From an uncultured delta proteobacterium (GTDB lineage Bacteria > Desulfobacterota > Desulfovibrionia > Desulfovibrionales > Desulfovibrionaceae), in contig CAILNX010000054.1 in NCBI GenBank assembly GCA_903835685.1, positions 1 to 64,000 on the forward strand: a stretch of DNA of 64,000 nucleotides. Reading direction: 5' to 3'. The position numbers and the translations under genes were made by a program. The notes beneath the pieces are model-generated. The model did no database searches. It was not told the DNA's origin and worked only from the letters and a program-made list of their open reading frames with translations. Positions 1 through 64,000 of this stretch are shown piece by piece (the first letter of the stretch is position 1; every line of letters starts with the position of its first letter).

Positions 1-1
1 G

Positions 2-100
2 GAGTCTAGTACTGGAAACGGTTTCATTCGATCTACTGAAGCCGTCTTGATCGCACTGAAAAGTGTGATCGGGATGGGACTGCACAAAGACCTTGTCTAA
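2..100 (+). CDS. 3' end of an unknown protein, truncated by window edge
   Basis: An open frame runs from base 2 to a TAA at 98-100, giving a 32-residue tail ending in GMGLHKDLV. The stop lies inside the stem of the terminator that follows, as expected for a genuine last gene of a transcript. Too little is present to name a family. It is in the same orientation as the three small genes that follow, so it is probably another gene of the same integrated element. Another frame is open for only 16 codons, so this reading is likely but not certain. Confidence 0.4.
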   Translation, partial: ESSTGNGFIRSTEAVLIALKSVIGMGLHKDLV

Positions 101-119
101 CAAGATAGGGTCTTTTTTT
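86..119 (+). terminator. intrinsic terminator
   Basis: AAAGACC (86-92) pairs with GGTCTTT (109-115), with further pairing of CTTG with CAAG inside, and a T tract follows. It closes the partial gene at 2-100. Confidence 0.8.
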
Positions 120-126
120 ATTTGGT

Positions 127-140
127 GCGGCAAGATTGTA
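127..140 (+). promoter_or_regulatory. GCGGCAAGATT element, copy 1
   Basis: GCGGCAAGATTGTA begins 67 bp before the start of the gene at 194. The same 11-bp core recurs at 593 and 1271, each time just after a terminator and before a new gene. An A+T-rich stretch with TATAGACATAAT lies between it and the gene and could hold a -10 box. The role is inferred: an activator site or part of a promoter. Confidence 0.55.
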
Positions 141-193
141 CTTTCGCATTATCAATATAGACATAATTCAAGTAAACAAACTTGGAGGTCTTT

Positions 194-523
194 ATGGGAG
201 ACAAGTATTGGGACATGGGCATGGTTCTTTGCGGTGTAAGCTTTGAAGCATATCGCGATTGGGAGCATGTGATTGATATTCAGGAAACAGAAAAACTAGA
301 ACAATATGTTGTTGGTGTTTGCCGTGAATGGTACGGCATCAAAGACGAAACACTTTTCAATCTTCAGGTCGATCTTGTTCTGGCTGAGGTATTCGAACTG
401 TCCAATCACATGAATATTCCTGAAACGGATATTGATTTAATCGTGATGATTATTGGGAACATGCTTTCAAGCAAGCTTCTTAAATCAGGAAGGAACTGGT
501 TCAAGATGGCTTATCCAGAATAA
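194..523 (+). CDS. hypothetical protein, 109 aa
   Basis: I do not recognise this family. The protein is small, acidic and soluble, with no signal peptide or membrane segment. It has aromatic residues near the N terminus (KYWDMGM, REWYGIKDE) and a hydrophobic helix-like C-terminal part (DIDLIVMIIGNML). The start is the ATG at 194, with GGAGG at 184-188. A TTG 12 bases earlier lies before the ribosome binding site and is less likely. The gene is transcribed alone, with the GCGGCAAGATT element upstream and a terminator downstream, and is A+T-richer than the rest of the window. It is probably accessory cargo of the element that ends near the tRNA-Glu gene. Confidence 0.75.
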   Translation: MGDKYWDMGMVLCGVSFEAYRDWEHVIDIQETEKLEQYVVGVCREWYGIKDETLFNLQVDLVLAEVFELSNHMNIPETDIDLIVMIIGNMLSSKLLKSGRNWFKMAYPE

Positions 524-555
524 TCTGCTGAATCTAAATTCTGCCGACTTCAAAC

Positions 556-588
556 AAGGACTATGTATAAAAACATGGTCCTTTTTTC
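556..588 (+). terminator. intrinsic terminator
   Basis: AAGGACTATG pairs with CATGGTCCTT around a short A-rich loop and is followed by a T run. It ends the transcript of the gene at 194-523. Confidence 0.85.
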
Positions 589-592
589 TTTC

Positions 593-603
593 GCGGCAAG
601 ATT
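593..603 (+). promoter_or_regulatory. GCGGCAAGATT element, copy 2
   Basis: GCGGCAAGATT lies 86 bp before the ATG at 679 and immediately after a terminator. It is identical in its 11-bp core to copies at 127 and 1271. TATATATTATAC follows closer to the gene and may be the -10 region. Confidence 0.55.
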
Positions 604-678
604 CATCAAGAGAATTTTAACTATCTCCATTTGAGCATAGAAATATATATTATACACAAACTCTAATCGGAGGTTTTT

Positions 679-1095
679 ATGAGTAAGAAGTCGGATGACA
701 AGGAACTCGTATCACCTGTGGAAGGAAATGAAATTCCTGAAGGAGAACCAACCAATGACAAGAAGAAGCGTGTATTTGAAAGTAGGTACAATCCTATCGC
801 GCTTCGCGATCTCATCTTTGCTGGCAATAATGCTTTTCAGATTTGTCAAGCATTGAACATCAAGCACAAGCAGACCTTAAAACAGTATGTCTTGAAGCTT
901 ATCAATGAGGACCAGACATTTTACGATGTCAAGGGCCTCATCATGAAAGATGCTCGCAGACCTCGAATCAATCCAAAAGGAGAGATTCGGATCAACTTAA
1001 AGAAGTTGAATATTCTGGGAGAACATTTTCAAGCAGGTGATGAGTTCCATACCATTGTCGATGATGATGGACGACTCATATTGACCAAGATTTGA
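679..1095 (+). CDS. putative DNA-binding protein with AbrB/SpoVT-like C terminus
   Basis: The 138-residue protein has three parts. Residues 1-35 are charged and probably disordered. Residues 40-75 contain a possible helix-turn-helix (NAFQICQALNIKHKQTLKQY). Residues 95-138 read GEIRINLKKLNILGEHFQAG followed by a dDGRLILTK ending, which follows the pattern of swapped-hairpin AbrB/SpoVT DNA-binding domains. This fits a small transcription factor of a mobile element. The start ATG has CGGAGG at 668-673. The gene is monocistronic, with a strong terminator behind it and the GCGGCAAGATT element in front, so it could itself regulate the element-bearing genes; that is a guess. No family name is certain. 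Confidence 0.6.
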   Translation: MSKKSDDKELVSPVEGNEIPEGEPTNDKKKRVFESRYNPIALRDLIFAGNNAFQICQALNIKHKQTLKQYVLKLINEDQTFYDVKGLIMKDARRPRINPKGEIRINLKKLNILGEHFQAGDEFHTIVDDDGRLILTKI

Positions 1096-1100
1096 GTGTT

Positions 1101-1144
1101 AAAAAGGGAGCTGCGCACGATTGGAAAATTGTGCGTAGCTCTTT
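1101..1144 (+). terminator. strong, nearly symmetrical terminator
   Basis: GGAGCTGCGCACGATT pairs with AATTGTGCGTAGCTC around a GGAA loop, preceded by five A and followed by TTT. It could act on both strands. Confidence 0.75.
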
Positions 1145-1270
1145 CACTTGTGAGTAATTTGATCAAAATTCATCATGAATTTTGAATGTACGATTTTACA
1201 TAGAAACGTACATTGGGAATAATTTTCTGGTAAAATCTATTGATGGCAATCGGTTATAAGGTTTTGTGAG

Positions 1271-1283
1271 GCGGCAAGATTGT
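1271..1283 (+). promoter_or_regulatory. GCGGCAAGATT element, copy 3
   Basis: GCGGCAAGATTGT lies 79 bp before the ATG at 1350. It shares 13 bases with copy 1 and 11 with copy 2. The sequence between it and the gene is again A+T-rich. Confidence 0.55.
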
Positions 1284-1349
1284 CCCGTGCCATTTTGAAA
1301 GTAAGTTTTTATAGGAATATTTACAAATTCAAACATTGGAGGTCCAGTT

Positions 1350-1907
1350 ATGCAGGTGCAACCGATTACTGATCTTAAGCATGTGAAGAGCATCAAAAGA
1401 CTTCTTTCCGACAGACCTAGAGACCATTTGCTATTCGTGCTTGGGGTAAACTCCGGCCTTCGTGTTCAAGATATTCTAGTCTTGAAGATTAAGGATGTCA
1501 TCGGATTAAAGGTCGGAGAAAGGGTCAGCTTGAAAGAGAAGAAAACAGGTAAAGACAATGTTTTCATCGTCAATTCTGACATTCACAAAGCAATTTCTGA
1601 ATACTTTGCCTCGATTGACCTGGATGAAAATAATTTCATCTTTAAAAGCAGAAAAGGTAAGAATTCACCAATTACAACTTATGCGGTTACGCAAATGGTT
1701 AAAAGGTGGGCAAACGAAGTATCTTGTAAAGGAAACTATGGTGCTCACACACTTCGCAAGACTTGGTGTTATCAACAAAGGATGCAATATGGCGTTTCTT
1801 GGGAAGTGCTTTCGAAGAGATTGCAACACAGTTCACCATCGATCACCAGAAGATATATCGGTGTCGGCCCGGAAGAGGTCGAAGCAGTCTTACTGAACTC
1901 GATCTGA
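1350..1907 (+). CDS. short tyrosine recombinase (catalytic domain only)
   Basis: This 185-residue protein is a phage-integrase-type recombinase reduced to the catalytic domain. The active-site set is visible: Arg38 in SGLRVQD, the HTLRK box, the His in LQHSS and the nucleophile Tyr in RRYIGV. Full-length phage integrases are 350-400 residues with an N-terminal arm-binding domain, which is absent here. Short forms of this kind are common on plasmids and integrative elements, where they resolve multimers or act as accessory recombinases. The start has GGAGG at 1338-1342. It is the third gene in the window with the upstream GCGGCAAGATT element. A terminator follows directly, so it is transcribed separately from the full-length integrase downstream. 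Confidence 0.85.
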   Translation: MQVQPITDLKHVKSIKRLLSDRPRDHLLFVLGVNSGLRVQDILVLKIKDVIGLKVGERVSLKEKKTGKDNVFIVNSDIHKAISEYFASIDLDENNFIFKSRKGKNSPITTYAVTQMVKRWANEVSCKGNYGAHTLRKTWCYQQRMQYGVSWEVLSKRLQHSSPSITRRYIGVGPEEVEAVLLNSI

Positions 1908-1922
1908 CCAGACACGACAGAC

Positions 1923-1946
1923 AGGGGCCTTCACCGGCCCCTTTTT
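1923..1946 (+). terminator. intrinsic terminator
   Basis: GGGGCC and GGCCCC pair around TTCACC and are followed by TTTTT. It ends the recombinase transcript. Confidence 0.9.
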
Positions 1947-2292
1947 CATGGCCGAAGGGAAAATCGGGGTCCAGGACGGAAATTTTGTTGGGGTGCTGAT
2001 GAACGAAATATATTAATCATATAAGCTATTTGCCCCAACAGCCCAAAGATTGTCGAAAAAAACTTCAAAAAAGTTTTGGTCTCTGAATCGGGCAAAGTCC
2101 CCCTCTCAATCGGGCAATGTTTTCCAAAACAGTATGAAAGTGGAGCAAACAATGTCTGTAAATCGGTCTCACAGGGCAAGGTTAAGTCACTGAAACTATT
2201 GAAATAATATCTTGCCAGGGGGGGGTTTTCGGTTTTAGAGGAGGGGTGTCGGACCCTGAAGAATTCAGGCCGGTGCTGGTGGAGGTGCTTGC
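1947..2292 (+). other. non-coding stretch with inverted and direct repeats
   Basis: No gene is visible. The stretch holds an inverted repeat AAAACTT-caaaa-AAGTTTT (2059-2077), two direct copies of AATCGGGCAA (2087-2096 and 2108-2117), and a palindrome TGTTTTCCAAAACA (2118-2131). A G run (2219-2226) lies nearer the next gene. The direct repeats could be integrase arm sites and the palindrome an operator for the HTH protein encoded next; both are inferences from position. Confidence 0.4.
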
Positions 2293-2664
2293 ATGACCCT
2301 GAACGAGAAGCTCGGAAGACCCCTGAAAGTCGCGGAAATGGCGGCTCTCCTGGGTGTTTCCAAGAACACCGTCAGGCGGCACCGCGAGAGATGGGGCGGG
2401 GTCGAAGTGGCCCCTGGTGAATTACGGTTCTTCGAAAATATCGTGGAGGAGAAGATCAATGCCAACTTTAGTGAAGAAATACAGTGCACCCCGATTGAAA
2501 GGGGTCGTGACGGTCAACGGTCAGCGGCGGGAGAAGGTGTTCCCGGACAACTCCCAGAAAAGCTACCGCGCCGCCGTGCAGTGGGAGGACCTAGCCCGCA
2601 AAGGGCTTCTGATGGAGTCAACGTCAACCGCCACGGTCTCTGTGACCCTGCTGGCGTGGAGTAA
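2293..2664 (+). CDS. excisionase-like HTH protein overlapping the integrase
   Basis: The first 55 residues form a MerR/Xis-like winged HTH (KVAEMAALLGVSKNTVRRHR) ending in a charged helix. The start ATG has GGAGGT at 2281-2286. After about codon 56 the frame runs 206 bp inside the integrase gene. There the product is proline- and arginine-rich and looks like a shadow of the integrase, so the functional part is probably only the HTH. It may be a directionality factor for the integrase. The long overlap is odd: the HTH could have lost its natural stop by a frameshift, or the two frames could once have been one HTH-integrase fusion. Confidence 0.6.
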   Translation: MTLNEKLGRPLKVAEMAALLGVSKNTVRRHRERWGGVEVAPGELRFFENIVEEKINANFSEEIQCTPIERGRDGQRSAAGEGVPGQLPEKLPRRRAVGGPSPQRASDGVNVNRHGLCDPAGVE

Positions 2665-3556
2665 CGAGTACCTGGACTACTCCGACGAAGCCCAGAGCAA
2701 GAAGACCTATCTGGAGAAGAAGGCGACCTTCCAGCGGTTCGTGCGACAGATGGGTCCGACCACGTCGGTGGAGGACCTGACCCTGCCCGGGGTCATGCAG
2801 TTCCTGCGGGTACAGAACAGGACCCGCTCTGGATACGCCGCCAATCGGGACAGGAAGAATCTTGCAGCTGGCTGGGGCTGGGGACGCAAGTACATGGCGA
2901 ACTTCCCCAGGACCCCGAATCCGTTCCTGGAGACGGATCGGTTCGCAGAAGTGCGTTCGCCCCGGTACGTCCCGGCGGAAGCTGATTTCTGGACCGCCTT
3001 TCACAAGGCGGAGGGCCAGGACAAGGTCATCCTGATGACGGCTCTGCATCTGGGGCTTCGGAAAAGCGAGCTGTACGGGATCATGCTCGATGATCTGGAC
3101 CTGACGGGCAGAAACATCAGGGTGAGCACCTGCAAGCGTGAAGGCGGCACCACGGAGTTCGACACGCTGCCTCTGACGGAGACCCTGGCCCGGGCTCTGG
3201 AGGAGTGGATCAGGGTCCGTCCGGTGAATTCCGACCACCTGTTCGTGAATCTGGGGAAGGAGGAGTTCGCTCACCCGCACTACGGAAAGGCCATCGTGTC
3301 CCGGCAGCACTTCATGAACAAGCTGTGCGCCCGGTCTGGGGTGAAGCCCTTTGGACTGCATGCCATCCGTCATCTGACGGCGACCACGGTCTTCAACGAG
3401 GGCCAGCCCTTGTCGGTCATCCAGGCCATCCTTCGGCACAAATCCCCGGCGACGACCATGCGCTACTTGCACAGTCTGGGGCTGAACCAGACCCGTGAAG
3501 CCCTGTCGTCCGTGATGGAACGGCGGGATGGAACGGCTCCGGCCGCATCACTATAA
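2459..3556 (+). CDS. site-specific tyrosine integrase
   Basis: This 365-residue protein is a full-length phage-type integrase. Residues 1-60 look like an arm-type binding domain (VTVNGQRREKVF), followed by a SAM-like core-binding region with the usual basic helix, then the catalytic domain. The catalytic residues are visible: Arg in HLGLRKSEL, His and Arg in LHAIRHLTA, His in LRHKSP and Tyr in TTMRYLHS. I chose the ATG at 2459 because GGAGGA lies at 2445-2450 and the upstream in-frame residues are low-quality shadow. It is probably the recombinase that placed this element next to the tRNA-Glu gene at 4598-4673, whose 3' end faces it. Confidence 0.88.
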   Translation: MPTLVKKYSAPRLKGVVTVNGQRREKVFPDNSQKSYRAAVQWEDLARKGLLMESTSTATVSVTLLAWSNEYLDYSDEAQSKKTYLEKKATFQRFVRQMGPTTSVEDLTLPGVMQFLRVQNRTRSGYAANRDRKNLAAGWGWGRKYMANFPRTPNPFLETDRFAEVRSPRYVPAEADFWTAFHKAEGQDKVILMTALHLGLRKSELYGIMLDDLDLTGRNIRVSTCKREGGTTEFDTLPLTETLARALEEWIRVRPVNSDHLFVNLGKEEFAHPHYGKAIVSRQHFMNKLCARSGVKPFGLHAIRHLTATTVFNEGQPLSVIQAILRHKSPATTMRYLHSLGLNQTREALSSVMERRDGTAPAASL

Positions 3557-3610
3557 CCTGTAACCCGTGGGGGGGGCCGATTGGTCCCCCCCGCAACAAG
3601 GAGAAAACTG

Positions 3611-3934
3611 ATGAATCTTATTTTTCGGGGCTCATGGATAAGGTTGGAAAGGAGATTTATTGAGGCGGGCATCAAAGGGTGGTGGGAGTATCCCAAACCC
3701 CAGATACACCATGTGTTCACCGCATACGGCAGGGGCTCGATGGACTGGTACATCACCAGCAAAAAGAGGCAGTTCATTTTCCAGGGTGCGGAGCCCGGAA
3801 AGACCTGGTTGGAGCAGGCTGTGACCCGGGCACTTGCTCCCAAAACTGCTCAGGAACACATCGATCAGATGGCCAACGACTGCAAGAACGATGTCGAGAT
3901 TCTGCCCGGTGATCCGGGTTGGTTTGAAGTGTAG
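3611..3934 (+). CDS. hypothetical protein, 107 aa
   Basis: I do not recognise the family. The protein is soluble and rich in tryptophan and basic residues in its first half (RRFIEAGIKGWWEYPKPQIH), with an acidic C terminus ending PGDPGWFEV. There is no signal peptide or membrane segment. The ATG at 3611 is chosen because AAGGAG lies at 3598-3603; a GTG at 3581 is in frame but has no ribosome binding site. The gene follows the integrase by 54 bp, with only a G/C-rich hairpin lacking a T tract between them, and may be co-transcribed with it. A clear terminator follows. Confidence 0.65.
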   Translation: MNLIFRGSWIRLERRFIEAGIKGWWEYPKPQIHHVFTAYGRGSMDWYITSKKRQFIFQGAEPGKTWLEQAVTRALAPKTAQEHIDQMANDCKNDVEILPGDPGWFEV

Positions 3935-3959
3935 ATCGGGCTGGGCGGCGATGAACAAC

Positions 3960-3992
3960 AGGGGGTGTCCGAAAGGGCATCCCTTTTTTTGT
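3960..3992 (+). terminator. intrinsic terminator
   Basis: GGGGTGTCC pairs with GGGCATCCC (with G-T pairs) around a GAAA tetraloop and is followed by seven T. Confidence 0.85.
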
Positions 3993-4084
3993 GCCCGTGG
4001 ACAACATGCGGTCAGAGATGGTTGCTGGATCGCACGAAGAAGGGTATGGACGAGGCAGAAATTTGTTACATGGGAGTGGGTTGC

Positions 4085-4360
4085 ATGAACAAGAGCGAAC
4101 TGATCGAAAAGCTGGCTGGAACCTACAAGCTCAACCTGCTGGACGCTGCCAACATCGTCAATGCCTTTGTCGACTCCATGGCCGACCAACTGAAAGCAGG
4201 TGGCCGGGTTGAGATTCGAGGGTTTGGTACGTTCAGCGTCAGGGAATATGCTGGCTATGCTGGTCGGAACCCTATGACCGGTGAAAGTGTTTCTGTCGCA
4301 CCGAAGAAGCTGCCGTATTTTAGGGCATCACCGGCGCTGAAAGACTTCATGCAGGGGTAG
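4085..4360 (+). CDS. HU/IHF-family DNA-bending protein
   Basis: The 91-residue product has the full length and pattern of HU/IHF proteins: an N-terminal helical dimerisation part (MNKSELIEKLAG), then GGRVEIRGFGTFSVRE and the arm motif GRNPMTGESV followed by a KKLPYF strand. The GRNPxTGE arm carries the proline that intercalates into DNA. It most resembles IHF subunits rather than HU. The start at 4085 is fixed by the conserved N terminus, with a G-rich ribosome binding site at 4072-4080. In this setting it probably serves the nearby integrase as a bending cofactor. The 195 bp after it (to 4555) hold no gene that I can see. Confidence 0.9.
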   Translation: MNKSELIEKLAGTYKLNLLDAANIVNAFVDSMADQLKAGGRVEIRGFGTFSVREYAGYAGRNPMTGESVSVAPKKLPYFRASPALKDFMQG

Positions 4361-4555
4361 CTGGGCTTTTTCCTCCATCACAGATATTTGGCCCGCTGCA
4401 TCCAACAAGGTCTTCAAACTGCACGGGGCGATTCCATACGGTTTTGAGATGAAATAGCCGCGTGTCGCTGCGCCCGCCAGCATGAGCCCCAGCACCAACA
4501 AGAATCATAGGACAGCGGCGTGAAATCGGAAAATGTGTCCGGTCTTGTGTCCGAA

Positions 4556-4590
4556 CGAAAAAAGGACCCCGGATTGCTCCGAAGTCCTTG
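4556..4590 (-). terminator. terminator of the tRNA operon
   Basis: On the minus strand AAGGAC..CGGA pairs with TCCG..GTCCTT and is followed by a T run. It lies 8 bp beyond the tRNA-Glu 3' end. Confidence 0.8.
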
Positions 4591-4597
4591 ATTTTCT

Positions 4598-4673
4598 TGG
4601 CGTCCCCAACGAGGTTTGAACTCGTGTTAACGGCGTGAGAGGCCGTCGTCCTAGGCCACTAGACGATGGGGAC
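4598..4673 (-). tRNA. tRNA-Glu (anticodon CUC)
   Basis: On the minus strand a 76-nt cloverleaf can be drawn: acceptor GTCCCCA/TGGGGAC, anticodon stem ACGGC/GCCGT around the loop CTCTCAC (anticodon CUC), T arm with GTTCAAACC, discriminator G and an encoded CCA. Its 3' end faces the element at 1-4597, the usual geometry for integration into a tRNA gene. Confidence 0.95.
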
Positions 4674-4685
4674 GTCTGTGTAAAT

Positions 4686-4761
4686 TGGTGGGCCGTGAAG
4701 GACTTGAACCTTCGACTCTCTGCTTAAAAGGCAGATACTCTACCTACTGAGTTAACGGCCC
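4686..4761 (-). tRNA. tRNA-Lys (anticodon UUU)
   Basis: On the minus strand the acceptor stem is GGGCCGT/ACGGCCC, the anticodon loop is CTTTTAA (UUU), the T arm contains GGTTCAAGTCC, and CCA is encoded. It is transcribed just ahead of tRNA-Glu, 12 bp away, as one unit. Confidence 0.95.
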
Positions 4762-5071
4762 CCGGATCAAAAAGGAAGGTTCACATACCTATCCCCACCG
4801 GAGCCTGTCAAGCAAAAAGGCGGCGGTATCTCGCCTGGCGCGGGAGCCCGTGGGCTTTTCGTCCGTCGCGGCCGTGACGGACAGACCTCTACCTGCCCCG
4901 GCCCCCCCCGTCAAGGGGGCGGAAACGGAAATTCCCCGAAACCCGGCTATCGGCCCAGGCCAACGGTTCCCGGTCCTTTAAAAAATTCTCCTTGCAATTT
5001 GCCCTTATGCTGTCTACGAAGCCTCTCTTAACGTATGATGCCAATTCTGCCTTTTGCGAGGAGAAATCGCC
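4762..5071. other. divergent intergenic region
   Basis: The stretch holds the tRNA promoter on the minus strand near 4783-4811 and the leader of the PaaK-like gene on the plus strand. Between them are GC-rich segments with a C/G hairpin near 4900. I see no further gene and no convincing plus-strand promoter. Confidence 0.5.
4783..4811 (-). promoter_or_regulatory. sigma-70 promoter of the tRNA-Lys/tRNA-Glu operon
   Basis: On the minus strand TTGACA (4806-4811) and GTATGT (4783-4788) are separated by exactly 17 bp. The start point would lie about 15 bases before tRNA-Lys. Confidence 0.75.
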
Positions 5072-6337
5072 ATGACCCGCAAGGATCGCACCGAGGGAAT
5101 CTACAGCCGCCGCGAGGTTCTGGACGAGTCCGAACGCCGCCAGTACCACTTGATCCAGCTCAAGGAACTGCTGTCCTACGCCTACCGCTATTCCGAGGAC
5201 GTGAAAAAGCGCTTCGACCGCTCCCAGTTCCACGTGGACAAGTTCAAGACCCTGACTGACTTAAAACACATCCCCATCCTCAAGAAGAAGGAGCTCATCT
5301 TCCTCCAGTCCATGGGTCCCCGCCTGGGCGGGCTTCTGACCAAGGATCTGGGCGAGCTGCGCCGGGTATTTCTCTCCCCTGGCCCCATCTTCGATCCTGA
5401 AGACCGCCACGACGACTACTGGGGCTGGACTGAGGGCTTTTACGCCGCAGGCTTCCGCTCCGGGGACGTGTGCCAGATCACCTTCAACTACCACCTGGCC
5501 CCGGCCGGGCTCATGTTCGAGGAGCCGCTGAAAAACCTGGGCTGCGCCGTGATTCCGGCCGGCCCGGGCAACACCGGCACCCAGCTCGACATCATGCAGA
5601 AGCTGCGTGTCACCGGGTACATCGGCACGCCCAGCTACCTCATGCACCTGGCCCAGAAGGCCGAGGAAGGGGGCATGAGCCTGCGCAAGGACTTCTTCAT
5701 GGAGGTGGCCTTTGTCACCGGCGAGAAGCTCTCCGAGAAGCTGCGCAGCACCCTGGAGAAGAAGTTCGACATGATCATGCGCCAGGGCTACGGCACGGCC
5801 GACGTGGGCTGCATCGGCTACGAATGCTTCCACAAGACCGGCCTGCACATCTCCAACCGGGTGTTCGTGGAGATCTGCCATCCGGACACCGGCATCCCGC
5901 TGAAAGACGGCGAGGTGGGCGAGATCGTGGTCACGGCCTTCAACAAGACCTATCCCCTGATCCGCCTGGCCACCGGCGACCTGGGCTATGTGGACCGCTC
6001 ACCCTGCGCCTGCGGCCGTTCCACCCCGCGCCTGGGCAAGATCGTGGGCCGGGTGGACACCACGGCCCGCATCAAGGGCATGTTCGTGTACCCCCACCAG
6101 GTGGAGCAGGTCATGAGCCAGTTCGAGGACGTCAAGCGCTGGCAGATCGAGGTCACCAACCCGGGCGGCATCGACGAGATGACCCTCCACGTGGAGGCCA
6201 GCAACTTCAAGCGCGAAGACGAGATGCTGCACATGTTCCGCGAAAAGATCAAACTGCGTCCCATCCTCAAGATCGTGGCCCCGGGCACCCTGCCCCCGCA
6301 GATTCGGCCCATTGAGGACAAGCGTTCATGGGATTAG
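5072..6337 (+). CDS. phenylacetate-CoA ligase family protein (PaaK-like)
   Basis: The 421-residue protein has the PaaK fold order: N-terminal region, adenylate-forming core with QGYGTADVGCIGYEC and RLATGDLGYVDRS, a CACGR turn typical of this family, then a C-terminal domain with RVDTTARIKGMFVYPHQVE. Characterised family members make aryl-CoA thioesters through an acyl-AMP. The usual ATP-binding loop SSGTTGKP is not present; the matching place reads FLSPGPIFDPED, so activity or ATP use may be altered. The start at 5072 has GAGGAG at 5058-5063. It overlaps the next gene by 10 bp. The substrate is unknown, and no phenylacetate pathway genes are nearby. Confidence 0.8.
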   Translation: MTRKDRTEGIYSRREVLDESERRQYHLIQLKELLSYAYRYSEDVKKRFDRSQFHVDKFKTLTDLKHIPILKKKELIFLQSMGPRLGGLLTKDLGELRRVFLSPGPIFDPEDRHDDYWGWTEGFYAAGFRSGDVCQITFNYHLAPAGLMFEEPLKNLGCAVIPAGPGNTGTQLDIMQKLRVTGYIGTPSYLMHLAQKAEEGGMSLRKDFFMEVAFVTGEKLSEKLRSTLEKKFDMIMRQGYGTADVGCIGYECFHKTGLHISNRVFVEICHPDTGIPLKDGEVGEIVVTAFNKTYPLIRLATGDLGYVDRSPCACGRSTPRLGKIVGRVDTTARIKGMFVYPHQVEQVMSQFEDVKRWQIEVTNPGGIDEMTLHVEASNFKREDEMLHMFREKIKLRPILKIVAPGTLPPQIRPIEDKRSWD

Positions 6338-7554
6338 ACCGGACCCCAGCCGCGCGGGCGGCGTCCCCCTCCTGTGGGGGGGGCGCTGGCCCGGGCGGCC
6401 ATTCCGGCTTCATCTTTCCAGCCATCGCCTGCCTGCTTCTGGCCCTGCTTTCAGCCTGCGCGAGGCCCATGACCCCGACTTGCCCGCCTCCTCCCCTGCC
6501 AGCCCCGGGCCAGTTCTTCACCGCCCTGGGGAAGCCCCTGGACCTGGCCGACCTGGCCGCCCGGGTGGCCAGCGCCGCGTACGTGCTCGTGGGCGAGTCC
6601 CACACCAGCCCCTGCGACCATCAGGCCCAGGCCCGCATCCTGGAAGCCCTGGCCCTGGGACCCAATCCCCCGGCCCTGGGTCTGGAGATGGTGGCCGAGG
6701 ACCAGCAGGGGGTGCTGGACGCCTTCAACGCGAAGGCCCTGCCACTCACGGACCTGGAGGCCCGGCTGAACTGGAAGGAGAACTGGGGCTTTCCCTTTCC
6801 CCTGTACCAGCCGCTCTTCGCCCTGGCCGAGGCCCATGGTCTTCCGGTGTGCGGCCTGAACCTGCCCCCCCGCCTGGTGCGCAAGGCCACCCGCGAGGGC
6901 CTGGAGGCCCTGACTCCCGAGGAAAAAGCCTCTTTCCCCGCCCGGGTGATCCCCCCGCCCAAGGACCAGGAGCCCATGCTCCTGGAGATCATCTCCCAAC
7001 ACAAGGGCAATGCCTCCAAGCCCTCCCCCGAGCGCATCCAGAGTTTTTTCCGCACCCAGGCCACCTGGGACACCAAGATGGCCGAGCGGGCCGTGGCCTG
7101 GCGCCAGCAGACCGGTCGGCCCGTGCTGGTGCTGGCCGGGGACGCCCATGTGGAGAACGGCTGGGGCATCGCCCATCGTCTGGCCCTGCTGGACCCGGGC
7201 GCGTCCGTGGTCCTCGTGGTGCCCTGGCGGGGCGAGGACTCCCGGGACCCGGACGCCGGGCACTATCATTTCTACTGCCCCCTGACCCACAAGAGCCGCC
7301 TGGGCATGCTCCTGGAGGAGCGCGGCGGCCGGGTGGTCATCACCCAGGTGGAGGCGGACTCCCGGGCCGACAAGGCCGGGGCCAAGATGGGCGATGTGCT
7401 CGTCTCGGCCCTGGGCCGGAAGGTGGCCGGGCTGAGTGACTTGCACCAGGCCGGGGCCAAGGCCTTCAAGGAAAAGGTCCCGTTCGTCCTGGGCGTGGAG
7501 CGCCAGGGGAAGCCTCTGATTCTGGATTTCGGGCCGCTGGGGCAGGGACAGTAG
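6328..7554 (+). CDS. ChaN-family lipoprotein with C-terminal PDZ domain
   Basis: The 408-residue protein begins with an unusually long arm, then a hydrophobic segment ending in a lipobox (LLSAC near residue 44). The middle is a ChaN/DUF399-type domain: VLVGESHTSPCDHQAQ, LGLEMV, WKENWGFPFPLYQPL and VLAGDAHVENGWGI. Family members bind haem or act in iron uptake at the membrane. From about residue 320 there is a PDZ-like domain (DSRADKAGAKMGDVLVSALG), a fusion found in related bacterial lipoproteins. The start overlaps the upstream gene by 10 bp, suggesting coupled translation. A later in-frame start cannot be excluded because the N-terminal arm is low-complexity. Confidence 0.78.
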   Translation: MGLDRTPAARAASPSCGGGAGPGGHSGFIFPAIACLLLALLSACARPMTPTCPPPPLPAPGQFFTALGKPLDLADLAARVASAAYVLVGESHTSPCDHQAQARILEALALGPNPPALGLEMVAEDQQGVLDAFNAKALPLTDLEARLNWKENWGFPFPLYQPLFALAEAHGLPVCGLNLPPRLVRKATREGLEALTPEEKASFPARVIPPPKDQEPMLLEIISQHKGNASKPSPERIQSFFRTQATWDTKMAERAVAWRQQTGRPVLVLAGDAHVENGWGIAHRLALLDPGASVVLVVPWRGEDSRDPDAGHYHFYCPLTHKSRLGMLLEERGGRVVITQVEADSRADKAGAKMGDVLVSALGRKVAGLSDLHQAGAKAFKEKVPFVLGVERQGKPLILDFGPLGQGQ

Positions 7555-7720
7555 GGTTGCGTTCCGAAACGCGTCCTCTTTGGGCCGTGCAGAAGAACCA
7601 AGAATAAATAATAAATATTTCAGTTTGTTGTCCACAGGTCTGGAGCCGACGCTGTGTCCCGTTGGTTGTTGGAGTCCTGTTGGAGTCTTGCGGAAGCCCT
7701 GCGGGGGATCGTGAGTCACC

Positions 7721-8575
7721 ATGCCCGAACTGCCTGAAGTCGAAACCGTGGTCCGCACCCTGCGGCCCCGCCTGCAAGGCCGCCGCATCCTGAGCGTGGA
7801 CGTGGCCGCTCCGGCAGCCGTGGGCGGCCAGGCTGCCGCCTTTGTCCGGGCCGTGGCCGGGACCCGGGTCACGGGCCTGCGCCGCCGGGCCAAGCTGGTG
7901 CTCATCGATCTGGACAGCGGCGGAACCCTGGCCGTGCACCTGAAGATGACCGGCCGCCTGCTCATCAAGTCCGAGCACGAACCCCACCGCCACGACCGGG
8001 TCCGCCTGGGCCTGGATTCCGGCGACATCCTGGTCTTTGCCGACATGCGTACCTTCGGCTCCCTGCGCCATTTCCCGCCGGGCGGCCTGGAGTCCTGGCC
8101 CTTCTACCGTGATCTTGGGCCAGAGCCCCTGGGCATGGCCGAGGCTGAGTTTGTGGACCGTCTGGTCGGCCGCAACTCGGCCGTCAAGGCCCTGCTCCTG
8201 GACCAGACCGTGGTCGTAGGCATCGGCAACATCTACGCCGACGAATCCCTGTTCCGCGCCCGCATCCACCCGGCCGCCCGGGCCTCGTCCCTGACCCCGG
8301 CCCGCCTGCGCCGCCTCTTCGCCGCCGTGCAGGCCGTCCTGACCCAGGCCATTGCCGAGAACGGCAGCTCCATCCGGGACTACCTGGACGCCGAGGGCAA
8401 TGCCGGGGGCTTCCAGAACTCCTTCAAGGTGTACGGGAAAAAGGGCGAACCCTGCCCCGTGTGCCGAGCCGAGTTGCAGGCCACCAAGGTAGCCGGACGG
8501 ACCAGTACCTTTTGCCCCCAGTGTCAGAAGGGCGAGGTTCCGGCCGGGAGAAAAGGCGGGCGATCCAAGAGGTAG
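7721..8575 (+). CDS. mutM: formamidopyrimidine-DNA glycosylase
   Basis: The 284-residue protein begins MPELPEVETV, in which Pro2 is the Schiff-base nucleophile and Glu3 the general acid. It carries the HLKMTGRL strand, the GIGNIYADE helix-two-turn-helix motif and a C-terminal zinc finger (CPVC at about 244, CPQC at about 267) containing the GRTSTFCPQCQ arginine. All catalytic elements are intact and the length is normal. It removes 8-oxoguanine and ring-opened purines and nicks the strand. It stands alone, 166 bp behind the ChaN-like gene; the gap contains an A+T-rich AAGAATAAATAATAAATATT tract near 7600. Confidence 0.97.
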   Translation: MPELPEVETVVRTLRPRLQGRRILSVDVAAPAAVGGQAAAFVRAVAGTRVTGLRRRAKLVLIDLDSGGTLAVHLKMTGRLLIKSEHEPHRHDRVRLGLDSGDILVFADMRTFGSLRHFPPGGLESWPFYRDLGPEPLGMAEAEFVDRLVGRNSAVKALLLDQTVVVGIGNIYADESLFRARIHPAARASSLTPARLRRLFAAVQAVLTQAIAENGSSIRDYLDAEGNAGGFQNSFKVYGKKGEPCPVCRAELQATKVAGRTSTFCPQCQKGEVPAGRKGGRSKR

Positions 8576-8907
8576 AGGGGGGACGTTTACGGAATGTATA
8601 CTGTACTGCGTGGTAAATAAAGAGTAATATTTATTGTGGTTGCATCGTCGTGCAGGCCGAGGGCGATCCTTCCTGGCCATGGACGGCAGGCCCGGGAGTG
8701 AGAGCCCCTCCGGGGGCCAAAGGGGCGCGCCCCTTTGGAATCCCCGTTTATGGGGAGGCGACGCGGGGTGGCTTTCGTATGCAGGGAGCGGGTGACGCCC
8801 GGAGAGAAGAGCGCTCCATGAAGAAATAAACTCTTATTCTTGGGCAACGTCGGCCCAACCGGAGAGAACGCAGCGGGCCGAGTCCTCGCCTTCATCTCCA
8901 ATTGACC
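8576..8907. other. convergent intergenic region with repeats
   Basis: There is no gene here. The gap between two convergent genes contains an A+T-rich inverted repeat (AATAAA..TTTATT, about 8615-8635), a perfect 22-bp palindrome CCAAAGGGGCG/CGCCCCTTTGG (8717-8738), and AAGAAATAA..TTATTCTT (8821-8841). The palindrome, with its GGGG flanks, resembles dispersed intergenic hairpins seen in Desulfovibrio-type genomes. Confidence 0.5.
8717..8738. repeat. perfect 22-bp GC palindrome
   Basis: CCAAAGGGGCG is followed directly by its reverse complement. It would form a strong cruciform or RNA hairpin between convergent genes, and may work as a bidirectional transcription stop. Confidence 0.6.
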
Positions 8908-10608
8908 TTAAAGCCCCAGCCGGCGCAATTCTTCCTGTTTTTCTTCCATGTCTTCAATCATATTGGCCAGATCAAATTCTCGCAGGCGCGTCAGGGCGGA
9001 TTGTGGATATTTGTGGTTCAGCTTGTGCTGGTTGCCCAGGCCGTTGCCCGTGGCTGCCGGGCTGACCTTGGCCAGCTCTCCGCTGCGTTTCAAGTGCGGC
9101 ACGGCCAGATGCCCGGAGTACACCGCAGGTTTCCCGGCCAGGCAGGAGGCCAGGTCCCGGTCCAGGTCGTCGTACTGGGAGGGCGAGAAGCGGATGTCGA
9201 AACCCTTGGCCGCCGTGAGTTCCTCCGTGCGGAAGAGGTGCAGGCATCCGGTTACGGACACACAGGGCCGCAGGCAGTCGAATTGACCGAAATCCAGGGA
9301 TTCCAGGTGCATGTCCGTGGTCCGCACCTGGCCCGGGGTACGTTGCGGATCGTTGTGGAGCGGAGCAGGGGTCTGGTGGCCGGAAGGCGCGGCCTGGGCG
9401 TCCTCGGGCTTCAAGTGCAGGTCCGCGCTCTGGATGATCCGGGGCAGGGCCGCGTCAACCACCTTGCAGCCCCAGGCCCCGGCCTGGGGAAAGCGCTGCA
9501 CGGCCGCGCCCAGCTTGCCCAGCCAGTCGGCCGGGGGTAGGGCGTCGTCGTCCACATAGGCCACGAAGTCCGCGGCCTGGACTTCCGGCCGGGCCAGCAG
9601 CCAGTTGCGCGCGGCCGGAGCCCCGATGTTCACCGGCAGGTCCACCCGGATGAGCTGGCCCTCGGCCCGCCCATTCACCCGCTCATCCCAGGCGTCCAGA
9701 ACCTGGCCGGTCCCGTCCGTGCTCCCGTTGTCCAGGACCAGGACCTTGGCCCGGGGCAGGTCGCTGGTGAACAGGGCCGCCAGGGTGGCCGCGAGTTCCG
9801 TGGCCTTGTTGTAGGAATAGAGGAGCACGGCCACGCGGCCGGGCAGCAGGGCGGTCTCCAGGTCCACTTCCTGGGCCAGGTCGGCCAGGCGCAGCAGGGC
9901 GCTCGTGTTCCAGGGCTGGGCCTGGCAGGCCGCGCGGTATTCCAGGATGGCCGCCTCCCGCTGGCCCTGGCGCAAACGGCATTCGGCCAGGCGGGGCCGC
10001 AGGGCCGGGAAGGCCCTGCTGTCCAGGGCCTGCTCGTAATAGTGGGCGGCCGCCTCCCAGTCCTGGCGGAAAAAGGCCAGGTCGGCCAGGATCGCGGCCT
10101 GCAGGGGCTCGGCCGCCGGGGGCCAGGGACGGGAGAGCAGGGCCGTGGCCCAGTCCAGGCGGTCCTGGCGCAGGCCCAGATCCATGACCTGGCGCAGGAG
10201 CGGAGCGCTCAAGGGGTCCCGGCCTAGGGCCGAGGCCAGGAGTTCCTGGGCCTGGTCCACCCGGCCGCGCGTGACCAGGCCTGCGGCCCGCTGGGCCTCG
10301 GGACTGGGCCGGGAGGCCTGGACCACCATGTCCGCAAAGGTCCGCAAGGGGTGGGCCTGGCCCTGGCCCTGGCTGGTCCCGAGCAGGGAGAGCACCTGTT
10401 CGGCCGCGCGATGGTCCAAGGGCGACCAGGCCCAGGCCGAGGCCACGGTGTCCAGGGCCAGGCGGCCGTATACCTGCGCCTGCCCGGGGTCGCTGGCGGC
10501 CAGTTCCAGGCAGCGGCGTCCCACGGCGCTCAAATGTCCGGTGCCCACGGACCCGGCCAGAAGCTGCCCGGCCAGGTCCGGGGCCAGTGATCTCCAGTCG
10601 AAATTCAT
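8908..10608 (-). CDS. GT2 glycosyltransferase with helical-repeat N terminus
   Basis: The 566-residue protein has an alpha-helical, TPR-like first half (about residues 1-255, Ala/Leu/Gln-rich repeats), then a family 2 glycosyltransferase domain: VAVLLYSYNKATELAATL, VLVLDNGSTDGTG, NIGAPAARNWLL and the metal-binding YVDDDALPP. It probably transfers a sugar to a surface glycan or a protein; the acceptor cannot be read from sequence. The ATG at 10608 is preferred to a GTG at 10614 because GAGG sits five bases before it. It shares its layout and the APAARNWL and FSPSQ-type motifs with the gene at 11615-13282, so the two are paralogues flanking a third GT2 gene. Confidence 0.85.
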   Translation of the reverse strand: MNFDWRSLAPDLAGQLLAGSVGTGHLSAVGRRCLELAASDPGQAQVYGRLALDTVASAWAWSPLDHRAAEQVLSLLGTSQGQGQAHPLRTFADMVVQASRPSPEAQRAAGLVTRGRVDQAQELLASALGRDPLSAPLLRQVMDLGLRQDRLDWATALLSRPWPPAAEPLQAAILADLAFFRQDWEAAAHYYEQALDSRAFPALRPRLAECRLRQGQREAAILEYRAACQAQPWNTSALLRLADLAQEVDLETALLPGRVAVLLYSYNKATELAATLAALFTSDLPRAKVLVLDNGSTDGTGQVLDAWDERVNGRAEGQLIRVDLPVNIGAPAARNWLLARPEVQAADFVAYVDDDALPPADWLGKLGAAVQRFPQAGAWGCKVVDAALPRIIQSADLHLKPEDAQAAPSGHQTPAPLHNDPQRTPGQVRTTDMHLESLDFGQFDCLRPCVSVTGCLHLFRTEELTAAKGFDIRFSPSQYDDLDRDLASCLAGKPAVYSGHLAVPHLKRSGELAKVSPAATGNGLGNQHKLNHKYPQSALTRLREFDLANMIEDMEEKQEELRRLGL

Positions 10609-10870
10609 GCTCACCTCGACGCTCCCGGAATGCGGGCGGGTTAGGGTGCGCGGCCCGGGCAGAATCCCATTCCGTTTTCAGCCCGGATGGCCTATCGTAA
10701 ATCTCGCTGTCGGGCTTTCTGGAGCCCGGACGCCGCGTCCTGAATTCCGGTGATTCCAGCGCCTGTGCACAAGAAGCAACTTTACTCTTTTTTCTCTTTT
10801 CTTGTGGCGGTTGCCTGGACTCCACCTTAGCAGGCTGGGCGCAAAACTTCCAGGGCGCACAGGAGGGTGC

Positions 10871-11620
10871 ATGGCCGAGAGGCGACTTGCCGAAAAACGT
10901 CTGGCCGTGGTCATCCTGCATTACGGGCAGCCCGAGCTGACCCGGCGGCTGGCCGACCAGCTCGCGGGATCGGACCCGGACTGGGCCGTGCGGGTCCTGG
11001 ACAACCACGCGCCCATCCCTTTTCCCGGGGCTTGGCAACGCCTGCCGGACAACCTCTTCTGGGCCGGGGCCTTGGCCTGGTGCCTGGACGAACTCGGCCG
11101 CGAGGGCTTTACCCATCTCTGGTTCCTGAACAACGACCTCTATTTCGGGTCCGCGCCCTCGCACCTGGGCCGGGCCTGGGAGCGGCTGCACCGCCTGGAC
11201 CAGATCCTGGGGCCGGTGGGCGTGTATTCCCCGAGCGCCACGGCCAACCCCTACCACCCCCAGATGGTCCAGCAGCCCGGGCTGCAATTTTCCCGCGCGG
11301 CCCTGATCGACGGCATCGCCCCGCTCTTCAACCTGGAATGCCTGACCGCCCTCGGCGGGCTGGATTTCGCGGACAACTCCTATGGCTACGGGGTGGATGT
11401 CTGGACCTCTCTCTGCGCCCACCGGGCTGGCTGGCCCGTGGTGGTGGACCACGCGGTGTGCATCCGCCACGTGTATCACAGCACGGCCCGCAAGGTGGAA
11501 GGGTTCCTGGCCCAGGCCGCCCGGGCCGAGGCCGCCTATCTCAGCCGCCGTTTGGGGCCGAATTACGCGGCCGAGCTCATGGCCCTCAAGGCCGAGGTCC
11601 AGGGGTTTGAAAAGTTATAG
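10871..11620 (+). CDS. GT2-type glycosyltransferase, 249 aa
   Basis: This compact protein starts with a Rossmann-like strand (LAVVILHYGQPELTRRL) and has RVLDNHAP and WFLNNDLYF, the latter in the place of the DxD metal motif. A second conserved block (GGLDFADNSYGYGVDVWT) and a C-terminal HVYHSTA follow. It resembles family 2 glycosyltransferases without extra domains. The ATG at 10871 has AGGAGGG at 10861-10867. The gene is inserted in the opposite orientation between two longer GT2 genes and its stop overlaps the end of the downstream gene by 6 bp. The three probably serve one glycan pathway. Confidence 0.8.
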   Translation: MAERRLAEKRLAVVILHYGQPELTRRLADQLAGSDPDWAVRVLDNHAPIPFPGAWQRLPDNLFWAGALAWCLDELGREGFTHLWFLNNDLYFGSAPSHLGRAWERLHRLDQILGPVGVYSPSATANPYHPQMVQQPGLQFSRAALIDGIAPLFNLECLTALGGLDFADNSYGYGVDVWTSLCAHRAGWPVVVDHAVCIRHVYHSTARKVEGFLAQAARAEAAYLSRRLGPNYAAELMALKAEVQGFEKL

Positions 11621-13282
11621 CCGGACAAAGAGCCGGTAATACTCCCGCGCTCCCTCGCCCAACAAGTCCCACGCCTCCTCCAGGCCCTTGGCCAGATGCC
11701 GGTCGTCCGCCCCGCGCGAGGCCGCGTTCATGGCCGCCAGCTCCCCCACGCTGAATTTGTGCTCCATTTTCATGTGGTTGCCCCAAACATGGCCTTGCAG
11801 GGCCAGGCTCTGCAATCCCTTGGGGCCGGACCCGCGCACGTGGGTCACGGACATGCGGCCGTCGTAGAGCACCTCGGCCCCGGCCTTCCAGACCTGGAGG
11901 TCGTGCTCGATGTCGTCCACCTGGGAGGGGGTAAAGCGGATGTCGAAATCCGGCACGGCCAGCCCCTGGCAGAGACGGCGGTTGAACAGGTGGCAGCAGC
12001 CCATGACCGAGAGGCAGGGCCGCCGGAAGGCGTACTGGCCCAGGTCCATGACCAGGGGGGCGTTGTCCGTGAAGCGGATGAGGCGCGGTCCCGTGGCCAG
12101 GAAGAAGCGCGAGGCGTACTGCACCGTGGGCAGGGCCGAGGGGTTCAAAATCTTGGGGCCAACCACGGCCGCCCGGGGCCAGAGCTCCAGGTCTTGCAGG
12201 AACGCGGCCAGCCAGTCCCGGGGCAGGAGCACGTCGTCGTCCAGAAAGGCCACGTAGTCCGCCTCCCGGGTGGACGGCAGGTGCCAGAGCCAGTTGCGCG
12301 CGGCCGGAGCGCCCACGTTGACCGGAAGCTGGATGATTTCCACGGGCCGCCCCTGGGCCGTGGCCGCGATCCCGGCCGCGAACTCCTCAGGCGTGAAGGC
12401 CGTGGACCCGTTGTTCAGCACCGCCACCGTGGCCGGGCCGATGTTCGAGGCCAGGAGGCTTTTCAGGGTGTCCAGGGTCAGGCCGAGCTTGTTGAAGGTG
12501 TAGAAGAGCACGGCCACCTTGCGCTCGCTGGGCAGGCCCGGGGGAGGCGGGGCCATGTCCAGCTCCCGGAGCCGGGAAAAGAGAAAGGACTGGCCGGGCT
12601 CGAACTCCAGGGACTGAAGGAACAGCCGCCGGGCCTCGTCCTTGTCCCCGGCAGCCAGGGCGGATTCGGCCGCGAGGTTCAGGGTCAGAAAGCTGGGCGG
12701 ACCCAGGCGGGCCAGTTCGTGCGCCAAGTCAGCCCGGCCAGCGGCCCAGGCGGCCCAGGCGAAAAAGGGCGCGGCCAAGCTCAAAGGGGCCTGGGCCAGG
12801 ACCTTGGGGGCCAGGGGGAGAAGATGTTCGGCGTCGCCCATCTGCCAGAGTTGGACCAGGGCCATGAAACGAATGAGGGGCGCGGCCGGGCTTGCGGCCA
12901 GGGCGGCCAGGCCCGGCGCGTCAGAGTCCTCGGCCAGGGCCTCCACCCGGTCCAGGTCGGCCTGGCAGGGGGCCGGAGCCGGGGGCGCTTCGGCCAGGGT
13001 CCGCGCGGCCTCTTCCATCCAGGCCGCAAAGCCCGGCCGGGGCGCGCACAGGGGAGCCAGGGCCTGGAATTGGGACCAGAGCGAGGGGTCCAGGGGATTG
13101 AAGATCAGGGACTGGCGCAGGAGGCTTGCGGCCAGCTCCAGCCTGGGCCGGGCCTGGTCCGGCGGGCAGGCCTCGATCCCGTCCAGGAGGCGGCCCACCA
13201 TCCAGGTGGCCCGCTGGGGCGGGGAATAGCCGTGGGCGTGGTGCAGGCGGAAGAGATCGGCGCTCAAGGGGTCCATGGACAT
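11615..13282 (-). CDS. GT2 glycosyltransferase with helical-repeat N terminus
   Basis: The 555-residue protein has an N-terminal helical region (about 1-250) containing Ala-rich TPR-like units, and a C-terminal GT2 domain: VAVLFYTFNKLGLTLDTL, VAVLNNGSTAF, NVGAPAARNWLW, and YVAFLDDDVLLPRDW with the DxD motif. CHLFNRR and FTPSQVDDIEHDL follow. It is a paralogue of the gene at 8908-10608 with the same architecture. The start at 13282 (MSMDPLS) has GGGAG about ten bases upstream; a second ATG two codons later is possible. The acceptor is unknown. Confidence 0.85.
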   Translation of the reverse strand: MSMDPLSADLFRLHHAHGYSPPQRATWMVGRLLDGIEACPPDQARPRLELAASLLRQSLIFNPLDPSLWSQFQALAPLCAPRPGFAAWMEEAARTLAEAPPAPAPCQADLDRVEALAEDSDAPGLAALAASPAAPLIRFMALVQLWQMGDAEHLLPLAPKVLAQAPLSLAAPFFAWAAWAAGRADLAHELARLGPPSFLTLNLAAESALAAGDKDEARRLFLQSLEFEPGQSFLFSRLRELDMAPPPPGLPSERKVAVLFYTFNKLGLTLDTLKSLLASNIGPATVAVLNNGSTAFTPEEFAAGIAATAQGRPVEIIQLPVNVGAPAARNWLWHLPSTREADYVAFLDDDVLLPRDWLAAFLQDLELWPRAAVVGPKILNPSALPTVQYASRFFLATGPRLIRFTDNAPLVMDLGQYAFRRPCLSVMGCCHLFNRRLCQGLAVPDFDIRFTPSQVDDIEHDLQVWKAGAEVLYDGRMSVTHVRGSGPKGLQSLALQGHVWGNHMKMEHKFSVGELAAMNAASRGADDRHLAKGLEEAWDLLGEGAREYYRLFVRL

Positions 13283-13384
13283 GGCGGCTCCCGGGGATTG
13301 GTGGGCCTTTTGTAGATGAAACCCGGGACGATGGCAAAGGGCTTCGACTTTACTCCCCGGCCCCAATCCCGTACCAGGGGGGCC

Positions 13385-14956
13385 ATGAGCACGCAGCGGT
13401 CCATTGCCCACAACACCATGATCGTGGCCGGGGCCACCCTGGCCTCGCGCATCCTGGGCTTCGTGCGGGACACGGTCCTGGCCTACGTCCTGGGCGCTGG
13501 CCTTTTTTCCGACGCCTTCTACGTGGCCTTCCGCATCCCCAACCTCCTGCGCCGCCTGTTCGCCGAAGGCTCCCTGACCATGTCCTTCATCCCGGTGTTC
13601 ACCCGCACCTTGAAAGAGCAGGGCCAGGAGGCGGCCTTTGCCACGGCCCGCTCGGCCCAGGCCTGGCTGGTCATCATCCTGTCGGCCATCACGGTCCTGG
13701 CCCTGATCTTCGCCGAGCCCCTGGTGCACTGCATCGCGCCCGGGTTCGCGGCCAAGCCGGAGCAGATGGCCCTGACCGTGCAATTGGTGCGCATCACCTT
13801 TCCCTACATCCTGTTCGTCTCGGCCGTGGCCCTGTGCATGGGGATACTCAACAGCCTGGGCCATTTTCTGACCCCGGCCCTGTCCCCCTGCCTGCTGAAC
13901 ATCTGCATGATCTGCGGCGGGGCCGTGGGCTATTTCCTGGGCCTGAACGTGGCCGTGACCGTGTCCTGGGGGGTGCTGGTGGCCGGGCTGTGCCAGTGGC
14001 TGGCCCAGCAGCCCTTTCTGTCGCCCCACGGATTCTCCTGGCGCGGGGAGTGGTCCCTGAAGAATCCCGGGGCCTTGCGCATCGGCCGCCTCATGCTGCC
14101 CACAGTGTTCGGGTCAGCCATCTACCAGGTGAACATCCTTCTGAGCACGCTCCTGGTCTCCTTCCTGCCTGCCGGGAGCGTGACCTTTCTCTATTACGCC
14201 GACCGGCTGGTGGAGTTCCCCCTGGGCGTGTTCGGCCTGGCCGTGAGCACGGCCGCCCTGCCCAATCTGTCCCAGTTGGCCACGGAGAACCGGGACCAGG
14301 ATTTCGCGGCCGCCCTGCGCTCGTCCATCAGCCTGACCCTGTTCATCGGGATTCCGGCCATGGCCGGGCTCATGGCCCTCTCCGAGCCCGTGGTCTCCCT
14401 GCTCTTCGGCCGGGGGGCCTTCACCCCCGAGGCGGTCACGGCCACGTCCAATGCCCTTTTGGCCTACAGCCTGGGCCTGCCGTTTACGGCCGCAGCCCGG
14501 CCCATGGCCTCGGCCTTCTACGCCCTGGAGAGCACCCGCACCCCGGTCTATGCCGCCCTGGCCAGCCTGGTGGTGAACATCGGCCTGGGGGCCCTGCTCA
14601 TGGGACCCCTGGCCCACGTGGGCCTGGCCCTGGCCGTGGCCACCTCGTCCGTGGTCAATGCGGTGATCCTCTGCTGGCTCATCACCCGCAGGCTGGGCCG
14701 CTGCCCCATCGACTGGGTCACGGCGGTCAAATGCCTGGGCCTTTCCGCGCTCATGGGCCTGGCCGCGCATACCACCGGGGGAAGTCGCTGGCTGTGGATA
14801 CCCCTGCTCCCGCTCTGGCCCCTGCTCTATTTCGGGGCCGCCCGGCTGGCGGGCCTGGCAGAGGCCAAGGCCTTGTGGGGGGGCTTGAGCAGGCGGCTGG
14901 TGAAGAAGACGCCGCAGACTGTGACCGATCCGGCGGATTCAGCGGGGAAGAAATAG
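13385..14956 (+). CDS. murJ: lipid II flippase MurJ
   Basis: The 523-residue membrane protein has about 14 hydrophobic helices and the MurJ/MviN signatures: ASRILGFVRDTVLA near the N terminus, FYVAFRIPNLLRRLFAEG, and YYADRLVEFPLGVFG. It moves lipid II across the inner membrane for peptidoglycan synthesis. I place the start at 13385, because homologues begin just before the RSIAHNTM segment. An in-frame ATG at 13316 would add 23 residues without family similarity. The ribosome binding site for 13385 is G-rich but very close, so the start is not certain. It is divergent from the GT2 gene. Confidence 0.92.
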   Translation: MSTQRSIAHNTMIVAGATLASRILGFVRDTVLAYVLGAGLFSDAFYVAFRIPNLLRRLFAEGSLTMSFIPVFTRTLKEQGQEAAFATARSAQAWLVIILSAITVLALIFAEPLVHCIAPGFAAKPEQMALTVQLVRITFPYILFVSAVALCMGILNSLGHFLTPALSPCLLNICMICGGAVGYFLGLNVAVTVSWGVLVAGLCQWLAQQPFLSPHGFSWRGEWSLKNPGALRIGRLMLPTVFGSAIYQVNILLSTLLVSFLPAGSVTFLYYADRLVEFPLGVFGLAVSTAALPNLSQLATENRDQDFAAALRSSISLTLFIGIPAMAGLMALSEPVVSLLFGRGAFTPEAVTATSNALLAYSLGLPFTAAARPMASAFYALESTRTPVYAALASLVVNIGLGALLMGPLAHVGLALAVATSSVVNAVILCWLITRRLGRCPIDWVTAVKCLGLSALMGLAAHTTGGSRWLWIPLLPLWPLLYFGAARLAGLAEAKALWGGLSRRLVKKTPQTVTDPADSAGKK

Positions 14957-14984
14957 AACTTGTGCAAACTCTTCTGAGGCACCA

Positions 14985-15380
14985 ATGCATATCACGGAAT
15001 TTGGGCTCAGCCATGAACAGCGTATAGTGGACACCTGTTTTTCGGGTTACGTTCAGCTTGACGACAATAATGATGAGCTGGCTATAGGAGTGAAGTTCCA
15101 CGAGCCATTTGAAGGAGATGGGATACTTTATGTTGAGCTGTGGACTGATAGCGACGACTGCTTTTGCTCTGCGGATACAATAAGAAGAGTAGGGCCATTC
15201 AATTCAGAAAACATAGTCACAAGTGCAAGCTTTGATATACGGAATTTCATTCAAGAAGCACAAAGATACATATGTCTTCGTTATATTGTCACCAATGGGA
15301 GCTTCACTTCTGGAAGAATATCAGCACGAATTTCTTCAAATCTCAATGCCTGGTTTTTATATGAGGATGATTCTCGTTAG
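14985..15380 (+). CDS. orphan gene resembling a phage capsid cement protein (Bbp16-like)
   Basis: The 131-residue protein is predicted to be mostly beta strands. Its second half (AQRYICLRYIVTNGSFTSGR, then ISARISS) follows the pattern of Bbp16-type phage capsid cement proteins (RYL-RLNYTV-tGxFTaG-vsA). That link is my recollection of the family, not a search. The gene is clearly A+T-richer than murJ and the SPOR gene around it, and its codon use differs (many AGA, ATA and TTT codons). GAGG lies seven bases before the ATG. No other virion gene is near, so it is either a prophage remnant or a captured gene with a new role. It lies 28 bp after murJ. Confidence 0.5.
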   Translation: MHITEFGLSHEQRIVDTCFSGYVQLDDNNDELAIGVKFHEPFEGDGILYVELWTDSDDCFCSADTIRRVGPFNSENIVTSASFDIRNFIQEAQRYICLRYIVTNGSFTSGRISARISSNLNAWFLYEDDSR

Positions 15381-15432
15381 CCCTATGGGCTGGCAGCCGC
15401 TCGTCAGCGTTCAGACCCAATAAGGAAACGGC

Positions 15433-16842
15433 TCAAGGGTTGGCGGCCCTTTTGTACACGGCCCAGGGCTCGGGACCGGCGGCGTAGACCACCAGGGCGG
15501 GCACGCCTTCGTCTTTTAAGCGACGGGCCATGCCCCCGGCCTCGCGGGGGTCGCGGTAGGAGGCCACCAGGGCCGTGCCCGAAAGGTCCGGCCGACCCCA
15601 GTTCTCCACCCGGACCATGAGTTCGCGCTGGCTTGGGGCCTTGCCCGGGGAGGTGTCCAGGCTGGCCGAAGGGCTGGTCGCGGCGGCTGGCGCAGGGACG
15701 TTTTCATCCCCAGGGGCCGCGTTTTCCGGGGTCCACAAAGAGCGGGCCAGGGTGCGGCGGGAGGAGGCGTGGATGGTGGGCTCCCGGCCCGTGGCCGCGC
15801 GCACGATATCGGCCCGGGCCTTGGCCTGGCTGTGTTCGGCAAAGGCCCCGGCCTGGACCACGTACCAGCCGTGCATGTAGGCGATGGAGGTGTCCAGGCC
15901 CTGGTCGGCCAGGGTCCGGGTCAGTTCCAAGGCCTGGCCAGGCTCGTTGAACCCGGCGGCCTGCACGGCGTAGACCCAGTCCGAGGGCTGGGCGGCATTG
16001 GGGGTTGCGGGCTCGACTTTGGTGCGGCCGCGGCCCAGGACCACTTCCACCCCGGCCCGGGCCAGGCGGTCCATGGGCGCGGCAGGGGCTGTGGGCGGGG
16101 CTTCCTGGGTCTTGGCCTGGGTCTGGACCTGGGGCTTGGCGGAAATCTTGGGCTTCACCTGAGTCGGTGCGGCAGCCGTGGGCCGGGGGGCAGCCAGGGG
16201 CGCGGTCTTGGCTGCGGGCGCGGCCAGGGCCGGTTCCTGAGTCGATCCCTGAGCCGATCCCTGGGTCAATTCCTGGGCGGGCGGCACGGTGTTGCGGGCC
16301 AGAAAAGCGCGGGACAGGCGGCGCACCAGGGTGGGGGCCCCGGTCAGGGTCTGGGCGGTTCGGGCCAACTCCCGGGCCTGGGCCTGGGTGGTATATTCCC
16401 CGGCCCGCACGGCGTACCATATCTTGCCGGAGTCCCGGGCGCGGGTGGACAGGATTTCGGCCTCCAGGCCTTTGGTGCGCAGGTCAGCGGCCAGCATCCC
16501 GGCCCGGCGCAGGTCCTTGAAACTGGCGATCTGCACGGTGTATATCTTGACCTGGGCCTGCGGGGTCTGGGCGTTCGGGGACGCGGGCGCAGGCGCGGTC
16601 GAGGCCTGGACCTGGGGAGCCGAAGAGGCCTCCTGACTGACCGGAGCCGGATCGGTCTGGGGCAGGGCGGCCGGGGAAGGATTCTCAGCCGTGGGCTGGG
16701 CCGCAGCCGGGGCTTCCGTGGCCCAGGCCGTGGAGCCCAGGCGTTCGGACAGGGTGGTTCCGGTCCACAGGCCGGTCATCAGTCCGGCGCACAGGCTGAA
16801 CACCACGGATGCGATCATGAGGGCAAGGCGAGGGCGCTGCAT
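15433..16842 (-). CDS. SPOR-domain envelope protein
   Basis: The 469-residue protein has one N-terminal membrane anchor (about residues 7-30), long Ala/Pro/Gln-rich linkers, and two clear SPOR domains: about 97-176 (KIYTVQIASFKDLRRAGMLA) and about 285-358 (WVYAVQAAGF, GWYVVQAGAF). A weaker third repeat may lie at about 400-465. SPOR domains bind glycan strands lacking stem peptides at the division site, so a septal role is likely. The ATG at 16842 starts a typical anchor (MQRPRLALMIAS). It stands alone; the gene before it in this direction is the divergent TrmN6-like gene. Confidence 0.85.
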   Translation of the reverse strand: MQRPRLALMIASVVFSLCAGLMTGLWTGTTLSERLGSTAWATEAPAAAQPTAENPSPAALPQTDPAPVSQEASSAPQVQASTAPAPASPNAQTPQAQVKIYTVQIASFKDLRRAGMLAADLRTKGLEAEILSTRARDSGKIWYAVRAGEYTTQAQARELARTAQTLTGAPTLVRRLSRAFLARNTVPPAQELTQGSAQGSTQEPALAAPAAKTAPLAAPRPTAAAPTQVKPKISAKPQVQTQAKTQEAPPTAPAAPMDRLARAGVEVVLGRGRTKVEPATPNAAQPSDWVYAVQAAGFNEPGQALELTRTLADQGLDTSIAYMHGWYVVQAGAFAEHSQAKARADIVRAATGREPTIHASSRRTLARSLWTPENAAPGDENVPAPAAATSPSASLDTSPGKAPSQRELMVRVENWGRPDLSGTALVASYRDPREAGGMARRLKDEGVPALVVYAAGPEPWAVYKRAANP

Positions 16843-16996
16843 ATCCCTTCCTCCAGGTCCAGGGCTTGTCGCGCCTGGAACAATAGGGGATGTTTTCCTC
16901 CGGCTAGACCAAATCGCCGGACGAGTAAAGGCAATTATCTAGACTTTGTCTGGAATTTGTACTCAGCCCGCCAGAGAATATCAGAGGACGCGCATC

Positions 16997-17806
16997 ATGC
17001 CTGACCACAACCCGACCCTGTCGGCCGCAGCCCGGGAGCGGTTCCCCCGGGGCCTGGTCCAGCCTGCCTCGGGTTTCCGCTTTTCCGTGGACGCCCTGCT
17101 CCTGGCCAGCTTCGCCCGGATCAAGGGAGCGCGCGGCCTGGACCTGGGCTGCGGGTGCGGAGTGGTGGGCCTGGGGCTGCTGCTGCGCCATCCCGAGCGC
17201 GGGTTTACGATGCACGGTCTGGACCTGAACCCGGACATGGTCGCGGCTGCGCGGAGCAATGCGGCCCTGCTGGGGTTTGGGGAGAGGTACACGGCCGAAT
17301 TGGCCGATCTGGGGGATCTGGGCGATGTGACTGATCCGGCCGTGGTTCCGGCAGAAATAGGCCCGGCTCTGGCCCCGGAATCCTTTGACCTGGTGGTGTC
17401 CAACCCGCCCTACCGGCGGCCGGGGCAGGGCCGGGACTGCCCGGACCCAGGCAAGAGCCTGGGCCGGTTCGAGAGCGGGGCGGGCCTGCCCGACTTCACC
17501 CGGGCCGCCGGGCGGCTGCTCAGGAACCGAGGCCGGGCGGCCTTCGTCTTTCCGGCCGAACGCCTGGCCGACCTGCTCCTGGCCCTGCGAGAGTCCCGAC
17601 TGGAGCCGAAGATCATGCGCCTGGTGCATTCCCGGGCCAAAGAGGCCGCCCGTCTGGTCCTGGTGGGGGCGGTCAAGAACGCGGCCCCGGGCCTGGGCGT
17701 GCAGGCCCCCCTCGTCCTCTACGGCCAGGGCGCGGCCAGCCGGGAGTTAAGCCCCGAGGCCCTTGCCTTTTGCCCGTTTTTAGGGTGCAATCCGGTCCGC
17801 GAATAG
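16997..17806 (+). CDS. TrmN6-like tRNA1(Val) adenine-N6 methyltransferase
   Basis: The 269-residue protein has a class I SAM-binding fold: GARGLDLGCGCGVVGLGLL (motif I), HGLDLNPDMV (motif II) and the catalytic VVSNPPY (motif IV) of N6-adenine methyltransferases. The segment SGFRFSVDALLLASF before motif I is typical of TrmN6/YfiC, which methylates A37 of tRNA-Val. The ATG at 16997 has AGAGGA at 16983-16988. An insertion around residues 100-125 (DLGDLGDVTDPAV) is less usual. An alternative is another rRNA/tRNA N6-methyltransferase of the same family. Confidence 0.82.
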   Translation: MPDHNPTLSAAARERFPRGLVQPASGFRFSVDALLLASFARIKGARGLDLGCGCGVVGLGLLLRHPERGFTMHGLDLNPDMVAAARSNAALLGFGERYTAELADLGDLGDVTDPAVVPAEIGPALAPESFDLVVSNPPYRRPGQGRDCPDPGKSLGRFESGAGLPDFTRAAGRLLRNRGRAAFVFPAERLADLLLALRESRLEPKIMRLVHSRAKEAARLVLVGAVKNAAPGLGVQAPLVLYGQGAASRELSPEALAFCPFLGCNPVRE

Positions 17807-18050
17807 GACCAAGGCAACGGAAGCCGGAAAGGCCGCCCCTCCTCTTGGAGGCAGCGTCACAGACACGAAGAAAAGATTGTTCTTCCCGTCGCGGCTTCCG
17901 GAAGAGCTGTTGTTCAGACAACAATATAACAAGCAGATATTTTTAATAAATTATTCCTAGTCTTCAATCTTGCGGGGCCATTTTTCCTGGATGAAGTTGT
18001 CGCGCCGATCCTCCTTTGCCCATCAACCCCCAACCCGAGAGCCGACCACC

Positions 18051-18488
18051 ATGCTTCGTGATCGCATCGCCCCCTGCGGCCTGGACTGCGGCAAATGCCT
18101 GGCCTTTGCCGGGAGCGAGATCCAGGTCCACGCCCGGGCCTTGGCCGACCTCCTGGGTCCGAATTTCAGCGCCTACGCCGAGCGTTTCACGGCCATGAAC
18201 CCGGTGTTTACGGGCTATCCGGCCTTCCGGGACCTCCTGGACTTCCTGGGCCAGGGAACCTGCCAGGGCTGCCGGGGCTCGGGCTGTCTGCTGCAAGGCT
18301 GCGTGGTGCACGCCTGCGTGCAGGAAAAAGGCCTGGATTTTTGCTTTCAGTGCGGCCAGTTTCCCTGCGAGAGCACGGGCTTTCCCGAGCGGCTCAAGGC
18401 CATCTGGCGGCGCAACAACGAGCGCCTGGCCGACATCGGGCTCGAAGCCTACGCCGCATTCATCAAGGACAAGCCCAGGTATCCATGA
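18051..18488 (+). CDS. DUF3795-like cysteine-rich protein
   Basis: The 145-residue protein starts with APCGLDCGKCLAF and has later cysteines in GTCQGCRGSGCLLQGCVVHA and FCFQCGQFPC, twelve in all, in the spacing of DUF3795 proteins. Such proteins may bind zinc or an iron-sulfur cluster; no function is established that I know of. The ATG at 18051 fits the family start; the ribosome binding site is weak. Its stop overlaps the start of the ATPase gene in an ATGA, so the two are translationally coupled. It is the first gene of the split Rad50/Mre11-like operon and may or may not belong to that function. Confidence 0.75.
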   Translation: MLRDRIAPCGLDCGKCLAFAGSEIQVHARALADLLGPNFSAYAERFTAMNPVFTGYPAFRDLLDFLGQGTCQGCRGSGCLLQGCVVHACVQEKGLDFCFQCGQFPCESTGFPERLKAIWRRNNERLADIGLEAYAAFIKDKPRYP

Positions 18489-19822
18489 TCGTCCGGCTCA
18501 CGCTCACGGATTTTCTGGCCCATGGCCACAGCGTCATCGAGTTCGGACCCGGACTGACCGTGCTCACCGGGCCGAACAACACCGGCAAGTCTGCCGTGGT
18601 CGAGGCCCTGCGCTGCCTGTGCCAGAACCCCACGCCCAAGCATTTCATCCGCCACGGGGCCAAGGAGGCCCGGGTGGAGGCCGAGATGTCCGACGGGACC
18701 CGGGTGCTCTGGATCAGGACCAAGACCCACGCCCGCTACGAGCTCACCCGGCCGGGCCAGGAGCCCGAGACCTACGCCAAGTTCGGCCGCAAGCCCCCGT
18801 CCGACGTGCTGGACGTGCTCCGCCTGGACCCGGTGGAGCTGGAGACCGATGAGCCCATCGACGTGCACATCGGCAATCAGCGCGACCCCATCTTTCTCCT
18901 GAACCGCTCGGGCTTCACCACCGCCTCGTTCCTGGCCTCGTCCACGGAGAGCGCCCACCTTCTGTCCATGCAGCGCCTGCTCAAGGACCGTATCCAGGCC
19001 GCCAAACGCGAGGAGCAGGGCCTGTCCGGCCGTCTGTCCGTTCTCGAGACCGACCTGGACCGCCTGGCCCCTCTGCCGGACCTAGGCCTGGCCCTGGACC
19101 GCGCCCGGGAGGCCGAGGCCGGGGTCCTGGCCCTGGATGGAGCCATCCCGGCCCTGGACCGGGACCTGGGGCGGCTCTCCCGCCTGGGCTCGGCCCTGGC
19201 CGCCCTGGGGCTTCGGCAGGAGGCCTGCCGGACCCTGTCCCCCGCGCCCCGAACCGAGGACTGCCGCCCCCTGGCCCGGACCCTGAAAACCTTGGCCGGG
19301 CTCAGGGATCAGGCCGCGACCCTGTCCGTCCGCCTGGCCCGCCTGGCCGCGACCCCACCCCCGGCGGCCTGGCCCACGGCCCTTTTGGGGGATTGTCTGG
19401 CCCGGGTATCCCGCCTTTCCCGGCTCCTGGACCGGACAGAGGCCCGGGGCCAGGCCCTGGCCGGTCTGCGGCCCCTGCCCCAGGTCCAGGACACCACGGC
19501 CCTGGCCACCCTGGTGCGCGCCTTGGGCCAGGTGCGCATCCGCCTGGCTGCCCCGGCTGCCCGGCTCAAGATTCTGGCGCCCCTGGCCGGACCCCAGGCC
19601 CCGGTCGAGATCGGGCCTCTGGCCCGGCTCCTGGCCCGGCTGCGGGACCTGCGCGGCCAGGCCTTCAGCCTGGAAGCCGATTTGGACCAAAAGGCCCGGA
19701 CCCTGGCCCAGGCCGAGGCCCGCATGACCGCCCGGCTGGCCGAACTGGGCCGTTGCCCCTTGTGCGGGAGCGGCCTGGACGCCCGGACCTTCTTCACCCG
19801 AGGGGCCGACCATGACCATTGA
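18485..19822 (+). CDS. N-terminal half of a Rad50/SbcC-like ATPase, ending at a zinc-hook motif
   Basis: The 445-residue protein opens like an SMC/Rad50 ATPase: LTLTDFLAHGHSVIEFGPGL, then Walker A GPNNTGKS at 29-36. A beta-rich lobe runs to about 140, and residues 160-420 form a long Leu/Ala/Arg-rich helical region consistent with coiled coil. It ends with CPLC at 424-427, the CxxC of a Rad50-type zinc hook, 18 residues before the stop. There is no ABC signature, Walker B or H-loop. Those appear in a separate gene at 21099. The stop overlaps the nuclease gene by 11 bp. I infer that this is one half of an ATPase assembled from two chains. Confidence 0.85.
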   Translation: MIVRLTLTDFLAHGHSVIEFGPGLTVLTGPNNTGKSAVVEALRCLCQNPTPKHFIRHGAKEARVEAEMSDGTRVLWIRTKTHARYELTRPGQEPETYAKFGRKPPSDVLDVLRLDPVELETDEPIDVHIGNQRDPIFLLNRSGFTTASFLASSTESAHLLSMQRLLKDRIQAAKREEQGLSGRLSVLETDLDRLAPLPDLGLALDRAREAEAGVLALDGAIPALDRDLGRLSRLGSALAALGLRQEACRTLSPAPRTEDCRPLARTLKTLAGLRDQAATLSVRLARLAATPPPAAWPTALLGDCLARVSRLSRLLDRTEARGQALAGLRPLPQVQDTTALATLVRALGQVRIRLAAPAARLKILAPLAGPQAPVEIGPLARLLARLRDLRGQAFSLEADLDQKARTLAQAEARMTARLAELGRCPLCGSGLDARTFFTRGADHDH

Positions 19823-20780
19823 GCGCGAACTGCCCGTGGTCCGGGCCGAAGGGCTTTTCTTCATCGGCGACCCGCACATCTCGGCCGTGCCGCCTGGCCA
19901 GCGCCTGGAGGGCTTCCAGGACCAGGTCCTGGCCAAGATCCGGGCCTGCCTGGACCGGGCCGTGGAACTGGACATGGTCCCGGTGTTCCTGGGCGACCTG
20001 TTCCACTGGCCCCGGGAGAACCCCAACCAGTTGCTCGTGGAGCTCATCAGGCTGTTCGGGCCGCACAAGCCCTTTGTTTTGGTGGGCAACCACGACAAGC
20101 ACCAGGCCCGGCTCACGGCCGACGTGTCCCTGGCCGTGCTGGACGCGGCCGGGGTGGTCCGGGTCCTGGCTGACCCGGGTCCGGCCTTTGTCCTGGACGC
20201 AGGCGGGGTGCGCACCCTGGTGGGGGCCTCGCCCGACGGCTCGCCTCTGCCCTCGCGTTTTCCCCGGGAACCGGGCGGCCCCCGGTACGTTCTGTGGCTC
20301 TCCCACCACGGCCTCGCCTTTCCAGAATTCCTGGACCGGGCCCACCGCATCCGGGAGATTCCGGGCGTGGATTTCGTGGTCAACGGGCACATCCACCGGC
20401 CCCAGGCCACGGTCCAGGCCGGGGGCACCACCTGGACCAACCCGGGCAACATCACCCGCCTGACCTTCACCCGGCGCTCCCAGACCCGGGTTCCGGCGGC
20501 GGCCATCTGGACCCCGGGTTGCACGGACCTGGAGAAATGGCCGGTGCCCCACCTGCCTTTCGTCCAGGTGTTCCCGGACCAGGATTTCCCGCCCGAGGAG
20601 GAAGAGGCCCGGGGCCAGTCCCTGTTCATCCAGGGCCTGGAGCGCCTGGCCTGGCGGCGCACCCGGGAAGGGGTGGGCCTCAAGCAGTTTTTGTCCGTCA
20701 ATCTCAACCCGGAGAGGCCCGAGACCGGCCTGATCTGGGAATTGTACGAGGAGGTCACCGGCGATGCCCCATCCAAATGA
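19812..20780 (+). CDS. SbcD/Mre11-like metallophosphoesterase
   Basis: The 322-residue protein has all five calcineurin-type phosphoesterase motifs: GDPH (19-22), GDLF (61-64), GNHDK (92-96), SHHG (164-167) and GHIH (192-195). These bind two metals, usually Mn, in DNA exonucleases/endonucleases such as Mre11 and SbcD. A C-terminal part of about 90 residues could form the capping/ATPase-binding region. The gene lies between the two halves of a Rad50-like ATPase and overlaps its neighbours by 11 and 17 bp, which strongly supports a nuclease-ATPase complex. A phosphatase of another substrate is possible on motifs alone. Confidence 0.88.
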   Translation: MTIERELPVVRAEGLFFIGDPHISAVPPGQRLEGFQDQVLAKIRACLDRAVELDMVPVFLGDLFHWPRENPNQLLVELIRLFGPHKPFVLVGNHDKHQARLTADVSLAVLDAAGVVRVLADPGPAFVLDAGGVRTLVGASPDGSPLPSRFPREPGGPRYVLWLSHHGLAFPEFLDRAHRIREIPGVDFVVNGHIHRPQATVQAGGTTWTNPGNITRLTFTRRSQTRVPAAAIWTPGCTDLEKWPVPHLPFVQVFPDQDFPPEEEEARGQSLFIQGLERLAWRRTREGVGLKQFLSVNLNPERPETGLIWELYEEVTGDAPSK

Positions 20781-21102
20781 CCCGGCCAATGTCCGACCCG
20801 GGGGTCCGGCCGATCCTGACGCCGAACTCGAACGCGAACTGGCCGCCCTGCGCGCCGAGTACGAGACCTTGAAGGACGAGAAGGTCCGCACCGAGCAGAA
20901 CCTGGCCAACATCCGCCAGCAGCTCGGCGAACTGGAGACCCGGGCCACGGCCGACTACGGCACGGCCGAGGTGGGGCGGCTGACCGCCCTGCTGGAGGAG
21001 AAGCGCCGGGAGAACGCCCGGCTGGTGGAAGAGTACCGCGCCCACATCCTCTCCATCCAGAAGGGCCTGGCCGATCTGGACAGGCAGGACCAGGGCCAAT
21101 GA
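20764..21102 (+). CDS. small coiled-coil protein of the split ATPase operon
   Basis: The 112-residue protein has a Pro-rich start and then an almost unbroken heptad-rich helix (ELERELAALRAEYETLKDEK, ANIRQQLGELETRA, RLTALLEEKRRENARLVEEY). It has no cysteine and no enzymatic motif. It overlaps the nuclease gene by 17 bp and the next gene by ATGA. In a normal Rad50/SbcC the returning strand of the coiled coil follows the hook. This protein could supply that strand as a separate chain, or act as a structural adaptor. This role is inferred from gene order only; I know of no named family. Confidence 0.75.
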   Translation: MPHPNDPANVRPGGPADPDAELERELAALRAEYETLKDEKVRTEQNLANIRQQLGELETRATADYGTAEVGRLTALLEEKRRENARLVEEYRAHILSIQKGLADLDRQDQGQ

Positions 21103-21785
21103 ACGGGCTTGAGCCACAGGCTGACCAGGCCCCGGGGGCTGGCCGCCTTGAACCGAGCAGCTTGCGGGATTTGGAGCGGGCCTACGACCGTCTCCAGGCC
21201 CGGGCCGAGGAGGCGGTGCGCGAGCACGGGATGTCCCGGACGCGGCTTGCCTCGGTGCGCGCCTTCCTGGACCTGGCCCCCGGGGCCGCCTCCACCCTGG
21301 AGGAACTGTCCCAGGCCCTGTTCGGCGAGGCCCTGGACGAGATCGAGACCAATCTGACCCACGCCATCCGCGAGATCCTGGGCCAGGACCGGGAGGTGCG
21401 CTCCCTGCGCGAGGTCAAGAACAACCGGCTGCACGTGCAGTTCCAGATCATGAACCAGGGCCAGGCCGAGGATGTACTGGTGGGCCAGGGCGGGAGCGTG
21501 TGCAACATCCTGTCCGTGTCGCTTCGGCTCATCGCCCTGTCCCGCCTGGACCAGGCCCGGCACCGGCCCTTCCTGGTCCTGGACGAGCAGGACTGCTGGC
21601 TCAAGCCCGCGCTGGTGCCGAAATTCATGAAGATCATCGCCGAGATCGCCTCCCGGCTGTCCATCCAGGCCCTGGTCATCAGCCACCATCCCCTGGACCT
21701 GTTCCAGGGACAGGCCACCACCATTTACCGCCTGCGACCGAGCAAGGAGACCGGGGTGGTTCTGGAGCGGGCTTCGGGAATGTAA
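21099..21785 (+). CDS. C-terminal half of a Rad50/SbcC-like ATPase
   Basis: The 228-residue protein starts with helical, coiled-coil-like sequence (about 20-50) and then has the C-lobe of an ABC-type ATPase. The signature region is VGQGGSVCNILSVSL (about 128-142). Walker B is FLVLDEQD (158-165) with the catalytic glutamate, and the H-loop is ISHHP (194-198). It lacks Walker A entirely. It is therefore the complement of the protein at 18485-19822. The signature departs from the LSGGE/Q form but keeps the glycine pair and serine. It is the last gene of the operon; a 99-bp gap precedes the next gene. Confidence 0.85.
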   Translation: MNGLEPQADQAPGAGRLEPSSLRDLERAYDRLQARAEEAVREHGMSRTRLASVRAFLDLAPGAASTLEELSQALFGEALDEIETNLTHAIREILGQDREVRSLREVKNNRLHVQFQIMNQGQAEDVLVGQGGSVCNILSVSLRLIALSRLDQARHRPFLVLDEQDCWLKPALVPKFMKIIAEIASRLSIQALVISHHPLDLFQGQATTIYRLRPSKETGVVLERASGM

Positions 21786-21884
21786 CTTATTTGTCGCATA
21801 AGGGCGATGAGTTGAGAGAAAGCCACCCTGACGGGAGTTTCATTCCGACGGGAAATAGGCTAGTCAATTTCTCGGAGGCCACCC

Positions 21885-23339
21885 ATGCCTGCAGACAAGG
21901 TCCTCATTGTCGAGGACTCCAAACCCATCCATATGACCTTGAAGCCCGCGCTGGAGAAAGCCTGCGGGGCCGAAGTGGTCGTGGCCGAAACCTATGAGGA
22001 GGCCGTGGGGGTCATCGAGGAACAGGGGTCGACCTTCTTTTTGTCCATCCTGGACCTGGCCCTGCCGGACGCCATGAATGGCGAGATCGTGGATTTCGCG
22101 GCCTCGCGCGGCCTGCCGGGCGTGGTCTTCTCCTCCACCTTTGATCCCAGGACCCGGGAGCGCATCCTGTCCAAGGGGATCATCGACTACGTCATCAAGA
22201 ACAACCGGGCCGTGGAGGAGCTGGTGCGCACCGTGCGCCGCCTCCAGCTCAACCGTCTGGCCCGGGTGCTGGTGGTGGACGACTCACTCACGGCCCGAGG
22301 GATCATCCAGTCCGCCCTGACCCTGCACATGTTCCAGGTCCTGACCGCGGAGAGCGGCCAGGAGGCCCTGGGGGTCCTGGCCCGGGAAGGGGGCGTGGAC
22401 CTGGTGCTCACGGACTACGAGATGCCGGGCATGCACGGGGTGGAGCTCACCGGCCGCATCCGCCGCTCCTTCAGCAAGGACGAGATGGCCATCGTGGGCG
22501 TGTCCGCTGCCGAGGACGACACCCTGGCCGCCCGTTTCCTCAAGACCGGGGCCAATGACTTCATCCGCAAGCCCTTTGGCCGGGAGGAGTTCTATTGCCG
22601 GGTGCTGAACAACATCGAGACCCTGGAGAACATCCGGCGCATGGCGGACCTAAACGCCTTGAAGGACAAATTCCTGGGCATGGCCGCCCACGACCTGCGC
22701 AACCCGATCAACGCCATCAACGTGTTCAGCCAGATGATGCTGGACGGCCTGTCCGACGGGCCTCTTTTGCCCAAGCAGCAGGAGATGATCGAACTGGTGC
22801 ACACGGCCGGGACCCAGATGATCAACCTGGTCAACGACCTGCTGGACATCTCGGTGATCGAGTCCGGGAAGCTGGAGCTCAGGCTTCAGCCCTGCCCGAT
22901 CAAGGGGCTGGTGGCCGAGCGGGTGCGCATCGCCGCGCTTCTGGCCGGGAAGAAGTCCATCTCCCTGGAGTTGCGTCTGGGCTGCGCCCCCACCGTGCCT
23001 GCTGATCCCAACCGGCTGTCCCAGGTGTTGGACAATCTGTTGTCCAACGCCGTGAAGTTCTCTCCGCCCGGGGCCACGGTGGTGGTCAGCCTGGAAACCA
23101 CGGCCCATGAGGTCATTCTCTCGGTCAAGGACCAGGGGCCGGGCATCCGCGAAGAGGAAAAGGCATCTCTTTTCAAGACCTTCCAGAAACTCTCGGCCCG
23201 CCCCACGGGCAATGAGACCAGCACCGGGCTGGGCCTGGCCATTGTCAAGAAGATCGTTCAGGCCCACAACGGCCGGGTCTGGGTGCATTCCGAGCCCGGA
23301 GCCGGGGCCACCTTTTCCGTGGCCCTGCCCCTGGGCTGA
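21885..23339 (+). CDS. soluble hybrid histidine kinase, REC-REC-HisKA-HATPase
   Basis: The 484-residue protein has no membrane segment. The first receiver (1-120) has phosphoacceptor Asp57 in SILDLAL. The second (126-245) has Asp177 in LVLTDYEMPG. The kinase part has His269 in MAAHDLRNPIN and an ATP-binding domain with DNLLSNAVKF, DQGPGI and GLGLAIVKKI. With two receivers ahead of the kinase, it is probably switched by phosphotransfer from other kinases rather than by a ligand. The start has CGGAGG shortly before it (21874-21879). No partner regulator is adjacent. Confidence 0.9.
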   Translation: MPADKVLIVEDSKPIHMTLKPALEKACGAEVVVAETYEEAVGVIEEQGSTFFLSILDLALPDAMNGEIVDFAASRGLPGVVFSSTFDPRTRERILSKGIIDYVIKNNRAVEELVRTVRRLQLNRLARVLVVDDSLTARGIIQSALTLHMFQVLTAESGQEALGVLAREGGVDLVLTDYEMPGMHGVELTGRIRRSFSKDEMAIVGVSAAEDDTLAARFLKTGANDFIRKPFGREEFYCRVLNNIETLENIRRMADLNALKDKFLGMAAHDLRNPINAINVFSQMMLDGLSDGPLLPKQQEMIELVHTAGTQMINLVNDLLDISVIESGKLELRLQPCPIKGLVAERVRIAALLAGKKSISLELRLGCAPTVPADPNRLSQVLDNLLSNAVKFSPPGATVVVSLETTAHEVILSVKDQGPGIREEEKASLFKTFQKLSARPTGNETSTGLGLAIVKKIVQAHNGRVWVHSEPGAGATFSVALPLG

Positions 23340-23352
23340 GCCTTAAACCCCC

Positions 23353-24291
23353 ATGGCGCACACCCCTCACCATTCCCACGGGCATGGCGGCCGCGACGCC
23401 AGCGGGATGCGGCTGCTCTTCACCCTGGGCCTGAACTTCATCATCCCCACGGTCCAGATCATCGGCGGGCTGGCTGCCGGGAGCATGGCCCTCATCTCTG
23501 ACGCGGTCCACAACTACAGCGATTTCGTGGCCGTGTTCATCGCCTATGTGGCCCACCGCCTGGGCCGCAAGGGAGCCACGCCCCGTCAGACCTTCGGCTA
23601 TCGCCGGGCCGAGATATTGGCCGCCCTGGGCAACACGGCCCTGCTCCTGGCCGTGTCCGCCTTCATTCTGGCGGAAAGCGTCAAGCGGCTGGCCCATCCC
23701 GAGCCCGTGGCCGGGGGCATCGTGGTCCTTATCGCCAGCCTGGGCATTGTGGGCAACGGCCTGTCCGCCTGGCTTCTGCACCGGGACTCCAAGGACAACC
23801 TGAACCTGCGCGGGGCCTTTCTGCACATGTTCGGGGATATGCTCACCTCAGTGGCCGTGGCCGTATCCGGGCTGATCATCCTGTGGCGGCCTTGGTACTG
23901 GCTCGATCCCCTGCTCTCGGCCGCCGTGAGCCTGTTCATCGCAAAAAGCAGTTGGTCCATCCTGCGTCAGGCCGTGAACGTGCTCATGAACGCCGTGCCC
24001 CTGCATCTGGATCTTCTGGAAATCCACGCATTCCTGGAAGGGCTCGAGGGGGTCAAGGGGGTCCACCATCTGCACGCCTGGAGCCTGTGTTCGTCCCAGG
24101 CGGCCTTTTCCTGCCACGTGGTGGTGGCGGACCAGATGGTCTCCCAGACCGCTGCCTTGACCGAGGAGATCACCCGGGGTCTGCACGAGACCTTCGCCAT
24201 CGAGCACGTCATGGTCCAGTTCGAAACCACGGCCTGCGGCCAGGGGGAGCTTCTGGGCTGCGACCTGGGTCAGGGTCCGGCCGGAAAATAA
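23353..24291 (+). CDS. cation diffusion facilitator, CzcD/ZitB type
   Basis: The 312-residue protein starts with a His-rich tail (HTPHHSHGHGG) and has six membrane helices. The metal-site residues of the family are visible as SDAVHNYSD in helix 2 and HMFGDMLTS in helix 5. The C-terminal domain (about 210-300) is the ferredoxin-like cytoplasmic metal sensor with GVHHLHAWSLCS. It exports zinc or a similar divalent metal in exchange for protons. It follows the hybrid kinase by 13 bp and may be co-transcribed with it. Which metal it carries cannot be read from sequence. Confidence 0.93.
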   Translation: MAHTPHHSHGHGGRDASGMRLLFTLGLNFIIPTVQIIGGLAAGSMALISDAVHNYSDFVAVFIAYVAHRLGRKGATPRQTFGYRRAEILAALGNTALLLAVSAFILAESVKRLAHPEPVAGGIVVLIASLGIVGNGLSAWLLHRDSKDNLNLRGAFLHMFGDMLTSVAVAVSGLIILWRPWYWLDPLLSAAVSLFIAKSSWSILRQAVNVLMNAVPLHLDLLEIHAFLEGLEGVKGVHHLHAWSLCSSQAAFSCHVVVADQMVSQTAALTEEITRGLHETFAIEHVMVQFETTACGQGELLGCDLGQGPAGK

Positions 24292-24307
24292 AAGGGCCGA
24301 CCAGCCT

Positions 24308-24748
24308 CTATCCCTCGATCTCGATGCGCCGGGCGCAGAACTTCTGGTCCTTGGGGATGCGCACCGAGAGTACCCCGTTCTTGTATTCGGCCTGGACCTT
24401 GGTCTCCAGGCAGGTCGTGGGCAGGCGGATGGCCCGGGAAAAGGAGCCGTAGCTGCGTTCCACCCGGTGGAACCCCTCGCCCTTGTGCTCCTCCTCCCGC
24501 TTTTTTTCTCCCTTGATGACCAGCACGCCCTGATCCAGGGTCAACTGGATGTCGTTCACGTCCATGCCCGGGAGTTCGGCCGCCACCCGGACCTCGGTTT
24601 CGGTTTCGCTCACATCCACCACCGGGGCCACCCCCGAGGTATAGGGGGACATGGCGTTCTGCCAGAACTGGTCCATGCCCATCCATGGGTCCCTGCGCCC
24701 CTGGGCCTCGTCCTTGGGTTTTGAGGCCGGAAAGTGCTTCTTGAACAT
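24308..24748 (-). CDS. Hsp20 small heat-shock protein (third in operon)
   Basis: The 146-residue protein has an alpha-crystallin domain (about 42-140): VVDVSETETEVRVAAELPG, LVIKGEKKREEE, and the conserved YKNGVLSVRIPK. Such proteins form oligomers that hold unfolding proteins until ATP-dependent chaperones act. The start ATG at 24748 has GGGGGG before it. It is the last of three adjacent Hsp20 genes that share only moderate similarity, so they are old duplicates rather than recent copies. Confidence 0.95.
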   Translation of the reverse strand: MFKKHFPASKPKDEAQGRRDPWMGMDQFWQNAMSPYTSGVAPVVDVSETETEVRVAAELPGMDVNDIQLTLDQGVLVIKGEKKREEEHKGEGFHRVERSYGSFSRAIRLPTTCLETKVQAEYKNGVLSVRIPKDQKFCARRIEIEG

Positions 24749-24815
24749 GGTATCACCCCCCGACTGCGCAGAATGGCTGGGCATTCTGGCTGCGCAGGCC
24801 AGCTCTGCAGACCGG

Positions 24816-25184
24816 TCAACCGGCCTGGATTTCAATCCTCCGGGGCTTGGCCTCTTCGGCCTTGGGCAGGAACAGGTCCAAAACTCCGTTCTTGAGCACG
24901 GCCCGGATGCGGCCCCGGTCCACCACCGAGGAAAGGGTCAGGGTCCGGGCGTACTGGCAGGAGCAGAACTCGCTGTGGGTGAAGCGCACGTCCCCTCTGG
25001 GTTTTTGCGCGCTCGTGGCCCGGATGGAGATTTCCTCGTCGTTCAAATCAATGACCAGATCGTTCTTGTCCACCCCGGGCAGGTCCATGAAGATGTGGAA
25101 TCCGTCTTCCTTCTCCAGGATGTCCGTGGCCGGGATCACCTGCGGGAGCTGCCGCTCCTCGGTCTGGGTGCGTTCGTTGTCCAT
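24816..25184 (-). CDS. Hsp20 small heat-shock protein (second in operon)
   Basis: The 122-residue protein is an alpha-crystallin domain with short tails: PATDILEKEDGFHIFMDLPG, INLNDE-like strand, and LKNGVLDLFLPK. It has a CSCQ pair in the middle that the two neighbours lack, possibly redox-sensitive. The ATG at 25184 has GGGAGGA upstream. It lies 13 bp after the first Hsp20 gene and 67 bp before the third. Confidence 0.95.
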   Translation of the reverse strand: MDNERTQTEERQLPQVIPATDILEKEDGFHIFMDLPGVDKNDLVIDLNDEEISIRATSAQKPRGDVRFTHSEFCSCQYARTLTLSSVVDRGRIRAVLKNGVLDLFLPKAEEAKPRRIEIQAG

Positions 25185-25197
25185 GATGGGTCCTCCC

Positions 25198-25611
25198 TTA
25201 CGCGGATTCAATGCTGATGCTCTTGGGCGTGACGACCTCGGCCTTGGGCAGGGACACTTCCAGCACCCCGTGGACCAGGCGGGCCTTGACCCCTTCCCGG
25301 TCAATGGGCAGGTTCAGGTTGATGATGCGCTGGAAGAACCCGCCCGGGCGTTCCTGCCGGTAATAGCTCCCCTTTTCCATCTTGCGCTCGCCCTTTAAGG
25401 TCAGGGTCTTTTCCGTCAGGCTGAGCTCGATCTCGCTCATCTCCACGCCGGGAAGGCTCACGTCCACATAGATATGTCCCTCATCCTCACTGATATTCAG
25501 TGGAGGATAGGTGCCCCGTCTCTGGCTGATGGCCAGCGGTCTGGAAAACTCATCGAACAGACGCTGGAATCCGCCGGGCAAATCATAGAAGGTACTGAAA
25601 TCAATAACCAT
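25198..25611 (-). CDS. Hsp20 small heat-shock protein (first in operon)
   Basis: The 137-residue protein has the classic arrangement: N-terminal FSTFYDLPGGFQRLFDEFSR, an alpha-crystallin domain with PLNISEDEGHIYVDVSLPG, and LVHGVLEVSLPK, then a short C-terminal tail. The ATG at 25611 has GGAGGTGG upstream with eight-base spacing. A promoter with 17-bp spacing lies just before it, so this gene leads the three-gene Hsp20 operon. Confidence 0.96.
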   Translation of the reverse strand: MVIDFSTFYDLPGGFQRLFDEFSRPLAISQRRGTYPPLNISEDEGHIYVDVSLPGVEMSEIELSLTEKTLTLKGERKMEKGSYYRQERPGGFFQRIINLNLPIDREGVKARLVHGVLEVSLPKAEVVTPKSISIESA

Positions 25612-25647
25612 GGTTGGCCACCTCCGTTCAAATTTCACCTATCGGAA

Positions 25648-25676
25648 AATAATAACCCAGGACGGGCAGGAGTCAA
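25648..25676 (-). promoter_or_regulatory. promoter of the Hsp20 operon
   Basis: On the minus strand TTGACT (25671-25676) and ATTATT (25648-25653) are 17 bp apart, the usual sigma-70 spacing, 37 bp before the first Hsp20 start. I do not see a CIRCE element or a convincing sigma-32 -10 box. Confidence 0.65.
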
Positions 25677-25766
25677 GATTCGGGGGAAAAGCGGGGTTCT
25701 GATCTCGACAGGGGCGCGATCCGGGACGGTCCGGGCCTTGACGGCCAGATTGAGGGGCGCGTTCGA

Positions 25767-25795
25767 AGAATAAGAATAATTATTTCTTATTCTTG
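25767..25795. repeat. A+T-rich palindrome AAGAATAA..TTATTCTT
   Basis: AAGAATAAGAATAATT is followed by TATTTCTTATTCTT, a near-perfect palindrome of about 29 bp downstream of the DHHW gene. A closely related sequence occurs at 44547. It is not followed by a T tract, so it is not a standard terminator. Confidence 0.6.
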
Positions 25796-25830
25796 CATCT
25801 TGTGAAGGCCCAGGCTCATTCCTCTTCCCC

Positions 25831-27000
25831 TCATTCGGGCTTGGCCGTCCCCAGGGCCTCGGCCGCGCCCCGGGTCTCCGGGGCCTCCAGGGTCAGGGCC
25901 ATGATGTAGCGCTCCACGGCCTGGAGGATGACCACGTCGGGCTTTTCCTTTTCCACCAGGGCGGGCAGGAAGTCGAAGGTCCAGACATAGACCGAGCTCT
26001 GGAAGCTCTCGGCCAGGAAGGGGATGAGCTGCCAGCAGAAGGAGTCCCGGAAGACCAGGGCCTTGGGCAGGCTCACGTCCCCGGTCTCCTTGACCACCAT
26101 GGCCCGCCCGGCCTTGGCCACGGGGTCCGGGTAGTCCCGCCCGGCGTCCCTGGCCCGGGGGGTGAAGCGGGGGTTCATGAGGATGCGCTCCTCGGGCAGG
26201 TCGGCTTTCAGGGAGAGCTGGCCCGCCAGGTCGCCGCCCGGGCCGTTCTCGGCCGCCACCTCGTAGTCCGCATAGTCCAGGGGCCGCACGGCCGGGAAGT
26301 CCCGGGCCACCCGGGCCATGATCTCCCGGTAGCCCGCAAAGGCCCCGTAGGCGTTCCAGTGGGTGTCCGTGTAGTCATAGGTCCGGTGCTCGGCCTTGGC
26401 CCGGCGCAATGGCTCGCGCAGGTCCAGGAAGTCCAGTTTGGGGTTGGCGGCCAGGACCTCGGCCACCTGGTCCAGGCGGGAGCGCGGGCCGAGCTGGCGG
26501 ATGCTTTTGGGCAGAAATTCGCGGTAGGCGTCGCTCTTGTTCGGGGCGATGGCCACGTAGAAGCGGATGCCCCGGGCGGCCAGCCAGGCCCGCCGGTCCT
26601 CCATGTTCCGGGCCAGGGCGGCCAGGCCTTCGGGGGAAATGGGCATGACGTTCTCGTAGTCCTCCATCTCCCATTCGTCGGCGTAGAAGAGCCAGCGGCC
26701 CTGGCCCTTGCGCACGGACTTGGACGGGGACTCGTCGAACAGGGCCAGGCGGGCCAGGTTGTTGGCCCGGATCATCTCCGTGCGGGGCCGGAAGGACTCG
26801 TTCACCCAGGCCTCGAAGGCCGAGGTGAAGCCCGGGAAATCCTCCAGGAGCAGACGCGCGACCGGGGGAGCGGCCCCGGTCGTTGGAGCGCCGGGCTTGG
26901 GATCGCCGGAGGTCAGCGAGGCCACGGTCAGGATCAGGGGCAGGCCGATGCAGACCAGAAAGGCCAGGGTGGCGAGGAGGGCAGGGGTGCTGCGTTTCAT
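25831..27000 (-). CDS. DHHW/AlgJ-like protein, polysaccharide O-acetylation
   Basis: The 389-residue protein has an N-terminal signal anchor (residues 7-28) and an SGNH-like periplasmic domain: GRWLFYADEWEME, FYVAIAPNKSDAYREFLP, YDYTDTHWNAYGAFAGYREI (the Asp-Thr-His-Trp block of DHHW/AlgJ/AlgX proteins) and LVFRDSFCW with the serine. In alginate systems such proteins pass acetyl groups from AlgI to the polymer. The start is two bases from the stop of the MBOAT gene ahead of it, so the two are coupled and probably work together on an exopolysaccharide. Confidence 0.85.
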   Translation of the reverse strand: MKRSTPALLATLAFLVCIGLPLILTVASLTSGDPKPGAPTTGAAPPVARLLLEDFPGFTSAFEAWVNESFRPRTEMIRANNLARLALFDESPSKSVRKGQGRWLFYADEWEMEDYENVMPISPEGLAALARNMEDRRAWLAARGIRFYVAIAPNKSDAYREFLPKSIRQLGPRSRLDQVAEVLAANPKLDFLDLREPLRRAKAEHRTYDYTDTHWNAYGAFAGYREIMARVARDFPAVRPLDYADYEVAAENGPGGDLAGQLSLKADLPEERILMNPRFTPRARDAGRDYPDPVAKAGRAMVVKETGDVSLPKALVFRDSFCWQLIPFLAESFQSSVYVWTFDFLPALVEKEKPDVVILQAVERYIMALTLEAPETRGAAEALGTAKPE

Positions 27001-27002
27001 GG

Positions 27003-28415
27003 CTAGAACTTGGCGTAAATGAAGGGGGTGAAGGTGCTCACGGCCATCTGCATGGCTGCGGCCGCGAACAGCAGCGGCACGGCTGCGGCCCGGCCCCAGG
27101 CCAGAAGGCCCTGTTGGAACGGGGAGCCTGTCGAGAGCCTCTCGGACAGGGCCGGGGCCACGGGCAGGGCCAGGACCGCGCCCAGAATGAGGACCAGCAC
27201 GGCCTCGTGGGTCAGGAAATTCATGGAGAAATACTCGATGCCCCCGGCCCGGAAGGAGAACAGGGCCTGCATGTAGGCCCAGGCCTTGGGCAGGGACTCG
27301 GCCCGGAAAAAGACCCAGCCGAGCATGACCATCAGCAGGGCATAGACATGGCCCACGGGCCGGGCCGCCCGGCGCAAAACCTCGCCCAGGCCCAGGCGCT
27401 CCCCGGCCAGGAACAGGCCGTGCCACAGGCCCCAGACCAGAAAGGTCAGGCTGGCCCCGTGCCACAGCCCGCAGACCACGAACACGGTGATCAGGTTCAG
27501 GTACACCCGCCAGGGGGCCACCCGGCCGCCGCCCAGGGGGATGTACAGGTAGTCCCGGAACCAGGAGGACAGGGAGATGTGCCAGCGCCGCCAGAATTCC
27601 TGTACCGAGCGGGAGGCGTAGGGGTGGCTGAAGTTCTCCGGCAGATGAAAACCGAACATGCGCCCCAGGCCCAGGGCCATGTCCGTGTAGCCCGAGAAAT
27701 CGTAATAGATTTGCAGGGTGTAAGCCAGAAGCCCGATCCAGGCCGTGGGCATGTCCAGGCCCGAACGCTCAAAGGCCGCGTCGGCCACCCGGCCCACGCA
27801 GGCGGCCACCAGGACCTTCTTGGCCAGGCCCACGGCGAAACGGAAGGCCCCCTGGCTGAAGTCCTCCAGGGTCACGCTGCGGGTCTTTAAGGCCTCGGCC
27901 ACGTCCTGGAACCGGGCGATGGGTCCGGCCGTGATCTTGGGGAACAGGGTGATGAACAGGCCCAGGTCCAGGATGTTGCGCTCGGCCTTCAAGGTGCCCT
28001 TGGCCACGTCGGCCACATAGGCCACGCAGGAGAAGGTGAAGAAGGACACGCCCAGGGGCAGGTGCGCGGCGGCCAGGCCGGAGTCCTTGACCCAGGCCGA
28101 GTCCAGGCCGATCAGGTCCGTGAGCAGGAAGGCCAGGTACTTGGTCCAGAGCAGGGGGACCAGGTTGGCGATGATGGCCAGGGCGGCCAGGGGCTTGCGC
28201 GCTCCTTCCGAGGCCCGCTCCAGGATGAGCCCGGCCGCGTAGTTGAAGGCCACGGAGCCCAGGAGCAGGGGCAGGGCGGCCGCGTCCCCCCAGGCGTAGA
28301 AAATGAGCCCGGCCGCCAGGAGCAGGGGATTTTTCAGACCGCGCGGGCACAGGAAAGAGGCCAGCAGCAGGGGCGGCAGGAAGAAGAACAGGAACAGGGC
28401 GGAATTGAGGACCAT
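27003..28415 (-). CDS. MBOAT membrane O-acyltransferase, AlgI-like
   Basis: The 470-residue protein has about 10-12 hydrophobic segments and MBOAT marks: PLGVSFFTFSCVAYVADV, YYDFSGYTDMALGLGRMFG, FWRRWHISLSSWFRDYLYIP and CGLWHGASLTFLVWGLWHG, in which the histidine is catalytic. It takes acyl groups (usually acetyl) across the membrane to a periplasmic acceptor. The ATG at 28415 has GGGAG upstream. It is transcribed with the DHHW partner gene downstream and lies head-to-head with the radical SAM gene. No polymerase genes of a glycan cluster are adjacent. Confidence 0.93.
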   Translation of the reverse strand: MVLNSALFLFFFLPPLLLASFLCPRGLKNPLLLAAGLIFYAWGDAAALPLLLGSVAFNYAAGLILERASEGARKPLAALAIIANLVPLLWTKYLAFLLTDLIGLDSAWVKDSGLAAAHLPLGVSFFTFSCVAYVADVAKGTLKAERNILDLGLFITLFPKITAGPIARFQDVAEALKTRSVTLEDFSQGAFRFAVGLAKKVLVAACVGRVADAAFERSGLDMPTAWIGLLAYTLQIYYDFSGYTDMALGLGRMFGFHLPENFSHPYASRSVQEFWRRWHISLSSWFRDYLYIPLGGGRVAPWRVYLNLITVFVVCGLWHGASLTFLVWGLWHGLFLAGERLGLGEVLRRAARPVGHVYALLMVMLGWVFFRAESLPKAWAYMQALFSFRAGGIEYFSMNFLTHEAVLVLILGAVLALPVAPALSERLSTGSPFQQGLLAWGRAAAVPLLFAAAAMQMAVSTFTPFIYAKF

Positions 28416-28561
28416 GCCACTCCCGGACGATGGAGGTGAAAGCCGCGTTTTTCTTGAGGTATCCGAGGGCCAGGGGGAAGGCAAGGGCCTGGAACGGACA
28501 TTGCAAATATTATCAAGCCGGTCGGTATGGCTTTGGCCGGGCAACCTTTGCCGGAGCACCC

Positions 28562-29641
28562 ATGTCCCTCATCCCCCGCGCCAAGAGCGAGAACGCCGCG
28601 AAAGTCCTGGCCCAGGCCCTGGCCAACGAGGGCCAGGTGGACAGCGTGCCCCAGTCCCTGTCCCTGACCATCCTGGAGCGCTGCAACCTGGCCTGCCGCA
28701 TGTGCGACCAGGGCCACCACTCGGATCGGGAACTGAGCGCCGAGGCCCTGGCCCGGCTGAAGGACGCCCTGGCCGGGGTCCAGTCCGTGTGCCTCACGGG
28801 CGGCGAGCCCCTGCTGCATCCCGGACTCATGGATTTCCTGGACCTCTGCTTTCAGAACAACTGCCAGACCGTCATACAGACCAACGCCACCCTGCTCACC
28901 GAGAGCCGCGCCCGGCTGCTTATCGAGCGCGGGGTGTCCCGGCTAAAAATCAGCGTGGACGGGGCGCGCCCGGCCACCTACAACCGCATCCGGGTCCATG
29001 CGGACTTCACCCGGGTCATGGCCAACATCGCGGGCCTGAACCGCCTGAAAGTCTCCCTGGGCAGCCGCAAGCCCGAACTGGAGTTCAATTTCGTGGCCAT
29101 GCGGGAGAACATCGCCGAGCTGCCCCGGCTGGTGCGCCTGGCCGCCGGGCTGGGCGTGGTCCAGATCAACGTCTTCCCCCTGCTGGCCCACACCCGGGAG
29201 CTGTGCGGGCAGAGCCTCTATTTCGCGCCGGACTTAAGTGACGCCAGCACGGTGGCGGCCATGGAGGAGGCCCGGGCCCTGGGGGTCAAGCTGAACGCTC
29301 CCCCGCTGTTCGGAAGCCCCGAGGCCCCGGCCGAGACCCACGCGGCCCGGCGTTGCACCGCGCCCTGGGACGAGCTGACCGTGAACGTCACCGGGGACGC
29401 GGCCCTGTGCTGCGGGGGCGCGGGCCTGGCCGGGAACTTGAATGAGCAGTCCTTTGCCGAGGTCTGGAACCACCCGGCCCGGGTCTCCCTGCGCCGCCGG
29501 GTGAACACCCCGGCCGAACCGGCTTGCTGCCGGGATTGCCGCCTCATCCGCCAGGACCCCAAGCGCATCCATTCGCACATCCCGGACCCGGATTTGGCCC
29601 GCCAGGCCTTGGCCGAACACGGCCGTCAGGGCGCGGCATGA
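28562..29641 (+). CDS. radical SAM/SPASM protein
   Basis: The 359-residue protein has the [4Fe-4S] motif CNLACRMC (CX3CX2C) near residue 40, then a TIM-barrel SAM domain with LTGGEPLLHPGLMD and ISVDGARPATYNRIR. The C-terminal part has CTAPWDELTVNVTGDAALCC and later CCRDC, a SPASM-type region for extra clusters. Family members modify peptides or carry out anaerobic cofactor chemistry. No obvious precursor peptide is encoded next to it. The next gene encodes an 82-residue lipoprotein 336 bp downstream. GGAG lies five bases before the ATG at 28562. Confidence 0.88.
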   Translation: MSLIPRAKSENAAKVLAQALANEGQVDSVPQSLSLTILERCNLACRMCDQGHHSDRELSAEALARLKDALAGVQSVCLTGGEPLLHPGLMDFLDLCFQNNCQTVIQTNATLLTESRARLLIERGVSRLKISVDGARPATYNRIRVHADFTRVMANIAGLNRLKVSLGSRKPELEFNFVAMRENIAELPRLVRLAAGLGVVQINVFPLLAHTRELCGQSLYFAPDLSDASTVAAMEEARALGVKLNAPPLFGSPEAPAETHAARRCTAPWDELTVNVTGDAALCCGGAGLAGNLNEQSFAEVWNHPARVSLRRRVNTPAEPACCRDCRLIRQDPKRIHSHIPDPDLARQALAEHGRQGAA

Positions 29642-29977
29642 GCCTTGGACCGATCCTGACCCGGTCTTGGGCTGATGTTGGACTGGTCCTGAACCGGGCC
29701 TGAACCGGTGCGGAATCGGCGTTGCATGGGGAGCCGGACCTGGGCGGTCCCAGGCGTTCCGATCCCCAAAATGCCTGATCCGGGCCTCTGGCCCGAGGGC
29801 ACAGGGAGTGTTTATTTCCTCTTGTGGTTTATTTCCCCCGGGAGTACCTGATAACAACCTAAATTTTATTTCCATTGCGACCGAAGAATTGAGGGAGGCG
29901 CAAGACCACGGTTTCTCAGCGCAAAGGGCTGAAAGCCGGGTCGGCATCGCCGGAACACCTCAACCCGGGCGGTATCT
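29642..29977 (+). other. non-coding leader region with possible structured RNA
   Basis: No gene is visible. The first part repeats GGTCCTGA/GGGCCTGA-like words. Two TTTATTTCC words lie near 29820-29840. From 29897 to 29956 the sequence holds GCGCAAAGGGC and GCCGGGTCGGC, reminiscent of the 3' half of a c-di-GMP-I aptamer but without a full match. The assignment is weak. Confidence 0.3.
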
Positions 29978-30226
29978 ATGTCTCCCCGCAGGTTGCTTCT
30001 TCCTCTTCTGGGCCTCATTCTCCTGTGCCAGACCGGCTGCGGGGTCCTGGCCGCCGTGGGTGGCGCCACCTTTTGGCAGAGCCAGCTCATCGGCGCGCCG
30101 TCGAGCCTGTGTTCGGCGGTCAGCTACGTGACCCCGGATCGCAACGCCACGGACGAGGAAAAGGATCAGCTCCGGCTGGCCTGGAGCAAGCAGACCCCCT
30201 GCCCCTTCTGCTTCGGGTATCGCTGA
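29978..30226 (+). CDS. small lipoprotein, 82 aa
   Basis: The protein has a basic start (MSPRRLLLPLLGLILL), a hydrophobic stretch and a lipobox-like CQTGC at about residues 17-21. The mature part is about 60 residues, with SSLCSAVSYVTPDRN and a C-terminal CPFCFGYR. I do not recognise the family. The ribosome binding site is weak (GGGCGG). It stands between the radical SAM gene and the sigma-54 activator gene with gaps on both sides, and so is probably its own transcript. Confidence 0.6.
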   Translation: MSPRRLLLPLLGLILLCQTGCGVLAAVGGATFWQSQLIGAPSSLCSAVSYVTPDRNATDEEKDQLRLAWSKQTPCPFCFGYR

Positions 30227-30349
30227 TCCGCCCCGGCCCACTCACCCTGGGTGACCGGGCATGAGAAAGATTGCGCCGAGCCGTAAAAAGATCGGGCGGC
30301 GGATGTCGCGCGGTTGAAAGTCCGTGCGGTTCGGGGTAAGAGCCTTTGC

Positions 30350-31807
30350 ATGTCGGTAGGTACCCTCCTCTTCATCGCCGAGCCCCAGGCCATCACCGGC
30401 CTGTTCTCCAGGCTCAAGGAGTCCGGCTACGAGGCCGGGCTGGCCGACAATCTCACCGGGGCCATCAATTTCATCAAGAAGTCCAAGCCCTGCCTGGTGG
30501 TCACCCGGCCCAGGCTCCAGACCTACAAGGCCGAGGACCTTCTGGCCCAGAAGGACGGGGCCGTCGATTTTCCGCCGGTCATCGTGTTCGCCAAGTTCGG
30601 CTCGGCCGAGGACGCCCAGCGCTATCTTGAACTCGGAGCCAAGGACTACTGGCTGGACCCCCTGCAATGGGAGAAGATCAAGCTCCTGCTCCCGGCCCCG
30701 ACCCCGGAATCCGAGGAGGACGAGGAGGACACGCCCGAGCCCGCGCCCCGGGCCGCCCGGCCTGCGGCTCCGGCTCCCTTCGCCATCATCGGCGGGCACC
30801 CGGCGGTGAAGCGGGTCCTGTCCCTGGCCCGGCAGGTGGCCCGGTCCAAGGCCACGGTGCTCATCGCGGGCGAGTCCGGCACGGGCAAGGAGATGTTCGC
30901 CCGTTTCCTGCACTCCCACAGCGACCGGGCGGACAAGCCTTTCATCGCCATCAATTGCGCGGCCCTGCCCGAGCATCTGCTGGAGTCCGAGCTGTTCGGC
31001 CACGAAAAGGGCTCCTTCACCGGGGCCATTGCCCGCAAGATGGGCAAGTTCGAGCTGGCCAGCGGGGGCACCATCCTGCTGGATGAGATCACCGAAATGG
31101 ACATGGGCCTTCAGGCCAAGCTCTTGCGCGTGCTCCAGGAGGGCGAGATCGACCGGGTGGGCGGGGTGGAGACGGTGAAGGTGGACGTGCGGGTCCTGGC
31201 CACCACCAACCGGGACATCGAGGAGACGGTCAAGGACGGGAAATTCCGCCAGGACCTGTTCTACCGCTTGAACGTCATCCCGCTCAAACTGCCTGCCCTG
31301 CGCGACCGGGGCGAGGACTCCATGCTTCTGGCCAAGTATTTCGTGGAAAAATTCATCCGGACCTACGGCCTGCCATCCCTACGCTTTTCCGACGAGGCCC
31401 GGGAGTGGATCTTGTCCTATTCCTGGCCGGGGAATGTGCGCGAGCTGCAGAACCTCATGGAGCGGGCCGTGCTCCTGGCGGGCAAGGGGGTCATCGACCC
31501 GGCCCATTTCCTGCTCGACCCGGACTCCTGGCAGCCCGACGAGCCGGACCTCCTGTCCGATTCCCCGTCCCAGGACTGTTCCCAGCCACCGTCCGGAGCC
31601 CAGGTGGTCCAGTCCCCGGACGGCCCGGTGTACGAGGGCGCGCTGGCGGTCATGCCCTTGCACGAGATGGAGCGCCGCCTGATCATCAAGAGCCTGGACC
31701 AGACCAGCGGCAACCGCACCCAGGCCGCCGAACTCCTGGGCATCTCCGTGCGCACCCTGCGCAACAAGCTCAATGAATATCGCGGCCAGGGGCTGATCAT
31801 CCCATAA
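30350..31807 (+). CDS. sigma-54-dependent activator with degenerate receiver
   Basis: The 485-residue protein has an N-terminal receiver-like domain (1-115). In this domain the place of the phosphoacceptor Asp reads VVTRPRL, so it is probably not phosphorylated. A 25-residue acidic/Pro linker follows. The AAA+ domain (about 143-380) has Walker A GESGTGKE (174-181), GSFTGA (221-226, the sigma-54 contact loop with Ser in place of the first Ala), GGTILLDEI (Walker B) and the R-finger region. A Fis-type HTH (NRTQAAELLGISVRTLRNKL) ends the protein. It resembles FlrC/FleQ-type regulators. Its targets are not visible here. Confidence 0.92.
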   Translation: MSVGTLLFIAEPQAITGLFSRLKESGYEAGLADNLTGAINFIKKSKPCLVVTRPRLQTYKAEDLLAQKDGAVDFPPVIVFAKFGSAEDAQRYLELGAKDYWLDPLQWEKIKLLLPAPTPESEEDEEDTPEPAPRAARPAAPAPFAIIGGHPAVKRVLSLARQVARSKATVLIAGESGTGKEMFARFLHSHSDRADKPFIAINCAALPEHLLESELFGHEKGSFTGAIARKMGKFELASGGTILLDEITEMDMGLQAKLLRVLQEGEIDRVGGVETVKVDVRVLATTNRDIEETVKDGKFRQDLFYRLNVIPLKLPALRDRGEDSMLLAKYFVEKFIRTYGLPSLRFSDEAREWILSYSWPGNVRELQNLMERAVLLAGKGVIDPAHFLLDPDSWQPDEPDLLSDSPSQDCSQPPSGAQVVQSPDGPVYEGALAVMPLHEMERRLIIKSLDQTSGNRTQAAELLGISVRTLRNKLNEYRGQGLIIP

Positions 31808-31828
31808 CCAAAAGTCTTTGGAAGGGGG

Positions 31829-31866
31829 CCTGGGGGAGAACCTTTCTCCAGAAAGGTTTCCCCCAG
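31829..31866. repeat. GC hairpin between transcription units
   Basis: CTGGGGGAGAACCTTTCT pairs with AGAAAGGTTTCCCCCAG around a CC loop, a long near-perfect stem 10 bp before radA. It resembles dispersed hairpins of Desulfovibrio-type genomes and probably attenuates read-through. Confidence 0.6.
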
Positions 31867-31876
31867 TCTTCATCTT

Positions 31877-33208
31877 ATGAAAGCCAAACACGTCTACGAC
31901 TGCACCTCTTGCGGGGGCCGTTCCTTACGCTGGCAGGGCCAATGCCCGGCCTGCGGGGAGTGGAACACCCTGGCGGCGGTCACGGCCCAGGCCTCGGCCA
32001 AGGGGCGCTCCTCCGCACCGACCAATGCCGCCCGGCTCCTGCATGCCGTGGAGGACGAGAACCTGTTCGCGGTGTCCACGGGGTTTGCGGCCCTGGACCG
32101 GGTGCTGGGCAAGGGCCTGGTGCCGGGATCGGCGGTGCTTTTGGGCGGGGAGCCGGGCATCGGCAAGTCCACGCTCCTGCTGCAACTGGCCGGACGCCAG
32201 GCGGAGCTGGGGCGCAGCGCGGTGTATTTGTCGGGCGAGGAATCCCTGGTCCAGCTCAAGCACCGGGCCGGGCGGCTGGGGCTGCTTGGTGGCGGGCTCA
32301 TGGCCCTGGCCAGCACCAGCGCGGACGACGCGGTGGGCATCCTGGCCCAGGGCGAGGCCCCGGACCTGCTCATCGTTGACTCGGTGCAGACCCTGGCCTC
32401 GGGCCGGGCCGAGGGCCTGCCGGGTAGCGTGTCCCAGGTCAGGGCCGTGGCTGCGGAGCTGGTGGAGCAGGCCAAGAAGTCCAGATCGGCCGTGATCCTG
32501 GTGGGGCACGTGACCAAGGACGGGCAGATTGCCGGGCCGAAGCTTTTGGAGCACATGGTGGACACGGTGCTGTCCCTCGAAGGCGACCGGCGGGAGTGGT
32601 ACCGGGTCTTAAGGGTGCTCAAGAACCGCTTCGGGCCGAGCGACGAGCTGGTGCTGTTCCAGATGCGGGAGGAGGGCATGCAGGTGGTGGAGGACCCCTC
32701 CACCCTGTTCCTGGACCACCGGGACCCGAGTTTGAGCGGCTCGGCCCTGGCCCTGGCCGTGGAGGGCAACCGGCCCTTTGCCGTGGAGGTGCAAGCCCTG
32801 GTGGCCCGGTCGCACTTGAGCATCCCGCGCCGGGCCTCGGTGGGGTTCGACGCCAACCGGCTGCATCTGCTCTTGGCCGTGCTGGAAAAGAGGCTGAACC
32901 TGAACCTGGGCCAGTCCGACGTGTTCGTGAAAATCGGCGGCGGCCTGGCCATGCGCGACCCGGGCCTGGACCTGGCCCTGGCGGCGGCGGTGCTCTCCTC
33001 CTTCTACGACCGCCCCCTGCCCGAGTCGGCCGCCTTCTGGGGCGAGCTGGACCTAAACGGCCACATCCGTCCGGCCCCGGGGCACGAAACCAGGATCAAG
33101 CAGGCCCAGAGGCTGGGGTATGGCCCGCTGTTCTATGCCGGGAACGGGGGCCGGGAAGGGTGCAAGACGCTTGGGGAGTTGCAGCAGGCTTTGTTTGGGC
33201 GGAAGTAG
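31877..33208 (+). CDS. radA: DNA repair protein RadA
   Basis: The 443-residue protein has the RadA/Sms layout: a C4 zinc finger (CTSCGG and CPACGEW), a RecA-like ATPase with Walker A GEPGIGKST near residue 95, the RadA-specific KNRFG motif, and a C-terminal Lon-protease-like domain (from about 270, RRASVGFDANRLHLLLAVL) without protease function. It helps branch migration of recombination intermediates. The length is normal and all motifs are intact. It follows a long hairpin, so it probably has its own promoter. Confidence 0.97.
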   Translation: MKAKHVYDCTSCGGRSLRWQGQCPACGEWNTLAAVTAQASAKGRSSAPTNAARLLHAVEDENLFAVSTGFAALDRVLGKGLVPGSAVLLGGEPGIGKSTLLLQLAGRQAELGRSAVYLSGEESLVQLKHRAGRLGLLGGGLMALASTSADDAVGILAQGEAPDLLIVDSVQTLASGRAEGLPGSVSQVRAVAAELVEQAKKSRSAVILVGHVTKDGQIAGPKLLEHMVDTVLSLEGDRREWYRVLRVLKNRFGPSDELVLFQMREEGMQVVEDPSTLFLDHRDPSLSGSALALAVEGNRPFAVEVQALVARSHLSIPRRASVGFDANRLHLLLAVLEKRLNLNLGQSDVFVKIGGGLAMRDPGLDLALAAAVLSSFYDRPLPESAAFWGELDLNGHIRPAPGHETRIKQAQRLGYGPLFYAGNGGREGCKTLGELQQALFGRK

Positions 33209-33215
33209 GGAGAGG

Positions 33216-33243
33216 TTGACATGATATCAAAAAGTAATATTAT
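33216..33243 (+). promoter_or_regulatory. hicAB promoter, implying a leaderless mRNA
   Basis: TTGACA (33216-33221) and TATTAT (33238-33243) are 16 bp apart and match consensus in 11 of 12 positions. The hicA ATG starts at 33250, only six bases after the -10 box, so the transcript would begin at or next to the start codon. No ribosome binding site is present. Confidence 0.65.
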
Positions 33244-33249
33244 TATCCC

Positions 33250-33504
33250 ATGAACGCCAAGCACCGGAAGACGCTGGCCGCCGTGTTTTCCAATCCGCTT
33301 TTGGCGGGCATATTGTGGGCCGACATAGAGGCTTTGTTCGTGGCTCTGGGCGGCCGGGTCGAGGAAGGGCGCGGGTCGAGAGTGACCATCAGATTGAACG
33401 GGGTGAGAGTGGTTTTTCATCGCCCGCACCCGCATAAAACAACGGTGATCGGCGCACTCAAGGCGGTTCGCCGGTTTTTGGATGAAGCGGGGGTCAAGCC
33501 ATGA
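33250..33504 (+). CDS. hicA: HicA-type mRNA interferase toxin
   Basis: The 84-residue protein matches the HicA pattern: LADIEALFVALGG-type helix (WADIEALFVALGGRV), GRGSRVTIRLNG, then VVFHRPHPHKT, where the histidine of the last strand is the usual active-site residue. HicA toxins cleave mRNA when free of the antitoxin. It overlaps hicB by ATGA. The start has no ribosome binding site and lies right behind a consensus promoter. Confidence 0.88.
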   Translation: MNAKHRKTLAAVFSNPLLAGILWADIEALFVALGGRVEEGRGSRVTIRLNGVRVVFHRPHPHKTTVIGALKAVRRFLDEAGVKP

Positions 33505-33842
33505 ACGCGATTCAGTACAAGGGATACACCGGCGTTTTCGAATATGAGCCGGATGATGAAGCGTTCCACGGCACGGTTTTGGGCATCCGGGACGTGATCC
33601 ACTTCTGCGGCGGTTCCATTGCGGAACTCAAGACGGCCTTGGCCGATTCCGTGGAGGAATACCTGGATATGTGCAAGGCGGACGGGGTTGAACCCCAAAA
33701 GCCGTTTTCGGGCAAGTTCGCGTTGCGCTTGGACCCGGAGATCCACCGCAAGGTGGCTGAGGTGGCCAAGGCCTCGGGCAAGAGTCTGAACGCCTGGATG
33801 GCCGAGGCCATTGCCCAACGCCTTGACGGGGCGGCTCGGTAG
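33501..33842 (+). CDS. hicB: HicB-type antitoxin
   Basis: The 113-residue protein has the HicB partial RNase H-like fold (YKGYTGVFEYEPDDEAFHGT, then VLGIRDVIHFCGGSIAEL) followed by a ribbon-helix-helix DNA-binding part (KFALRLDPEIHRKVAEVAKA, SLNAWMAEAIAQRL). It binds the toxin and probably represses the hicAB promoter. Its start codon overlaps the toxin stop. The arrangement toxin-first is the common one for this family. Confidence 0.92.
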   Translation: MNAIQYKGYTGVFEYEPDDEAFHGTVLGIRDVIHFCGGSIAELKTALADSVEEYLDMCKADGVEPQKPFSGKFALRLDPEIHRKVAEVAKASGKSLNAWMAEAIAQRLDGAAR

Positions 33843-33872
33843 CCCGGGAATCAACGGCTGACGAGCTTTCCC

Positions 33873-34682
33873 CTAGAAATCCACCCCCACCCTCACTCCC
33901 CCCAAATAACTCTCGTTCTGCGGTTCCACATACCCCTTGTCCTTGCTTGATTCCTTCACGTACCAGGACTTGAACCAGGGCTCCACGAAGATGCCCCAGC
34001 CCGGGCCGCAGGCGCGTTTGAGGCTGGCCGACACCGTGGAGCCGTAGCCCGTGCCGAAATTCTGGCGGTTGTGCACGTCCTCGTAGATCGAGGACACGTC
34101 GGAGAGCCGACTGGTCACCCAGCCCTGGACCAGGAGGTCGAACTCGGCCCGCACCGTGGCCCGCCACTTCTGCTCCAGCTCAAAGGTCCCTTCGGCCCCC
34201 AGGGGCACGTAGGCGTAGGTGATCTCCCGCCGGTATCCGCCGGTGCTCTTGATCTTGTCCTGCCAGTCCCGGAACCCCAGGCCGCCGTACGGGGTCAGGA
34301 CCCAGTCCTTGAACAGGATGTCGCCCCCGGCCATGATTTTCAGGTCCGCCAGCAGGTCGTCGCTGCTGGCCGAGGCCGACTGGCCGTTCTGGTAGCGGCC
34401 CGAGTAGTTCAGCCCGCCCGCGAGAAAATCCCCCTCGGCCCGGAACATGATCTGGCTTGGCGTGTGCAGGGTGAACTGGGCGTGGGCCCCGTGCAGGATG
34501 CCGGTCTCCTTCATGATCCCGGGCTCCCGGTAGTGCATGTAGGCGGCCTGGTAGCTGATCTCGGTCTCCATGGGCAGCAGGGGGGACTGGACGGTCTTGT
34601 TCCCGGCCCAGGCAACGGGCGCGAGGGTCAGGGCCAGAAGCAGGGCGCACAGGGCGGGAAAACGGGGGGAATGAACGGTCAT
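33873..34682 (-). CDS. predicted outer-membrane beta-barrel protein
   Basis: The 269-residue protein has a signal peptide (cleavage likely after APVAWA) and a mature part of alternating amphipathic strands rich in Tyr, Gly and Trp (ILFKDWVLTPYGGLGFRDWQ). It ends with VGVDF, a C-terminal phenylalanine typical of barrels assembled by the BAM machine. The ATG at 34682 has GAGGAG seven bases upstream; two in-frame ATGs further up are less likely. I cannot assign a substrate. It ends 30 bp from hicB, facing it. Confidence 0.75.
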   Translation of the reverse strand: MTVHSPRFPALCALLLALTLAPVAWAGNKTVQSPLLPMETEISYQAAYMHYREPGIMKETGILHGAHAQFTLHTPSQIMFRAEGDFLAGGLNYSGRYQNGQSASASSDDLLADLKIMAGGDILFKDWVLTPYGGLGFRDWQDKIKSTGGYRREITYAYVPLGAEGTFELEQKWRATVRAEFDLLVQGWVTSRLSDVSSIYEDVHNRQNFGTGYGSTVSASLKRACGPGWGIFVEPWFKSWYVKESSKDKGYVEPQNESYLGGVRVGVDF

Positions 34683-34826
34683 GGGGAGACTCCTCATTGC
34701 TCGGGGCAGGGCGCGCCTGGTGCCGCGCAAATACCTTCCTTCTCGACAGCAGTGAACTGCAATACAAAGAAAATATTATTCTTTATCTTTCATCCCGCTA
34801 CGGGATATCCGTCCGTCCGGCTGGGG

Positions 34827-37019
34827 TCAGGCCACCGGCAGCTCCAGGGCCAGGACCGTGCCCGTGGGCTGGTTGGCCAGGACCCGGATCACGCCCTGGT
34901 GGTCGTTGACAATGCTTTTGACGATGGTCAGGCCCAGGCCCGTGCCGCTCTTCTTGCTGGAGAAATAGGGCTCGAACATGCGCGAGCGCTCTTCCGGGGA
35001 GAGGCCCGGGCCGTTGTCCTTGATCTCCACCCGGATGATCCCGGCCCGGGGGTCTTCCTGGGCCAGGATGGCCACGGCCGGATTGGCCACGCCTTCCAGG
35101 GCCTCCACGGCATTGGTCAGGATGTTCAGGAACACCCGGCGCATGCCCTCGGGGTCCAGGCGGGTCTCGGGCAGGTCCTCGGCGATGTTGATGTCCCAGG
35201 CTATCCCTGGGTGGCTGTTCTTGAACAGGGTGGCCACTTCTTCGAGAATGGGGGCGAGTAAGCCCGGCCGGGCCACCACCTCGGGCAGCTTGGCGTAGGA
35301 GGAGAACTCCGTGACCATCTGCTGCATGGCCTCCACCTGGCGCACGATCATCTCCGTGCATTCGTCAAAGACCGTGTCCCCCACCCGGGCCCCGAACTTG
35401 CGCTGGAGGCGCTGGGCCGAGAGCTTGATGGGGGTGAGCGGGTTCTTGATCTCATGGGCGATGCGCCGGGCCACCTCGCGCCAGGCGGCCAGGCGCTGCA
35501 TCTTTTCCAGCTCGGTGATGTCCTCGACCACGGCTACGTACCCGTCCACCCGGCCCTCCTCGTTCTTGATCGGGACCACGGTGACCAGGAAGGTGGCCTC
35601 GCGCCCGGCCACGGGCAGGGCCAGTTGGCGCTGCCACTGGGAAAAGGGGTTGGAGCGCATGTGCGCGAGCATGTCCTGCATGATCTGGGAATGCTCCCCG
35701 CGCAGCAGGTCCAGGGGATTCTTGCCCACCAGCCGCGACCCGTCCAGGGCCAGCATTTTTTCGGCCGCCCGGTTCACGGTGTTCACCCGGCCCGCGGCGT
35801 CCAGGGAGATGACCCCGGCCGTGATGTTGTTCAGCACGGCAGCCATGTACCGGCCGTGCTCGTCCAGTTCGCGGTTCTGGCGGCCGAGCTGCTCGTTGGC
35901 CGCGTGCAGGTCGGACTGGCTGTGGGCCAGGTCCTCGGCCATGCGGTTGAAGCTCTGGACCAGAAAGCCCAGCTCGTCGGGCGAGGAATCCACCAGGCGC
36001 ACGGAAAGATCGCCCTTGCCCACCCGGGTGGTGCCTTCGGCCAGGGCCTGGATGGGCGAGGAGATCTCCTTGGCGATGCGCAGCCCGATCCAGATGGCGC
36101 AGAGGATGATGAGCAGGGTCATGACCGCAAGGGTCAGGTACAGGCTCAGTTTCCAGGGGGACTTGTTGCGCACCATCTTCTTGTATTCGCTGAAACCGCG
36201 CACGATCTGGTCCAGGTTGTACATGAGCCCCTGGCCGATGCTCTCGCCGAGCACCAGGTAGCCGCCCCGGCCTTCGTCCACCGGGGCCAGGCCCACGATC
36301 AGGTCGTCCCCGGGCTTGGGCTGGATGGTGGACCACCAGCGGGGGTTCTCCGCCAGGCTCTGCCAGTCGATCTTGTTCTTCACCTCGGGCCAGGTCTTTT
36401 CCCAACTCGGGCCGGCGGACCAGGCCAGCTCCTCGCGCTTGGGCGAGAGCAGGCCGATCATGTCCAGGTCGTACTCTTTCAGCTTCTGGGCCAGAAAAGT
36501 CTCCAGCTCCTTGCCTTCCGGGGCGTAGCCCTTGGTCCGGATGACCTCCAGGATGTGGGCGGCCCGGCGTTCCAGCCGGTTCTGGGCCGACCCGTAGAAG
36601 GCCCGGCCCAGGTCCAGGGCCTGTTCCAGGGAGTCGCCCACCTGATTCTTGAACCAGTAGTCGGCCGAGGTCTGTACGAATTTGATGGAGATGAAGAAGA
36701 GCACCACCGTGGGCACGATGGACAGGGAGATGAAGGCCAGGACCAGGCGGGTGCGCAACTGGGAGCCCAGGGTCTTGCGGCGGCGCTCCAACAGGAGCTT
36801 GACCCCGTTGCGGCCCACGATGAAAAGCACCAGGACCAACAGGATCACGTTCAAGTTGACCACGGCCTGGAACAGATAGGAATTGATCCCGATGATCTGC
36901 TGGATGATGGTCAGGGCGATGACCAGGACGAAAAAGAAGAGGCCGACAAATATCTCGCGCCGACGCCTGCGGCTTTCCTTGATTTCTTCGCTGGTTTTGA
37001 CAAGTTCCGGCGCGTTCAT
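34827..37019 (-). CDS. NtrY-like membrane sensor histidine kinase
   Basis: The 730-residue protein has the NtrY layout: three N-terminal membrane helices (about 25-120), an extracytoplasmic domain, a fourth helix near 300, HAMP, PAS (about 375-490), HisKA with HEIKNPLTPIKLSAQRL, and an ATPase domain with NILTNAVEAL, DNGPGL and GTGLGLTIVKSI. NtrY senses nitrogen or redox state in proteobacteria and usually pairs with NtrX, a sigma-54 activator, which is not adjacent here. The ATG at 37019 is chosen; an in-frame TTG at 37037 is also possible, and neither has a clear ribosome binding site. Confidence 0.92.
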   Translation of the reverse strand: MNAPELVKTSEEIKESRRRRREIFVGLFFFVLVIALTIIQQIIGINSYLFQAVVNLNVILLVLVLFIVGRNGVKLLLERRRKTLGSQLRTRLVLAFISLSIVPTVVLFFISIKFVQTSADYWFKNQVGDSLEQALDLGRAFYGSAQNRLERRAAHILEVIRTKGYAPEGKELETFLAQKLKEYDLDMIGLLSPKREELAWSAGPSWEKTWPEVKNKIDWQSLAENPRWWSTIQPKPGDDLIVGLAPVDEGRGGYLVLGESIGQGLMYNLDQIVRGFSEYKKMVRNKSPWKLSLYLTLAVMTLLIILCAIWIGLRIAKEISSPIQALAEGTTRVGKGDLSVRLVDSSPDELGFLVQSFNRMAEDLAHSQSDLHAANEQLGRQNRELDEHGRYMAAVLNNITAGVISLDAAGRVNTVNRAAEKMLALDGSRLVGKNPLDLLRGEHSQIMQDMLAHMRSNPFSQWQRQLALPVAGREATFLVTVVPIKNEEGRVDGYVAVVEDITELEKMQRLAAWREVARRIAHEIKNPLTPIKLSAQRLQRKFGARVGDTVFDECTEMIVRQVEAMQQMVTEFSSYAKLPEVVARPGLLAPILEEVATLFKNSHPGIAWDINIAEDLPETRLDPEGMRRVFLNILTNAVEALEGVANPAVAILAQEDPRAGIIRVEIKDNGPGLSPEERSRMFEPYFSSKKSGTGLGLTIVKSIVNDHQGVIRVLANQPTGTVLALELPVA

Positions 37020-37095
37020 GGATTTGGGGGGGGTCAAGGCCGGGTGAGCCCGGGTCGAGGTTGTAGGCGCGAGTTCGCGGGGCTTCCCGCTGGCG

Positions 37096-38412
37096 TCATT
37101 TGGAATGGTGGCCGTGGCCGGGGTGGGGCTTGGCCCTCTCCTCGGCCGTTTCCATGACCCCCTGGGTCCAGGTCAGGGCCTGGACATAGAGCCGGTCGGC
37201 CGTGGCCAGCTTGATCCCCAAGCTCCCGGCCAGGGAAGCGGCCGCTTCCCAATTCCCGTGCTCGTAGGCCCGCACCAGGTCCAGCCAGGGGGTGAAGGGG
37301 CTCTTGGTCCCGGCCAGGGCGGCCCGGACCTGGTCGTTCAAGGGCAGATGCTCCAGGATGGACTCCATGGACTGGCCCAGCATGGCGTCCAGGACCGAGA
37401 ACATGCCCAGCAGGAACATCATTTCGGCATTGAGCCTGCCCGAGCGGTCCCGCTCGGCCACCCGCTCCAGGAACCGGCCCCGGTCCACGGAGATGAAGGC
37501 CAGCTCACTGGCCTTTTTGGAGGGGTTCAAGTCCGAGAGGATGATGGCCCGCAGCCATTGCACGAGCTGGCGCTGGCCCATGAGCATGACCGCCCGCTCC
37601 ACGGAGTCGATGCGCTGGCCGTACCCCTGGGAGGCCATGTTCACGTACTTGAAAAGCCGGTAGCTGATGGAGGGGTCGGTCTTGATGATGCCGGACACCG
37701 TGGGAAAGGCCAAATCCTCCTTGCCCAGTTCCTGGAGGAGCTGAAGCTTGGAGATCTCGTTGGCCGAGACCTTCTTGCCCGGGATGATCTCGGGCTTGGA
37801 GAAGAAAAAGCCCTGGAACAGGGCAAAGCCCATGTCCCGGGTGGCCCGGAAGGTCTCTAAGTCCTCCACCTTCTCGGCCAGGAGGGTGAGCTTGTACTTG
37901 GCGAGATTGTCGGCCACTTCCTTGATCTTGACCAGGTCCGAACCCAGGCCCAGGATGTCCACCTTGGCGATGCTCACAAAGGGCAGGAAGGGCAGGAGTT
38001 CGGGCTGGCCTATGAAGTCGTCGATGGCCAGGGTGTACCCGGCCTTTTTGAGCCGCTCCACGGCCGCCAGGACCTCGGGTTCGGGCAGCACATCCTCCAG
38101 AATCTCGATGATGCATTTGTCCGGGGGCAGGGCGAAACCCGCGTCCTCCAGCAGGAGCTTCTGGGGGAAATTGACCAGGGCCCGGTGTTCGTGGCGCATC
38201 CCGCCGCTGGCCAGGAGAAATCCGTCGGCAATGACCCGGATGGTGGCCATGTCCGCGTCCGTGACATTGGCGGTCTTGGCCGAGCCCGAGGTGCGGAAGA
38301 GCAGTTCGTAGCCCCAGACCCGCTCCTCGGCGTCGAAGATGGGTTGGCGGGCCACGAAGACATCTTCGCTGATGGTCTGGTCCAGGGTTTTGTCTTGTGT
38401 GGACTGGTTCAT
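37096..38412 (-). CDS. EAL-HDOD signalling protein (YuxH type)
   Basis: The 438-residue protein has an EAL-like domain (about 15-205) beginning FVARQPIFDAEERVWGYELLFR and a HDOD domain (about 205-410). The catalytic EAL and metal-binding residues are mostly lost (YELLF in place of EALLR), so it probably binds rather than cleaves c-di-GMP. YuxH-type proteins act in motility or signalling. The last residues are His-rich (HPGHGHHSK). The start at 38412 has no clear ribosome binding site. It precedes the NtrY-like gene by 76 bp on the same strand. Confidence 0.9.
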   Translation of the reverse strand: MNQSTQDKTLDQTISEDVFVARQPIFDAEERVWGYELLFRTSGSAKTANVTDADMATIRVIADGFLLASGGMRHEHRALVNFPQKLLLEDAGFALPPDKCIIEILEDVLPEPEVLAAVERLKKAGYTLAIDDFIGQPELLPFLPFVSIAKVDILGLGSDLVKIKEVADNLAKYKLTLLAEKVEDLETFRATRDMGFALFQGFFFSKPEIIPGKKVSANEISKLQLLQELGKEDLAFPTVSGIIKTDPSISYRLFKYVNMASQGYGQRIDSVERAVMLMGQRQLVQWLRAIILSDLNPSKKASELAFISVDRGRFLERVAERDRSGRLNAEMMFLLGMFSVLDAMLGQSMESILEHLPLNDQVRAALAGTKSPFTPWLDLVRAYEHGNWEAAASLAGSLGIKLATADRLYVQALTWTQGVMETAEERAKPHPGHGHHSK

Positions 38413-38572
38413 AGGTCGCGCGATCTTGGCCCCTTGCGGTTATGGCCTTTTCCAAGGCTGACCCTATGCTACCCTTTCCGGGGCCGGGAATCCATAAAAA
38501 TGTGGGACCGTGCCTGTACGTCTTGCCTCGGGCCTGGGATTCCCCTACCTAGAGAAGCCGGGAGGGGCAAGC

Positions 38573-39946
38573 GTGCGAGTCAAACACCTCATCATTGGCG
38601 CCGGACCAACAGGCCTGGGCGCGGCGCACCGGCTGCGGGAGCTCGGCCAGGAGTCTTTCCTGGTCCTGGAGCAGCAGGCCTACGCCGGAGGCCTGGCGGC
38701 CAGTTTCAAGGACCAGGCCGGGTTCACCTGGGATGTGGGCGGGCACGTGGTCTTTTCCCACTACCCCTATTTCGACCGTCTCCTGCGCGAGCTTTTGGGC
38801 GAAAAATTCCTGGAGCACCAGCGGGTGGCCCGGGTCCGCCTGGCCGGGGGCTGGGTGCCCTATCCCTTTCAGAACAACATCCGCCACCTGCCTCCGGACC
38901 TGGCCTGGGAATGCGTGCGCGGGCTCCTGCCCGGCCACCGGAAGGAACGTCCCGAGGGCTGGCGGCCGGACAATTTCCTGGAATGGATCGAGCACGTCTT
39001 TGGCCCGGGCATCGCCCGGGTGTTCATGCGGCCGTACAATTTCAAGGTCTGGGCCACCCCGCCCGAACTCATGAACGCCCGCTGGGTGGGCGAGCGGGTG
39101 AGCGTGGTGGACCTGGAGCGCACCCTGGAGAATATCCTCCTGCACCAGGACGACGCCACCTGGGGGCCGAACAATTCCTTCCTCTTCCCAGTACGCGGCG
39201 GCACCGGGGCCATCTACGCCACCCTGGCCGAGCGCCTGGGGGACAGGGTGCGCCTGGGCGTCAAGGTGCGCGGCGTGGACCCGGTGGCCCGGGAGGTGGT
39301 GGCCGAGGACGGGCAGCGCTTCGGGTACGAGACCCTGCTGAACACCGGCCCCCTGGACAAGCTGGTGCGGGACTGGCTGCTCCCCGCGCCTGGCCTGGAC
39401 CTGCCTGCCTTGTCTGCCGCAGCCAAGGGCCTGGCCCACAGCGGGACCTTCATCGCCGGGGTGGGCGTGGAGGGAATGCGGCCCGATCCCACCTGCTGGA
39501 TGTACTTTCCCGAGAGCGACTGTCCCTTCTACCGGACCACCAATTTCCACAACTATTCGCCCAACAACGTGGCCCGGCCCGGGCTCCAGCGCGGATTCAT
39601 GTGCGAGACCTCCTTTTCCGGGCACAAGCCCGAGAATGTGGACACCCTCCTGGATTCGACCATCCAGGGCCTGCTGAACACCGGGCTCATGGAGGCCGGG
39701 GACCGGGGGCGGGTGGTCAGCACCTGGACCATGGCCGTGGATTACGGCTATCCCGTGCCCACCCTAGACCGGGACCGCTGCCTGGCGGCCATCCAGCCCG
39801 CGCTGGAAGCCCTGGGCATCTTTTCCCGGGGCCGTTTCGGGGGCTGGAAGTACGAGGTCAGCAACATGGACCATTCGGTCATGCAGGGCGTGGAATGGGC
39901 CGAGCGCATGGCCCTGGGCCAGTCCGAAACCACTTATCGCTTGTGA
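38573..39946 (+). CDS. FAD-dependent amine-oxidase/UGM-like oxidoreductase
   Basis: The 457-residue protein starts with a dinucleotide-binding fold (HLIIGAGPTGLGAAHRL, then VLEQQAYAGGLAASF) and later has GGTGAIYATLAERL and TMAVDYGYPVPTLDRDR. The pattern is of the amine oxidase/protoporphyrinogen oxidase/UDP-galactopyranose mutase superfamily. The GTG at 38573 is chosen because GGGAGGGG lies just before it and the fold begins four residues later; an upstream ATG would add 21 unconserved residues. The substrate is unknown, possibly a sugar nucleotide. Aminopeptidase P follows after 6 bp. Confidence 0.82.
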   Translation: MRVKHLIIGAGPTGLGAAHRLRELGQESFLVLEQQAYAGGLAASFKDQAGFTWDVGGHVVFSHYPYFDRLLRELLGEKFLEHQRVARVRLAGGWVPYPFQNNIRHLPPDLAWECVRGLLPGHRKERPEGWRPDNFLEWIEHVFGPGIARVFMRPYNFKVWATPPELMNARWVGERVSVVDLERTLENILLHQDDATWGPNNSFLFPVRGGTGAIYATLAERLGDRVRLGVKVRGVDPVAREVVAEDGQRFGYETLLNTGPLDKLVRDWLLPAPGLDLPALSAAAKGLAHSGTFIAGVGVEGMRPDPTCWMYFPESDCPFYRTTNFHNYSPNNVARPGLQRGFMCETSFSGHKPENVDTLLDSTIQGLLNTGLMEAGDRGRVVSTWTMAVDYGYPVPTLDRDRCLAAIQPALEALGIFSRGRFGGWKYEVSNMDHSVMQGVEWAERMALGQSETTYRL

Positions 39947-39952
39947 GGCCTC

Positions 39953-41065
39953 ATGTCCCCTTCGTTCATCCCCTTTGAAGACACGCCGACCACCTGCGAC
40001 GTGTACGCCATGCGCCGGGAGCGCCTGCGCGAGGCCTTGAAGGCCAAGGGCCTGCCCGGGCTTTTGGTCAGCCAGGCGGCCAACCGCTACTACTTGAGCG
40101 GGTTCGAGCTGCACGACCCCCAGTTCAACGAATCCGCCGGGGTCCTGGCCGTGTCCGCCTCGGGCCAGGACTTCCTGCTCACGGACCCGCGCTACGAGGA
40201 TGCGGCCAAGCGGCTGTGGGACCCGGAGCGGGTGTTCATCTATTCCGCCGACCGGTTCCGGGCCATGGGCGAGTTTTTGAAGGGCCAAGGCCTGGGGGCC
40301 CTGGGCTTCGAGCCCCGGGGACTCACCGTGTTCACCCATTCCCGCCTGTCCGAGCACCTGACCCTGACTCCGGCCGAAGGGCTGGTGGAGGAGCTGCGCC
40401 AGTCCAAGGACCCGGAGGAGCTGGCCCGGATGGCGGCCTCCTGCCAGCTGAACCACTGGGTCATGGCCCGGGTGGAGGAGATGCTCCCCTCTTTCATCGG
40501 CCGAACCGAGCAGGACCTGGCCTGGGCCATCGAGAAACTCTTCCGGGAGAACGGAGCCCAGTCCCTGTCCTTTCCCTCCATCGTGGCCGTGGACAAAAAC
40601 GCGGCCCTGCCCCACGCCATTCCCGGACCCGAGATCATCCGGGAGGACTGCCTGGTCCTGGTGGACGTGGGCGGACGCCTGGCCGACTACTGCTCGGACC
40701 AGACCCGGACCTTCTGGGCCGGGGACAAGCCCTCGGATCGCTTCCGCACAGTGCAGGCCCTGGTGCGCCAGGCCCAGGACGCGGCCCTGGCCACCTTGAA
40801 GCCCGGTCTGCCCGCAGCCGAGGCTTACCTGGTGGCCCACCGGTTTTTCGAGAGCCAGGGCGTGGCCGAGCGCTTCACCCACGCCCTGGGGCATGGCATC
40901 GGCCTGGAGACCCACGAGGCCCCCAGCCTGGGCACCACCAGCCAGGCCGTGCTGGCCCCGGGCATGGTGGTCACCGTGGAGCCGGGCCTGTACTGGTCGG
41001 ACTGGGGCGGGGTGCGCTGGGAGTTCATGGCCGTCATCACCGAAGACGGCTGCCGGGTGCTCTGA
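39953..41065 (+). CDS. Xaa-Pro aminopeptidase (M24 family)
   Basis: The 370-residue protein has an N-terminal creatinase-like domain and a C-terminal pita-bread metallopeptidase domain. The five metal ligands are visible: the Asp in LVDVGGRL, the Asp in CSDQTRTF, His in HALGHGIGLETHEAP, and Glu in VEPGLYW and WEFMAVI. It removes N-terminal residues preceding proline, or cleaves X-Pro dipeptides. GAGG precedes the ATG. Its stop overlaps the start of the next small gene (TGATG). Confidence 0.93.
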   Translation: MSPSFIPFEDTPTTCDVYAMRRERLREALKAKGLPGLLVSQAANRYYLSGFELHDPQFNESAGVLAVSASGQDFLLTDPRYEDAAKRLWDPERVFIYSADRFRAMGEFLKGQGLGALGFEPRGLTVFTHSRLSEHLTLTPAEGLVEELRQSKDPEELARMAASCQLNHWVMARVEEMLPSFIGRTEQDLAWAIEKLFRENGAQSLSFPSIVAVDKNAALPHAIPGPEIIREDCLVLVDVGGRLADYCSDQTRTFWAGDKPSDRFRTVQALVRQAQDAALATLKPGLPAAEAYLVAHRFFESQGVAERFTHALGHGIGLETHEAPSLGTTSQAVLAPGMVVTVEPGLYWSDWGGVRWEFMAVITEDGCRVL

Positions 41066-41367
41066 TGCCCCCGCGCCGCCGCAAGGCCCGGCCCATCCCC
41101 TGTCCGCCGCCGCCCCGCTGGTCCGACCGGTTGTACCTGCGCCTGGAAAAGGCCCACACGGCCCTGTTCCGCTTTCTGCTGGAGGCCCACGACAATCTGG
41201 CCCTGTTCACCATGGCTGATTCCGGGGCGGCCATCCTGCAACTGCGCTTCAGCCCGCACCAGGCCGGTCAGGTCCTGGCCTTTTTGCGGGAGATCGAGGG
41301 CCTGGTGCCCCATGAGTTGATCCTTCGGCCGAGCACGAAAGAGCCATTTCTCCCCTCGGGCCGATAA
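41065..41367 (+). CDS. small conserved protein, DUF4911-like
   Basis: The 100-residue protein has a basic, Pro-rich first 20 residues, then SDRLYLRLEKAHTALFRFLL and QLRFSPHQAGQVLAFLREIE. It resembles short DUF4911 proteins that I associate with Desulfovibrio-type genomes; this is recollection and not verified. It is translationally coupled to aminopeptidase P through the TGATG overlap. No function is known. Confidence 0.6.
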   Translation: MPPRRRKARPIPCPPPPRWSDRLYLRLEKAHTALFRFLLEAHDNLALFTMADSGAAILQLRFSPHQAGQVLAFLREIEGLVPHELILRPSTKEPFLPSGR

Positions 41368-41623
41368 GGCTCTCGGGCTGCGTTCCTCCAGATCTGGAGC
41401 GCGGCTCTTCGCGGCTCTGCCCGTCCAGGCACCGGTTCCGCCCTCCCCTACCCACCCCACCCTCTGGCCCCATCGGTGGGGCAAAGGCCGTTAAAAGCCT
41501 TGTATTTTTTCAGCAGGAAGAGCAGTTACAAATAATAATCCCCTGACCCAAAAAAGCGCTTGCCAGGGCAAGGGCTGCAGTTTACAGAAATAATAATCGT
41601 TACTGATAAAAGGGAGGAGGGGT
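41368..41623 (+). promoter_or_regulatory. cydAB leader with A+T-rich motifs
   Basis: No gene is visible. A possible promoter is TTGCCA (41560-41565), 17 bp, TACAGA (41583-41588). Two AAATAATAATC words (41529 and 41588) flank or overlap it; the second reads AAATAATAATCGTTACTG and could be a regulator site. AGGGAGGAGG lies just before the cydA start. Confidence 0.45.
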
Positions 41624-42928
41624 ATGGATGCATTGCTGCTTTCACGCTTGCAGTTCGCGGCGGCCACGATTTTCCATTTTTTCTTTGTCCCGATGACCCT
41701 GGGGATTTCGGTCCTCATCGCCTACATGGAGACCCGGTTCGTTCAGACCGGGGACGAAACCTGGCGAAGCATGGCCAAATTCTGGGGCAAGCTCTTTCTG
41801 ATCAATTTCGCCCTGGGCGTGGTCACGGGCATCACCCTGGAATTCCAGTTCGGGACCAACTGGGCCCGCTACTCGAAATACGTGGGTGACATCTTCGGGT
41901 CGCTTCTGGCCATTGAGGCCACGGCGGCCTTTTTCCTGGAGTCCACCTTCATCGCGGTGTGGCACTTCGGGTGGAGGAAGCTCTCGCCCAAGGCCCACAT
42001 GATCTCGGCCTGGCTGGTGGCCCTGGCCAGCAATCTTTCGGCCGTGTGGATTCTCATCGCCAACGGCTTCATGCAGCACCCGGTGGGCTACGTGCTCAGA
42101 AACGGCCGGGCCGAGCTGTCGGACTTCCTGGCTGTTGTCTTCAACCCCTTCGGATGGATGGAGTTCTTCCACGTGGTCCTGGGCGCTCAGGTCCTGGCCG
42201 GATTCTTCATCATGGCCATTTCGGCCTGGTGGCTGTTGCGCAAGGAACAGGTGGAGTTCTTCACCCGCTCCTTCCGCCTGGGCATGTACGTGGGCCTGGT
42301 GGCTTCGGTCCTTCTGGCCCTCCAGGGACACTTGCACGGCAACGAGGTGGCCGCGCATCAGCCCGAGAAGCTGGCGGCCATGGAGTCCCATTGGGAGACC
42401 CAGAAGAACGCGCCCATGTATCTCCTGCAGGTGCCGGACGAGGCCAACGAGCGCAACGCCATCCAGGCCCTGCCCATCCCCTCCATGCTGAGCATCCTGG
42501 CTTACAGCAACCCGAACGCCGAGGTGAAGGGGCTCAAAGACGTGCCCAAGGACGAGCGGCCTCCGGTGCTGCTGACCTTCCTGTCTTTCAGGCTCATGGT
42601 CGGTCTGGGCACCCTGTTCCCACTCCTGGCCGCCCTGGGCTGGCTGTGGCGCGATAAGCTCACGGACAAGCCCGGATACTTAAGGATCATGCTCCTGGCC
42701 CTGCCCCTGCCCTACCTGGCCATGGAGGCCGGATGGATCGTGGCCGAGGTGGGACGCCAGCCCTGGATCGTGTATCGGCTGATGAAGACCGCTGACGCGG
42801 TCTCCCTGGGGGTGGGCACAGGCCAGGTGGCCTTTTCCCTGACCGCCATGGTGGCCCTGTACACCCTGCTCGGCGTGGCCGGGATCTGGCTCATGGCCAA
42901 GTACGCCCGTATCGCGCCCAAGGCCTGA
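41624..42928 (+). CDS. cydA: cytochrome bd oxidase subunit I
   Basis: The 434-residue membrane protein has about nine helices and the CydA signatures: LSRLQFAAATIFHFFFVPMT with the haem b595 histidine, FGTNWARYSKYVGDIFG, FFLEST, and GRQPWIVYRLMKTADAVS near the Q loop. The Q loop is short (about 434 residues in total against 520 in E. coli). The enzyme oxidises quinol and reduces O2 with high affinity, and in anaerobes such as sulfate reducers it protects against oxygen. It is the first gene of cydAB-tpx. Confidence 0.97.
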   Translation: MDALLLSRLQFAAATIFHFFFVPMTLGISVLIAYMETRFVQTGDETWRSMAKFWGKLFLINFALGVVTGITLEFQFGTNWARYSKYVGDIFGSLLAIEATAAFFLESTFIAVWHFGWRKLSPKAHMISAWLVALASNLSAVWILIANGFMQHPVGYVLRNGRAELSDFLAVVFNPFGWMEFFHVVLGAQVLAGFFIMAISAWWLLRKEQVEFFTRSFRLGMYVGLVASVLLALQGHLHGNEVAAHQPEKLAAMESHWETQKNAPMYLLQVPDEANERNAIQALPIPSMLSILAYSNPNAEVKGLKDVPKDERPPVLLTFLSFRLMVGLGTLFPLLAALGWLWRDKLTDKPGYLRIMLLALPLPYLAMEAGWIVAEVGRQPWIVYRLMKTADAVSLGVGTGQVAFSLTAMVALYTLLGVAGIWLMAKYARIAPKA

Positions 42929-42956
42929 GCCGCACCAACAACCAAAGGAGTCAGCC

Positions 42957-43982
42957 ATGCTTGAGACCATATGGTTTTTGCTCTGGGGCGTTCTCTGGGC
43001 CGTGTATTTCATGCTGGACGGGTTCGATCTGGGCATCGGGACGCTTCGACCCTTCCTGGCCAAATCCGAGGCCGACCGGCGGGTGATGCTGAACGCCGCC
43101 GGGCCGTTCTGGGACGGCAACGAGGTCTGGCTCATCGCGGCCGGGGGCGTGACCTTTGCCGCCTTTCCCACGGCCTACGCCATCATGTTCAGCGGCCTGT
43201 ACACCGCGCTCATGCTCCTGCTCTTTGCCCTGATCCTGCGCGGGGTGTCCTTTGAGTTCCGCAGCAAGGTGGAGTCTGCCTCCTGGCGAAGCCTCTGGGA
43301 CACCTGCCACCTGATCGGGAGTTTCCTGCCCGCCCTGCTGCTGGGCGTGGCTTTCGCCAACATCTTCGAGGGCCTGCCCCTGGACAAGGAAGGCATCTTC
43401 CAGGGTGGCCTGTTCACCCTGCTCAACCCCTACGGCCTGGCCGGGGGCGTGCTCTTCGTGCTCATGTTCTGCATGCACGGGGCCTTGTGGCTGGCCATCA
43501 AGGCCGAGGGCGACCTGCACGACCGGGCCGGGGCCATGGCCGTCAAGCTCTGGCCTGCGGTGGCGGGCATGACCGTGATATTTTTGATCTACACCTTCCT
43601 GAACACCAAGCTGTTTTCCAACTACTTCCGCAGCCCGGTGCTCCTGCTCGAACTGCTCATCCCGGTGGGCGGGCTGGTCCTGACCCGGGTGTTCATGGCC
43701 TCCCGCAAGTGGTGGGCGGCCTGGGGCGCGTCTGCGGCTTATATCGCGGGCACGGCCCTGTTCGGGGTCATCGGCCTGTATCCGGCCATCCTGCCTTCGA
43801 GCCTGAACCCGGGCTGGAGCGTGACCATCGACAATTCCGCCTCCAGCCCCTTGACGCTGAAGATCATGCTGGTGGTGGCCTTGATTTTCGTGCCCATCGT
43901 GATCATCTATCAGGCGTGGGTCTACAAGACCTTCAGTCATAAGATCACCCAGGAAGACCTGGACTACGAAGAGGCCTATTAA
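42957..43982 (+). CDS. cydB: cytochrome bd oxidase subunit II
   Basis: The 341-residue membrane protein begins LETIWFLLWGVLWAVYFMLDGFDLGIG, the CydB N-terminal motif, followed by GPFWDGNEVWLIAAGG. It has about eight helices and pairs with CydA. The ATG at 42957 has AAAGGAG upstream. It is 28 bp after cydA and 11 bp before tpx, so the three genes form one oxygen-defence operon. Confidence 0.97.
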   Translation: MLETIWFLLWGVLWAVYFMLDGFDLGIGTLRPFLAKSEADRRVMLNAAGPFWDGNEVWLIAAGGVTFAAFPTAYAIMFSGLYTALMLLLFALILRGVSFEFRSKVESASWRSLWDTCHLIGSFLPALLLGVAFANIFEGLPLDKEGIFQGGLFTLLNPYGLAGGVLFVLMFCMHGALWLAIKAEGDLHDRAGAMAVKLWPAVAGMTVIFLIYTFLNTKLFSNYFRSPVLLLELLIPVGGLVLTRVFMASRKWWAAWGASAAYIAGTALFGVIGLYPAILPSSLNPGWSVTIDNSASSPLTLKIMLVVALIFVPIVIIYQAWVYKTFSHKITQEDLDYEEAY

Positions 43983-43993
43983 AGGAGCACACC

Positions 43994-44506
43994 ATGGAAC
44001 GCAGTGCCGCCATCACTATTCACGGCAACCCCATGACCCTGGTCGGGCCTGTGCTCGCGCCCGGAGACAAGGCCCCGGCCTTCATCCTCCTGGCCAACGA
44101 CCTGACCCCGGTGACCCTGGATTCCCTTTCGGGCAAGGTGCTCATTGTCTCCACCGTGCCCTCCCTGGACACCCCCACCTGCAACCTGGAGACCCGCCGG
44201 TTCAACCAGGAGGCCGCCACCCTGGGCGACTCCGTGCGGATTCTTACCGTGAGCATGGACCTGCCCTTTGCCCAGGCCCGCTGGTGCGGGGCCGCCGGGG
44301 TGGACAAGGTCCAGACCCTCTCGGACCACCGGGACGCGAACTTTGCCATGGACTGGGGCGTGCTCATCAAGGAGCTTCGGCTCCTGGCCCGCTGCCTGTT
44401 CGTGGTGGGCAAGGACGGCCGGATCACCTACGTGCAACTGGTCAAGGAGGTGTCCACGGAGCCGGACTACGCAGCGGTTCTGGACGCAGCCAGGAAGGCC
44501 CTATAG
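43994..44506 (+). CDS. tpx: thiol peroxidase
   Basis: The 170-residue protein is a 2-Cys Tpx-type peroxiredoxin: VPSLDTPTCNLETRRF with the peroxidatic Cys (about 60) and ARWCGAAG with the resolving Cys (about 96). It reduces hydroperoxides with thioredoxin. AAAGGAG precedes the ATG. It belongs with cydAB, and the pairing suggests a shared response to oxygen. Confidence 0.95.
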   Translation: MERSAAITIHGNPMTLVGPVLAPGDKAPAFILLANDLTPVTLDSLSGKVLIVSTVPSLDTPTCNLETRRFNQEAATLGDSVRILTVSMDLPFAQARWCGAAGVDKVQTLSDHRDANFAMDWGVLIKELRLLARCLFVVGKDGRITYVQLVKEVSTEPDYAAVLDAARKAL

Positions 44507-44546
44507 GGAGGCTTGGACCAAGAGGCCCATCCTGAAATAATGGCAC

Positions 44547-44570
44547 AAGAATAAGAAATAATTATTCTTT
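44547..44570. repeat. A+T-rich palindrome related to the one at 25767
   Basis: AAGAATAAGAAATAATTATT followed by CTT shares its first 20 bases (one indel) with the palindrome at 25767 and forms AAGAATAA..TTATTCTT. It lies between tpx and the terminator at 44611. Confidence 0.6.
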
Positions 44571-44610
44571 CCCATCTGGGTATCGGACCCTGGCCGCAGA
44601 AGAACATTCA

Positions 44611-44639
44611 GGCCGCCCGTATTCCGGGCGGCCTTTTTT
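44611..44639 (+). terminator. intrinsic terminator of cydAB-tpx
   Basis: GGCCGCCC pairs with GGGCGGCC around GTATTCC and is followed by TTTTTT. Confidence 0.92.
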
Positions 44640-44675
44640 CTTGGCCTGCCGGGCTTTGTTCCTCTTTCTAGGGAG

Positions 44676-44704
44676 TTGCCAATAGCCCCAAGCAGTACTA
44701 TAGG
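44676..44704 (+). promoter_or_regulatory. promoter TTGCCA-N17-TATAGG
   Basis: TTGCCA (44676-44681) and TATAGG (44699-44704) are 17 bp apart, about 64 bp before the gene at 44768. The same -35 and spacing recur at 45188. Confidence 0.65.
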
Positions 44705-44767
44705 GAAGGAGAAGACAAATGGCTTGGTCAGGCCTGGCAAGGTCCTGGCGAGCCGCGCGGGAGCGGT

Positions 44768-45115
44768 ATGAGTCTGCCCAACCCCATCGTCAACGAGACC
44801 GTGAACTTGAGCGGCGAGGTCCAAAGCTGGGCCGTGGCACAGCAGGCCATGGACCAGCGTTTCGGCGTGGCCGGGAACATTCCGATATTTCGGGTGGCCA
44901 CCGGAACCCTGGTGGCCAAGGTCAATTCCGTGGGCGGGCATTACGCCCCGGGCCTGGGCGGCGGCGGGAACATCAGCGGCAACCGCCTGTATCTCCCCTC
45001 GGACCTGGGCACGGTGGTGGTGGCCCAGCAGCCCAACAAGCCCACGGCCCTGGCCCTCACCGATCGTGTCCTGGGGCTCACCGAGTCCGGGGCCATCGTG
45101 AACGAGGCGGTCTGA
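44768..45115 (+). CDS. small protein of unknown function, 115 aa
   Basis: I do not recognise the family. The protein begins MSLPNPIVNETVNLSGEVQS, is rich in Gly, Val, Asn and Ala, has no signal peptide or membrane helix, and ends ESGAIVNEAV. The middle has a Gly-rich stretch (APGLGGGGNISGNRLYLPSD). The next gene encodes a product with a similar beginning (NPI..V..TVyL) and end (SGIIVDENA), so the two are probably distant paralogues. GGGAG precedes the ATG. It has its own promoter, and GC inverted repeats follow its stop. Confidence 0.65.
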   Translation: MSLPNPIVNETVNLSGEVQSWAVAQQAMDQRFGVAGNIPIFRVATGTLVAKVNSVGGHYAPGLGGGGNISGNRLYLPSDLGTVVVAQQPNKPTALALTDRVLGLTESGAIVNEAV

Positions 45116-45187
45116 GCCCGGCCTGGGCCGAGGTCCGTGACGGCTGGTGAAAGTTGGTGACGGCCGGGCCAATTCCTGGTCCTGGGC

Positions 45188-45216
45188 TTGCCACTGGGCG
45201 CAGTGAGTGCTATTTT
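45188..45216 (+). promoter_or_regulatory. promoter TTGCCA-N17-TATTTT
   Basis: TTGCCA (45188-45193) and TATTTT (45211-45216) are 17 bp apart, about 41 bp before the start at 45257. It copies the -35 box and spacing of the promoter at 44676. Confidence 0.65.
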
Positions 45217-45256
45217 ATTGGTGAATGGTCCGAACCTTCAGCAAGGTGGAATGGTC

Positions 45257-45496
45257 ATGAACCCCATTGGAAAGCCGGTCACCGCCACGGTCTACCTGGC
45301 CAACTCCCGGGCGAATTTTCTTCAGGGAGATGTGGACATGTCCGCGCAGCGGAGCAGGATGCGCAGCGCCATCACCGGGTATCCCAATCCCCTGACGGAC
45401 GTCCTGATCAAGAATATGGCCGAGGCCAGGAAGTTCACCGCCACCAACACCATCAACCTGCGCGGCTCGGGCATTATCGTGGACGAAAACGCGTAA
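45257..45496 (+). CDS. small protein of unknown function, 79 aa
   Basis: The product starts MNPIGKPVTATVYLANSRAN and ends LRGSGIIVDENA. Both ends resemble the neighbour at 44768, and the middle (DMSAQRSRMRSAITGYPNPL) differs. It is small, polar and without signal peptide. AAGGTGGA lies six bases before the ATG at 45257; an ATG two codons earlier is in frame but too close to that site. It has its own promoter and a strong terminator. The function is unknown. Confidence 0.62.
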   Translation: MNPIGKPVTATVYLANSRANFLQGDVDMSAQRSRMRSAITGYPNPLTDVLIKNMAEARKFTATNTINLRGSGIIVDENA

Positions 45497-45562
45497 GGCC
45501 CGGCGCGCGTTCCGGGTCGCCCCGTATCGGCCCAGCATCCAGAGATTTTCAAAAAAATAAGA

Positions 45563-45592
45563 CCCCTGCCCGTGACCGGACAGGGGTTTTTT
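45563..45592 (+). terminator. intrinsic terminator
   Basis: CCCCTGCCC pairs with GGACAGGGG (one bulge) and is followed by TTTTTT. Confidence 0.9.
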
Positions 45593-45678
45593 CGCGCCTG
45601 AAATGCGGAGTGTTCCGGTGATCCAGAATCCGCGGGCTCCGGCTCGGTCCATTCCGGGACAGGCCAGAGGCCCTCGGG

Positions 45679-46254
45679 CTAGGACTCCTCGATAAGCACG
45701 GCCCCGTCGCCCGGATAGGAGGCCCATTCCTCCTGGGGCGTGGGATGGGCCACCTCGGGCCAGACCTTGGGCTGGGGCTCGGGTCCTTGCAGGGCCAGGG
45801 CTGTGGGGGACTTATCGGCCATTTTCGGATGTCTGCGGATGTCCAGGGGGCCGGGGGAACTGAACTCGATGGCGATGTTGTTGGGGTCGTGGGCGTAGAT
45901 GGAGTGGATGAACCCGTGGTCAATGACCTCGGAGACCCAGAACCCGGCGGCCTCGAGCTTGTCCTTCAGGTTCCACAGGTCCTCTTCCGTGGCCACGCCC
46001 ATGGACAGATGGTCAAAGGCAAAGGGTCCCTTGACCGGGGCGCCGTGCTCCTTGAGGATGAGCGGCTCCACCCCGGGCCATTCGAAAAAGGCGATGAGGT
46101 CGGTCTCGGACAGCTCGAAGAAATAGTGCCGGTAGCCCGGATGCCCCAGCCCGGCCACCAACCGCAGGCCCAGGAGGTCCCGCCAGAAGCGGATGGTGGC
46201 CTCCATGTTGCCCGTGGCCAAGGCCAGATGATTGATGCCGGTATACGTGACCAT
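45679..46254 (-). CDS. VOC-family (glyoxalase-like) protein
   Basis: The 191-residue protein has one vicinal oxygen chelate unit of two beta-alpha-beta-beta-beta modules: GINHLALATGNMEATIRFWR, FFELSETDLIAFFEW, FDHLSMGV, and YAHDPNNIAIEFSS. The His and Glu residues fit metal ligands of glyoxalase/dioxygenase members. A Pro-rich 45-residue tail (PQPKVWPEVAHPTPQEEW) is extra. GGGAGG precedes the ATG. Its substrate is not evident. It is downstream of the ccm operon by 21 bp and on the same strand. Confidence 0.83.
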   Translation of the reverse strand: MVTYTGINHLALATGNMEATIRFWRDLLGLRLVAGLGHPGYRHYFFELSETDLIAFFEWPGVEPLILKEHGAPVKGPFAFDHLSMGVATEEDLWNLKDKLEAAGFWVSEVIDHGFIHSIYAHDPNNIAIEFSSPGPLDIRRHPKMADKSPTALALQGPEPQPKVWPEVAHPTPQEEWASYPGDGAVLIEES

Positions 46255-46275
46255 GATGCCTCCCGGTCAGCCCGG

Positions 46276-46839
46276 TCAGGGCTTTTCCAGTTCCTTGCGG
46301 GCCAAATCAGCCACCCGGCCCTCGGGCTCGGAGTCCAGCACGGCCTTGAAATGCTCCTTGGCCTCCACGGTCTGGTTCAGATAATAGCGTTTGATGACCC
46401 CCAGATTGAAATGGGCCGTGCCGTTCTTGGCGTCCTTGGCCAGGATGGCCGCAAAGGACTCGCTGGCCGGGCCGTATTCCTTGCGCTCAAAGGAGAGCAT
46501 GCCCTTGTCCCGCAGGAGCCGGAGATTGCCCGGGTCCAGGCGGGCGGCCTTGTCGAAAAAGACCAGGGCCCGGTCAACGGCGTTCATGGCCATGAAGGCC
46601 TCGCCCAGTTCAATCAGGGCCTGCACGTCGTCGGGCTTGGACTGGATCTGGACCATGAGCTCCTGCACCCGCAGCATGTCCCGGTTCTCCGAGGATTTCT
46701 CGGCCGGGACCTCGCGCAGGGTGGCCGACAGGCTCGGGTGGCGCATGCGGTAGATGAAGGAGGTGGCGAACATGGCCAGGATGACCACGGCCATGACCGC
46801 CAGCACGGGCTTGCGCGAGCCCTGGCTACTCGTGGACAT
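46276..46839 (-). CDS. membrane-anchored TPR protein of the ccm operon
   Basis: The 187-residue protein has one N-terminal membrane helix (about 12-30) and three tetratricopeptide-type repeats (IELGEAFMAMNAVDRALVFF, ERKEYGPASESFAAIL, NLGVIKRYYLNQTVEAKEHF). In other bacteria a TPR protein (CcmI/NrfG-like) presents apocytochrome to the haem lyase; position at the end of ccmFABCD supports this role. The start overlaps ccmD by 14 bp. Confidence 0.8.
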   Translation of the reverse strand: MSTSSQGSRKPVLAVMAVVILAMFATSFIYRMRHPSLSATLREVPAEKSSENRDMLRVQELMVQIQSKPDDVQALIELGEAFMAMNAVDRALVFFDKAARLDPGNLRLLRDKGMLSFERKEYGPASESFAAILAKDAKNGTAHFNLGVIKRYYLNQTVEAKEHFKAVLDSEPEGRVADLARKELEKP

Positions 46840-46972
46840 GCCCGCCCGCCTGTTCGAGTTGGGAAAGCCGCTGCTCCAGCCGGGCCGAGCGGGCCTGCAA
46901 AAAGGCGGCGTACCCGCCCAGCCCCAGCCACACGGCGATGTTGGCCAGCAAAAGATAGGTGTCGGTCTGCAT
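46826..46972 (-). CDS. ccmD: CcmD-like small membrane protein
   Basis: The 48-residue protein has one membrane helix (TYLLLANIAVWLGLGGYAAF) followed by a charged helix (LEQRLSQLEQ), the usual CcmD build. It helps release of holo-CcmE from CcmABC. Its start codon overlaps the ccmC stop (TAATG). Identification rests on size, topology and position, as CcmD sequences are poorly conserved. Confidence 0.75.
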   Translation of the reverse strand: MQTDTYLLLANIAVWLGLGGYAAFLQARSARLEQRLSQLEQAGGHVHE

Positions 46973-47661
46973 TACCTGTCCTCCTCGTCCCAAACCATGA
47001 GAGCATCCAGGCGCTGGGCCTGGGACAGTTGGGCCACCCGGGCCAGGAGCATCCACAGCCACAACAGGCCGAAGGCGCTCACGCTGACCAGGACCGTGGT
47101 CCACATTTCCGGTTCCAATCCCCCGCCCTTGGCCCCGAACACGGCCGGGTGCACGCTGCGCCACATGCGCGCGGAATAAAAGACCAGGGGCACGTCCAAA
47201 AAGGCCACCACGCCAAGCACGGCCCGCACCGTGGGGCCGCGCGCGCCACCGGCCTCGGCCGAGCGCAGGAGCAGATAGGCCGCGTACACGAACCACATGA
47301 TGAGCGTGGTGGTCAGCCGGGGGTCCCAGGTCCACCAGGTGTTCCAGATGGGCCGCGCCCACAGGGAGCCGGTGACCAGCGCGAGCGTGGCCAGGAGCAC
47401 CCCGATCTCGGCGGCCGCCCCGGCCAGGCGGTCCCAGCGGGGGTCGCGCTTGACCAGATAGGCGATGCTGGCCGCGAATACGATGAAGAAGCTGACCATG
47501 GCCCACCAGGACATGGGCAGGTGATAGTAGAAGATCTTCTGGACCAGGCCCATGGTGGCTTCCACCGGGGCGTAGCGCCAGATGGCGTACTGGGCCGCGG
47601 TGAGGGCCAGGGCGGCGAGAAGAGGCAGGACTTTGGTCATGGGTGCGTCCGTTGTGCGCAT
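46972..47661 (-). CDS. ccmC: haem transporter CcmC
   Basis: The 229-residue protein has six membrane helices and the Trp-rich haem-binding motif WNTWWTWDPRLTTTLI with flanking histidines (YYHLPMSWW, SARMWRSVHP). It delivers haem to the periplasmic chaperone. The ATG at 47661 overlaps the end region of ccmB; a second ATG seven codons on is possible. Confidence 0.94.
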   Translation of the reverse strand: MRTTDAPMTKVLPLLAALALTAAQYAIWRYAPVEATMGLVQKIFYYHLPMSWWAMVSFFIVFAASIAYLVKRDPRWDRLAGAAAEIGVLLATLALVTGSLWARPIWNTWWTWDPRLTTTLIMWFVYAAYLLLRSAEAGGARGPTVRAVLGVVAFLDVPLVFYSARMWRSVHPAVFGAKGGGLEPEMWTTVLVSVSAFGLLWLWMLLARVAQLSQAQRLDALMVWDEEDR

Positions 47662-47662
47662 G

Positions 47663-48337
47663 TTATTCCTCCCCGCCGTAGACAAAGGGGAAGAGGAAGA
47701 TGGCCGCCCCGGAAAACAGGGCGTCAAAGGCCAGGGCCATGCCCAGCCACTGCTCATACCCCTCCGGGGCCTGGCCTGAAAAGACCCCGGCCGTGAGCTT
47801 GATGGCCGACAGCAGCAGGGGCAGCAGCAGGGGGAAAAGAATCACCGTGAGCAGGGACTCCCGGGCGGCCTGGCCCTGGGCCAGAGCGCCCAGAAGCGAT
47901 CCCAGGGCCACCAGGCCCCAGTCCACCACCAGGACCGTGAGCCCCCAGGTGGGCCAGTCCAGGATGTCCTGGCCCAGGAAGACCACCACGGCCGGGGCGA
48001 ACAGGACCTGGCAGGCCAAGAGCAGGAAGAACCCGGCCAGGGCCTTGCCCAGCCACAGGGCATGCCGGGGCGCGGGCGAGAGCAGGAGGCCCAGGCGCGC
48101 GCCGGTCAGCTCCTCCAGGCTGTAGAGCCCGTTGAAGACCAGGACCTGGCCAAAGGCCGAGGCCAGCCAGAAGATGGCCGCCGCGCCCTGGGCCGGAACA
48201 ACCTCGCCAGCGGGCCGGGACAGGCTGAACACGAAAATGAGCAAAAGGCCCAGGAGCGCGGCCTGGATCAGGCCCTGACCGCCCGAGGCCATGAGCTTCA
48301 AGTCCTTGCGGGCCAGGGTCAGGGTGGGCCTCAGCAC
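47663..48337 (-). CDS. ccmB: haem exporter subunit CcmB
   Basis: The 224-residue protein has six hydrophobic segments and CcmB motifs (LARKDLKLMASGGQG, FVFSLSRP, LLSPAPRHALWLGKAL). It is the permease partner of CcmA. The start is a GTG at 48337 with GGAGG before it, and it overlaps the end of ccmA by 7 bp. Confidence 0.94.
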   Translation of the reverse strand: MLRPTLTLARKDLKLMASGGQGLIQAALLGLLLIFVFSLSRPAGEVVPAQGAAAIFWLASAFGQVLVFNGLYSLEELTGARLGLLLSPAPRHALWLGKALAGFFLLLACQVLFAPAVVVFLGQDILDWPTWGLTVLVVDWGLVALGSLLGALAQGQAARESLLTVILFPLLLPLLLSAIKLTAGVFSGQAPEGYEQWLGMALAFDALFSGAAIFLFPFVYGGEE

Positions 48338-49019
48338 GAGGCCTCCGGAACATAGGCCGAGGCCGGGCCGAAGCTCCAGCCCTGGCCACTCGTGCTGCCC
48401 GTCGCCCCGCCCGAAAGCGAAAGCACCAGGTCGGCCCGGGCCAGGTCCTCGGATATCTGGTGGCTGACCCAGACCACCAGGGCCCCGCGCTCGCGGGCCT
48501 GGGCGATCTCCCGGTGCAGCACGGCCAGGGAGGCCGTGTCCAGGCCCGTGCCCGGCTCGTCCAGGAAGAGCAGGTCCGGCCGGACCAGGAGCACCCGGGC
48601 CAGGGTCAGGCGCTGGGCCATGCCCCGGGAGAATATCCCGGCCTGTTCATAGGCCGCCCGGGCCAGGCCCACCCGGGTCAGCGTCTCCAGGAGTTCGTCC
48701 TTGGAGGGGGAAAGCCCGTACATCCCGGCCCAGAAGGCCAGGTTCTCCAGGGCGGTCAAGCGGTGGTAGAGAAAGGTGTTGTGCCCCAGATAGGCCGTGC
48801 GCTCCAGGGGCACGTGGCGTTCGACGGCCCCCAGGCTCAACGGGGTGAGCCCGGCCATGGCCTTGAGCAGGGTGGACTTGCCCGCGCCGTTGCGGCCCAC
48901 GACCAGAAGAACCTGCCCGGCAGGCAGGTCGCAGGTGATGTTCTTGAACACCGGGCGGGCGCCGAAGAACTTCCCGGCCCGCTTGAGTTGAAGGGCCATG
49001 GTATGGGCCAGAGGCGGGG

Positions 49020-49023
<4 letters not shown>
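48331..49023 (-). CDS. ccmA: haem exporter ATPase CcmA
   Basis: The 230-residue ABC ATPase has Walker A VGRNGAGKSTLLK, signature FSRGMAQRL, Walker B LLFLDEP and the H-loop VWVSHQ. It powers release of haem-loaded chaperone. The start overlaps the ccmF stop in an ATGA; an alternative ATG lies eight codons downstream. Confidence 0.95.
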
Positions 49024-50930
<1,907 letters not shown>

Positions 50931-51134
50931 GGATGAGGCTCCCTGGGGCCGTCCTTCCCGGACAGCCGAAGTGCACTGGTATAAAGCGGGCCGAGTGGAA
51001 ACACAAGGAGCCCGAGCCTGGGGTCAGGGGCGGAAGGGCGGGGGGATGCCGCCGCTGGCCGATCCCGGCCTTGCCCCAGGCCAAAAACGCGGGTATGGAT
51101 GGGCAAACCTCAACCTCGATCCAGGGGGAACGGC

Positions 51135-51641
51135 ATGGAAGGGACCAGGAATGGGATCACGGGATGGGCCGTGGGAAGGGCCGTGGGATGGAAGGTCTGG
51201 GTGATCGCGCCGCTCTTGGCCGGGATGCTTTTGACCCAGCCCGGCTGCTCGGACATGACCAAGGCCCAGAAGGGGGCCATGGTCGGCACGCTTGCGGGCG
51301 CGGCCATCGGCGGGCTCTTTGGCGGCAACCACCTCCTGAGCGCCGGGATCGGCGCGGGCATCGGCCTGGCCCTGGGCTACATGATCGGCAACGAGTGGGA
51401 CAAGAGCGACCAGTCCAAGCTGAACAAGAGCCTGGAGTCCGACAAGGCCGGGGCCGCCAGCCGGTGGTCCAACCCGGACACGGGCAAGCAGTACACGTCC
51501 ACGCCTCAGCCCGCCTATCAGCAGGACGGCCGGACCTATCGCAACGTGAAGATCGAGACCGTGGGCGAGAATGGCCAGAAAGAGACGGTCAACGCCAAGG
51601 CCTGGCGGGACCAGAACGGCCAGTGGCAACTGGTCCAGTAG
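51135..51641 (+). CDS. lipoprotein with glycine-zipper domain
   Basis: The 168-residue protein has a signal segment ending in a lipobox-like TQPGC (about residue 38), then a glycine zipper (GAMVGTLAGAAIGGLFGG, then GAGIGLALGYMIG), and a soluble C-terminal part with repeats of Gln/Asn-rich strands (GRTYRNVKIETVGENGQKET). It resembles 17-kDa surface antigen/SlyB-type lipoproteins. The start at 51135 has AGGGGGAA upstream. It is 32 bp before the next secreted-protein gene. Confidence 0.75.
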   Translation: MEGTRNGITGWAVGRAVGWKVWVIAPLLAGMLLTQPGCSDMTKAQKGAMVGTLAGAAIGGLFGGNHLLSAGIGAGIGLALGYMIGNEWDKSDQSKLNKSLESDKAGAASRWSNPDTGKQYTSTPQPAYQQDGRTYRNVKIETVGENGQKETVNAKAWRDQNGQWQLVQ

Positions 51642-51672
51642 CCCCAACCCCCGCACATCCACGAGGTGTTTC

Positions 51673-52128
51673 ATGAAAGCGAAATCCGTCTGCATCGCCC
51701 TGGCCGCCTGCCTGATATTCGGACTGACGGCTGCGGCCGCCCTGGCCGGGGAGTTCCGCCAGGAGGGCTGGCCCCTGCCGGACCTGGCCAAGGCCCGGCG
51801 GCTCATTGACCTGGACAGCACCAGGGACCTGATCGACGCCTGCCCGGGCGAGGAGATCTACCAGGAGGTCTGGGCCATCAAGGTGGCTGACCTGTCCCCG
51901 GCCTTCAAGGCCGCCTACGGAGTCGTGCGCAAGGACGATGTGTACCTGACCTTCAACGTGAACAAACTGAACAAGGGCCGCAAGGTGGTTTCCTATTATT
52001 TCGACCTGGACGGGGCTCCGCCCATGGACGTGGAGGTGGTGGACCTGGAGGGCAAGGGCGTGTTCCAGCTCAAGGCGGGCGAGGAACAGACCCCGGCCCC
52101 GGATTGGGTGCTCAAGATCTGCAAGTAG
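51673..52128 (+). CDS. secreted hypothetical protein, 151 aa
   Basis: The protein has a signal peptide (about 1-24, LAGE cleavage region) and a compact periplasmic domain with two cysteines (DACPGEEIYQEV, LKICK) that could be paired. I do not recognise the family. GAGGTG lies five bases before the ATG at 51673. It follows the glycine-zipper lipoprotein and ends at a bidirectional terminator. Confidence 0.68.
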   Translation: MKAKSVCIALAACLIFGLTAAAALAGEFRQEGWPLPDLAKARRLIDLDSTRDLIDACPGEEIYQEVWAIKVADLSPAFKAAYGVVRKDDVYLTFNVNKLNKGRKVVSYYFDLDGAPPMDVEVVDLEGKGVFQLKAGEEQTPAPDWVLKICK

Positions 52129-52151
52129 ATTTTCACGCAAATCAAATCAAA

Positions 52152-52183
52152 GAGGCGGCCCCAGCATGGGGGGCCGCCTTTTG
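52152..52183. terminator. bidirectional intrinsic terminator
   Basis: AGGCGGCCCC pairs with GGGGGCCGCCTT around AGCATG, with T on one side and A-rich sequence on the other. It separates the convergent secreted-protein gene and sppA. Confidence 0.85.
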
Positions 52184-52188
52184 TCATT

Positions 52189-53166
52189 CTACGGCAACCA
52201 CAAATAATAGAACCCGGCGCTGGGCGCGTGCAGCCAGTTCTGCATGCCCAGGTCCATGAGCACCGGCGAAGTCCCGGCCCTGGTGGTGGCCGAGTTGTAC
52301 ACATTGTCGTCGGGCGAGGGTGTGCGGCGGTAGATGACCACCTTGGCCTTGTCCGGGAGCCCGGCCAGGCTCTTGGCCGCGTCCAGGGCGTCGGGCAGGT
52401 AGCCCACCTGATCCACCAGGCCAAGGCCCACGGCCTGGTCCGCGCTGAAGATGCGGGCCGTGGCGATCTCGGCCATGGCCTCGGGCGTGGGGTTGCGGCG
52501 CTCGCGCACCAGGCCCAGGAAGCGGTCGGCCTCGGACCGGACGATGGACTGGAAGATGCCCCTCTCCTCCTCGGTCTCCTCCCGGAAGGGCGAGCCGATG
52601 TCCTTGTTGGTCCCGGACTTGGAGACCTCCACGCCCAGGCCCACTTTGTCCATGAGTCCGTAGGCCTTGGGCCGCACGAAGATGACCCCCACGGACCCGG
52701 TGATGGTGGTGGGGTGGGCCAGGATGCGGTCGGCGGGCAGGGCCACGTAGTAGCCCCCGGACGCGGCCACGTCCATCATGGCCGCCACCACCTTGGCCCC
52801 GGTTTTCACCTTGAAGCGGGTGATCTCGTGGTACAGGATGTCGCTGGCCGTGGTGGTCCCGCCCGGGCTGTCGATTTTGAGCACCACGGCCTTGACGTTC
52901 GTGTCCTCGGCCGCCAGGCGCAGCTGGGACACGATGTCCTGGACCATGCTCGGGCGCGAGCTGAACCAGCCCTTGCGGGCCTCGTCGGAAATGACCCCGG
53001 CTACCGGGATCACCAGGACTTTCTTGTCCTGGTCGCCTTCCAGCACGCACTCCTGCAATTCGTCCAGCTCGTCGGAAAAGAGTTTGATCTTGGGCGAACA
53101 GGCGGCCAGGGCCAGGATCAAGACCAGGGCGCAGGCCGGGGCCAGGCGCGCGGGGGTGCCGGACAT
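52189..53166 (-). CDS. sppA: signal peptide peptidase SppA
   Basis: The 325-residue protein has an N-terminal signal ending in a lipobox (LALAAC) and a Clp-type serine protease fold: VLKIDSPGGTTTASDIL, MMDVAASGGYYVALPADRIL with the nucleophile Ser, and GVEVSKSGTNKDIGSPFRE with the Lys. It degrades signal peptides in the membrane. The gene faces the secreted-protein genes and ends at a shared terminator. CACAAATAATAG near its end belongs to the A+T-rich words seen at other gene borders. Confidence 0.9.
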   Translation of the reverse strand: MSGTPARLAPACALVLILALAACSPKIKLFSDELDELQECVLEGDQDKKVLVIPVAGVISDEARKGWFSSRPSMVQDIVSQLRLAAEDTNVKAVVLKIDSPGGTTTASDILYHEITRFKVKTGAKVVAAMMDVAASGGYYVALPADRILAHPTTITGSVGVIFVRPKAYGLMDKVGLGVEVSKSGTNKDIGSPFREETEEERGIFQSIVRSEADRFLGLVRERRNPTPEAMAEIATARIFSADQAVGLGLVDQVGYLPDALDAAKSLAGLPDKAKVVIYRRTPSPDDNVYNSATTRAGTSPVLMDLGMQNWLHAPSAGFYYLWLP

Positions 53167-53242
53167 GGGGGGGCTCCTTGGGAAGCGGGGTGGATTCAGG
53201 CTAGCAGATCAGGCCGGGGGCGGCAATAAAGGCCTGCCCGCT

Positions 53243-55171
53243 TCACTCCTCCAGGGCCGAGATGTCGCCCAAATCCTGGCTGATATCCTGGCCGGTCTCC
53301 TCGGCCCGGAGCACCCGGCGCAACAGCTTGCCGCTTCTCGTCCGGGGCAGGCGGTCGCGGAAGACCACCTCGCGCACCGAGGCCACCGGGCCAAGCTCCC
53401 GGCGGATGTGCTGGCGCAGCTCCTCGGCCAGGGCCGGGCTGGGCGCGGCGGTCTGGTTGAGCACGGCGAATCCCTTGGCCACCTCGCCCTTGATGGGGTC
53501 GGCTACGCCGATGACCGCAGCCTCGGCCACGGCCGGGTGGGAGACCAGGGCTGACTCCAGCTCGGCCGTGCCCAGGCGGTGTCCGGCGATGTTCAGCACA
53601 TCGTCGGCCCGGCCTTGAATCCACAGATAGCCGTCCTCGTCCCGTCGGGCCACGTCGCCCGCGAAATAGCAGCCGGGAATGAGCTTCCAGTAGTCCTGAA
53701 AATAGCCTTCGCGGTCGTTGTGCAGAGCGCTCATCATGCCCGGCCAGGGTTTGGTGACCACCAGATAGCCGCCCTTGCCCGCGGGCGTGGGGTTGCCCTC
53801 GCGGTCCACCACGTCCACCTCCACCCCGGGCAGGGCCTTGCCCACGCTCCCGGGCTTGAGCAGGGACACGGGCAGGGGGCTGATCATGAACATGCCGGTC
53901 TCGGTCTGCCACCAGGTGTCCAGCACCGGGCATTCGCTGCGGCCGATGTGCTTGTGGAACCACATCCAGGTCTCCGGGCTGATGGGCTCGCCCACGGACC
54001 CGAGCAGGCGCAGGGTGGCCAGGTCGTGCCGCCTCGGATATTGGCTGCCGAAGCGCTTGAGCATGCGGATGACCGTGGGCGAGGTGTACAGGATGGTCAC
54101 CCCGTACTTGGACACGATGTTCCAGAAGCGGTCGGCCTGGGGGTAGAGGGGGTGGCCCTCGTAAATGAGGGTGGTGGTCCCGGCCATGAGCGGGCCGTAG
54201 ACCGCGCCGGTATGCCCTGTGACCCAGCCCAGGTCCGCCGTGCACCAGAAGATGTCCGTGGCCTTGATGTCGAAGACCCAGGAAAAGGTCCGGTTCACGC
54301 CCACCATGTACCCGCCGTGGGAATGGACCACGCCCTTGGGTTTGCCCGTGGCCCCGGAGGTGTGCAGGATGAACAGGGGATCATTCGCGTCCATGGCCTC
54401 GGTCTGGGCCTGGGGTCGCTCGTGGCGCACCAGGTCCTCGTACCAGAAGTCCCGGCCCTCGACCATGTTGGCCTGGACATTGGCCCGGTGGACCACGATG
54501 ACCCGGCGCACCCAGGGGGAGTCCTCGCCGGACAGGGCCTCGTCCACCACGTTTTTCAGGGCGATGACCCGGCCGTTGCGGTAGAAGCCGTCGGCCGTGA
54601 TCACCGTGCTGGCCCCGGTGGAGCGGATGCGCTCGCGCAGGGCCTTGGCCGAGAACCCGGCAAAGACCAGGCAGTGGGGAGCGCCGATCTTGGCCGAGGC
54701 CAGCATGGCGATGACCGTTTCCGGGAGATTGGGCAGGTAGAGCACCACCTTTTCGCCCTTGGACAGGCCCAGGCCGCGCAGGGCGCTGGCCAGGCGGTTC
54801 ACGGCCCGGTACAGTTCGTAATAGGTGTATTTGCGGCTGTCCCCGGGCTCGCCTTCCCAGATGAGGGCCAGGCGGTTCTTGGCCGCGGTCTCGATGTGCC
54901 GGTCCAGGGCGTTGTACACGATATTGCATTGCGCGCCCGGGAACCAGCGGTAATGGGGCGGGTTTGAGTCGTCGAGCACCTGGTCCCAGCGTTTGAACCA
55001 GTACAGCTCCTCGGCCGCCTCCTCCCAGAAGGACAGGGGGTCGTCAGCCGCGAGCTTGCGGGCCGCCTCGCATTTCTGGGGCGAGAGGTTGGCCTGCCGG
55101 ACCATCTGGGGCAGGGGCCGAAACACCCGCTCCTCGGTCAGTAGATTGTCCACGGTTCCGGTCTGGTCCAT
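53243..55171 (-). CDS. acs: acetyl-CoA synthetase
   Basis: The 642-residue protein has the adenylate-forming motifs: HTSGATGKPKGVVHSHGGY, WWQTETGMF, YFAGDVARRDEDGYLWIQGR and PRTRSGKLLRR, whose Lys is the catalytic residue controlled by acetylation. It converts acetate, ATP and CoA to acetyl-CoA. The ATG at 55171 gives the normal family length. A LytTR regulator gene lies upstream on the same strand, and two 15-bp direct repeats lie between them. Confidence 0.96.
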   Translation of the reverse strand: MDQTGTVDNLLTEERVFRPLPQMVRQANLSPQKCEAARKLAADDPLSFWEEAAEELYWFKRWDQVLDDSNPPHYRWFPGAQCNIVYNALDRHIETAAKNRLALIWEGEPGDSRKYTYYELYRAVNRLASALRGLGLSKGEKVVLYLPNLPETVIAMLASAKIGAPHCLVFAGFSAKALRERIRSTGASTVITADGFYRNGRVIALKNVVDEALSGEDSPWVRRVIVVHRANVQANMVEGRDFWYEDLVRHERPQAQTEAMDANDPLFILHTSGATGKPKGVVHSHGGYMVGVNRTFSWVFDIKATDIFWCTADLGWVTGHTGAVYGPLMAGTTTLIYEGHPLYPQADRFWNIVSKYGVTILYTSPTVIRMLKRFGSQYPRRHDLATLRLLGSVGEPISPETWMWFHKHIGRSECPVLDTWWQTETGMFMISPLPVSLLKPGSVGKALPGVEVDVVDREGNPTPAGKGGYLVVTKPWPGMMSALHNDREGYFQDYWKLIPGCYFAGDVARRDEDGYLWIQGRADDVLNIAGHRLGTAELESALVSHPAVAEAAVIGVADPIKGEVAKGFAVLNQTAAPSPALAEELRQHIRRELGPVASVREVVFRDRLPRTRSGKLLRRVLRAEETGQDISQDLGDISALEE

Positions 55172-55353
55172 CCTGTTTCCGTCTTCCTCTTGCTTGGCCC
55201 GCTGTCTGAAGCGGGCATTCACCCTGTCAGTGACTCTGGCACTCCTGGCCCGGTGTTTCCAGTGGGCCGGGGCCGGATTTCGGTCAAAGGCCGAGGTCGG
55301 GGGGTGAACGGTCGCCCCTGGAGTCCCCCCTTTCGGGGACCATGACCCGTCTG

Positions 55354-55386
55354 AAAAATCAGCAAGAAAGAAAAAATCAGCAAGAA
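55354..55386. repeat. two direct 15-bp repeats with 18-bp period
   Basis: AAAAATCAGCAAGAA occurs at 55354-55368 and again at 55372-55386. They lie between the LytTR regulator gene and acs, about 185 bp upstream of the acs start. Direct repeats of this kind are typical of transcription factor sites. Confidence 0.7.
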
Positions 55387-55470
55387 TTTGAATAAATATA
55401 CTTTTTTCTTGTTTCTGTTTCTGTCTTGCGCGGGTCTCCAACGAAAACATCCCCAGGCTGAAAGCTCATC

Positions 55471-56346
55471 CTACAAGCCGAGAATCTGCTTGAGTCCCCC
55501 GATGCGCCGACGGCTGATGGGCAGCTCGATGCGGGTCTTGCCCGTGGTGCGCAGCACAAAGGTGCTGCCGGGCAGGGAGGCGATCTCCGTCACCGTGTCC
55601 AGGTTGACCAGGTATTTGCGGTGCACCCGGAAGAAGCGGTGGGGCATGAGCCGGTCCTCCAGGTGCTTGAGCCGGTACGAGGTCAAAAATTTCTGGGTGG
55701 CCGTGTGCACGTAGGAATAATCCTCGTAGGCCTCCACGAACATGATCTGGTCGTAGGGGATGAGCATGAGCTTGCCGTCCTGGGTCACGGGCAGTTTCTC
55801 GATGATGGGCGAGGTCGGGCGGTTCACGTCCCAGGCCTGGCGCAGGGCCTGGATCATATTCTCTTCCTCTTCGTCGCCCAGGGAGAGCTTGACCGTGGTC
55901 TCCTCCGAGGCGTCCCCGCCCTCGCCGCTTTCGTCGGACCAGTCCGGTGGCGGGGCTGGCACCACCCGGTACAGGTCCTTGAACTGCTTGAGCTTGTCCA
56001 GGGTCATGGCCAGGCGCTCCCGGGGCGCGGGCCAGATGAGATAGTCCGTGGCCCCCAGCTCAAAGGCCCGGTAGGCCTGGGCTCCGTCCTGGGCCAGAAA
56101 GACCAGGGCCGGGCGCATGGATCGTCCGGCCAGCATCTGGGCCAGCTCGAACCCGCTCACGGCCTCGGGCAGGTCCACGGACACGAACATGACCGCATAG
56201 CCCAAGGCCTCGTGCAGGGTCAGGGCCTCAAAGGCCGAGACCGCCTCGCCCACCACCTGGAGAAAGGGCTCGCCCGCCAGCAGCCCGCGCAACTCGGCGC
56301 GGACCCGGGGGTCAGGATGGAGGAGAAGGGTGCGTAGGGTGGCCAT
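55471..56346 (-). CDS. LytTR-family response regulator
   Basis: The 291-residue protein has a receiver domain (about 1-118; Asp in VSVDLPEAVSG is the phosphorylation site), a spacer, and a LytTR DNA-binding domain (about 195-290, KLMLIPYDQIMFVEAYEDYS, FFRVHRKYLVNLD). LytTR proteins bind direct repeats. The ATG at 56346 has AGGAG 12 bases upstream; a GTG at 56394 would add 16 residues. It lies next to acs, which it may regulate. No cognate kinase is adjacent. Confidence 0.9.
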   Translation of the reverse strand: MATLRTLLLHPDPRVRAELRGLLAGEPFLQVVGEAVSAFEALTLHEALGYAVMFVSVDLPEAVSGFELAQMLAGRSMRPALVFLAQDGAQAYRAFELGATDYLIWPAPRERLAMTLDKLKQFKDLYRVVPAPPPDWSDESGEGGDASEETTVKLSLGDEEEENMIQALRQAWDVNRPTSPIIEKLPVTQDGKLMLIPYDQIMFVEAYEDYSYVHTATQKFLTSYRLKHLEDRLMPHRFFRVHRKYLVNLDTVTEIASLPGSTFVLRTTGKTRIELPISRRRIGGLKQILGL

Positions 56347-56479
56347 GGGCCGGTGCGCTCCTGGTTCCCGGATGAACCCGGGCGGGAATTTCACCTTTTT
56401 AGCCCCCTAGCCTGAAAGGGCCTCGGGCGCAAGGCGTTCCTGGCTTGCCATCTCCGTCTGGCGTGGCTAGAGTTCCAGG

Positions 56480-57061
56480 ATGGAACGCGTCGGATTCAGC
56501 CCACGATTGTGGGCCTATCTTTTGGACGGATTTTTGGCCGCGCTGGGCGGGCTGTTCTTCAGCCTGGTCTTTGGTGGGATTCTGGGTGGGACGGTCGGCG
56601 CGACTGTCGGCGGCCCGGGCGCAGGCCCAGAGGGCCTGGCCCTGGGCGCGTTTTTGGGCAGCCTGCTCGGGGCCATCCTGGGCGTGGGCCTCATGTTCCT
56701 GCTTATCTCCTCGGCCTACGGGCTCATCGAGGCCCTGACCGGCCGCTCCCCGGGCAAGATGCTCCTGGGGCTGACCATCCGCAACCAGGACGGGTCCCGG
56801 GCCACGGGCCGGACCCTGTTCTGGCGCTACGCCCTGAAAAACAGCGCTCTGCTGGCCGCGCTCCTGGGAGCGGGCACGGGCCTGCTCGTTCTCTCGGCCC
56901 TGGCCAATGTCCTGTATTTCGGGTTCCTGCTCGGCTGCCTGGCGGCCATGAACTACAACCACCAGGCCCTGCACGACATCCTCATGGGCACGGCCGTGTA
57001 CCGCAGGGCCGATCTTGCGGCCTTCGACTCTCCATTAGACACCGGCCCCCAAATACCGTAA
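56480..57061 (+). CDS. RDD-family membrane protein
   Basis: The 193-residue protein has four hydrophobic segments and RDD-like motifs: [37 protein letters not shown] and [17 protein letters not shown]. It has an extra Gly-rich helix pair ([18 protein letters not shown]). Some RDD proteins are linked to ion transport or stress; the role here is unknown. It is divergent from the LytTR gene and stops before a terminator ahead of lepA. Confidence 0.82.
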
Positions 57062-57070
57062 ACAAGCCTC

Positions 57071-57103
57071 GCCCCGGACAACCCGCCCGGGGCTCGCCTT
57101 TTA
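57071..57103 (+). terminator. hairpin between RDD gene and lepA
   Basis: GCCCCGG pairs with CCGGGGC around ACAACCCG, followed after TCGCC by TTTT. The T tract is short, so termination is likely partial. Confidence 0.55.
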
Positions 57104-57147
57104 ATCTCATGTTGCCGGGCGCGTGCGCCCGTCCCCGCGCAGGGTCT

Positions 57148-58953
57148 ATGCTTTTACAAAAGAATATCCGCAATTTCAGCATCATCGCCCACATCGACCA
57201 CGGGAAATCGACCCTGGCCGACCGCATCCTGGAAGTCACCGGGGTTTTGACCGACCGGGACAAGAAGGACCAGTACCTGGACCGCCTGGAACTGGAGCGC
57301 GAGCGGGGCATCACCATCAAGGCCCAGTCCGTGCGCATCCCCTACAAGGCCAAGGACGGCCAGACCTACATCCTGAACCTGATCGACACCCCGGGCCACG
57401 TGGACTTCAGCTACGAGGTGTCCCGCAGCCTGGCCGCCTGCGAGGGCGCGCTGCTGGTGGTGGACTCAAGCCAGGGCGTGGAGGCCCAGACCCTGGCCAA
57501 TGTCTTCCTGGCCCTGGACCATAATCTCGAAATTGTGCCGGTCTTGAACAAGATCGACCTGCCCAGCGCCGACCCGGACCGGGTCTGCCAGGAGATCGAG
57601 GACATCATCGGCCTGGCCGCGAAAAACGCCGTGCGCATCAGCGCCAAGACCGGGCTGAACGTGGACCAGGTCCTGGAGCGCATCATCACCGACCTGCCCC
57701 CGCCCCACGGCGAGGAGAATGCGCCGCTGAAAGCCCTCATCTTCGATTCCTGGTACGATTCCTACCAGGGAGTGGTGGTGCTCTTCCGCATCCTGGACGG
57801 CCGGGTGCATCACGGGGACAAGATCCAGATTTTTTCGACCAAGGACATTTTCGAGGTCACGAAACTCGGCGTGTTCTCCCCGGACGCCGTGGCCGTGAAG
57901 GAACTCGGGCCGGGCGAAGTCGGCTTTTTGTGCGCCTCCATGAAGGAGCTGGGCGACGCGCCCGTGGGTGACACCATCACCCGGCCGGACAACCCGGTGG
58001 TCCAGCCCTTTCCCGGGTTCAAGACCATCAAGCCCATGGTCTTCTGCGGGCTCTATCCGGTGGAGCCCTCGGAGTATGAGCCGCTCAAGGCCTCCCTGGA
58101 GAAGCTGCATTTGAACGACGCGGCCTTTTCCTACGAGCCCGAGACCTCCCAGGCCCTGGGCTTCGGGTTCCGCTGCGGGTTTTTGGGCCTTCTGCACATG
58201 GAGATCATCCAGGAGCGCCTGGAGCGCGAGTTTCAGGCCAAGCTCATCGCCACGGCCCCCTCGGTGGTCTACAAGGTGGACACCATCGACGGCAAAACCC
58301 TGGAGATCGACAATCCCAGCAAGCTGCCCGAGCCCAACGCCATGACCGCGCTCTACGAGCCGTACGTGCGCATGGAAGTGCACGTGCCCAACGAGTTCGT
58401 GGGCGCGGCCTTGAAGCTCTGCGAGGAGAAGCGCGGCATCCAGAAGGACATGCGCTACATCACGGCCACCCGGGTCATCGTCACCTACGAGCTGCCCTTT
58501 AACGAGATCGTCTTCGACTTCTTCGACAAGCTCAAATCCGCCACCCGGGGCTACGCCTCTCTGGACTACGAGATCATCGACTACCGCCAGGCCGATCTGG
58601 TCAAGCTGGACATCCTCATCAACGGCGACCCGGTGGACGCCTTCTCCACCATCGTGCACCGGGAGCGCTCCGAGCGGCACGGCCGGGCCCTGGCCCTGAA
58701 ACTCAAGAAATCCATCCCCCGGCAGATGTTCGAGGTGGTCATCCAGGCCGCCATCGGCCGCAAGATCATCGCCAAGGAACGCAACGCCCCCTTTCGCAAG
58801 GACGTCATTGCCAAATGCTACGGCGGGGACATCTCCCGCAAGCGCAAGCTTCTGGAAAAGCAGAAGGAAGGCAAGAAACGCATGCGCAAGATGGGCAACG
58901 TGGAAATCCCCCAGGAGGCCTTCCTGGCCGTGCTCAAGGTGGATGTGGACTAG
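57148..58953 (+). CDS. lepA: elongation factor 4 (LepA)
   Basis: The 601-residue GTPase has the G motifs: [36 protein letters not shown], and the LepA-specific C-terminal domain with [20 protein letters not shown] and [20 protein letters not shown]. It acts on stalled ribosomes. AGGG lies shortly before the ATG at 57148. It leads the lepA-lepB pair with a 11-bp gap to lepB. Confidence 0.98.
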
Positions 58954-58964
58954 AAAGGAGAATC

Positions 58965-59636
58965 ATGGAACCGAAATGGATGAAAACGCTCAAGGAATAC
59001 GTCGAGGCCTTTGCCGTCGCCCTGGTGCTGGCCCTGGTCATCCGGGCCTTTGTGGTCCAGGCCTTCAAGATCCCCTCGGGCTCCATGCTGGAGACCCTTC
59101 AAATAGGGGACCATCTGCTGGTGAACAAATTCCTCTACGGCCTGAAGCTGCCCTTCACGGACAAGATCATGGTCCAGATTTCCGATCCCAAATTCCAGGA
59201 CATCATTGTCTTTGAATATCCCGAGGACCCGGAAAAGGACTTCATCAAGCGCATCATCGGCCTGCCCGGGGACACCATCGAGATCAGGGACAAGGAGGTC
59301 TATCGCAACGGCGAGAAGCTCACCGAGCCCTACATCCAGCACCTGGAGTCCCAGGCCTACCCCTCCCTGGAGAGCATCCTGCACCGCAGGATTCCCGAGG
59401 AGGAGTATTTCAAGGTCAAAGACCCCCATCTGTTCAAGCGGGACAACATGCCCCCCATCACCGTGCCCGCGGGCAACTACTTCGTCATGGGCGACAACCG
59501 GGACAGCTCCCACGACTCCCGCTGGTGGGGTTTCGTGGGCCGGGAGCGGATCAAGGGCAAGGCCTTCATCCTGTACTGGTCCTGGGACGGCCCCCTGAAC
59601 ATCCGCTGGGACCGCATCGGCCGACTGGTGCATTGA
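58965..59636 (+). CDS. lepB: signal peptidase I
   Basis: The 223-residue protein has one membrane anchor (about 12-32) and the catalytic dyad: Ser in IPSGSMLETL and Lys in DFIKRIIGLPGD. GDNRDSSHDSRWWGFV is the conserved box E. It removes signal peptides of exported proteins. AAGGAG precedes the ATG. The comM fragment follows after 15 bp, which suggests that lepB and comM were once adjacent. Confidence 0.97.
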   Translation: MEPKWMKTLKEYVEAFAVALVLALVIRAFVVQAFKIPSGSMLETLQIGDHLLVNKFLYGLKLPFTDKIMVQISDPKFQDIIVFEYPEDPEKDFIKRIIGLPGDTIEIRDKEVYRNGEKLTEPYIQHLESQAYPSLESILHRRIPEEEYFKVKDPHLFKRDNMPPITVPAGNYFVMGDNRDSSHDSRWWGFVGRERIKGKAFILYWSWDGPLNIRWDRIGRLVH

Positions 59637-59649
59637 TCGGGGTGTGAAA

Positions 59650-59738
59650 CCATGCTCGCCACGGTCCTCTCCGCAGCCCTGAAGGGCATCGACGCCTTCA
59701 CCGTGCGTCTGGAGGCGGACCTGGCCCGGCAGGGCATG
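59650..59738. repeat. 89-bp direct repeat, copy 1 (comM 5' end)
   Basis: This segment is 88/89 identical to 61100-61188; the only difference is G/A at 59691/61131. The two copies flank an A+T-rich gene. Confidence 0.95.
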
Positions 59739-59750
59739 ATGGCTTATTGA
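59652..59750 (+). pseudogene. comM 5' fragment, truncated after codon 29
   Basis: The first 29 codons of comM are intact here, and then the sequence runs into ATGGCTTATTGA, giving a 32-codon open frame that cannot make a functional protein. It lies 15 bp after lepB. The rest of comM is 1.45 kb away in an intact copy. The fragment marks the left edge of an insertion that rebuilt the 5' end of comM on the right. Confidence 0.9.
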
Positions 59751-59783
59751 AGGCCGGGGGGTTCTTGCCCTCCGGCTTTTTTT
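59751..59783 (+). terminator. intrinsic terminator at the left edge of the insert
   Basis: GCCGGGGGG and CCCTCCGGC pair around TTCTTG and are followed by seven T. It stops transcripts from lepAB and so cuts the old link to comM. Confidence 0.9.
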
Positions 59784-59856
59784 CGGCGCAAGGCGGTTGG
59801 GGAGAGAATACGCGTGTTGGTGCTGCTGCTTCTCTGGCGTGGGGAAGGAGAGGGTG

Positions 59857-61098
59857 ATGAACAGGCGAATTTTGATCTACATACTGTGTTTGGTATATTT
59901 GGCGGGGTCATCCCTCTGGCCCCATGGCGTTTTTGCTGATGACGATTACGATTTCACAACGGGGATATGTAACCGTACGACGGGTTATGCAGAATTTCGA
60001 AGGAAAACTGAGAGTGATGTCACCCGTGAAGACCTGAAAAAGAGGAGCAATGTAATTCATGAACATGATCTGCCAGGGCCTGGGGGAGAAAATTCCTGGC
60101 GATGCGATCTCGCTGATAACGCGACGGTTACTGTGCGGTATAGAATACCGCCATTCTATTATAGTAGCTGTTCACGGCAAATAGATCTTGCTATCTGGTT
60201 AAACGGAGTTGGTGTTTATAATAAAGAGTTTGAAAATTGTGAAGGGAAGGATGTCCTTGGCTTTTTCTCCGTGGACAAGGCTGGTTTAAAGATTTATTCT
60301 TGGAACAGTACATTTGACTATTCTCATCCAGAAAATGGGCATAAGACAACAAACAAAACTATAGCTATTTCATGGCCAAGCATTTCAGCAAAGACAGACC
60401 CGGCATACAAACCCGGTTGGGCGTTCGGGGAGCCAAAAGCCCAAGCGATCAAAGTTGCGCCTCGCTTAGTGACGGGTAAAGGAAATCCTCTGTGTGAAAC
60501 AATTCAGTCCTGGTATTCTACAAATACTGAGAACGAAATTCATGATGGTTTATGGTGCTCAGGAAATCAGACAATTGAGTCTGTCGGGTGTGGGCCTAAT
60601 TTTATATTGAATAGTAACGATGAGGCATTTTACAAAATTGATATCGATAATGATGGGAAAGAAGAGCTTGTACAAAAGGTGTTTGTTTTCTATAGGTTCA
60701 TAACAGGGACAAGGTTTATAATTTATAAATATGGATTATTTGATAATAATAACCCCAAGGATTGCTCATTAAAGCCGAAAGAATATTGGTACAGAGAGAC
60801 AACGAACGGTGGAAAATCAAATCCACATGAGAATGGTGGGGTGCCATTTGCCTACATGTCCCTCCCAGATGTTTATCATTTTTTTAATTCTGACTATATC
60901 TGCCACGATCAGAAGAAATATATCGTGGCTGTTGCGAATAATGAAGCAACATTTGTTTACGGCAAGAAGTATGACGAGATAACCAGAATCGTGTACGAAT
61001 TGTTCCCCGACGAACAAATTAAAATTCTATGCGAGTTCACCCCTCCCTACTCGTATTTTGACGAAAAACCCACCAACAGCACCAAGGGAGCACAATAA
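59857..61098 (+). CDS. secreted cysteine-rich protein of unknown family, inserted in comM
   Basis: The 413-residue protein has a signal peptide (RILIYILCLVYLAGSSLWPH, cleavage near VFADD). The mature part has ten cysteines, an even number, consistent with disulfide bonds, and a calcium-type loop KIDIDNDGKEELV near residue 266. I do not recognise the family. The gene is strikingly A+T-rich and its codon use differs from all neighbours, so it is recently acquired. AAGGAG lies six bases before the ATG at 59857. It ends three bases before the comM start. No recombinase, transposase or tRNA is in the insert. Confidence 0.75.
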   Translation: MNRRILIYILCLVYLAGSSLWPHGVFADDDYDFTTGICNRTTGYAEFRRKTESDVTREDLKKRSNVIHEHDLPGPGGENSWRCDLADNATVTVRYRIPPFYYSSCSRQIDLAIWLNGVGVYNKEFENCEGKDVLGFFSVDKAGLKIYSWNSTFDYSHPENGHKTTNKTIAISWPSISAKTDPAYKPGWAFGEPKAQAIKVAPRLVTGKGNPLCETIQSWYSTNTENEIHDGLWCSGNQTIESVGCGPNFILNSNDEAFYKIDIDNDGKEELVQKVFVFYRFITGTRFIIYKYGLFDNNNPKDCSLKPKEYWYRETTNGGKSNPHENGGVPFAYMSLPDVYHFFNSDYICHDQKKYIVAVANNEATFVYGKKYDEITRIVYELFPDEQIKILCEFTPPYSYFDEKPTNSTKGAQ

Positions 61099-61099
61099 C

Positions 61100-61188
61100 C
61101 CATGCTCGCCACGGTCCTCTCCGCAGCCCTAAAGGGCATCGACGCCTTCACCGTGCGTCTGGAGGCGGACCTGGCCCGGCAGGGCATG
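61100..61188. repeat. 89-bp direct repeat, copy 2 (inside comM)
   Basis: This is the right-hand copy of the repeat at 59650-59738 and forms the 5' end of the intact comM gene. Confidence 0.95.
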
Positions 61189-62637
61189 CCCGCCTTCACC
61201 ATGGTGGGCCTGGCCGAAGGGGCCGTGCGCGAGAGCCGGGAGCGGGTCTTTGCCGCGCTCAAGAATTCCGGGTTCAAGCTCCCCCCGGCCCGCATCACCA
61301 TCAATCTGGCCCCGGCGGACATGCGTAAGGAGGGCAGCGGCTTTGACCTGCCCCTGGCCATGGCCCTCCTGGTGGCTGGCGGGAGTCTGCCGCCCGAGGC
61401 CGTGGCCGGGTATTATTTCGCGGGCGAGCTGTCCCTGACCGGGGAGATCAAGCCCGTGCCCGGCATCCTGCCCCTGGCCGTGCGGGCCAGGCAGGAGGGC
61501 GCGGCCGGGGTCCTGGTCCCGGCCGCAAACGCGGCCGAGGCCGCCGTGGTCCGGGACCTGCCTGTGTACGGGGTGGACAATCTGGCCCAGGCCGTGGCCT
61601 TTCTCACCGGACAGGAGGAGCTTACCCCGGCCAGCGTGGACGTGGACACCCTCTGGGACGAGCACCAGGCCTTCCCCTTTGACTTCTCCGAGGTCAAGGG
61701 CCAGGAGCACGCCAAGCGGGCCATCGAGATCGCGGCCGCCGGGGGCCACAACCTGCTCTTCATCGGCCCGCCCGGGTCAGGCAAGACCATGCTGGCCCAG
61801 CGCATCCCCACGGTGCTGCCGCCGCTGCGCTTCGAAGAGGCCCTGGAAGTCACCAAGATCTACTCCGTGGCCGGGCAGCTCGGCCGGGACATGGCCCTGG
61901 TGGTGAACCGGGCCTTCCGCTCCCCGCACCATACCATCTCGGACGCCGGGCTCATCGGCGGCGGGGCCTTTCCCCGGCCCGGGGAGGTCTCCCTGGCCCA
62001 CCGGGGGGTGCTCTTCCTGGACGAGCTGCCGGAATTCAAGAAGCATGTGCTGGAGGTCCTGCGCCAGCCCCTGGAGGCCGGGGAGGTGACCATCTCCCGG
62101 GCGGCCGGGTCCCTGCGCTATCCTGCGGATTTCATGCTGGTGGCGGCCATGAACCCTTGCCCTTGCGGCTATTTCTCCGATCCGCGACATACCTGCACCT
62201 GTCGTCCGGAAGCGATTCAGCGCTACCGCTCCCGGCTCTCCGGCCCGCTTTTGGACCGCATCGACCTCCAGGTGGAGGTCCCGGCCGTTCCCTACGAGGA
62301 TTTGAAGCGCACCCGGGGCGGGTCAGGCTCGCGCCAGATCAGGGAGCGGATCATGCGCACCCGGGAGCGCCAGGCCGAGCGCTACGCCGCGGCCGGTTTT
62401 TTGACCAATTCCCAGCTTTCCGGCGCGCTCCTGGAAAAACATTGCCCCCTGACCGAGACCGAGCACGCCTTTCTGGAACAGGCCGTGCGCGCCCTGGGGC
62501 TTTCGGCCCGGGCCTACACCCGGGTGTTGCGCATCGCCCGGACCATCGCGGACCTGGAGAGCGCCGAGCGCCTGGGCGTGGACCATCTGGCCGAGGCCAT
62601 CAACTACCGCATCATGGACCGTCAGCGGGAAGCCTAG
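61102..62637 (+). CDS. comM: ComM/YifB Mg-chelatase-like AAA+ ATPase
   Basis: The 511-residue protein has the ComM layout: an N-terminal Lon-like domain (AFTMVGLAEGAVRESRERV), an AAA+ domain with Walker A GPPGSGKTML, Walker B GVLFLDELPEF, and a C-terminal Mg-chelatase part with NPCPCGYFSDPRHTCTC. ComM is a helicase that aids branch migration in natural transformation. The protein is intact. Its 5' end is the repeat copy rebuilt after an insertion. The PAS kinase gene starts one base after its stop. Confidence 0.96.
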   Translation: MLATVLSAALKGIDAFTVRLEADLARQGMPAFTMVGLAEGAVRESRERVFAALKNSGFKLPPARITINLAPADMRKEGSGFDLPLAMALLVAGGSLPPEAVAGYYFAGELSLTGEIKPVPGILPLAVRARQEGAAGVLVPAANAAEAAVVRDLPVYGVDNLAQAVAFLTGQEELTPASVDVDTLWDEHQAFPFDFSEVKGQEHAKRAIEIAAAGGHNLLFIGPPGSGKTMLAQRIPTVLPPLRFEEALEVTKIYSVAGQLGRDMALVVNRAFRSPHHTISDAGLIGGGAFPRPGEVSLAHRGVLFLDELPEFKKHVLEVLRQPLEAGEVTISRAAGSLRYPADFMLVAAMNPCPCGYFSDPRHTCTCRPEAIQRYRSRLSGPLLDRIDLQVEVPAVPYEDLKRTRGGSGSRQIRERIMRTRERQAERYAAAGFLTNSQLSGALLEKHCPLTETEHAFLEQAVRALGLSARAYTRVLRIARTIADLESAERLGVDHLAEAINYRIMDRQREA

Positions 62638-62638
62638 C

Positions 62639-64000
62639 ATGGACGCCCCGGGTCTCATCCTCGGCCTTGGGAGCCTGGCCTTGGCCTTGACCCTGGGAGG
62701 ACTTGGCCTGGCCCTCTTTCGCCAGGGCCGCGCCCGGCGGGGACTTGAGGCCAGCCTGGCCGTGGCCACCGAGCGCCTGGGCCATCTGGAAGAGGCCCTG
62801 GAGGCCTGCGGGGACCGGGCCTGGGTCCTGTATCCGGACCAGGAGCGGGGGACCATCTATTTCGGCCGTTCAGCCCAGACCAGGCCCGGGGAGGAGTCCC
62901 TCCTGCTGGAGACGGCCCTGGAGCGGGTGCATCCCGAGGACATGGCCGCTGCGCGCCAGATCCTGCGCGCCCACAGCCAGACCCCGGACGCGATCTGCGA
63001 GGTGGAGTACCGCCGGGCCTCGCTGACCGGAGACGGGACCTGGGTCTGGATGGAGCTGCGGGGCCGCGCCCTGGCGCGCCATCCCGACGGCCGGGCCATC
63101 CGGATGGCCGGGGTGATCCGGGACATCACCCGGCGCAAGGAGGCGGAAGAGACCCTCAAGGCCAGCGAACGCCTGTACCGCACCATTGTGGAGGACCAAA
63201 CCGACCTCATCTGCCGGGCCACGCCCGAGGGGGTGCTGACCTTTGTGAACGAGGCCTATGCCCTGGCCTTTGATCGGTCCCCGGCCGAACTGATGGGCGT
63301 GAATTTCTTCGACCTGGTCCCGGAGGCCGACCGGCCGGACCTGTGTCGGCACCTGGACGGAATCTCCCTGGACCAGCAGACATCGGCCGTGGAGCATCGG
63401 GTCAATCTTCCGGGCGGGGGAGTCGGCTGGCAGCGATGGGTGGACCGGGGCATCTTCGACGCCCGCGGCCGTTTGAAGGAGTATCAGAGCGTGGGCCGGG
63501 ACGTGACCAAGCGCAAGGAGGCCGAGCTGGCCCTGGCCCAAAGCGAGGACAAGTACCGGCGGGTCTTCGAGACCACGGCCGACGCCATGATCCTCATGGA
63601 TTACGAGACCCGGCGCATCCTGGACGCGAACAGCGCCGCCTGCCGCCTCTACGGGTACCAGCGGGACGAGCTTGTGGGCCTGGACATGATGATCCTCTCG
63701 GCCGAACCGGCCCGGACCCTGGCCTCCATCAATGCGGCCGAGTCCCACGTGCCCCTGCGCTACCACGTGCGCAAGGACGGGGCCATCTTTCCGGTGGAGA
63801 TATCCATGAACCGTTCGCGCCGAAACGGCCGCCATTTGGGCGTCTGCCTGATGCGGGACATCTCCGGCCGCATCGAAGCCGAGCGGGGCAAGGACGAATT
63901 CCTGGCCACCGTGGCCCATGAACTGAAAACCCCCCTGACCTCTTTGTACGGCTCCCTGGGGCTGTTGCAGGCCAATGTCGAGAAGATGCCCCGGGACAAA
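62639..64000 (+). CDS. PAS-domain sensor histidine kinase, truncated by window end
   Basis: The visible 454 codons begin with one short membrane helix (LILGLGSLALALTLGGLGLA), then three PAS units (about 50-185, 185-310 and 310-420), and a HisKA start with HELKTPLTSLYGSLGLL. The ATPase domain is beyond the edge. The ATG overlaps nothing but lies one base after the comM stop. It is a membrane-bound kinase; the signal is unknown. Confidence 0.9.
   Translation, partial: MDAPGLILGLGSLALALTLGGLGLALFRQGRARRGLEASLAVATERLGHLEEALEACGDRAWVLYPDQERGTIYFGRSAQTRPGEESLLLETALERVHPEDMAAARQILRAHSQTPDAICEVEYRRASLTGDGTWVWMELRGRALARHPDGRAIRMAGVIRDITRRKEAEETLKASERLYRTIVEDQTDLICRATPEGVLTFVNEAYALAFDRSPAELMGVNFFDLVPEADRPDLCRHLDGISLDQQTSAVEHRVNLPGGGVGWQRWVDRGIFDARGRLKEYQSVGRDVTKRKEAELALAQSEDKYRRVFETTADAMILMDYETRRILDANSAACRLYGYQRDELVGLDMMILSAEPARTLASINAAESHVPLRYHVRKDGAIFPVEISMNRSRRNGRHLGVCLMRDISGRIEAERGKDEFLATVAHELKTPLTSLYGSLGLLQANVEKMPRDK

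Follow-up and report, generated by a model that had tools for sequence, protein, structure and literature searches.

Can the head of a Rad50-type ATPase be divided between two genes, with its nuclease partner encoded between them, and if so, what would such a gene set do? Rad50/SbcC is a single chain that folds back on itself at an apex bearing the zinc hook, Mre11-Rad50 occurs in every domain of life, and current models of how ATP at the head is coupled to tethering and to the nuclease build on this fold-back chain. The locus that raises the question lies in 64,000 nucleotides of DNA from an uncultured member of the Desulfovibrionaceae, and this whole stretch is called the window here.

Two half-ATPase genes flank a phosphoesterase gene

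The module spans 18485-21785 on the plus strand of the window and consists of four genes in the order N-PE-cc-C, whose ends overlap by 11 bp (N/PE), 17 bp (PE/cc), and 4 bp (cc/C). The original prediction for this DNA had placed a phosphoesterase and a fourth protein between two half-ATPases with these same overlaps, and its coordinates are exact. The genes and their motifs are as follows.

18485-19822, plus strand: N, N-lobe half-ATPase of 445 aa, with Walker A, a helical arm, and a terminal CPLC half-hook
18569-18592, plus strand: Walker A GPNNTGKS, N residues 29-36
19754-19765, plus strand: CPLC hook motif, N residues 424-427 of 445, with the stop 18 residues on
19812-20780, plus strand: PE, Mre11/SbcD-like calcineurin-type phosphoesterase of 322 aa, with all five metal motifs
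20764-21102, plus strand: cc, small helical protein of 112 aa, in which two helical stretches flank a YGT-x-D turn that is conserved in the alignment
21099-21785, plus strand: C, C-lobe half-ATPase of 228 aa, with signature, Walker B, and H-loop and no Walker A
21483-21497, plus strand: ABC signature-like GQGGS, C residues 129-133
21570-21587, plus strand: Walker B FLVLDE, C residues 158-163
21681-21689, plus strand: H-loop SHH, C residues 195-197

Immediately upstream of N is a gene for a DUF3795 protein (17970-18488), whose place next to the module is conserved in six or more other genera. Further along the window, three tandem minus-strand genes at 24308-25638 look by eye like small heat-shock (Hsp20-like) genes.

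In the window, N has no Walker B and C has no Walker A. This is the division that had been predicted, with Walker A and a CPLC 18 residues from the end in one protein and the signature, Walker B, and H-loop in the other. A Rad50/SbcC protein is one chain in which the N-lobe comes first and an antiparallel coiled coil, turning at the hook, leads to the C-lobe, and this is not what the window genes encode. The partition of motifs was followed in a genome scan of one genome per species, in which a single pattern gave 173 relatives; 80 loci were kept, and profiles of the four proteins were run over them. All 42 N proteins carry Walker A and end 15-39 residues after a CxxC, a Walker-B-like hhhhDE is found in 59/59 C proteins, and neither Walker A nor CxxC occurs in any of those 59, so that a separate C half with a Walker A of its own, which would speak against a divided head, is absent from the scan. 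The full motif set, CxxC included, lies in one chain in all 21 fused proteins described below, and a stray hhhhDE string occurs in two N proteins. The partition of motifs between N and C is far beyond chance. Both cysteines of CPLC are invariant in two N alignments, and, judging from the families concerned, the CPxC at the end of the arm of N is a putative zinc hook. GQGGS is an unusual signature motif, and we counted it against the explanation that we favor.

The four-gene order recurs, and a permuted fusion joins the halves

The gene-order survey proposed with the original prediction finds that the four-gene set recurs. Complete split loci have the order N-PE-cc-C in 42 of 42 cases and fused loci the order cc-[C~N]-PE in 21 of 21, and the remaining kept loci have C alone or are cut by contig ends. 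Assemblies with the split order, many of them MAGs, come from Desulfovibrionaceae, Syntrophobacteraceae, Desulfobacca, Planctomycetota, Verrucomicrobiota, Poribacteria, Sumerlaeota, and Bacillota, and C is present in 15 genera of Desulfovibrionaceae, the window's own genus included. A frameshift or sequencing error that split a single frame, foreseen with the prediction as what could undo it, is ruled out by 42 independent loci that keep the split in the same order. A related explanation is that a canonical SbcC was broken by frameshift or genome reduction and that the halves are its relics, as might be supposed from each half having only part of the motif set. However, the four-gene order is kept with intact motifs in these 42 loci across phyla, PE and cc stand between the halves, and another clade has the permuted fusion, and we regard this explanation as barely credible.

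The fused C~N is found in Alpha- and Gammaproteobacteria, on megaplasmids of Alteromonas, Pseudomonas, Vibrio, Aeromonas, Bosea, Methylorubrum, and Rhizobium, and also in Microvirga, Sabulicella, Roseococcus, and Arenibaculum. It usually has a recognizable cc ahead of it and PE behind it (PE is divergent on the gammaproteobacterial plasmids), and cc is therefore placed either between PE and C or ahead of the fused C~N. If N-PE-cc-C and cc-C-N-PE are each read as a circle they are identical, and thus the fused order is a cyclic permutation of the split order. The fused rows form one clade (99/90), a single change on the tree. Phage rows fall outside this clade under midpoint rooting, and the root is unsure because the phage branches are long.

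These phage rows come from queries with N and with C that were run independently and that match the same four phages: Microbacterium phage Magritte, an uncultured 485 kb phage, Bacillus phage vB_BboS-125, and Microcystis phage Mvi-JY20. The order in Mvi-JY20 is N-PE-cc-C as in the window, with a weak match for cc (E 0.0013), and in vB_BboS-125 N is followed by an AP2-domain gene, a small gene, and then C and PE; N ends near a CxxC in both. The AP2-domain gene just after N in vB_BboS-125 (L152:9410-9982) is possibly of the homing type. The C profile matched nothing in a scan of viral contigs, the N alignment has no stretch conserved enough for a scan, and the module is rare among sequenced phages.

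Among N, C, and PE, pairwise distances are correlated with r 0.91-0.95, a value as high being reached in 0 of 500 permutations, and the mirror-tree r between N and C is 0.946. The fused C~N is a natural Rosetta-stone link between the halves. Because the halves are fused in 21 loci of the scan and on megaplasmids, are co-inherited, and are found in the same four phages by independent queries, we conclude that they belong together. Where C stands apart from N, N was located elsewhere in the genome in five of the six genomes searched. N was not found anywhere in one 98% complete genome (G005; C at L041/L129), which reflects either an assembly gap or a lone C. In a further genome (G338), a minus-strand ORF of 259 aa (L146, 1429-2208) contains fragments of N and, after them, fragments of C, which is the canonical order, with internal parts missing, and this frame is a decayed copy or a mini-fusion.

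The phosphoesterase resembles Mre11/SbcD and the lobes resemble Rad50

The five motifs of PE (DxH, GD, GNHD, HH, and GHIH) are invariant or nearly so in 17 homologues, PE matches Pfam Metallophos, and its profile has Mre11 and SbcD as top PDB matches (E 4.5e-6 to 1.1e-5), which agrees with the Mre11/SbcD-like identity first proposed for it. PE is thus an Mre11/SbcD-like protein and, from its family, a predicted nuclease. The SbcD model TIGR00619 has no match in the window's genome, PE included, at E<=0.001.

N matches Pfam AAA_23 above the cut-off, and its N-terminus resembles Rad50/RecN/SMC. Its match to Pfam Rad50_zn_hook is below the cut-off only, its matches to the NCBIfam Rad50/SbcC models are weak and far under cut-off, and its match to the recN model reaches 35 bits over 68 residues where the cut-off is 408. 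Run against the PDB, the N profile leads to Rad50. The AlphaFold model of the window's C (pLDDT 88) aligns with the C-terminal chain of P. furiosus Rad50, 1f2u_B, with Z 12.9 and an rmsd of 2.9 over 142/145 residues, and the next structural matches are other Rad50 and SMC C-lobes. The fused protein of Microvirga (L084), modeled with 48 rows, has a mean pLDDT of 85 and a pTM of only 0.62, and P. furiosus Rad50 chains are the best Foldseek matches to this model. In VIA-align, its N-lobe (214-357) aligns with 1f2u_C with Z 10.3 at 3.0 A over 132/148 residues; SMC heads tie with it, and some unrelated long-helix proteins reach similar scores. Structural alignment proceeds in chain order and so matches the permuted protein to a Rad50 chain one lobe at a time, and absence from a list of structural matches does not exclude a family. 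That the halves are Rad50/SMC-type lobes, as predicted, is thus backed by the profile search and by fold. The heads in 1F2T/1F2U consist of two chains, and a divided head is therefore structurally sound.

With the N and C profiles, SMC and RecN are matched to about the same degree as Rad50, and Foldseek too places SMC heads among its top matches. These results would be expected if the module were a split RecN/SMC-like ATPase with an accessory phosphoesterase that acts in chromosome organization and not in end processing. However, the conserved partner is Mre11/SbcD-like, CPxC is present, the module has no kleisin, Rad50 is the best structural match of C, and RecN is encoded separately, elsewhere in the window's own genome. 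We consider a RecN/SMC-like complex unlikely. Rad50 and SMC heads have similar folds, and the case for Rad50 therefore depends mainly on the nuclease partner and the hook motif.

SbcD is avoided in Desulfovibrionaceae with the module

Within the Desulfovibrionaceae, SbcD (TIGR00619, E<=1e-7) is found in 0/15 genomes with the module versus 16/20 without it (Fisher 1.9e-6), where the 1e-7 cut-off was set after the matches had been seen and the Fisher tests here ignore shared ancestry. At E<=1e-3 the counts for the same family are 2/15, both weak matches, versus 16/20 (Fisher 1.3e-4), and in the Desulfobacterota sample at E<=1e-7 they are 0/15 versus 157/281 (Fisher 7.8e-6). Outside Desulfobacterota the avoidance is leaky, as 8 of 47 module genomes have an SbcD match at E<=1e-7. 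Of four SbcD-like genes in module-free genomes, three adjoin undivided AAA_27 ATPases of 1171-1434 aa and one is an SbcD-SbcC fusion. This fusion, of 1635 aa with a mid-chain CPLC and like the Mimivirus-type fusions, is encoded at L162:5937-10844 in a module-free relative (G025).

The genes for MurJ, a methyltransferase, and DUF3795 precede the locus in several genera of the family, and this synteny is the mark of a resident gene set. Because the module has a syntenic position on the chromosome and avoids SbcD, we read it as the cell's equivalent of Mre11-Rad50 and not as a defence system, and within Desulfobacterota gene content suggests that it most likely replaces canonical Mre11-Rad50. The original prediction had left the choice between end processing and defence. 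An anti-phage system built with borrowed Rad50-like and phosphoesterase parts, as in Lamassu, Gabija, and Septu, would be in keeping with the phage and megaplasmid copies, and the PADLOC models LmuB, GajA, and PtuA do match the N-terminal 45-70 residues of N. However, these matches cover only the generic P-loop region, PE has none, and across the module proteins there is no full-length match to a PADLOC model, only partial stretches that are mostly of the P-loop region. The synteny extends across several genera, and there is no obvious reason why a defence system should avoid SbcD. On these grounds the defence half of the prediction is unsupported and improbable, and DNA-end processing is the function that we favor.

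The arm of N varies in length and is often a repeat

The helical stretch predicted in N is indeed helical, but it is rich in Pro and Leu and unlike a plain coiled coil. N arms contain a 39-residue tandem repeat: three proteins show autocorrelation peaks at 39 and 78, the median spacing is 39, and the repeat is weak in the window's own N. Tandem 39-residue repeats with a Pro-Pro linker, in species-dependent number, are seen in L077:2565-4604 (N, 680 aa), L059, and L128. Measured between residue 165 and the hook, the arm has 210-493 residues across N proteins, whereas C (206-267) and cc (92-120) are nearly constant in length and do not track the arm. A one-to-one coiled coil of the full-length arm with C or cc is thus unlikely, and a two-stranded coiled coil between the halves over the whole arm is not supported. 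The C model has one continuous 76-residue helix before the lobe, which is likely a coil-B stub.

A possibility that we entertain tentatively, while leaning somewhat against it, is that phages and bacteria share a distinct branch with a separate-subunit head and a single-chain repeat-rod arm with a half-hook, in which the divided state is older than the permuted fusion. Instead of a two-stranded coiled coil, the arm would then be a rod built from 39-residue helix-linker repeats that grows longer as repeats are added, and the cc hairpin protein might sheathe the rod.

A probable bipartite Mre11-Rad50-type complex

The module is quite probably best explained as a bipartite Mre11-Rad50-type complex, and assembly of the halves in trans is strongly implied. 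In the mechanism that we propose for this complex, N and C would fold separately and then associate into one ABC/Rad50 head. The predicted composite ATP site would take Walker A from the N-lobe and Walker B and the H-loop from the C-lobe, the C-lobe would offer its signature motif to a partner head, and two heads would clamp ATP and DNA as a putative ATPase. The phosphoesterase would act as the nuclease, under the control of the ATP cycle, and DNA ends would be processed in the manner of SbcCD/Mre11-Rad50. With the chain cut at the hook, N would run along the arm to CPxC, and this terminal CPxC could pair with another arm via zinc. C would retain a coil-B helix of ~75 residues beside the head, and cc probably braces the arm or this helix.

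A widespread natural form divided at the hook, together with one with permuted lobes, would show what chain continuity is not needed for, and head assembly becomes directly testable by mixing subunits. For lineages that apparently have no SbcCD, many Desulfovibrionaceae included, the module is a likely end-processing complex, and annotators gain profiles for genes that are now called "hypothetical protein" or "AAA family ATPase."

Comparison with known systems

The original prediction knew of no described system with this split, and in the open-access literature we likewise met no account of a Rad50 that is divided or permuted. The nearest published rearrangement in that literature is the family of Mre11/Rad50 fusion proteins (Mimivirus R555 and others), in which the nuclease is fused to Rad50 and which occur in plasmids and viruses (PMC3175470); the word "split" is absent from that paper. 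Both the fusions and the module are rearranged layouts found in plasmids and viruses, but the Rad50 of the module is divided, and permuted in one clade. In the parts of a 2005 survey of bacterial recombination genes considered here, SbcC and SbcD are ordinary single genes (PMC1193525).

In the YhaO/YhaN-like pair (SbcD-like exonuclease plus AAA_27 ATPase), which occurs in relatives without the module, a phosphoesterase also adjoins a Rad50-like ATPase, but this ATPase is a single chain of 1171-1434 aa, with no CPxC in the three examined. The two-chain P. furiosus Rad50 catalytic domain of 1F2T/1F2U, which we take to be an engineered construct, is like the module a head of separate N-lobe and C-lobe chains, and the division in the module is natural. 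With Rad50/SbcC and Mre11/SbcD the module shares both ABC lobes, a CxxC as a putative hook motif, a five-motif phosphoesterase, and adjacent genes. Unlike Rad50/SbcC, it has two ATPase genes, which enclose those for the nuclease and a fourth protein, its chain ends at the hook, its arm consists of 39-residue repeats in variable number, and in the proteobacterial fused form the lobes stand in C-then-N order.
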